A stretch of 29,023 nucleotides of DNA, from positions 1-29,023 of the IMG/VR virus record IMGVR_UViG_3300032084_000518; one strand, 5' to 3'. The notes below the pieces were generated by a model. It was not told the DNA's origin, did not search any database, and was given only the letters and a program-made list of their open reading frames with translations. The stretch is from a virus. Each line of letters opens with the position of its first letter. Within the stretch, counting starts at the first letter, position 1. Below, one piece after another: positions 1 through 29,023 of the stretch. Position numbers and translations under genes: made by a program.

Positions 1-1
1 A

Positions 2-214
2 TTCGAGCAGATGCTCAAAGCGCACGACTGGACACACCCTATGTCAGACGATCGCAGCCGCTACAAGGCGGGAGTTGAGTCCGCTAAAAAGCTAAAAGCT
101 TTTGCAATCGACATCGACTGCGAAGACGCCCGTAACATGTGGGGCCTGTATGCCTACGAACCCTCATTCACGAAGGGACGTGTGCCAATGGCCTTCCCCG
201 AAGGGAAAAAATAA
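2..214 (+). CDS. Hypothetical phage protein, 5'-partial
   Basis: The reading frame is open to the left edge (F-E-Q before the first Met at 11), so this is probably the C-terminal part of a longer protein rather than a 67-residue gene. The visible part is polar and has no membrane segment. The stretch HDWTHPMSDDRSRYKAG recalls small uncharacterised phage proteins with an 'HDW..SDD' pattern, but that is only a weak resemblance. Its last codons lie over a short GC hairpin (CCCCGAAGGG, 196-205) that sits just ahead of the promoter at 216-247. Function is unknown. Confidence 0.5.
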   Translation, partial: FEQMLKAHDWTHPMSDDRSRYKAGVESAKKLKAFAIDIDCEDARNMWGLYAYEPSFTKGRVPMAFPEGKK

Positions 215-215
215 A

Positions 216-247
216 TTTGGAAAATCGAAAACTTCTCCCTATCTTTG
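216..247 (+). promoter_or_regulatory. Promoter P1, Bacteroidota type (TTTG-N20-TATCTTTG)
   Basis: TTTG at 216-219 (-33 box) is followed after exactly 20 bp by TATCTTTG at 240-247 (-7 box), matching the known Bacteroidota consensus TTTG / TAnnTTTG. The segment TTTGGAAAATCGAAAAC is nearly repeated in P2 and P3. It lies directly before the gene starting at 269, leaving a leader of roughly 15-20 nt. Confidence 0.8.
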
Positions 248-268
248 GGGCTCATCAAAACTCACATC

Positions 269-871
269 GTGGAATCAATCATCTCTCAAGCAGCGCTCAA
301 GGCTGCACGTCGAAACCTCCGCATCTGGTACAGCCGTGCCACTCGTGAGGAGATCATGGCTGGCACCGTTTGGTACAGCGAAGCACAACAGTTTGCCCGT
401 CTCATGGCTCAGACCTACACCGTTACAGGTGAGGTAGCCGCTGGTGTCATCTCCGCACTCTCACCCAACAACAAATGGGAGCGCAACAAGTACGACACCA
501 TCCAAGTCTTCGAGGCTATCAAGCACGGCAAGACTCCTGACGAAGTCAAGGTTTGCACCTATGGTGCTAACAAGCGCAAGGCCTTTGCTATCGCAAGCGG
601 TGACGCTGAGATCCTGACCAAGTCACCCAAGACATACGCCTTTGCCCGCAATGTCGGTGAACTTGACCCCAACTTCGTGACCATTGACAAGTGGCACCTG
701 CGGGCCTGTCAGACTTCGTCTCTCAAGTCTAAAGAATGCCGAGAGTCAGTCACCCCCCACCAGTACAAGGTACTGTCAGAGGCAACCGTCAAGGTAGCCG
801 CCGAGTACGGTATCCCTGCCTACGTATTTCAAGCAATCATTTGGGTTACTATTCGTAACCGTTGGAACTAA
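269..871 (+). CDS. DUF7178-like phage protein (possible helix-hairpin-helix fold)
   Basis: About 200 residues. The pattern VISALSPNNKWERN, then an N-KRKAF segment, then FVTIDKWHLRAC and a C-terminal YVFQAIIWVTIRNRW resembles the phage family I recall as DUF7178, which has been linked to helix-hairpin-helix DNA glycosylase-like folds. No activity should be assumed. I chose GTG at 269 because it sits in the context AAAACTCACATCGTG, matching the starts at 882 and 1594. A TTG at 245 in the same frame falls inside the -7 box of P1 and cannot be translated from that promoter. It is the first gene behind P1. The family name is from memory, with moderate confidence. Confidence 0.6.
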   Translation: MESIISQAALKAARRNLRIWYSRATREEIMAGTVWYSEAQQFARLMAQTYTVTGEVAAGVISALSPNNKWERNKYDTIQVFEAIKHGKTPDEVKVCTYGANKRKAFAIASGDAEILTKSPKTYAFARNVGELDPNFVTIDKWHLRACQTSSLKSKECRESVTPHQYKVLSEATVKVAAEYGIPAYVFQAIIWVTIRNRWN

Positions 872-881
872 ACATCACATC

Positions 882-1169
882 ATGAACCCAGACGAAGTAA
901 AAATCTCAAAGCGAGTCACCCGTGAGGTGTACGACCCTTACTCGGAGCAGAACCGCACCATGCACTACGAAGTAAGTTTCATCCCGAGCAAATCCTACGG
1001 ATTCTTTGAGTACTACGATGACCTCTCGGGAGGTGAGTACATCCACGCAGAAGGTGGGTTGTGGTTCGAGGATCGAAAGTGTGTAGACTACGATGGTGTC
1101 TACCAATTGGACGACATAGTTATTGAATTGTGCCAAGATATGGGCCTAAACATGAGCGAAGTAGAATGA
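882..1169 (+). CDS. Hypothetical protein, acidic and Tyr-rich
   Basis: This 95-residue protein is rich in Asp, Glu and Tyr and has no membrane segment or recognised motif. The ATG lies in the context AAACATCACATCATG, the start context shared by several genes here. Its stop overlaps the next start as ATGA (1166-1169), which implies translational coupling within the P1 operon. I do not recognise the family. Confidence 0.7.
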   Translation: MNPDEVKISKRVTREVYDPYSEQNRTMHYEVSFIPSKSYGFFEYYDDLSGGEYIHAEGGLWFEDRKCVDYDGVYQLDDIVIELCQDMGLNMSEVE

Positions 1170-1348
1170 GTACGAAATTTTCAGAAACCGAGGAGTTTGT
1201 ACAGAGTGCATACTACCTATCAGCCGGAGACGGTAACGCCTTCATGCAGCTGCTGTATGAGGTGTCAAGCGGGGCAGACGTACCCTTCCAAGCAAGAAAC
1301 GAATTTGTAAAACAAGAGATGGATCTCCGATCCGCTCACCTGAATTGA
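1166..1348 (+). CDS. Hypothetical small protein (60 aa)
   Basis: It begins MSTKFSETEEFVQSAYYLSAGDGNAFMQLLYEVSSG and is predicted to be mainly helical. The ATG at 1166 overlaps the upstream stop (ATGA). An in-frame GTG at 1130 would give a 12-residue extension buried in the upstream gene and is less likely. The family is not recognised. Position and coupling suggest it is expressed with its neighbours in the P1 unit. Confidence 0.6.
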   Translation: MSTKFSETEEFVQSAYYLSAGDGNAFMQLLYEVSSGADVPFQARNEFVKQEMDLRSAHLN

Positions 1349-1353
1349 ACCAA

Positions 1354-1578
1354 ATGAGCAGAGTAAAAATGCAAACAAGGTTTGGCACTGTCTACGTTGA
1401 CGGTTCCTTCCGTTCTCGGAACGGTAAAGTACACACCAAGACTGAAATGAAAACCTTCATCGGTCAATACAAAGGCGTGAACCGCATCCACAAGCCCATG
1501 TCACTCCTGTTCTACACGGATGTCATGAACGGCAAGAGTGCCGGATGGAAGTACGCTGAATACGATCACCTATTTTAA
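1354..1578 (+). CDS. Hypothetical small basic protein (74 aa)
   Basis: MSRVKMQTRFGTVYVDGSF opens a basic, beta-rich-looking protein ending in WKYAEYDHLF. ATG 1354 is preferred over an in-frame TTG at 1345 that overlaps the previous stop. There is no catalytic motif or membrane segment. It lies six bases after the previous gene, in the same P1 operon. Function is unknown. Confidence 0.6.
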   Translation: MSRVKMQTRFGTVYVDGSFRSRNGKVHTKTEMKTFIGQYKGVNRIHKPMSLLFYTDVMNGKSAGWKYAEYDHLF

Positions 1579-1593
1579 TTCAAAACTCACATT

Positions 1594-2091
1594 ATGTTCG
1601 ATATGAACAAGTTCGATTGGGTTCACAACCAATTGCAAATGAACCACGGTTCATTCCACAACGCCATGCTCGAGGCATGGTTCAAGGCTTCGCCTGACAA
1701 CAAAGCAAGACTCGAAGAGTCGTTCCCTGAATTCTTCACCTTCGGTATGAAGAACCGATGTCAGATGATCGAATGGCTTATCGAAGACATGAAGCTTCTT
1801 CATGTTCAACCCCTCGAACACTTCGAAGGGTATGCTCTGAATTCCTCAGAAGGAATTTGGATGTCGGCTGAGTACGACGATGATCCATACTTTATGGATG
1901 GACTTCGAATCTTCGATTACTACCAGTACGGTGGTGGTGACTCGCCGTATGACGGTGGTGTGCTGATGAAGTTCAAAGAACTTCTGAGAAAGTATGGATG
2001 GTACTTGTCATGGAATGACCCCGGTACAATCGCACTATTCCCTCTCTACGAGAACACATTAGATCACAAACTTAGTCAATGTGACTACTAA
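1594..2091 (+). CDS. Hypothetical acidic protein (165 aa)
   Basis: The protein is rich in aromatic residues (Trp, Phe, Tyr) and acidic residues, with a Gly-rich turn YYQYGGGDSPYDGG near residue 115 and no membrane segment. Its start has the context AAAACTCACATTATG, almost identical to those at 269 and 882. I do not recognise a family. The aromatic and acidic bias recalls small early phage proteins that bind host factors, but nothing in the sequence demonstrates that. Confidence 0.65.
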   Translation: MFDMNKFDWVHNQLQMNHGSFHNAMLEAWFKASPDNKARLEESFPEFFTFGMKNRCQMIEWLIEDMKLLHVQPLEHFEGYALNSSEGIWMSAEYDDDPYFMDGLRIFDYYQYGGGDSPYDGGVLMKFKELLRKYGWYLSWNDPGTIALFPLYENTLDHKLSQCDY

Positions 2092-2101
2092 ACCACATAA
2101 C

Positions 2102-2398
2102 ATGGGACGTACTAAAGACCTGCGGGATAACATCCCGTTCAGCCCCGGATCATTCGGGTCAATGGAAGAGTTCGCAGCAGCTATTGGCTGGGACTTATCA
2201 ACAAAGCAGCCATTACATTCAAGTAATACTGCAGGGTATGTACTGCAAAAGGCTGATTATCAGGAACTTGTGAAGCACTTAGCCTCCGCTGTTGTCGAGA
2301 TTCAAAAAGAGAATGCCCACATCGGAGTGACTTGGAAACAGCTTGAGGATCAGATATCTACAGTTCTGAGTGAGCACCGCATCGTAGAGATCAGTTGA
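2102..2398 (+). CDS. Hypothetical protein, last gene of the P1 operon
   Basis: About 98 residues from ATG 2102 (MGRTKDLRDNIPFSPG), or 105 from a GTG at 2081 that overlaps the upstream gene. I prefer the ATG because the preceding bases (AAACCACATAACATG) resemble the start context of neighbouring genes. The C-terminal half is helical (residues about 45-95). There is no recognised domain. The 219 non-coding bases after it hold promoter P2 and a small GC hairpin, but no gene I can support. Confidence 0.6.
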   Translation: MGRTKDLRDNIPFSPGSFGSMEEFAAAIGWDLSTKQPLHSSNTAGYVLQKADYQELVKHLASAVVEIQKENAHIGVTWKQLEDQISTVLSEHRIVEIS

Positions 2399-2536
2399 CA
2401 AGTCAGGTGACGCTCATTTGCAGATGTCACATTCACCCACTACCTTTGCCAAGTATGCGGCGGTTGCCCACCAAGGCACACCAGAGCACCACTGTTCAAG
2501 CCGCTGCTTTGTCTGATCCCTTCGGGGTAAAATAAA

Positions 2537-2568
2537 TTTGGAAATACGGAAACTGTTCCTTATCTTTG
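2537..2568 (+). promoter_or_regulatory. Promoter P2, Bacteroidota type (TTTG-N20-TATCTTTG)
   Basis: TTTG at 2537-2540 and TATCTTTG at 2561-2568 are separated by 20 bp, as in P1. Identity with P1 extends upstream through AAAATAAATTTGGAAA and into the spacer. A CCCTTCGGGG hairpin at 2518-2527 is the exact reverse complement of the one ahead of P1. It drives the gene at 2618 with a leader of about 45 nt. Confidence 0.8.
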
Positions 2569-2617
2569 TAGGACCGATTCCGGTAAATCATAATTCACGT
2601 CCATTCAAAACAATCAC

Positions 2618-3109
2618 ATGGAAACTACACCACAAAACACCCAGCCGCAAGGCCAAGACAAACTGGTTCTCAAGTCTACCTTTGGCAACGAACCACAAGA
2701 GCCAAACCCAGTAGCACCACAGCTGAGCCTGCCCAGTGAGGGTGCAATCTCAGACCTGCTCTCGCATCTCGGACAGGTATTCGGTAACACCGACCTGATC
2801 TCAGCGGCTAAGATTGAGCTGGCCTGTATTCAGGAGGAACTGCTTAAAAAGCCTCAAGAGGTAAAGCCTCAGCTGGACTTCAATGACGTAGAGCTTCGAA
2901 CAGATATTCAAGAGATACTTGAGTCTGACCACTGGTTCGAGACCGTATACATCGGATACCCGTCAGACATGCAGGTAGATTGCAGTGGCTGTGACATTAC
3001 TGTTTCAGACGTAGAGGGTGAGGTTGAGGTTAGTATGAGCCAAGGCCAAGCCGAAGTGATGGCAGAGAAGATCATGGACTTTCTCGAAAAAAGAACTAAA
3101 GATGCTTAA
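2618..3109 (+). CDS. Hypothetical acidic protein (163 aa)
   Basis: The N-terminal 45 residues are a low-complexity, Pro/Gln-rich and probably disordered segment (PQNTQPQGQ...). The remainder is acidic, with a predicted helix pair near residues 45-80 and a beta-rich part with two nearby Cys residues (VDCSGCDITVSDVEGEVEV), ending in a helix. One Cys pair is not enough to claim metal binding. First gene behind P2; its end overlaps the next gene by 8 bases. Family not recognised. Confidence 0.65.
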   Translation: METTPQNTQPQGQDKLVLKSTFGNEPQEPNPVAPQLSLPSEGAISDLLSHLGQVFGNTDLISAAKIELACIQEELLKKPQEVKPQLDFNDVELRTDIQEILESDHWFETVYIGYPSDMQVDCSGCDITVSDVEGEVEVSMSQGQAEVMAEKIMDFLEKRTKDA

Positions 3110-3266
3110 GATTGCAGACCACTATTGCCCGGCATGCGGTGAGCGCAGGGAGGATCTCGTCAGAGATGATGAGGTCATTCCCTGCCCATCCTGCGACAAG
3201 CCAATGAAGCGAGGCTTAGCCTCACCAACTCTCTCAGGTATGAACAAGTACGGACAATCACGATGA
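3102..3266 (+). CDS. Small zinc-ribbon protein (FmdB-like arrangement)
   Basis: A 54-residue protein with Cys pairs CPAC (residues 9-12) and CPSC (28-31), the spacing of a four-Cys zinc ribbon, followed by a basic tail ending GMNKYGQSR. Small phage proteins with an FmdB-type ribbon look like this. The role is unknown; nucleic-acid or protein binding is typical for ribbons. ATG 3102 overlaps the preceding stop and the gene ends in an ATGA overlap with the next gene, which supports its being real despite its size. Confidence 0.7.
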   Translation: MLKIADHYCPACGERREDLVRDDEVIPCPSCDKPMKRGLASPTLSGMNKYGQSR

Positions 3267-3364
3267 ACGACAAGTATAAACACGCAGCAGCAGGCGCTGC
3301 CCTACTTGCACTCTACGGAGTAGCTATCTCAATCATTTCATTTTTAGTTGGACTGGTAATATGA
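3263..3364 (+). CDS. Single-pass membrane microprotein (33 aa)
   Basis: The sequence MNDKYKHAAAGAALLALYG starts a short positively charged head followed by one hydrophobic helix to the C terminus (residues about 9-33). It begins in ATGA with the zinc-ribbon gene and ends in ATGA with the next one, so it fits a coupled operon. A membrane location is likely. Function unknown; it is too short for holin assignment. Confidence 0.55.
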   Translation: MNDKYKHAAAGAALLALYGVAISIISFLVGLVI

Positions 3365-3492
3365 ACGAAGAAACAGAATACCTCTACTTCTACACAGCAC
3401 CCAGCGGTGACAACTGTGTAACGTCAAACGAAATGCTTGCTCACTCACGAGCGAAAGAAGGCAGCAGCATAATTGTAAAACAGATAAATTAA
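3361..3492 (+). CDS. Hypothetical microprotein (43 aa)
   Basis: Begins MNEETEYLYFYTAPSGDNCV and ends IIVKQIN. The predicted shape is a small beta-alpha-beta unit. It is soluble and has a single Cys. The ATG overlaps the upstream stop (ATGA 3361-3364), and six bases separate it from the regulator at 3499. The coupling is the main support for it. Confidence 0.5.
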   Translation: MNEETEYLYFYTAPSGDNCVTSNEMLAHSRAKEGSSIIVKQIN

Positions 3493-3498
3493 AAGGAC

Positions 3499-4035
3499 AT
3501 GCGAAACCAAATTGAATTTTTCACCCCAAAGGAGATTGCTTCAGTGCTTAAAGTGTCTACGGCAACCATTAGAAATATGATCAAGCGGGGAGACATGCAA
3601 GCAATTCAGCTCAAAGGAGGGCGTGGCATCTATCGCGTCCCGAGCACAGAACTACAACGAATGTTGCGAGCGAGCCTGACGTTTCAGGAGTGTGAGACTA
3701 AGTCTGTTTTTGAATACCCTAAAGTAGCTACTCGCCACGATGTGTACCGTGAGAAACAACTGTTTACTGATTACATCAAGCAAATACCAAAGGCTCCAGT
3801 TCAAGTGACTAAAGATATGAAGCTTCGAGATGTGTTCTTTGGTAGTGATAATTCTCACCGCTGCAAGAGTCTCAACAAAAGAATCCACGGGCTTTTCTTC
3901 AAATCCAAAATGCAGGACATGACTGTGTCTGAGTTTACCAAGACTTACGGAGCGATGGATCTGAGAAAATTCCGGCAGTTCGGAACCAGTTCTGTCGAGG
4001 CTGTGTACAATACAATCTACACACTGAATGACTAA
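3499..4035 (+). CDS. Putative regulator: excisionase-type HTH with alpha-CTD-like C-terminus
   Basis: 178 residues. Residues 8-55 (TPKEIASVLKVSTATIRNMI, then a basic wing with GGRGIYRVP) match the MerR/excisionase-type helix-turn-helix that binds DNA. The last third (about 115-175) contains MTVSEF, then MDLRKFRQFGTSSVEAV, which resembles the helix-hairpin-helix of the RNA polymerase alpha-subunit C-terminal domain (pattern L-x-K-x-R-N-F-G-x-K-S-L-x-E-I). The likely role is transcription regulation or recombination directionality; the second domain favours contact with DNA or polymerase. The HTH is clear; the alpha-CTD match is by eye. It overlaps the next gene by 8 bases. Confidence 0.65.
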   Translation: MRNQIEFFTPKEIASVLKVSTATIRNMIKRGDMQAIQLKGGRGIYRVPSTELQRMLRASLTFQECETKSVFEYPKVATRHDVYREKQLFTDYIKQIPKAPVQVTKDMKLRDVFFGSDNSHRCKSLNKRIHGLFFKSKMQDMTVSEFTKTYGAMDLRKFRQFGTSSVEAVYNTIYTLND

Positions 4036-4360
4036 CGAACAAGCACACAAAATAATTGAAGAACGGCACGGTGATTCTGACAGCAAGTCAGCGCAGCTTG
4101 CCTACATCTTTGCGATGGAAGACCTCATCTCACTTGACGTATCTGAGTGGGTGGAGACAGAACCGGAAGCTCTCATGGAAGACTTCCTGAAACACGCAAG
4201 GAAAGTAATGTCAGCCTACATCGAGGACAGATATGGTGACGATCCCAAGACTGTTGAGGCTCTCGATGATCTCAAAAAGAGAATGCTCAGTACTGCTGAT
4301 GCAATGGTCATATACATGGACTATTGGTGGGCAGTAAAAAAACAGGTCGGCAACGGCTGA
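4028..4360 (+). CDS. Hypothetical helical protein (110 aa)
   Basis: Strongly acidic at first and helical throughout, with no recognised motif. The C-terminal part MVIYMDYWWAVKKQVG is aromatic but not long enough for a confident membrane helix. It starts within the end of the regulator gene and is the last gene before the non-coding RNA region. Function unknown. Confidence 0.6.
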   Translation: MTNEQAHKIIEERHGDSDSKSAQLAYIFAMEDLISLDVSEWVETEPEALMEDFLKHARKVMSAYIEDRYGDDPKTVEALDDLKKRMLSTADAMVIYMDYWWAVKKQVGNG

Positions 4361-4365
4361 CCACT

Positions 4366-4450
4366 GAAGGGCGCATGGTGTGCAGGGAGATCCTGCAACG
4401 GGTTCTTCTCTTCGATGTGAGACCTTGAGAAACAAAGCCCTTCTTTATTA
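4366..4450 (+). ncRNA. Candidate structured RNA between the P2 operon and the tRNA
   Basis: The outer arms GAAGGGC (4366-4372) and GCCCTTC (4437-4443) are perfectly complementary, and the second is followed by TTTATTAT. Inside are TGCAGG-GAGAT-CCTGCA (4381-4397, a perfect 6-bp stem) and a weaker TTCTC/GAGAA pairing (4406-4410 with 4427-4431). Together they could fold as a three-way junction ending like a terminator. No ORF occupies it. It could instead be just the terminator of the P2 operon, or a decayed tRNA. Confidence 0.35.
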
Positions 4451-4461
4451 TCTATAACCTC

Positions 4462-4493
4462 GAGGGAGGTAGCAATGTCGTTCCACCTCCCTC
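4462..4493 (+). repeat. Perfect 9-bp hairpin just 5' of the tRNA
   Basis: GAGGGAGGT (4462-4470) pairs with ACCTCCCTC (4485-4493) across a 14-nt loop, ending four bases before the tRNA. No T-run follows, so it is not a normal intrinsic terminator. A role in tRNA 5' processing or in separating the upstream transcript is possible but unproven. Confidence 0.5.
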
Positions 4494-4497
4494 ACTT

Positions 4498-4574
4498 GCT
4501 CCCGTAGCTCAGCTGGATAGAGCATCTGCCTTCTAAGCAGACGGCCACAGGTTCGAATCCTGTCGGGAGTACCA
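4498..4574 (+). tRNA. tRNA-Arg (anticodon UCU)
   Basis: A complete 77-nt cloverleaf with encoded CCA. The acceptor GCTCCCG pairs with CGGGAGT (the first pair is G-U). The D arm is GCTC/GAGC, the anticodon stem TCTGC/GCAGA has loop CTTCTAA (anticodon TCT), and the T arm is ACAGG-TTCGAAT-CCTGT. It decodes AGA (and AGG by wobble). AGA looks common in the minus-strand virion genes, so it may support late translation. A strong terminator lies 46 nt downstream. Confidence 0.95.
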
Positions 4575-4620
4575 AGCGTTCGACCTTGAAAGGTGAATTG
4601 TTTGAATTGTAACTCATGTC

Positions 4621-4656
4621 AAGGGGGGGCGAAGAATAGTAACCCCCCTTTATTTT
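4621..4656 (+). terminator. Rho-independent terminator after tRNA-Arg
   Basis: AAGGGGGG (4621-4628) pairs with CCCCCCTT (4643-4650) around a loop of about 14 nt and is followed by TATTTTT. This would end the tRNA transcript and insulate the downstream membrane-gene unit. Confidence 0.8.
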
Positions 4657-4669
4657 TAAGCGCAATAAA

Positions 4670-4720
4670 CTTTACACGTTGACCCTGACGTGTAAAGAAA
4701 TCAGCAAAATCTTTACACAT
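4670..4720 (+). promoter_or_regulatory. Three-armed CTTTACAC repeat: operator or alternative-hairpin switch
   Basis: Arm A CTTTACACGT (4670-4679) and arm B ACGTGTAAAG (4688-4697) form a perfect 10-bp inverted repeat with an 8-nt loop. Arm B also pairs perfectly with arm C (TCTTTACAC, 4710-4718) over 9 bp with an 11-nt loop. The two hairpins exclude each other. Arm C ends about 12 bp before the ATG at 4731. It could act in DNA as repeated repressor sites or in RNA as an attenuator-like switch. No TAnnTTTG promoter is evident here. Confidence 0.55.
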
Positions 4721-4730
4721 CAATAGAGAG

Positions 4731-5135
4731 ATGAGGCTCGTAGTTAACTTCGGATTGTTCCTCATAGCAGGACTGCTTATAGCGATCTTGTTCCCATTCG
4801 CTTTAGTGTTCGCGTTTATAAAAGGTATATACAGGCGCAGGCTGAAAGACTGGTACAGAGCAATGAGTATTTACTTCTTCAGGATGGCGTTTGCCTTGGA
4901 CAAGTTTGGGAACGTGCTGATAGCACCAATGTTTAACACCATCATGATTGTCACAGCCCCACAGTTCCTGCTGTTCGGGAACCCCAACGAGACCATAAGC
5001 AGTTGCTTGGGCAGGAATGATATGCATGGCAACCTCAGTTGGCTTGGTAGCTGTCTGTGTTACCTGCTCAACCTCATAGACAAAAACCACTGCGAGAAAG
5101 CAGCAATTAAATTCATGTCAAACAAACAAAGATGA
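4731..5135 (+). CDS. Phage membrane protein with NETISS motif (134 aa)
   Basis: Residues 5-29 form a strong N-terminal membrane helix followed by a basic stop (KGIYRRRLKDW). A second hydrophobic stretch covers about 62-83. The central motif FGNPNETISSCLGRN and a C-terminal ..LIDKNHCEKA recall a conserved phage protein family with a (D/N)ETISS motif and a terminal HC pair; I know no proven function for it. It is the first of three ATGA-coupled membrane genes and lies directly downstream of the CTTTACAC repeat region. The start has a weak GAGAG before the ATG. Confidence 0.65.
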   Translation: MRLVVNFGLFLIAGLLIAILFPFALVFAFIKGIYRRRLKDWYRAMSIYFFRMAFALDKFGNVLIAPMFNTIMIVTAPQFLLFGNPNETISSCLGRNDMHGNLSWLGSCLCYLLNLIDKNHCEKAAIKFMSNKQR

Positions 5136-5368
5136 AACAGTTCGACACATACTGGGAGTACCTACTCCGTCAGAGCAAACCTTGGGCTAGGCTCATCAAC
5201 ATCCTTGTCACCCCTGTACTCCTGATCATGATGATCGTAAAGGGTGTGGCTACTAACCAACCGTACTTCTGGCTCGGTGCCATCTTCGCAGCCGTGATGT
5301 GTGTGCAGCAGCACCGTCACTACTGGACGAATTGGGATGAGAAGTACCGCAAGAACCCTGAGGTATGA
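5132..5368 (+). CDS. Two-helix membrane protein (78 aa)
   Basis: A short amphipathic N-terminus (MKQFDTYWEYLLRQSKPW) is followed by two hydrophobic helices at about residues 21-40 and 46-62 and a charged tail (WDEKYRKNPEV). Size and topology are compatible with a small holin-like or other inner-membrane protein, but no family is recognised. The start overlaps the preceding stop (ATGA) and its stop overlaps the next start in the same way. Confidence 0.6.
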   Translation: MKQFDTYWEYLLRQSKPWARLINILVTPVLLIMMIVKGVATNQPYFWLGAIFAAVMCVQQHRHYWTNWDEKYRKNPEV

Positions 5369-5535
5369 TCGACCCATTGAACTTCACTGAAGAGCAAGTT
5401 CACACTATATCACGCATCCAGAAGCGGTCCTTTGAGAATGGGCTGGTCTGGGGCGTGGTGTACAGCATAGCCGGGATCATTGGAATAATTGGAGCCGTCT
5501 GTGCTGCCACCCGATGGGGACATTTGCTCTTCTAG
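5365..5535 (+). CDS. Single-pass membrane protein (56 aa)
   Basis: MIDPLNFTEEQVHTISRIQK is a polar N-terminus followed by one membrane helix (about residues 27-49, GLVWGVVYSIAGIIGIIGAV) and a short tail. ATG 5365 overlaps the previous stop (ATGA). The gene ends three bases before promoter P3, so it closes this membrane cassette. A longer frame from ATG 5489 runs through this area in another phase but is not needed. Confidence 0.6.
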   Translation: MIDPLNFTEEQVHTISRIQKRSFENGLVWGVVYSIAGIIGIIGAVCAATRWGHLLF

Positions 5536-5537
5536 AA

Positions 5538-5569
5538 TTTGGAATTACGTAAACACTTTAATACATTTG
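5538..5569 (+). promoter_or_regulatory. Promoter P3, Bacteroidota type (TTTG-N20-TACATTTG)
   Basis: TTTG at 5538-5541 and TACATTTG at 5562-5569, again 20 bp apart. TTTGGAATTACGTAAAC matches P1 and P2 at TTTGGAA, CG and AAAC. The downstream ATG is at 5579, so the transcript would have a leader of only a few nucleotides. It heads the replication and recombination block. Confidence 0.8.
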
Positions 5570-5578
5570 CAGCGGCAC

Positions 5579-6004
5579 ATGAAAGAAGCAAGACAGGACA
5601 TCCTAGATGCCATCAAAATCTACTACAAGGAGCTCGGTTTCAGACGAGATAACTCCAGAGTTACACATCAGGCTCAGGCCCGTACCGCACTATCCAACGT
5701 CATGCGAGAGTATGGCATGAAGTACGAGGAAATCAAGGTCTATGTGAACAGAGATCACTCAACAATCATCCACCACTGTAAGCACCACGCTGATGAACTC
5801 AAGACGTGGAGCGGGTACAGGAAGACCTACGAGAAGTGCAAGGCTATCGTTGGGTCAGCACTGGTGGGTGACATCGATGATATGATCGCCTACCTGAAGG
5901 AGAAGCGGGATGCTTTGCAAGTACAGATTGACGAATACCTCAAGAAGAAAGAAGAAAATGATGCGAGGATTAAAGAGCTGGCTGCGGACGGCGTTGAGAT
6001 GTGA
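5579..6004 (+). CDS. DnaA domain-IV-like mini-protein with coiled coil
   Basis: 141 residues. Residues about 35-75 contain YGMKYEEIKVYVNRDHSTII, with R58-D59-H60-S61-T62; this is the signature of DnaA domain IV (x-R-D-H-S/T-T-V-I-H), which contacts DnaA boxes. There is no ATPase domain. The C-terminal 45 residues are a charged coiled coil (AYLKEKRDALQVQI). This suggests a small DNA-binding protein for origin recognition, or a competitor for host DnaA sites. ATG 5579 is chosen because P3 lies immediately upstream; the longer frame from 5489 would start before the promoter. The DnaA-like motif is seen; the role is inferred. Confidence 0.7.
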   Translation: MKEARQDILDAIKIYYKELGFRRDNSRVTHQAQARTALSNVMREYGMKYEEIKVYVNRDHSTIIHHCKHHADELKTWSGYRKTYEKCKAIVGSALVGDIDDMIAYLKEKRDALQVQIDEYLKKKEENDARIKELAADGVEM

Positions 6005-6176
6005 TGACGTATACGTTGTCCACTTAGACCGCAGAACAGAGCACAACAAAGTACCAGCAGAAGTCGCTGGCGTTTTCACCCACGAGTCTGATGCGATTGA
6101 GTTCGCACACCACTATAACAAGTACCTCACAGATGGTCTGATGGAGGCACATGTAACAAAGCAAATCACAATTTAA
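5994..6176 (+). CDS. Hypothetical small protein (about 60 aa)
   Basis: The recognisable body is DDVYVVHLDRRTEHNKVPAE, a V-F-T-H-E-S-D-A-I-E-F-A helix and a final strand. The start is uncertain: TTG 5994 gives a small overlap with the previous gene, while ATG 5958 would add 12 basic residues. No motif assigns a function. It overlaps the next start by a single base (TAATG). Confidence 0.5.
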   Translation: MRCDDVYVVHLDRRTEHNKVPAEVAGVFTHESDAIEFAHHYNKYLTDGLMEAHVTKQITI

Positions 6177-6736
6177 TGAGTACCTACAAGTTCAAGACCA
6201 CCAAGATCAAAGGCAAGGACTACGTCGAAGTAAACGAGCGTATCAAGTTCTTCCGTCTGGAAAAGAAGTACGATGGCTGGGCCATCCAAACAGAGTTCCC
6301 TATGCTCACCTCAGATGAGGCGCTGTGTCGATGCACCATCACCAACGCTGACGGCATGACCGTAGCACAGGGACATGCTCACGAGCTCAAGGCTAACGGC
6401 ATGATCAACAAGACCTCCTTCGTGGAGAACTGTGAGACATCAGCCGTGGGTCGTGCGCTGGCTATGCTCGGTATCGGTATCGACACCAGCATTGCTTCAG
6501 CCAACGAAGTTGAGACAGCTATTGCCCAGCAGGATGCTAAGCCAACAACCAAGAAGTCTATCGGCAAGCAGATCCAAGAGACTGCTGACGATCTCCGTGA
6601 GAACATCATGGACAAGGCAGTTGCGTACATCAAGTCGCAGACCAACAAGCAGAAAGCATTCGATGCTATCATCGAGAAGTACGGTGATGCCCTGACTGCC
6701 AAGCAGAAGACTGGGTTGCAAAAGTTTGTGCGATGA
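6176..6736 (+). CDS. ERF/Rad52-like single-strand annealing protein (putative)
   Basis: 186 residues. YVEVNERIKFFR near the N-terminus and ENCETSAVGRALAMLGIG (residues 84-101) match the ERF / Rad52-like annealing-protein pattern (E-N-x-E-T-S-A-x-G-R-A-L). Such proteins bind single-stranded DNA and pair complementary strands in phage recombination. The C-terminal third is helical and charged and may form oligomers or bind a partner. The next gene, starting at ATGA overlap 6733, is a RecE-like exonuclease, and an SSB-like protein follows: the usual trio for end resection and annealing. Sub-family not resolved. Confidence 0.7.
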   Translation: MSTYKFKTTKIKGKDYVEVNERIKFFRLEKKYDGWAIQTEFPMLTSDEALCRCTITNADGMTVAQGHAHELKANGMINKTSFVENCETSAVGRALAMLGIGIDTSIASANEVETAIAQQDAKPTTKKSIGKQIQETADDLRENIMDKAVAYIKSQTNKQKAFDAIIEKYGDALTAKQKTGLQKFVR

Positions 6737-7527
6737 TCCTGTCAGCACAGCTGCATGAGAGGTACGATAAGGCTCACTTGTCGTACTCCTCTATCAAACA
6801 GGCTCTGACCGACATAGCTCAGTTCGACCGTTACATGAAGGGCGAGCTGCGTTACACGTCAGATGCGCTGAACTTCGGGACACTGTATGACATGCTCTTG
6901 TTTGAGCGTGAGAAAGCAATGGATACTTACATCGTCATGTCTGACGAGAAAATCCTCGATGCTTGCAGCGAGAAGACACGTAACTCCAAGCGTCCTCAGA
7001 TGACTAATGAGTTCAAGGATCGCAAGGCGTTTATGGCTGAGCAAGCTTCAGCTTCAGACAAGATCCTGTGTAGCACAGACGACTGGAAGATGGCGAACGA
7101 AATGATCGAGCGCCTTCACGAGTGCGGACTGATTCAGTCCCACATGACTGGTGATTATCAGGTGGAGTTCAATGAAGATATCCAGACATCTGTCGGGCCT
7201 GTAAGGGTCAAGGGATTCCTCGACTGCCTTGGTGATGGGTACATCACTGACTCCAAGTCAACAAAGTCTGTCAGTAAGTTTCGGTATAGCGTCCGTGACT
7301 TTGGGTATGACATTCAAGCGTACATCTACACGACAGTCTTTGGTTTCAAGGACTTCTACTGGGTGGCGCAAGAGAAGACCTACCCCTACCTACCTGCTCT
7401 CATCAAGTGTACAGAGAACACCCTGTTCACTGGTGAGATGAAGTTTCAAGATGCGGTCAAGCGCATCCATAAGTTCCTGAATGAAGATGAGAAACCAACC
7501 ATCTTCTTCGAGGAGTTCGAAGTGTAA
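6733..7527 (+). CDS. RecE-like PD-(D/E)XK exonuclease
   Basis: 264 residues. The N-terminal H-L-S-Y-S-S-I-K is the common opening of the family. The catalytic core is D164 in KGFLDCL and D173-S-K175 in YITDSKST, followed by YDIQAYIY (the Q-x-x-x-Y motif), as in RecE/exonuclease VIII-type and related phage PD-(D/E)XK enzymes. It probably degrades one strand of a DNA end to give a single-stranded tail for the annealing protein encoded immediately upstream (ATGA overlap). Length is normal for the phage versions. All visible core residues are present. Confidence 0.8.
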   Translation: MILSAQLHERYDKAHLSYSSIKQALTDIAQFDRYMKGELRYTSDALNFGTLYDMLLFEREKAMDTYIVMSDEKILDACSEKTRNSKRPQMTNEFKDRKAFMAEQASASDKILCSTDDWKMANEMIERLHECGLIQSHMTGDYQVEFNEDIQTSVGPVRVKGFLDCLGDGYITDSKSTKSVSKFRYSVRDFGYDIQAYIYTTVFGFKDFYWVAQEKTYPYLPALIKCTENTLFTGEMKFQDAVKRIHKFLNEDEKPTIFFEEFEV

Positions 7528-7548
7528 ATTTTTAAATTCCCCAATAAG

Positions 7549-7857
7549 ATGAGCGACAAAAAGTACGACTCGGAATTGATCGGATGGGTTGATGATCCCA
7601 TCTACAACGAACAAGGTGAACTGATCAGCTGGACTATCAAGCTGAAAGATCACGAATTGAAAGACATCATGGACAACTACGTCACACCCCGTGACGAGAA
7701 AGGTCAGGGCGGTAACGCTCGTATCAAGTTGTTCATGAGTAAGAACGGCAAAGCCTGTGGCTCTGTCTACAACTTCAACAGCGAAGCTGCGAAGGAGAGA
7801 CGAGCGGCTGCAATGGCTCGCCAGAACGAGCAATCGGACGGAGACCTTCCGTTTTGA
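7549..7857 (+). CDS. SSB-like protein with SSB-type acidic tail
   Basis: 102 residues. The body has alternating strand-like segments (ISWTIKL, NARIKLFM, ACGSVYNF) compatible with a small OB-like fold, then a basic helix and the terminal SDGDLPF. That ending matches the bacterial SSB C-terminal tip (D-D-D-I-P-F), which docks replication and repair proteins. Together with the annealing protein and exonuclease just upstream this points to a phage single-stranded DNA-binding protein. The tail is clear; the OB fold is inferred. A strong terminator follows 22 bases after the stop. Confidence 0.65.
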   Translation: MSDKKYDSELIGWVDDPIYNEQGELISWTIKLKDHELKDIMDNYVTPRDEKGQGGNARIKLFMSKNGKACGSVYNFNSEAAKERRAAAMARQNEQSDGDLPF

Positions 7858-7879
7858 TTTTGGTTTATGTTAGGTTCGA

Positions 7880-7905
7880 GACCCCGCTTCGGCGGGGTTT
7901 CTTTT
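7880..7905 (+). terminator. Rho-independent terminator (UUCG hairpin)
   Basis: ACCCCGC-TTCG-GCGGGGT (7881-7898) followed by TTCTTTT. It lies only about ten bases before the next ATG (7916), in the middle of the replication block, so the genes beyond need read-through, antitermination or an unseen promoter. Confidence 0.85.
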
Positions 7906-7915
7906 CCCCTATACT

Positions 7916-8173
7916 ATGGATGAGCCACCGATGATATACTACATGATCGTGCAGCTCTCGTACAAGAAGAACCGCAGCACTTTCAACGCAAAGGAATGGG
8001 TGGTCAGTATCCACGACACACCCGGAGGCATCATGAACAACGACAAGAAGATGATGCGCATGCTAGAGGAGAGACTGTACGGTAAGAAGTACAAGAGCAA
8101 GAAGCAGATCATGATCAAGAAGATATTAGAGAAGACACCCCTAACACGTCAGAGTAGACAAGCATTGAAATGA
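7916..8173 (+). CDS. Hypothetical basic protein (85 aa)
   Basis: MIYYMIVQLSYKKNRSTFNA begins at the second Met (7931); the first ATG is 7916. Many Lys residues and the segments EWVVSIHDTPGG and KKMMRMLEERLYGKKYKSKK suggest a nucleic-acid-associated protein, but no family is recognised. It is the first gene behind the terminator and ends in ATGA with the DUF3310 gene. Confidence 0.6.
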   Translation: MDEPPMIYYMIVQLSYKKNRSTFNAKEWVVSIHDTPGGIMNNDKKMMRMLEERLYGKKYKSKKQIMIKKILEKTPLTRQSRQALK

Positions 8174-8430
8174 GCTACGATAACATAAACCCAGATCACT
8201 ACAAGAAACACGGTAAGGAAGTATGGATGATGATGATAGACATCTATGGTCCAGAAGCTTACCTTCACTTCTGCCAGCTCAATGCGTTCAAGTATCGCAT
8301 GCGGGCAGGTAGCAAGCCAACTTCAGAAGCATCTGAAGACATCAAGAAAGCTGAGTGGTACGAGTCAAAGCTTGACGGCAAAGACATTCAAGTGTACGAG
8401 CTATTCAAAAACGACAAGCAATGCAAGTAA
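8170..8430 (+). CDS. DUF3310 family phage protein
   Basis: 86 residues beginning YDNINPDHYKKHGKEVWMMM, followed by FCQLNAFKYRMRAGSK and a C-terminal EDIKKAEWYESKL. The N-P-D-H-Y-K start, the N-x-x-K-Y-x-x-R-A/G helix and D-I-K-K-A-x-W-Y are the hallmarks of the DUF3310 family that is widespread in phages, often beside replication or nucleotide genes. Biochemical function is not established. ATG 8170 overlaps the preceding stop and the primase-helicase start lies inside its end (8421). Confidence 0.75.
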   Translation: MSYDNINPDHYKKHGKEVWMMMIDIYGPEAYLHFCQLNAFKYRMRAGSKPTSEASEDIKKAEWYESKLDGKDIQVYELFKNDKQCK

Positions 8431-10223
8431 CATTCTTCAAAGACATTAAAGCGCCTGACGAGCCACACCACGTTGATGTGACCACGGCGCTCAACCGTAT
8501 ACGTGATGGCAAGAGCAGACATCAGATCGAAGAGTACAGAACCTCGGGGGACAAGTCTCTCAAGAACAGCCTCCCGCTCGTATGCTTCAGCGGTGAGTTC
8601 ACTCGCAGAGCAGATGATGCATTGTTCGAACACTCTGGACTCATCGTCTTGGACTTCGATCATGTGGACGTTAACGAGAGTAAGGGCTTTGTCGGTGCTG
8701 ACGATCACGTCTACGCTTGCTGGACTTCACCATCTGGTGACGGGCTCAAGGCGCTGGTCAAAGTAACCAACCCAGAGCGGCACCGTGATCACTTCCGAGC
8801 GCTTCGCACGTACTTCGAGAAGCAGTACAACCTAGAGGTTGACGAATCAGGTATCAACGAGTCTCGTGCATGCTTCGAGAGCTATGACCCTGAGATCATT
8901 GTCAACCCATCGAGCCGACCCTTCGGTGCGTTTGCTTCTGAGAAATCAGAGAAGCAAGTAGTCGAGGTTACTGGTGAGTACACAGATTACATGAAGCTCA
9001 ACCTCGCTGCACGTATGATACGTCAGGCAGAGGATGGGCAGAAGCACGCAACACTTCTTGCAGCCGCGAGACTGTGTGGTGGTTTTGTTGCTGCTGGACG
9101 CATGGAGGAAGAGGAAGTTATCAGAGTCCTGTTCCGTGAGATATCAAAGCGTGATGTTGATGACGAGCAGCATGCCAGAAGAACGATCATCGAAGGGATT
9201 GAGAAGGGTAAGCTGGACCCCTTGCGTGATACCATCGACGCAGAGCAGGACGCAAAGCGTGAGCTCCTGATCAATGATGGTGACATGTCGTTTGTCTCAT
9301 CAGATGATGAGGACTTCCGCTGGATCGACGACTACGCACAAGGCAAGATCGAAGTGGGGTTGGACACTGGCGACGAGAACTTCGACCAGTATTTCCGCTA
9401 CAAGAAAGAGTTCCTCGTGATGAACGGGCATAGTAACGTAGGCAAGACTACAGTCGCCCTGTACCTAATGGTCAACGCAGCCATTCGTCACGACTGGAAG
9501 TGGATAGTGTACTCTTCAGAAAACAAAACTGCCTCCATCAAGATGAAACTCATGGAGTTTGCTTGCAACAAGAAGGCTGGTATGATGTCATACGCTGAGC
9601 GTAAGTTCGCATACAAGTGGGTGCAGCAACACTTCACTGTCATCAGCAACCGTGAGACCTACACCTACACAGACATCATGGTTTTCTTAGAGAAGATCCT
9701 GCGTCAACAGGATGCAGATGCTGTATTCATTGACCCTTACAACTCACTCAAGGTTGACCCCGGAAAGGTGAGTGAGCACCAGTACCACTACGAAGCAGCG
9801 TCAGAGTTCCTCACGTTCAGCAACAAGCATGACGTTGCAGTGTGGCTCAACGCTCACGCAGTGACCGAAGCTCAGCGCCGCAAGGGTGATGACGGGTTGC
9901 CAGTAGCGCCATTCGCTGAAGACACCGAAGGCGGTGGTAAGTTTGTTAACAGGGCAGACTGCTTCATTACTATCCACCGCAAGGTCCAAGCTCCTGACAA
10001 TGACATAAAGCGCACCGCAGAGATCCACGTCCGTAAGGTGCGTGAGACGGAGACCGGAGGCCAGCCTACACCATTCGATGATCCTGTTCGATTCAGGTTC
10101 AACACGCAAGGAACAGGATACCGTGTGACCAGTACGTTCAAGGAATTGTACGATCCTATCGAGTACATTCCAGACGAGCAGATTAGAATTACTATGGAAA
10201 TGGAGAACTTTTTCATTGATTAA
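8421..10223 (+). CDS. Primase-helicase: VirE-N/BT4734-like primase plus RecA-type helicase
   Basis: 600 residues in three parts. Residues about 50-180 have SLPLVCFSGEF, LDFD (D78, D80), SPSGDGLKALVKV and ESRACFESYDPEI, matching the VirE-N / BT4734-like N-terminal domain, an archaeo-eukaryotic primase relative common in Bacteroidota elements. Residues about 200-280 are a helical linker reminiscent of primase C-terminal domains. Residues about 310-560 are a RecA-type ATPase with Walker A GHSNVGKTT (G336-T344) and Walker B DAVFIDPYNS (D438), like DnaB/Twinkle or RepA-type helicases. It likely primes and unwinds DNA at the fork. No polymerase gene is in the window. Confidence 0.85.
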   Translation: MQVTFFKDIKAPDEPHHVDVTTALNRIRDGKSRHQIEEYRTSGDKSLKNSLPLVCFSGEFTRRADDALFEHSGLIVLDFDHVDVNESKGFVGADDHVYACWTSPSGDGLKALVKVTNPERHRDHFRALRTYFEKQYNLEVDESGINESRACFESYDPEIIVNPSSRPFGAFASEKSEKQVVEVTGEYTDYMKLNLAARMIRQAEDGQKHATLLAAARLCGGFVAAGRMEEEEVIRVLFREISKRDVDDEQHARRTIIEGIEKGKLDPLRDTIDAEQDAKRELLINDGDMSFVSSDDEDFRWIDDYAQGKIEVGLDTGDENFDQYFRYKKEFLVMNGHSNVGKTTVALYLMVNAAIRHDWKWIVYSSENKTASIKMKLMEFACNKKAGMMSYAERKFAYKWVQQHFTVISNRETYTYTDIMVFLEKILRQQDADAVFIDPYNSLKVDPGKVSEHQYHYEAASEFLTFSNKHDVAVWLNAHAVTEAQRRKGDDGLPVAPFAEDTEGGGKFVNRADCFITIHRKVQAPDNDIKRTAEIHVRKVRETETGGQPTPFDDPVRFRFNTQGTGYRVTSTFKELYDPIEYIPDEQIRITMEMENFFID

Positions 10224-10240
10224 ACCGTACCTTTCCATGC

Positions 10241-10696
10241 ATGAAAAGACGAAAGGCGGGAACGACCCGACGAAAGTCTGCTAAGAAAAGGCAACTAGGA
10301 AAGTACAAGAGCGGATTAGAGAAGAGTTGTGCGGACTTGCTTAGAGAAGCTAAGCTCCCATTCAACTACGAGGAGAAGGAGTATGTCCTCATAGACAAGT
10401 TCAGGTTTGAAGGCGTGTACCACAAGATGACCGCCAAGAAGAAAACTCTTTCCGACCGAAGCAACAGTATGGTGTTACCCATCAAGTACACACCTGACTT
10501 TGTGGCTAAGGACGGGAGCTGGATCATCGAGACTAAAGGGTACACACCTTCACACCACGACTTCCTTATGAGGTGGAAGCTGTTCTTGAAACACCTTGTT
10601 GAGCTAGACGAACCACTACCAATGCTGTTTATCTGTAAGAATACACAGCAAGTTGTCGAAGCAATAGAAATAATCAAGAATGAACGATCTAAGTGA
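10241..10696 (+). CDS. PD-(D/E)XK endonuclease, DUF1064 / resolvase type
   Basis: 151 residues. The first 20 are strongly basic (MKRRKAGTTRRKSAKKRQLG). The core runs SGLEKSCADLLREAK, then YTPDF (D86), WIIETKG (E97, K99) and FLMRWKLFLKH, the arrangement of small phage PD-(D/E)XK nucleases of the DUF1064 or T7 endonuclease I-like class. A role in cutting branched recombination intermediates or host DNA is plausible. It follows the primase-helicase after 17 bases and overlaps the next gene. Confidence 0.75.
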   Translation: MKRRKAGTTRRKSAKKRQLGKYKSGLEKSCADLLREAKLPFNYEEKEYVLIDKFRFEGVYHKMTAKKKTLSDRSNSMVLPIKYTPDFVAKDGSWIIETKGYTPSHHDFLMRWKLFLKHLVELDEPLPMLFICKNTQQVVEAIEIIKNERSK

Positions 10697-10886
10697 GAGG
10701 CTGTTCGCTGCATGTAATCGCATGGGTGAGGCAGTCACAGAGTTCTATGACGAGATCCACCCTGAAGGGGAGCCGGATGTCAGCATGGAAGATCTCGGCC
10801 ACCTCATATACGACCTGAAGTATTACATCAGGCTGGAGCTGGACCTAGTTAAAGAACTGTTCAAAGAGAAGGATGAACTGGGTTGA
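10680..10886 (+). CDS. Hypothetical acidic helical protein (68 aa)
   Basis: Acidic throughout (pattern EFYDEIHPEGEPDVSMEDLG) and probably two to three helices ending KELFKEKDEL. It has no known motif. It overlaps the nuclease genes on both sides (17 and 14 bases). It may be a partner of one of them, but that is only a position-based guess. Confidence 0.6.
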   Translation: MNDLSERLFAACNRMGEAVTEFYDEIHPEGEPDVSMEDLGHLIYDLKYYIRLELDLVKELFKEKDELG

Positions 10887-11397
10887 GGTAAAAGTAACCG
10901 ATGAAATCCTAGAAAGAGCACAAGTAATGGCTGACCGGATGGGCGCTATCAAGAATAGCATTCGCAAAGGTCAGGGTAATCTTGCTGGGTTCATTGGTGA
11001 GCTGATCGTTGAGCACTACATCGGAGATGTTCAACTTCATTCTACGAAGGATCACGACATGTGGCTGTTCCCCTTGTCTAATGATCCGCTTTCTGTAGAC
11101 GTTAAGACTAAGCAGAGAACGGTGAAACCCCGTGGCGAATACACCTGCCACATCGCTGCTACCAGCGAGCACCAGAAGTGTGACATCTACATCTTCTGTC
11201 AGGTAAACCTGAAGCCAAAGCTACGGGCTTGGATACTCGGATGGATGACCAAGAAGGACTTCATGGAGAAGTCTGTTGCACTTAAAAAAGGTCAGTCTTT
11301 GAAGGACGTTGGGTATAACGATGACGACTTCAAACAAAAGGCTGACGGTAATGTATTGTTAATTAGCGACTTGCGAGATATCAAAGATATACCGTAA
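10873..11397 (+). CDS. Putative PD-(D/E)XK-type nuclease (174 aa)
   Basis: GNLAGFIGELIVEHYIG gives a helix with conserved Glu residues. HSTKDHDMW and LSVDVKTKQRT (D76-V77-K78) follow, then CDIYIFCQV and AWILGW, as in restriction-endonuclease-fold proteins (E...D...D-x-K). Target unknown; it could degrade host DNA or process recombination intermediates. It is the third nuclease-like gene of this block. The catalytic assignment is by motif only. Confidence 0.65.
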   Translation: MNWVEVKVTDEILERAQVMADRMGAIKNSIRKGQGNLAGFIGELIVEHYIGDVQLHSTKDHDMWLFPLSNDPLSVDVKTKQRTVKPRGEYTCHIAATSEHQKCDIYIFCQVNLKPKLRAWILGWMTKKDFMEKSVALKKGQSLKDVGYNDDDFKQKADGNVLLISDLRDIKDIP

Positions 11398-11425
11398 ATT
11401 AGTCGTCCCTTTTTTCACAAAACTT

Positions 11426-13318
11426 ATGACTCAGAAACAAACTATCCCTTGGGGAGAGGTGGGCTACCCTACCTTCAAACGTACCTACTCTCGACCGTTG
11501 AAAAACGGTAAGACAGAAGAGTGGGAAGACACTGTAGAACGTGTAATCGAAGCTTGCAACAAGCAGCTCAAGTGTGGATTCAGTACGCAAGAACAGGACA
11601 GCATCCGTGAGATGATGCTCAACCTGAAGGGTACTGTAGCTGGCCGCTTCCTGTGGCAGCTTGGTACTAAGACTGTTGATAGGCTTGGCCTACCATCATT
11701 GCAGAACTGTGCCTTCACTGTAGTGGACAGCCCAGTTCGTCCATTTACTTGGGCCTTCGAGATGCTGATGCTTGGGTCCGGTGTAGGGTTCAACATTCAG
11801 CGTGAGCACGTATACCAGCTACCCAAGGTGAAGCGTAAGGTGAAGGTCACTCGTCTGGATGAGAATGACGCTGACTTCATCGTGCCTGATTCTCGTGAGG
11901 GATGGGTGGAGCTTCTGGATCGTGTACTCAGAGCAAGCTTCGAGACTGGTAACAACTTCACCTTTGCAACTCACCTCATTCGTGGTAAGGGATCTGCGAT
12001 CAAGGGATTTGGAGGGACAGCATCTGGACCAGAAGATCTGGTGTGGGGAATGCTGGAGATCAACCGTATCCTCAACGAGCGATCAGGGAAGCGTCTGCGC
12101 CCTATTGATTGCCTCGACATCATGAACATCATCGGGAAGATTGTAGTGGCAGGAAACGTCCGCAGATCGGCTCAGATTGCCATTGGTGATCACGATGACT
12201 TGGAGTACCTGAGAGCTAAGCGCTGGGACTTAGGCGGCATTCCAAACTGGAGAGCCATGAGCAACAACTCTGTTGCCTGTGAGGACATCACCACTCTGCC
12301 CGATGAGTTTTGGGAAGGATATAAAGGCAACGGTGAGCCATACGGTTTGATCAACCTTGCCTCTTCACGCATTCAAGGGCGTACAGGTGAGACCCAGTAC
12401 CCTGACCCTGATGTGATGGGGTATAACCCTTGCGCTGAGCAATCACTTGCCAACTTCGAGACCTGCTGTCTGGCTGAGATCTATCTCCCAAACATTGAGA
12501 GCAAGGACGAACTCAAGAAAGTTGCTACCTTGTTGTACAGAATCAACAAGCATAGCCTCGCTATCCCATGTGCTGTCAAGGAGACCGAGGATATTGTACA
12601 CGCTAACATGCGTATGGGCATTGGTGTGACAGGATACCTGCAAGCTACAGATGAGCAACGTAGCTGGCTGTCAGATGTATACGTCCACCTTCGTGCATAC
12701 GATAAAGAATACTCTGCTCACCATGATTTTCCTGAGTCCATCAAGATCACCACAGTTAAGCCAAGTGGAACGTTGTCTCTTCTTGCTGGCGTTACTCCCG
12801 GAGCTCACCCCGGATACAGTCAGTACTACATTCGACGAATCCGAATGGCGGCAGATAGTGAACTTGCATCGGTGGCTAGGAACAATGGGTATTTCGTAGA
12901 GTATGTAAGAAACTTTGACGGCACAGAGGATCACTCTACTGTCGTTGTCGAGTTCCCCTGCCAGTTCCCTGCTGGAACTATGTTCGCTGATGACATGACT
13001 GCCATCGACCAGCTGAACGTAATCCGCAAACTGCAAGCAGAATGGAGCGACAACTCAGTATCGGTGACCATCTACTACCGAAAGGAAGAGCTCGACGCAA
13101 TCAAGGCATGGTTGACTGTCAACTACGTGAACACGAAGTCTGTCTCCTTCCTCCTGCACAGCGACCACGGGTTTGATCAGGCTCCTCTGGAGGAGATCAC
13201 CGAAGCTCGCTACTTGGAGATGAAAGAGAAAGTGACTCCGATCACGTCACTTGACAACCTCAACATGGATGACATTGACATCGCTGATTGCGATACAGGA
13301 GCATGCCCAGTAAGGTAG
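11426..13318 (+). CDS. nrdJ: Adenosylcobalamin-dependent ribonucleoside-triphosphate reductase (class II)
   Basis: 630 residues; converts NTPs to dNTPs by a B12-generated thiyl radical. The motifs match the monomeric Lactobacillus-type enzyme: C95 (QNCAFTVVD) and C347 as the redox pair, the thiyl Cys C336 and E338 in NPCAEQ, GNVRRSAQIAIGD, VKPSGTLSLLAGVTPG, and the C-terminal swinging pair C622/C627 in DCDTGACPVR. All five key Cys are present. It is shorter than the 739-residue Lactobacillus enzyme, with both inter-Cys distances reduced, which is common in phage versions. It supplies dNTPs for replication. The end overlaps a 39-residue Cys-rich gene. Confidence 0.95.
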   Translation: MTQKQTIPWGEVGYPTFKRTYSRPLKNGKTEEWEDTVERVIEACNKQLKCGFSTQEQDSIREMMLNLKGTVAGRFLWQLGTKTVDRLGLPSLQNCAFTVVDSPVRPFTWAFEMLMLGSGVGFNIQREHVYQLPKVKRKVKVTRLDENDADFIVPDSREGWVELLDRVLRASFETGNNFTFATHLIRGKGSAIKGFGGTASGPEDLVWGMLEINRILNERSGKRLRPIDCLDIMNIIGKIVVAGNVRRSAQIAIGDHDDLEYLRAKRWDLGGIPNWRAMSNNSVACEDITTLPDEFWEGYKGNGEPYGLINLASSRIQGRTGETQYPDPDVMGYNPCAEQSLANFETCCLAEIYLPNIESKDELKKVATLLYRINKHSLAIPCAVKETEDIVHANMRMGIGVTGYLQATDEQRSWLSDVYVHLRAYDKEYSAHHDFPESIKITTVKPSGTLSLLAGVTPGAHPGYSQYYIRRIRMAADSELASVARNNGYFVEYVRNFDGTEDHSTVVVEFPCQFPAGTMFADDMTAIDQLNVIRKLQAEWSDNSVSVTIYYRKEELDAIKAWLTVNYVNTKSVSFLLHSDHGFDQAPLEEITEARYLEMKEKVTPITSLDNLNMDDIDIADCDTGACPVR

Positions 13319-13422
13319 AACAAATGGAGCTGTTCGCGGAGCATGAGTGCTACCACTGTGGTACTCCTTGCTCTGCGAGCTACTGCTCCGAAGAATGTTT
13401 AGATAAAGAACTACCGTTTTGA
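13303..13422 (+). CDS. Cys-rich zinc-binding microprotein with -ELPF tail (39 aa)
   Basis: Overlaps the last 16 bases of the reductase gene in another frame. ATG 13303 gives MPSKVEQMELFAEHECYHCG, followed by TPCSASYCSEECLDKELPF. The Cys arrangement C-x2-C-x3-C and C-x3-C suggests one zinc site (treble-clef-like YCSEEC). It ends in -ELPF, close to the -DLPF tail of the SSB-like protein. A possible alternative ATG is at 13324. Its place behind nrdJ hints at a link with nucleotide metabolism or DNA replication, unproven. It is the last plus-strand gene. Confidence 0.6.
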   Translation: MPSKVEQMELFAEHECYHCGTPCSASYCSEECLDKELPF

Positions 13423-13443
13423 AACGTATAGATCAGTGCTGGA

Positions 13444-13800
13444 TCACTTACCTTTTCTTCTTTCCTTCATCATCTGACGGAAAGCCTTCATCGAATCACG
13501 CTTATCCTTTCCCTTCTTCCAGCCACCCATCGCAAACTTCTCAGCCGCACGCTTGCTCTTAAACTCAAAGACTTCGCCACGTTCTAAAGCTTGATCAAAA
13601 GACTGGGGTTCATACTTACCGCCTTTACCTGTGGGAGCAATGCTTGGTACTGCGTAGTAAACAGGCTTACCTTTTTTGTTTTCACCGCTGTAAGTGCTCA
13701 TTAAGTGAGTAGACACTGTGCCATCAGGATTAACCCGAACCCCCTTGCCTTCTCTAATCTTTCTAACTTTGCGTTTGCGGAGTGTCTTTATTGGTTTCAT
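13444..13800 (-). CDS. Small basic virion-operon protein (118 aa)
   Basis: A very basic N-terminus (KTLRKRKVRKIREGKGVRVN) and C-terminus (KAFRQMMKERRKGK) flank a central part with STHLMSTYSG, YYAVPSIAPTG and FEFKSKRAAEKFAMGGWKKG. Similar short phage proteins with a 'VPS..P......A...GE.FEF...E.A..FA.G.WK' pattern occur beside internal virion genes. Function is unknown. It is the last gene of the minus-strand operon (ATGA overlap with the holin-like gene) and its stop is only 21 bp from the end of the convergent plus-strand operon. Confidence 0.65.
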   Translation of the reverse strand: MKPIKTLRKRKVRKIREGKGVRVNPDGTVSTHLMSTYSGENKKGKPVYYAVPSIAPTGKGGKYEPQSFDQALERGEVFEFKSKRAAEKFAMGGWKKGKDKRDSMKAFRQMMKERRKGK

Positions 13801-14252
13801 TTATCTTTCTTTACAGATGCGCCATAGTAGTACGCAAAGATATTCCCAATCACTACACCTTCAATCATACCCATTAGGTGGATGAATAGCTCGTTCTCTC
13901 GCACAGAGTCAATGTATACGACAGCGTAGATCGTGAACAGGAATGACAGCAACCCTACCATTCCAGTAACCATCATCATCCAGTCTACCTTTCCGGTAGC
14001 TTTCACTACTTCTACTTCACGCTGACGAGCAGACGCACGGTCGGAAGCCTCCAGTTCAAACGCCATACGTGCGAACTCAGCCTTCTGTGATGGATCTAAG
14101 TCTGGGTCATTCTGGATAAGGTTCTTCACCACACCCAGAACACCTTGGTCAGGCAGCAATTCCCCCGCCACGTCAAGCACCTTTGGGGCGTTGGTTTTTA
14201 ACCACTGCCCCAGCTTGGTGTCTTTGAACTTCTTCTTATTCTTCTCTGCCAT
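13797..14252 (-). CDS. Holin-like membrane protein (151 aa)
   Basis: Residues 1-90 are soluble and charged, with a linker that contains LEASDRASARQREVEVVKAT. Two hydrophobic helices follow at about 93-115 (MMMVTGMVGLLSFLFTIYAV) and 125-146, with a short basic tail KKDK. This layout (long helical N-terminus with a 'DR.SAR.RE' motif, then membrane helices) matches a phage holin family often described as 3TM holins. It would make inner-membrane holes for lysis, yet no endolysin gene is visible. It starts within the end of the giant gene (17-base overlap). Confidence 0.65.
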   Translation of the reverse strand: MAEKNKKKFKDTKLGQWLKTNAPKVLDVAGELLPDQGVLGVVKNLIQNDPDLDPSQKAEFARMAFELEASDRASARQREVEVVKATGKVDWMMMVTGMVGLLSFLFTIYAVVYIDSVRENELFIHLMGMIEGVVIGNIFAYYYGASVKKDK

Positions 14253-17200
14253 CGTAAATCTCTTGCATGATTCTAACCAGCTCGATAGAGTGAGGTCTCA
14301 ACTTGCCTCTTTCTATTTCTATCTGGCTGTTGTAATTCTGGTTCAACTCATTGAGAGCCTCCAGTTTTTCCTGATCGCTCAGTCTAAAGTACTTCTGGCT
14401 AGTGATCAACTCCTCTATCTCTGCGTATCTAGCTTTTCCTGACACGGCCATGAGTCTGTTCAGTTGCTCAGTGTTGAGGTACACCTTCTCATCCAAGAAC
14501 GCTCCGTCCTTCAGGAAGCTCAGATCGTCAAGACCAGCACGCTTCAGAGCCATCTTAGCTTTTCTGGTGGTCATGTTTGGCACATTGATCTTTCTCTTCT
14601 GAGCATAGCCCGGAGTACCAACCACATCAGGCACAGCCTCGAGTTGCTCGAACAGTCTGAACATCTCCTGTGACACATGATCGTCTTCACCCTTTCTCAG
14701 CTTAGTGATATCGAACAGCTGGTAAGTCCAACCCATGTTTCCTCTTGGGTTCTGCTCGATTGGCTGACCCTTCCAGTTGACTCTTACGGGGATGTCTGTT
14801 GTACCGAAGGTTCTGTCCTTCACGATGTACTCCAGTCTTTTGTACAGTCTCTCGCCGTAGCTCATATCCTTGGTGATACGAGTGTCAGGAAGGTACTCTC
14901 TCTCAGCTCTGTGCAGAGCGCTCAAGGTATTCGGGAGCGGGATGGCAGATACAGACTTGAATGTACTAGCCAACCATCTTTCAGATGCGGTAGAGAAGTC
15001 ATCAGGATCTGTCGAGGTCAGGATCTCCATGAAGTTGTTTACACCTTGCAGGAATGACTGATCCATCATGTGTGAGATTGAGCTGAATGGTCCCAATCCA
15101 AATGAATCTGTAACTGCGTGGTGCAAGAAACCAAAGTCCTCGTAGTCTCTGCTTCTGATCTCATCTCTGTCTGCACCCTTTATCATGGCACCCATAATGG
15201 TACCCGGAATACCCAGCTTGTTATAGCTAATGAACTGATCGTCAGGTCTTTTCTCTGTGCTCTCGCCGTTTATCCATCTTCTCAATCCTGAGATGTTGAT
15301 AGAGTTCGGTGGGAACTGATCGTATGCCAAGTTCTTCTCTTCGTCCTCATCCCACTCTACGGCACCTGAGATCAATCCTTCCTTGATGAGAACCATTGCT
15401 GCCTGAGTAACCATACTTCCTACCACGATCTTACCGAAGTTCTGGGCTGCTGATCTAGCATCCTTCTTCTTCAGGTCGCTCATGATCCTCACGCCTGCAA
15501 CGTATGGTGATACGAATGTCAGCGTGTCCATCAGGATGTTGGCTGGGGTACGAACGTATGGTACAGATGATCTCACGAGGAACTTACCTACAGCCTCCCC
15601 ATTTACTCCCGGCAGCACACCGAATCCTTTCGCAAGCATTCTTTGCAGGAAGTTGATTGACTGCTCCGCAATCTCAGAACCTGTTGTTCTTTCTTGGTAG
15701 GTCAGTTTTCTACCCTCACGCTCAGCCAGCTCTCGGGCTCTCTTGTCTGGGTACTTAACAAAGTTCTTAAGTGCCTGACCTTCAAGACCTTGAGCTAGGG
15801 CAGCTTGGTACAGCTCGATCCCTTCTACGCCCCTGCGGAATGGTGTATCACCGAGGGACAGGAATCGGAACATTGTCTCAGCTGGAATACCAAGCGTACC
15901 CTGCACGAACAGTTTAATTCGCTGGCTTAGGTTTGACTTACCGTCAACACCCATAGGCAGATCACCTCTACCCATTGCAGCCTTCAGCGATCGGAACGGA
16001 GCAAAGCCACGCTCTACTCTCCACTCGGTTACGTCTTTAGTCTGTCCAGTGTAGATCTCATCGAGAGCTTCTACGAATCCAGAACCGAACTTACGTATAC
16101 CGTACATATAAGCGTTGAGAGAGTAGTTTCTCTTGATCGGAGAGTCAATACCAAACAGGTTAATCAATCTTTCTACAGGAAGGGCTATCGCATCCACGGC
16201 TACTTTGCCAAGTGCGTTGATCATGTTGGCACCCACGTTGGTGATCTGTGACATTGGGGTCAGCAGGTTACCTTGGATGAGCTGGGTCAGCAAGTCGCCC
16301 CAGCCTTTCTCGATCACTGCGTTTGCAAACGTATTCAGCTCTCTCTCAGCTTTGAGAGCCTGATCAGTAATGCTCTTCAACTCAGCCTCTACATCCTCAC
16401 CAGCGATGGCTCGCTTCATAAGGTCTTCGTGCTTTTGCTGAAGGTCAAACAAAGTGGTAGTCATCTGAGTCAGCCTTTTCTTCTGATCGTCTGACAAGGT
16501 GTTACCTCTTCGCTCAACTTCTTTCATGAAGATCTGATACATACCCTGAGGGGTAGAGCTCTTGATCTCTCTGAAGTGTCTCAGCAGTCGTCCAGCGGTG
16601 GTACCAATCTTAGCGGCTTCTTCTATGAGGCCGGGGATTCTGTCGAGATCACCGTCAGCTACCGCCCTTGAGATCAGCTCGTTAACCGCAAGCACACCCA
16701 AGTCATCGTTTCTATTCTGAAGTCTACCGAGGGCATCGTTAGTCATGATGTCCACGAGCTCCTGAACACTCATTGATTCGAGCTTAGCTCTTGCATCCTT
16801 GAGGTTTTGCTTTGAGATGTAGTTCTCTGGGTTATCCAAGATGGCTTTCCTTGCGCCTTCGTATGTTCTAGCAGCTCTACCAGCAGTCTTTCTGAGTCTT
16901 CTAGAGGCTTTCATTCGAACCTCATTGTCTTGCAGGTTCTTAGCGTATTCACTCTTGTCCAGAGCTACTTGAGATTGTACCGGGAGTCTGTCGTATGCGG
17001 CCTCGAGTTCCGCTCTGGTCTCGTAGGTTACACCTAGAACCCTCTCGCTGTATCCCTTAAATCTGTTTACAGCTTTGTTGTACTTCTCACCTCTGGTGGT
17101 TCTCTTAGCTTTACCTTTTTCTGACTCTGCTCTACCAGCCGTCACGATTGGATCTGCGAAGTCGTAGTATTCGATCTCACCTCTGAGGAACACATCGTTA

Positions 17201-20200
17201 CCAATGATGGTAGCCTCGCTCGCTGACTTGATGGGACGGCCAGCTACATCCATGAAGACATTTGTCTTGAATGGATTGAATATAGCCTTAACCCCATCGA
17301 AGTTTGCTTCGTCAATACTTGCGCTAACGAACTCGCCGTTTACACTAGCCATTGGGAACTTGTTTTCTTGGAAGGTTGCGATCTTCTCTCTAGCCCCTTG
17401 GTTAACGTAAAACGTTGGGTTCTTGATAGTTACAGCAGTTGCGTACTTCAACGCTTTCCCTGACGCAGTCTTCTGGTGCAGAGTCTGTACTGGTACGCCA
17501 GTGTTCTTGAGTACGTTGAGGTTTAGCCTCACACCCACCATGTCGCCCACGTTGACCTCGTTGTTCTCGTTGATGATTCGAACTGAGTTTGCATCGGTGT
17601 TAAGTGCTTGACGCTCAGCCTCATTGGTAAGCATCTTGCCTCTGTAGTTCAGGGCTTCTTCTCGTGGTCTGTTTCTAAACAGATCAGAATCCTCTGCCAT
17701 TTGCTTGAGCGGAACATCATCCATTGGGATGGTATCAAACAAAGAGAGTTGATGCTCTTGAACTCTACTCAGTCTTCTAGACAGCTTAGTCTGGTCATTG
17801 CTCTCCGCATATCTCGGTGGATCGTTTGCATCGAGATCAGCCTGCTCAGATACGCTCATAGCGTTCTCAGACATTCTCTCGTACATGGGTCTTCCATCTG
17901 GACCTTCAGCCATAAGCTTATCCATGATGCGTGCGTTGGGTGTATACTCAACCCCAAACGTAGCTTGACTGGTTGCGTAGATAGCCTGTCCAACCTCAGC
18001 TGGTGAAACACCAAGCTCTTTAGCAACAGCCTGCATCACCTCTGCGTTGAACTTGCGAATTTTAACAGTGTCCTCGTGAGTCTTCGGCGTAATAAGTTTG
18101 CCGTAGATCCTGCTTGCTTTCTTACGCACCTCGAGAGGTTTGCTCTGGTCGTTTCTAAGATCTACCAGCGCATTCATCAATCTTTTTGCACCCATCCCCT
18201 TGGTGTTGACACCAAGCGACTCAAGGTCAGCTCTAAGCTTGTCAATGTTGCCCTTTCCAAACTGTCTGTAGTCTGGCATTCTTCCGGTGAGCACACCGAA
18301 GTACGAGAATACGTGGGAGTCTTGGGTCGGTACGCTCAGGTCTCCAGCCAAGTTCAATCCGTAAGCACCAAGCTTTTGTCCGAACTGAGTTTGAGCAAAC
18401 ACATCAAACCTTTTTCCTACAGGCTCACCCATCTTCTTGATGAACGCCTGAGGTCTGAACTTACCGTCAGCGTTAGCAAATCCTTTGGATAATTCGTTAA
18501 GGATTTCTAGCTGGCTAGATATTCTAACCATTCTGTCTCCTCTGACATATCCATACTCCAAGTCGTAATCACTTTGTTTTTGGATGAGGTCTATCACCTT
18601 TTTAGGGATGACACCAGTAGTAGCCACATCTGTATTGCCACTCTGATATTCCTTGGCAATGACTCTAAACAAATCCATAGACACTCCAAGGTTAGGAGTA
18701 GCTCTCGATCCATTCGAAGTGATGGCAACAACAAAGTCAAAGATTGGCTCTAACTCCTTCATGACCTGCTGGTCAATACCATCTCTTCTGCTAAGGGTTT
18801 CAAAGTATCTTGCCTTTGCCTCCTTGTGATCCTTAAAGAAAGTCATTGGGTCAACACCGTTGAGATCTTCTTTAATCACATTAGCGTCCTGAAGCAGCTT
18901 AACTTCTCTAGAAAGAATCTCAACAATTCTGGCCTGAGCTTCCTTTGGGTTGTCTCTGAACAACTCGTATGTGAGTCCATATCTTTCTCTGAGCGCGTGG
19001 CTGAAGAACTGTCTAAGCGTAGTGTCTGTCGCAGCAGAGCACAGCTTCTTGAGTCCAATCTTGTTGCACAGGTACTCATTCTTCAGCTTTGAAAACCTAG
19101 CGTAGTTTATTTCTAGCTTGGAAATAGGTCTTTCAATGAACTCTTTCTTCAGAAGCAGAGAAGCTTTAGCTGATGGGTCGTCTTCAGGGAAGTGGAAGTT
19201 TTTGTTTTGTCGCTTCGCTTCTTTTGCTAGAAAGGCAACTTGCTTCTCCTCAATGTCTCGAGCACGCTTAACAAGTCTATCATAGTAGTCCTTACCCATG
19301 AACTCTTTGTCGCTGTCAGACATTCCCTCATAGGTTCTGATCTTGTTCTTGATGGCTCTCATCTGATTAGCCATAGCACCAGCGATAGTACGATTGACGA
19401 TACCTTGCGAAACAGCATCGGCATTTCTTCTCGTGAACCTGTTGGTTACTTCAGACCCCTCACCTCCGTATCGGTTGAGTCTGGTAGAGTATCTAGGCTT
19501 GTCCTTGAACTTCGCATTCACCAGTTGGTTTACGTCGATGGTTCTGCCATCAACCTCAAAATCAAAGACCTCTTCGTTCTTACCGAAGTCTGTAGCTTTT
19601 TTCCACCAGTTAATGAAGTGCCACTTACCATTGAAGGTCATCGAGTCCTCGTAGTTCCCAATGTTTTTTCTAGATCCGTCTCGATAGTACTTGTAGTTTG
19701 TTCTGCGGAACTTTACCTCGATAGGGCCGTCCTCCTTGAGTGCAAAAGCAGACAGTCTTTGAGATTTCTTGGCTTGGTCTTTTGCTTTTTGCTCTACTTG
19801 AATCCTGAGATCTGCACCATCTTGGAATCTCTTAATAGCGGCCACCATGTCTAACACAGAAGAGTCTGACTTAATAGTCAGGTCTTTCATACCAGCAGCA
19901 CTCAAGATGTTGTTGATGATTACCCTAACCTTAGATGCCAGTCCTGTCTTGACGTTCAAATCTTCAGCGGCTACCGCTGAAAGGAACTCAACCAAAACTT
20001 CTTCATCAACCAAGGCAGCATCCGCTCCTGTGTCTGTGTATGTCTTTGCTTTTGACCTAAGTCTCTCGGCAAGGGCGGGATCTGATTTGACGAGTCTGTC
20101 GATCTCTCGCCTCATTTTCTTGCGCTGGGCTGGAGTCATATTCTCTACCGCAGGCCCAATCAATGCGTGGAAAGACTCCTCTAGAATTGTTTCGCTAAGA

Positions 20201-23200
20201 GTTTTCGGTCTAGTTATGCCAGCCTGAGCTTCGAGTGTAGCATTTAGCGCAACAACTTCGGGGTTGATGTACAGGGTGTTTCCAACCCACATGCCTCCAA
20301 CTACAGAAAAATCTACACCTTTTTCGCCAATCTGTTTTCCAATTGCAACAGCGCTATCGAAGTCGTGAGCAATTACAACCCTAAGGTTCGGATACATTTT
20401 CTTAATGCGAGCCAAGTACCTGTTCAGGAACCTTCTATCCTTTTGAGTCAAGTGAGGTACATCTTCAGGAACTCTATAGGAGCCATCCTCCATTGCGTTG
20501 AGCTCAGTAGATTTTATCTCTGTGGTGTCGGTCTCTTCAGAGAATACGTCAGCCTCTGCTTCTGCATCCGTCTCAACGGCAGCTTCGGGCTGGACTTTTT
20601 CTGAGAGGTTAGTTTCAACCTCAACAGTCTCCACTACATTACCGTCAGCATCTCTCTGCTCAAACACTACCGCACCAGTAGGAACTTCGCCTTCTACGTT
20701 TACATCTTTGATCTCTTTGACTGTAACACTACCACCCTCTTGGGTTGGCTCTGGCATCTGATCTTCAGGAACCTCAAATCTGTCTGCTTCAGTTTGTGCT
20801 GGCGGCTCGTCTATATCTTTTACCGCTTCATTCTCAGGGTTGAGGCCGAGATATTCAAAAAGGTTTTGCTGAGCATCAACTACTTCCTCTCTCGCTGCTT
20901 CTTTGAGTCTTTGCATCTCAGCCTCTCCGGTTGGAGTAAACGGCGATGGATCTTTACCTTCCTCTAAGTCCTGAAGCTTCTTTTTAGCGTCGAAGTATTC
21001 CTGCTTAAGTCTTTGAGCCTCAGCAAGATCATCCTCTGTTTTCTTCAGCAGCCTTTCACCTTGCTCTCTGGTGGTTTCGCTAAGACCGTCAGGACCAGCC
21101 TCAGCACGCTCTTTGGCTGCTACCCTTTGTACCTCAAGTTCTTTATTGATGAATTCTATTTTTTCATCAATCTTCTTTTCAGCAAGAGTCTGTCTCTCTT
21201 CTGTCGTGAGAGGGGTGTCCTTTAGCTCTGCCTTATACTTGGAAGTGATTTGATTTCTTTGATCGACTAACGCCTTGAGCTCCCCTCGGATTTGCCCTTG
21301 CTGCTCGGGGGCAGCTTTTTTCATTTCGACACTCTTCTTGTAGATCTCAATATCAAGCTTATTGATAGAGTCTAATTCTTTAGGGTGTCTGACGGACATC
21401 ATCTCAAACAAAGGAGCTTGAGAGTTGTTAATCTCTCTTACCTTCTTGTCTATTTCCTCAATATTGGCTGCGAGGACTGCTTTCTTTTTTGCGCTGCTAG
21501 TGTTATCGTGCAGCTTGAGAAGCTCTGCTCTGTCAGCCGCAAGCACTTGCAAGGCTGAGGTCAGATCAACATCATACTTACCGCCTACTATTGCTGCTTT
21601 AACTTTACCGACAGCACCACCAGTTGCGTCAAAAACACTACCAATTGCAGCACCCATGATCGCACCCTCAAGCGCTTGATCAAACATTTCGCTCATTGAG
21701 ACTTCCTCTCCTTTTGAGTTAGCCTCAATCATATACTGCATGGCGCTGGTAGTCGCTTCAGACAAAGCCTCACCACCAATTGATAAACCACGGGCAGTAG
21801 CGTAACCCTTAAGCATCTGCTGGTTCAACAGCTTACCACTCTCCTTAGAAATAATCCTACCAGCTCTGAATGACTTCTCAGCGGTTTGCATAGCAGCATT
21901 GGTCTTAAATCCATATCGACCAATTCTACCTAAGGCATAATCCCCCAAACCTGTTACGATAGAGTAGCCGATCTTGTCTGCGGTACCGAGAGCTCCTTCG
22001 CCCCAGCCCTCTTGATCTGCAATCTCCATGTAAGTGGCACTACCTGTACCGAGCCCGTATAACAGCTGTGATCCAGAACCTTTGATGAGACCTTTGTAAG
22101 CAGCCTTCCCAATCTTTGATGCTCTTGAAAAGCGTGCTGCTGTCATTCCAGCTCTAGCTGCGAGCGCCCCAAACTTTGCGAAAGAAGCACCACTAGCTAT
22201 AGAGGCACCACCTGTCGCAACGCCCTCAACAGCAGTCATTGCAATGAGTGGGAGCATAGCGCCTACACCGTTGCCGATGTGAGTAAACCCAGCAATGATA
22301 TCGCCATCGCTGAATGACTCAGTCATGCTTTTTGTAAGGATAGTTGCGTCAGCGTACTCAGCCTCCAGCCTTCTATTGAACAAGTCTCTTCTTACCTTGG
22401 CCTCTTCATCAGTTTCAAAGTCACCACCAAACGCTTCAGCAATGCTGTCTGCTGCGCTAATAAAGAAACCTCCAATACCATTGATCATTCTGAACAGCTC
22501 GGCATCTGCTGACGCTGCTAGAGATCCAAAGATGCCTTGGCTATTGTACTGCCCGTCATTGTCAAGATCCGTGTCTAGACCATACTCAAAGTACATCTTG
22601 TCTGAAAAGTTCTCCAAGAAGTCTTCGTCATCCTTCATCTCTTCAGGGAAGGCGTTTCTCACAATAGCAGCACCCTTTTCTTCCATAAAAGTTTGGAAGG
22701 AAGACTGAATGCCCTGCTGCCGGATTTCCTCCAAAGCAAGATGATAGTCTGATTCGCTGATCTCACCAGCATCTAACTGATCCGCAAGAGCATCTTGAGC
22801 GGGCTTGTTGTGGTTCCTGATGTTCTCCATCAAACCTTCTTGCTCACGGAATCTGTCTGAAATGTTTTTATAGAGGTCTTCTGCAAGCTGCTCTTGCTCC
22901 TCCGTAAACTCGTACTCCAAATAATCGGGAGGTGCGGGCAGATCGTTTTGCAAGTGAGAGGGCAGGCTCTCGTAGTACTCTTTGTATGCAGGGGTTCCCC
23001 TCGGGGGGATGGGCATGTCGTTTCTTAACTGCTGATCGTCGTCATCAAACAAGCTTGAAGATATAGCTGAAGGTGTCGCGCCAACAAGACCGAGGACTCC
23101 CAGTGCCGGACCAGCACTTGCTTGTGTTAGAGCGTCACCCGTGCTCGACACACCAAAGCCCATGTAGTCTGAGGCGTACTGGAATCCTTCTTCAGGCTCA

Positions 23201-23547
23201 CCTTGCTTCAATGCGTTACTCAACCACGAGGAGTACGCATCACCAATCTCAGTCTGTGCTTTGTTTACTAGGTCAACTTGACCCTCTTGCAAGGAAGATT
23301 CCGAGTCTGGTTCTTCCAAATCTGAGATAAACGGCTGATCCGGAGCTGTGTTTTGAACGTCCTGCCCCGATAAATCTTCGGCTGGCTGGGGCGCTTCCGA
23401 TCCTTTTTTTTTTGAGATAATATCTGTGATCAACTGGTTTCTACTTCCAGTAAAACCCTCCGATGAAGTAATAGACTTGTAGACCTCCATCTCAGTCATA
23501 CCCTGAGATAGCAACTCATCAATTTGGTTGAAGTACTCTTCGTTCAT
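14236..23547 (-). CDS. Giant polyvalent / ejected virion protein (3103 aa)
   Basis: Likely the counterpart of T7 gp16-type ejected proteins, since it follows gp14- and gp15-like genes; its content fits the 'polyvalent' giant phage proteins. Layout (approximate residues): a disordered acidic N-terminus; hydrophobic, Gly/Ala-rich probable membrane-insertion segments about 420-655 (GVGAMLPLIAMTAVEGVATG; LEGAIMGAAIGSVF); a long coiled coil about 665-870; an acidic linker about 900-1040; a zincin-like domain about 1050-1230 whose motif is EESFH (1123-1127) instead of HExxH; helical parts, including FVVAITSNGSRATPNLG; a segment VGVRLNLNVLKNTGVPVQTL; and C-terminal LPD-like helices from about 2400 (LLTQLIQGNLLTPMSQITNV). 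I see no T7- or N4-type RNA polymerase motifs and no transglycosylase. An A10 run lies near codon 46. Confidence 0.8.
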   Translation of the reverse strand: MNEEYFNQIDELLSQGMTEMEVYKSITSSEGFTGSRNQLITDIISKKKGSEAPQPAEDLSGQDVQNTAPDQPFISDLEEPDSESSLQEGQVDLVNKAQTEIGDAYSSWLSNALKQGEPEEGFQYASDYMGFGVSSTGDALTQASAGPALGVLGLVGATPSAISSSLFDDDDQQLRNDMPIPPRGTPAYKEYYESLPSHLQNDLPAPPDYLEYEFTEEQEQLAEDLYKNISDRFREQEGLMENIRNHNKPAQDALADQLDAGEISESDYHLALEEIRQQGIQSSFQTFMEEKGAAIVRNAFPEEMKDDEDFLENFSDKMYFEYGLDTDLDNDGQYNSQGIFGSLAASADAELFRMINGIGGFFISAADSIAEAFGGDFETDEEAKVRRDLFNRRLEAEYADATILTKSMTESFSDGDIIAGFTHIGNGVGAMLPLIAMTAVEGVATGGASIASGASFAKFGALAARAGMTAARFSRASKIGKAAYKGLIKGSGSQLLYGLGTGSATYMEIADQEGWGEGALGTADKIGYSIVTGLGDYALGRIGRYGFKTNAAMQTAEKSFRAGRIISKESGKLLNQQMLKGYATARGLSIGGEALSEATTSAMQYMIEANSKGEEVSMSEMFDQALEGAIMGAAIGSVFDATGGAVGKVKAAIVGGKYDVDLTSALQVLAADRAELLKLHDNTSSAKKKAVLAANIEEIDKKVREINNSQAPLFEMMSVRHPKELDSINKLDIEIYKKSVEMKKAAPEQQGQIRGELKALVDQRNQITSKYKAELKDTPLTTEERQTLAEKKIDEKIEFINKELEVQRVAAKERAEAGPDGLSETTREQGERLLKKTEDDLAEAQRLKQEYFDAKKKLQDLEEGKDPSPFTPTGEAEMQRLKEAAREEVVDAQQNLFEYLGLNPENEAVKDIDEPPAQTEADRFEVPEDQMPEPTQEGGSVTVKEIKDVNVEGEVPTGAVVFEQRDADGNVVETVEVETNLSEKVQPEAAVETDAEAEADVFSEETDTTEIKSTELNAMEDGSYRVPEDVPHLTQKDRRFLNRYLARIKKMYPNLRVVIAHDFDSAVAIGKQIGEKGVDFSVVGGMWVGNTLYINPEVVALNATLEAQAGITRPKTLSETILEESFHALIGPAVENMTPAQRKKMRREIDRLVKSDPALAERLRSKAKTYTDTGADAALVDEEVLVEFLSAVAAEDLNVKTGLASKVRVIINNILSAAGMKDLTIKSDSSVLDMVAAIKRFQDGADLRIQVEQKAKDQAKKSQRLSAFALKEDGPIEVKFRRTNYKYYRDGSRKNIGNYEDSMTFNGKWHFINWWKKATDFGKNEEVFDFEVDGRTIDVNQLVNAKFKDKPRYSTRLNRYGGEGSEVTNRFTRRNADAVSQGIVNRTIAGAMANQMRAIKNKIRTYEGMSDSDKEFMGKDYYDRLVKRARDIEEKQVAFLAKEAKRQNKNFHFPEDDPSAKASLLLKKEFIERPISKLEINYARFSKLKNEYLCNKIGLKKLCSAATDTTLRQFFSHALRERYGLTYELFRDNPKEAQARIVEILSREVKLLQDANVIKEDLNGVDPMTFFKDHKEAKARYFETLSRRDGIDQQVMKELEPIFDFVVAITSNGSRATPNLGVSMDLFRVIAKEYQSGNTDVATTGVIPKKVIDLIQKQSDYDLEYGYVRGDRMVRISSQLEILNELSKGFANADGKFRPQAFIKKMGEPVGKRFDVFAQTQFGQKLGAYGLNLAGDLSVPTQDSHVFSYFGVLTGRMPDYRQFGKGNIDKLRADLESLGVNTKGMGAKRLMNALVDLRNDQSKPLEVRKKASRIYGKLITPKTHEDTVKIRKFNAEVMQAVAKELGVSPAEVGQAIYATSQATFGVEYTPNARIMDKLMAEGPDGRPMYERMSENAMSVSEQADLDANDPPRYAESNDQTKLSRRLSRVQEHQLSLFDTIPMDDVPLKQMAEDSDLFRNRPREEALNYRGKMLTNEAERQALNTDANSVRIINENNEVNVGDMVGVRLNLNVLKNTGVPVQTLHQKTASGKALKYATAVTIKNPTFYVNQGAREKIATFQENKFPMASVNGEFVSASIDEANFDGVKAIFNPFKTNVFMDVAGRPIKSASEATIIGNDVFLRGEIEYYDFADPIVTAGRAESEKGKAKRTTRGEKYNKAVNRFKGYSERVLGVTYETRAELEAAYDRLPVQSQVALDKSEYAKNLQDNEVRMKASRRLRKTAGRAARTYEGARKAILDNPENYISKQNLKDARAKLESMSVQELVDIMTNDALGRLQNRNDDLGVLAVNELISRAVADGDLDRIPGLIEEAAKIGTTAGRLLRHFREIKSSTPQGMYQIFMKEVERRGNTLSDDQKKRLTQMTTTLFDLQQKHEDLMKRAIAGEDVEAELKSITDQALKAERELNTFANAVIEKGWGDLLTQLIQGNLLTPMSQITNVGANMINALGKVAVDAIALPVERLINLFGIDSPIKRNYSLNAYMYGIRKFGSGFVEALDEIYTGQTKDVTEWRVERGFAPFRSLKAAMGRGDLPMGVDGKSNLSQRIKLFVQGTLGIPAETMFRFLSLGDTPFRRGVEGIELYQAALAQGLEGQALKNFVKYPDKRARELAEREGRKLTYQERTTGSEIAEQSINFLQRMLAKGFGVLPGVNGEAVGKFLVRSSVPYVRTPANILMDTLTFVSPYVAGVRIMSDLKKKDARSAAQNFGKIVVGSMVTQAAMVLIKEGLISGAVEWDEDEEKNLAYDQFPPNSINISGLRRWINGESTEKRPDDQFISYNKLGIPGTIMGAMIKGADRDEIRSRDYEDFGFLHHAVTDSFGLGPFSSISHMMDQSFLQGVNNFMEILTSTDPDDFSTASERWLASTFKSVSAIPLPNTLSALHRAEREYLPDTRITKDMSYGERLYKRLEYIVKDRTFGTTDIPVRVNWKGQPIEQNPRGNMGWTYQLFDITKLRKGEDDHVSQEMFRLFEQLEAVPDVVGTPGYAQKRKINVPNMTTRKAKMALKRAGLDDLSFLKDGAFLDEKVYLNTEQLNRLMAVSGKARYAEIEELITSQKYFRLSDQEKLEALNELNQNYNSQIEIERGKLRPHSIELVRIMQEIYDGREE

Positions 23548-23553
23548 ATCTTA

Positions 23554-25221
23554 TCAATCGTAAATCTGTGGGTTCATAAATCTAAAGATAGCATTAGCTA
23601 TACCCTGTCTTTTCTTAGGGTCAGATTCATCTTGACCGATCTCCAGTATTCTGTCTGGGTTGTTGTTGTCTATAATGCGGATGTTGTCTCCAAAACCAAA
23701 CTCTTCAAACGTGTAGTTATCGTTATACCTATCTCTGTAGTCTTCAGCGTCCTCCGTTTTTCCTGCCTGATTATAAAGCCATATCAGCTCGTCAGCCATT
23801 GTCAACGCAGCGCCCGCAGCACCAGCTTTAGATGGGTCTAAGTTTGCAGATCGAGTATTTCCAAGACTGCCTTTCATACGTTTGAACCACGACTGCTCTC
23901 CTTGGGCATCACCACCGTCTGGCGATGTGTTGCTTGGTGTGTCTGATGGTTGGACATTTCCGAGCTCGAACCTTATCCGAGCGAGTTCATCCTCACCAAT
24001 AACCTTCTGAATTTGAGCATAAATATTGTCGTCAACGGGGATCTCATTACCTCTGCCGTCAATTGCAACAAATGCACCATCTTCGTTTACACCTAAGTTC
24101 TGAATCTTCACAGTGCCAGTCTGAGGCAACCCTGTATCTGGGTTTATCGCTGTAACTGTAAGCTTAAGAGGCGCCTGTGTATTAACTACTCCGGGGTACA
24201 GATCGGTGTTGAAAACGTCTCCGAAGGATGGTTTTGGAGTGCTGGATCTACCGCCGCCACCAGATGATCTTCTCGATTGCCTTGCATTGGACTCCATAAA
24301 CTCATAAGTCTGGTCTGCAAAGTCCTCGTATGCATCTTGGAATCTAACCTCATCATTCATGACATCGTCAATGGTCAATCCTGCGTCTGGGTTAGCGCTA
24401 ATGTAGTGATGCGCTACGGCTCTTCTGAATGAGTCCTTGCCCATTTCAGTCTGTAGTCGTTGATCAAACTGGGTTCTATCACCAGTAACTTTAGCCAGCT
24501 TTGGATCTGTTGCGTAGTCAGATGGAGTAGCGTATGATGTCTGAGTAAGATTGTACGAGAACAGTTCGTTTGCAGTCTGTGGGTTCACGTTGAATACATC
24601 CACATCACTTTGCAACTTGTCATACTCAAACTCTCCAGTCTCGTAGTTAAACTTCATAGAGCCATGCTGACGTGAGTCCACGGCTTTCATCACTTCATTT
24701 AACTCGCTGGTTCTATCTGCTTCTACGCCTTGGTCAGACCAGAAGCCTTGCTCACCACCTTGGTGCTTTGCTCTCAAAGTATGATCAGCCCAAGTATTAC
24801 CCAAGCCATTTGCTTTCGATGGATCTCCGATTGAGTCTTCGTAGTACGCTTCGTATGCAGCAATCTCTTGATTCAAAGCATCAACCTTCTGAGCCCACTC
24901 AACTTGAGAGCGCTTGTCTTTAGCGTAGTGAGAAATGACCTCATCACTAAACAACAGATTCGCCTTGTCCTTAACAAGCTGGTAGTGAGACTCGTAAAGG
25001 TTTGTGTTGGATGGGGTAGTCTGTAGACCTAAGGCTGTGTCGGTAAAGACCTCTGCTCTCCTTTCAGCTTTTTGCTGGTCAGTTAAAACTTTACTAGCCT
25101 CGTACTGGATGGGAGCATACCTCCTAAACGAATCTAGTCTGGAGGCAACCGAGTCTGGTGTAGTTGCGGCGGCAGAGTTTATACCTGTCACCAGCCCTGA
25201 CATTCCTGTTGTCTTAGACAT
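23554..25221 (-). CDS. Structural / internal virion protein (555 aa), gp15-like position
   Basis: An N-terminal helical, polar part (VTGINSAAATTPDSVASRLD), a Glu/Gln-rich middle, and a Gly/Ser linker RRSSGGGGRSSTPKPS near residue 315 that separates it from a beta-rich part (residues about 330-420, LKLTVTAINPDTGLPQTGTV). The end is again helical and acidic. No enzyme motif is visible. Its place between the Ala/Gln-rich protein and the giant protein, with gaps of 3 and 6 bases, suggests a component of the ejected internal complex. Family not recognised; an internal or structural role is inferred from order. Confidence 0.6.
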   Translation of the reverse strand: MSKTTGMSGLVTGINSAAATTPDSVASRLDSFRRYAPIQYEASKVLTDQQKAERRAEVFTDTALGLQTTPSNTNLYESHYQLVKDKANLLFSDEVISHYAKDKRSQVEWAQKVDALNQEIAAYEAYYEDSIGDPSKANGLGNTWADHTLRAKHQGGEQGFWSDQGVEADRTSELNEVMKAVDSRQHGSMKFNYETGEFEYDKLQSDVDVFNVNPQTANELFSYNLTQTSYATPSDYATDPKLAKVTGDRTQFDQRLQTEMGKDSFRRAVAHHYISANPDAGLTIDDVMNDEVRFQDAYEDFADQTYEFMESNARQSRRSSGGGGRSSTPKPSFGDVFNTDLYPGVVNTQAPLKLTVTAINPDTGLPQTGTVKIQNLGVNEDGAFVAIDGRGNEIPVDDNIYAQIQKVIGEDELARIRFELGNVQPSDTPSNTSPDGGDAQGEQSWFKRMKGSLGNTRSANLDPSKAGAAGAALTMADELIWLYNQAGKTEDAEDYRDRYNDNYTFEEFGFGDNIRIIDNNNPDRILEIGQDESDPKKRQGIANAIFRFMNPQIYD

Positions 25222-25224
25222 ACC

Positions 25225-26079
25225 TTAGGACTTTTTGTTGAATTTCTTAAACAGTCCTCTCAGATACTTGTGCAGTTCAGTGTCACCCTCAGTAGCAAGG
25301 GTCTCAAGTTTCCCAGACTGTTCTGGGTTAAAGATAAGCTCTCCACCTGTAGCCTCACCGACTTTAATTCCATTTCTCACAAGGTGGATTGGGTTGGTTG
25401 CGTGAGAGAATTCTCCGGGTGTTTCTTTGATCTTAGCTCCATCCTTAGCAGAGGGCTTGTTGAAAATACCTCCAAGAACACCAGCCGCACCAGCTCCGGC
25501 TGAGAATAAATCTTGAGTCAAGGCCATCTTGTTGGCCTGTTCATCCGCGCCCAACTGTCTAGCAAGGGCTCTCTCTTGATCTGCTGTTTGAAGAGCTCTA
25601 CCGTAATCAAACAAACCAAGCTCTCTTTGAGCCGCTACGTTGGCATCAAGGGCTTGCTGCTCTTGAGCGGCAAAAGCTTGCTGCCCTGCCATTCTTCTTT
25701 GATCAGCTCTTACAGCAGCCTCCTCAGCGTCTCTTGCTGATTGACCAGCCATAGCTGCTGCACCGCCGATAAGAGCTCGAGCTCCACCAGCCTGAAGCGC
25801 ACCGAGGCCAGCACCTTGTGCTTGTTGTATTTTTTCTTGAGCGATGTCACCAGCGCGATCCTGCTGACTCATCATGTATGCTTGACGGCCCGCTCGACCT
25901 ACAGTGTACTCGGGGAGTGCGGCTCTTGCTGCTTTAGCGGCAGCTTCTTGCTGAGCCTGTATTTTCTGTGACTCGCTTCTCTGTCTAGCAAGCTCCTTTT
26001 GTTGCTGACCAAATCCCGCCAAACCTCCGGCGGCTTGAATTAAAGAAGGGGCCATTGCTAAAAGTAGTGGTGCTGGCAT
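25225..26079 (-). CDS. Ala/Gln-rich internal virion protein (284 aa), gp14-like
   Basis: Starts MPAPLLLAMAPSLIQAAGG, then a long Ala/Gln/Arg-rich helical region to about residue 190 (KIQAQQEAAAKAARAALPEY), a hydrophobic AGAGAAGVLGGIFN, and a folded tail with GEATGGELIFNPEQ and a basic end LFKKFNKKS. Composition, hydrophobic start and position between tail and large ejected genes resemble T7 gp14-type internal virion proteins, which insert into the outer membrane during DNA ejection. It is separated from the tail gene by 22 bp. Confidence 0.65.
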   Translation of the reverse strand: MPAPLLLAMAPSLIQAAGGLAGFGQQQKELARQRSESQKIQAQQEAAAKAARAALPEYTVGRAGRQAYMMSQQDRAGDIAQEKIQQAQGAGLGALQAGGARALIGGAAAMAGQSARDAEEAAVRADQRRMAGQQAFAAQEQQALDANVAAQRELGLFDYGRALQTADQERALARQLGADEQANKMALTQDLFSAGAGAAGVLGGIFNKPSAKDGAKIKETPGEFSHATNPIHLVRNGIKVGEATGGELIFNPEQSGKLETLATEGDTELHKYLRGLFKKFNKKS

Positions 26080-26101
26080 AACGCAAAAATAATCTTTTTA
26101 G

Positions 26102-29023
26102 TTAAACGTGATTGAGGTTAGACGGCGTGTAGTGGGCGTTTACGCAGAACAGCTCGTACTTATTGTTGTTGGTTGAGCTCATCTTGATCTTAGTGAAGTG
26201 ACCTCTGATTGAATCTCCATTCAACTCTTTTGGCAGATCCATTACTACAACCTGACCATTAAGAAGAACCGTGTCACCAGATATCTTTACAAGCGGACCA
26301 AGTACGTCAGATAAAACAGAATTACCAGCGGTAACCACTGTGTCTCCAACTCCAATGTTTTCTAAAGCCCCATCAACAAAGTACCTTAACTCAGCCCCTT
26401 CTATCACGCCGTTGGGAAACTCGCGCAACCTTAGGAAGAAGTCGCCGTCAATCTGTTCAGTACCAACGACTAGACCTAAATACCTAATATGAGATGTGCT
26501 GTTAGGGCCGATATCTCTACCCACCTGTGCATAGAATGTGCCTTCTCTCTTTGAGAATTTATCTACACCAATGTTAGATATAGACCCATCACTAGACTCG
26601 ATTGAGCAGTTCATGAGTCCGTTCGTAACCTCCTGAGATACAGCATCATACACTTTCACTGTACTTGGCTGCGTGTTTGAAATAACCTCAACAAATGATT
26701 GACTTGTGTTCTGGTTGTAGAACTGACACCTGTTGTTAGCAGCATTGTTGTCAGCATGCTTGTGCATCAGTAGCGGGAACCCAACAGGCAGATCTGGGAA
26801 GGTGTCGTCATTTACGTACTTAACAGTGTACATCGAATTGTCTTGATTCGCATACACGTCTGGGTAGAATGAGTTTCTTGATTGCCAGAACCTACCGCCA
26901 GAATTAAAAGAAAGGGTAAATCCGATATATCCTTCTTCGGCTAAGTAGTTAATCACATCGGCAGCGAGATCCTCTCCGAGTATGTCGATATTATCCAAAG
27001 CATCCTCAATATCTTCTGGGGTCAATGGCTCACCAGAATCACCTACAGGAGTGCCATCCTCAAACGTAACCACTTGATTCTCAACGTCGAAAAATACAGG
27101 CTGTCCGTTTATTTGAAGTTGGGTTGTTCCTTTTGCTAAATAAAGATCTCCATCAGCATACTGTAAGAATGTATTTACGGCGGTTCCAAAAGCTCCTAAC
27201 AGAAGAAGTATGTCTGAGGTACCTACTGATCCATCAAAGTTTAAGTCCGCTGTCGATAGCAAGGTTTGAGTAAAGTTACCGTTACCGTCAGATTCGTATA
27301 CAGGTATATCATTCTCTACGTCATTACCGAATGCACCAAGAAGCGACAATAAATCTGAAGTTCCAACAACTCCGTTTCCATCTAGATCTGGATTAAAGTA
27401 CAGAGGTACAAGCACTGGAGGATTGTCAACACCCTCGTCACCTTGATCACCTTCTACAACGGCACCGCTTTGATATCCTAGCTGCTGAGCAGGCACGAAT
27501 GTGATGTAGTATACCTCATCATCTGGATCGTATCCAGAAACAATTCTTCCTGCATTTCTCCCGTAGATCTTGTTGAACACTCCAATAGCATCGTCAAACA
27601 AGCTAGATACCCCCTGATCTGAAATCGGAACGAGTTGACCACCCGAGAATCGCAAGCACTTATGTCTACTTCTGTCAAAGAAGTAAACGTCATTATCCTG
27701 CACCAGAACAGACTCGGGGTGATTACCACAGCCGTAGTCTCCTGCGTAATAGGTAGTTGTTCTAAGAACTTCAGTAGATAGCGCTACGTTTGTGCTACCA
27801 GAAGCGTCAGTAATAATGCTCTTGTTTACAGGAGTCTTTGAGAACTTATTCTCTTGGATCGCTACAAGCTCGTCATAACCTTGTTGCTCAGTTCCGTAGT
27901 TAGAGATAAAGTTGCAAGCACCGTATTGACTATCGAGACTGTAGAAATTAGCTGTACCCGGATTAAATGAAGTAAGGGACAGTCTGGACACGTCTTCTGC
28001 ATACCCATCACTGTAAGTAACCCCGTTAAATCTACGGAAGGTAGCTGCATTCTCAAACTTTACGTGAGGTCGCCCTTGACTCCACATCTTGTCACCCAGC
28101 TTTTCAGATACAGTAAAGTTCTCTAACGCCTGAGTTCTGTACTCAAGAAGATCAAAGTTCTTTCTAAATACATTAAAGATGTCAGCGGTCTCGTCAAACT
28201 TTGGACCCTTGCATGGGACAGCTCTATAGTTAATGTCCCCTGAGTCGATTATAAACGCTGGCCCGTGAGGATTGCCACCACCCTGTCTGGGTTGTATTCT
28301 TTTAGGCTCTCCGATCTCGTAGTAGAACTGATTCTCTACGCTTTTCTTGGGTGTAAATATTTCTACTACGCACTGTCGTATCCAGCCGTTGGTTGCTACA
28401 GGCACTTGACCATCTGCATTCACGTAGTCAAAATCGTTCTCGTTTGAGCCGCCTGCACCTTGAGTTGCGGTTGAGCTTCTCCTGTATCTAGAGATAGCAT
28501 TCCAGTCGAATCCCGGATACCTGAGTATGTTGCCGTCTTCACCGTAAGCACCGCCAGCTATTGCGCTACACTCTAGCACCAAGAACTTACCAGTCATGTG
28601 CTCGGGGATCTTATTTAGATTTTCTAACTCAGTACTGGTCTCACTATATGCAATCGGATTGTCGATGTCACGAGCAAGCAGCTCCACGCCGACAACATCA
28701 AACTCAATGATGGACCCATCTGAAGCCTCTCTGTAGTTAGTTACCAACTCATTCTCAGTAGTATCTTCGTCCAATGTGCCGTTGATCTCTGATTGAAAGC
28801 TGATGACTCTCAACTTATCACCCTCGGTAAAGTTGTAATCTCTGAAAGTGTTTCGCTCATCTCTGTATTGATCAAGGGACTCAAGGCTTACATACAGTCT
28901 CCTTGACTCTATATCAATATCCCTATTAGCAAGATTTGCAGGGGTGACCTCACCTTCCTCTTGAGGAAACTTTACTCTAGCAGGATATGCATCCACCACA
29001 CTGTACTGAATAAAATCAGATAC
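26102..29023 (-). CDS. Large tail protein (gp12-like position) with dockerin repeats, 5'-partial
   Basis: At least 965 residues from the first GTG (28999), but the frame stays open to the right edge (VSDFIQYS before it), so the true start lies outside. The length, mainly beta composition and segments such as SVLVQDNDVYFFDRSRHKCL and VYYITFVPA look like the propeller-like part of podoviral tail tubular protein B. The order tail protein, gp14-, gp15-, gp16-like supports that. Two dockerin-type calcium loops interrupt it (27388-27185), followed by an acidic helical stretch (LTPEDIEDALDNIDILGEDL). The exact tail role is inferred. Confidence 0.65.
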   Translation of the reverse strand, partial: VSDFIQYSVVDAYPARVKFPQEEGEVTPANLANRDIDIESRRLYVSLESLDQYRDERNTFRDYNFTEGDKLRVISFQSEINGTLDEDTTENELVTNYREASDGSIIEFDVVGVELLARDIDNPIAYSETSTELENLNKIPEHMTGKFLVLECSAIAGGAYGEDGNILRYPGFDWNAISRYRRSSTATQGAGGSNENDFDYVNADGQVPVATNGWIRQCVVEIFTPKKSVENQFYYEIGEPKRIQPRQGGGNPHGPAFIIDSGDINYRAVPCKGPKFDETADIFNVFRKNFDLLEYRTQALENFTVSEKLGDKMWSQGRPHVKFENAATFRRFNGVTYSDGYAEDVSRLSLTSFNPGTANFYSLDSQYGACNFISNYGTEQQGYDELVAIQENKFSKTPVNKSIITDASGSTNVALSTEVLRTTTYYAGDYGCGNHPESVLVQDNDVYFFDRSRHKCLRFSGGQLVPISDQGVSSLFDDAIGVFNKIYGRNAGRIVSGYDPDDEVYYITFVPAQQLGYQSGAVVEGDQGDEGVDNPPVLVPLYFNPDLDGNGVVGTSDLLSLLGAFGNDVENDIPVYESDGNGNFTQTLLSTADLNFDGSVGTSDILLLLGAFGTAVNTFLQYADGDLYLAKGTTQLQINGQPVFFDVENQVVTFEDGTPVGDSGEPLTPEDIEDALDNIDILGEDLAADVINYLAEEGYIGFTLSFNSGGRFWQSRNSFYPDVYANQDNSMYTVKYVNDDTFPDLPVGFPLLMHKHADNNAANNRCQFYNQNTSQSFVEVISNTQPSTVKVYDAVSQEVTNGLMNCSIESSDGSISNIGVDKFSKREGTFYAQVGRDIGPNSTSHIRYLGLVVGTEQIDGDFFLRLREFPNGVIEGAELRYFVDGALENIGVGDTVVTAGNSVLSDVLGPLVKISGDTVLLNGQVVVMDLPKELNGDSIRGHFTKIKMSSTNNNKYELFCVNAHYTPSNLNHV
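27185..27388 (-). other. Tandem dockerin-like Ca-binding repeats inside the tail protein
   Basis: Repeat 1 (27388-27326) reads DLDGNGVVGTSD + LLSLLGAFG; repeat 2 (27247-27185) reads DLNFDGSVGTSD + ILLLLGAFG. Both keep the ligand spacing of the dockerin F-hand loop (positions 1, 3, 5, 12: D/D/N/D and D/N/D/D) and the hydrophobic helix that follows. They start 47 residues apart, wider than in classical type I dockerins. Dockerin modules are common at C-termini of secreted Bacteroidota proteins; here they lie internally in a virion protein. Confidence 0.75.

Follow-up and report, generated by a model that had tools for sequence, protein, structure and literature searches.

A dockerin-type repeat pair inserted at a variable propeller turn in the predicted tail-tip muzzle protein of a crassvirus-like phage

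In crAss001, the muzzle protein gp44 forms a hexamer at the tail tip and is built from a propeller, a crass domain, and two Ig domains; it has been proposed to act as an ejection gatekeeper and to make contact with the cell, and IG1 sits beneath the propeller, on the cell side. Muzzle proteins vary in length by insertions, and published work assigned this variation to the crass and IG2 regions (PMC10172136). BACON domains are known from tail-region proteins of crAss-like phages, including as tandem repeats, and have been proposed to bind the host (PMC6949934). Dockerin-type pairs are known from secreted proteins of Planctomycetota and Flavobacteriales, as in the “planctosome” proposal (PMC6461901). 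The open-licence literature searched yielded no account of a virion protein bearing a dockerin-type module, and no description of BACON or other modules at the muzzle turn considered below. What appears to be new here is a dockerin-type module in a crassvirus-type muzzle, at a turn that serves as both insertion and split site. It was identified in a 29,023-nucleotide stretch of viral DNA, hereafter the window.

The module lies in a 973-residue open reading frame cut at its 5′ end by the window edge (Table 1); the full-length relative in record L002 has 1790 residues, and the window protein corresponds to the last 973 of about 1790. The Pfam family PF25729 (crAss_MUZ_C) matched the whole protein with an E-value of 3e-5 and its last 464 residues with 1.5e-5, just below the 27-bit cut-off, and was also matched by 14 of 51 relatives (best 3.3e-19), three relatives matching PF25731. 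A match to phrog_14478, a virion structural protein family, was obtained at 2.7e-36, tblastn linked the carrier to structural proteins of Cellulophaga, Flavobacterium, and Maribacter phages, and the orthologue gp097 of Cellulophaga phage phi40:1 owes its annotation to MS/MS proteomics. Downstream of the muzzle, the window encodes proteins of 284, 555, and 3103 residues, the same order of smaller genes followed by a giant virion protein as in phi40:1. Taken together, these matches provide good support for identifying the carrier as the muzzle at the tail tip of a crassvirus-like podovirus, a marine relative of gut crAss phages; this muzzle would share with gp44 (PDB 7qok; PF25729/PF25731) a propeller and a muzzle C-terminal domain. 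The sequence-only reading had placed the pair in a phage tail protein, an assignment that holds and can be narrowed to the muzzle. The BT4734-like primase N-terminus encoded in the window, together with the nearest cultured phages, points to a Bacteroidota host.

Table 1 Features of the muzzle reading frame and its insertion (positions in the window).
Feature	Positions	Strand	Residues and description
Muzzle (tail-tip) protein, 3′ part (predicted)	26102..29023	(-)	973 aa, 5′ end cut by window edge
Propeller strand upstream of insertion	27497..27535	(-)	aa 497-509, GYDPDDEVYYITF; conserved in relatives (alignment A1); AF2 strand 504-511
Insertion	26933..27490	(-)	~186 aa (aa 512-697); shared by window, L002, and L003; sister phages lack it
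Dockerin-type repeat 1	27326..27388	(-)	aa 546-566; DLDGNGVVGTSD loop + LLSLLGAFG helix; pLDDT 90-95 in domain model
Linker between repeats	27248..27325	(-)	aa 567-592, 26 aa; linker of bacterial pairs ~10 aa to about half that length (alignment)
Dockerin-type repeat 2	27185..27247	(-)	aa 593-613; DLNFDGSVGTSD loop + ILLLLGAFG helix; pLDDT ~89-93 in domain model
Second conserved insertion piece	27029..27184	(-)	aa 614-665; NGQPVFxDVxxxxVxFxDGxPV; predicted beta hairpins (AF2)
Propeller strands downstream of insertion	26858..26923	(-)	aa 701-722, GFTLSFNSGGRFWQSRNSFYPD
Crassvirus muzzle C-terminal domain match	26513..26734	(-)	aa 764-837; PF25729

Positions 27185–27388 translate without a stop, on the minus strand only, which the sequence-only reading had not specified, into DLDGNGVVGTSDLLSLLGAFG, the linker, and DLNFDGSVGTSDILLLLGAFG, corresponding to residues 546–613 of the carrier. 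The loop pattern D-x-[DN]-x-[DN]-G-x-[VIL]-x3-D-h-h occurs twice in the protein, each time with a helix-like stretch after it, and acidic or amide ligands are present at loop positions 1, 3, 5, and 12 of both repeats. These ligands are kept in L002, and in the second relative bearing the insertion, L003, the second loop is partly altered (lengthened, not canonical). A dockerin profile search had been suggested as a check on the sequence-only reading: Pfam Dockerin_1 (PF00404) does span both repeats, with E-values of 0.022 (whole 973 residues), 0.0019 (last 464 residues), 4e-4 (segment alone), and 5.9e-5 (own-genome search), but its scores of 15.4–20.9 bits never reach the curated cut-off of 22.9 bits. 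Searched against PDB sequences, the segment found the dockerin 2y3n as best match (E 0.012), followed by calmodulins; the whole protein and the A1 profile gave no match there, a tblastn search of cultured phages with the segment gave none either, and a consensus repeat pair used as query returned chance-level matches only. The sub-threshold Pfam scores would be compatible with a chance resemblance, i.e., a low-complexity, D/N/G-rich loop that merely looks like a dockerin. We regard this as extremely improbable: two correctly spaced loops with helices are present, whereas when the residues of the protein were shuffled 20,000 times, even a single such loop arose in only 5 of the shuffles; the pair is 44–63% identical to many bacterial pairs (trimmed alignment) and conserved in two relatives; and the structural model and Foldseek search described below concur. 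The likeness of the two repeats, identical at 15 of 21 residues, had been taken as a sign of recent duplication, which their DNA contradicts, with 34 of 63 bases (54%) and 4 of 21 third positions identical, and the same codon used at only 2 of the 15 positions that share a residue.

We next considered the predicted fold and its placement. A domain model of residues 535–640, built with 35 relatives, gave pLDDT values of 90–95 for repeat 1 and close to 90 for repeat 2, and predicts a dockerin fold of two loops and two helices. When this model was searched with Foldseek, the best PDB matches all contained dockerins (7/7), although with weak E-values (best 8.5e-3), and most of the top structures were type II cohesin–dockerin; 2y3n_B was matched with a probability of 1.00, a TM-score of 0.83 over the dockerin length, an rmsd of 2.3, and an E-value of 0.014. 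The modelled fold is not independent evidence because the model’s alignment contained bacterial dockerins. The loops were modelled confidently and not as propeller turns, the outcome that would have spoken against the initial reading. The segment thus resembles a dockerin (PF00404; type II 2y3n) in its pair of F-hand Ca2+ loops with a short helix after each, and in its predicted fold, and differs from one in being internal to a virion protein instead of C-terminal in a secreted enzyme, in its long linker, and in its sub-cut-off score. The AlphaFold model of the whole 973-residue protein, which covers the downstream half of the muzzle, was poor (pLDDT 44.7) and too weak to show or dismiss a gp44-like propeller and crass fold; strands 504–511 and 702–707 flank the insertion in this model, and helices span residues 555–563 and 602–612. 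Combined with a Foldseek search, it was rejected as too weak a guide to placement. Because this model is poor, we infer a surface position for the insertion from the strand order and the IG1 site in crAss001 gp44. Judged by strand motif (D-x4-strand, then insertion), with the register set by eye, the turn corresponds to the IG1 insertion site of gp44. A search with the A1 profile recovered neither gp44 nor 7qok, and because the profile does not reach gp44, the register was taken from the motif. Unlike gp44, in which the turn is short, the window muzzle carries the dockerin-type insertion there.

In an alignment with relatives, the dockerin pair falls within ~186 extra residues between the strands GYDPDDEVYYITF and GFTLSFNSGGRFWQS. 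Six sister phages (records L167 to L172; 36–49% identity) lack these residues: tblastn matches in their records end at residue ~511 and resume at ~698 with few codons between, and the gap between the flanking blocks is 7–21 residues, compared with 188–198 where the insertion is present. Relatives either lack the insert or carry calcium-type loops; the outcome that would have refuted the sequence-only reading, non-calcium-binding versions in all related tail proteins, did not occur. Within the insertion, identity is 69% to L002 and 34% to L003, as against 82–86% and 50–66% in the respective flanks, suggesting that the insertion evolves faster than its flanks yet retains loop ligands, as expected for an exposed, functional part. 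The NGQPVF piece, which adjoins the dockerin pair, is kept even in the divergent L003 (alignment of window, L002, and L003), and PHROGs searches returned no family for this piece or for the insertion. In the window, third-position GC of the insertion is low (0.31 against 0.44–0.47), as it is mildly in L002; foreign base composition was dropped as a sign of capture because the L003 insertion does not have low third-position GC. In two sister phages, one dockerin-like loop occurs elsewhere, in a different virion or fibre-like protein: in G041/L163, a loop 68% identical over residues 546–576 lies in a 498-residue frame, and in G045/L176, DLDGDGLVTAQDLLLLLAQYG belongs to a protein of 357 residues, the N-terminal part of which looks similar, on inspection by eye, to that of a collagen-like tail-fibre protein in L164, which also has a loop.

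To describe the turn across the family, we surveyed muzzle relatives using one profile for the block before it and another for the block after it, which showed a place of insertion or gene splitting across ~75 of them. Both blocks were found in one frame in 24 distinct relatives, window included, separated by 4–21 residues in 13 and by 132–299 residues in 11, while in ~50 further relatives the gene is split at the turn and the second frame resumes at the next strand; for 22 relatives, mostly short contigs, the second block was not found. Split muzzles include L006 (phi19:3), L007, L033, L043, L050, and ~45 more, and on some of these contigs >3 kb and intervening genes separate the two parts. 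Pfam modules following the same strand in relatives include BACON, TSP_3 (1.5e-43), cadherin/Big, Ig, and Fib_succ_major; in L011 and L174, GCTDPxACNY repeats and an EF/dockerin loop follow it, and three dockerin-like loops without a Pfam match were seen by eye in L009. In L019, L020, and L021 (about residues 1095–1800), long TSP3 arrays (DDDNDGVLDxxDAFPLDxxES) directly follow the conserved GGYDPTDRSY strand, and the rest of the propeller is encoded in a separate gene. Judging from these sequences, the turn behaves as a socket that, depending on the phage, is short, bears modules of bacterial extracellular type, or is the point at which the gene is split. The dockerin-type module resembles BACON as a Bacteroidota extracellular module recruited by crass-like phages, and several relatives have BACON in this very socket of the muzzle; BACON differs in being Ig-like and, as far as known, Ca2+-independent, and has not been described as part of a muzzle swap site. 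Overall, sequence comparison supports well the module, its place, its presence and absence among relatives, and the socket. A broader and more speculative reading, which we put forward only tentatively, is that crassvirus-like phages use the turn as a general socket for exchange, filling it with Ca2+-dependent and adhesion modules copied from the secretomes of their Bacteroidota hosts, and that the module present determines which surface or matrix the tail tip engages.

A repeat-pattern genome scan identified at least 69 confirmed bacterial loci with comparable pairs, mostly in Planctomycetota and some in Flavobacteriales. The motif D-L-[DN]-G-[DN]-G-V-V-G-x-x-D-L-L-x-L-L-x-x-[FW]-G is common to these pairs and the phage. 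In the loci inspected, the pair nearly always stands at the protein C-terminus, with a linker of ~10 residues, whereas the phage pair is internal. Flavobacteriales pairs end in FG or YG and most Planctomycetota pairs in WG; the phage pair ends in FG. In the Flavobacteriales loci L122 and L132, GCTDPxACNY repeats directly precede the pair, the same combination as in the phage muzzle L011. Because the sister phages lack the insertion, the module was probably gained, and its resemblance to bacterial secreted proteins agrees with the capture suggested from the sequence at the outset; the simplest reading is that it was captured from Bacteroidota hosts, although so short a domain does not allow a tree to prove this. 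Several candidates were set aside: L160 and L161 resemble bacterial secreted proteins on short contigs, and partial-length Dockerin_1 matches in L178, L179, L181, and L183 were judged unrelated, being lysine-rich single EF loops in small proteins. These loops (KLDANKDGKISGxDFKML; DLNKDGKVDQKDILKGRG) represent a different, recurrent calcium-loop type.

In cellulosomal dockerins, loop positions 10–11 carry cohesin specificity, and both phage repeats have T-S at these positions. This identity, the dockerins among the top structural matches (most from type II cohesin–dockerin structures), and the presence of cohesins in the dockerin-rich Planctomycetota genome G057 would fit a working dockerin that docks on a host-surface cohesin, as had been envisaged from the sequence, or on a cohesin of the virion. 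We nevertheless consider this quite unlikely, since positions 10–11 are not kept in L002 (T-N, V-P) or L003, no cohesin was found in 12 phage records, window included, and none scored above cut-off in five dockerin-bearing Flavobacteriales genomes. This last result also bears on a second alternative, namely that dockerin-type loops in such genomes may be Ca2+-folded caps or spacers, and that in the phage the two Ca2+ sites serve solely as a structural staple, rigidifying a muzzle loop or subunit/fibre contacts with no ligand outside the virion. The hydrophobic LLGAFG helix ends could pack internally, and the conservation of the remaining insertion (NGQPVF piece) would fit a staple as well. Against it, sister phages manage without the insertion, the insertion evolves faster than its flanks, and unrelated modules, several of adhesion type, occupy the same site, for which outward decoration fits better than a needed brace; a bare staple is the main rival, to which we assign a minority share of the probability.

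We instead favor, with moderate confidence, a tail-tip decoration of host type that is folded by Ca2+ and probably used in surface contact. To our knowledge, the muzzle fold was novel when seen, and we know of no ligand for its distal surface. In the favored scenario, a module most likely acquired from Flavobacteriales/Planctomycetota-type bacteria before the window, L002, and L003 diverged takes the place of the short turn between two beta-propeller strands. Binding of one Ca2+ per loop would fold the module at the Ca2+ concentration of seawater. It would protrude from the tail tip, with six copies present should the muzzle form a hexamer like that of crAss001. The role we prefer is contact with host material, whereby the module may help reach the envelope of the host or extracellular matter while the phage adsorbs; we infer Ca2+ binding, exposure, contact, and hexamer alike. 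The insertion site gives a testable candidate for tail-tip contact with the host, and relatives with, without, or with a different module at this defined site form a comparison set for adsorption and Ca2+ dependence.

Elsewhere in the window, the 3103-residue virion-region protein (14236–23547, minus strand) has a Phage_L5_gp82 match at residues 2017–2119 and a possible zinc-protease-like stretch (LEESFHALIG). The early region encodes a tRNA-Arg(tct) at 4498–4574 and a class II (B12-dependent type) ribonucleotide reductase at 11426–13318, both on the plus strand.
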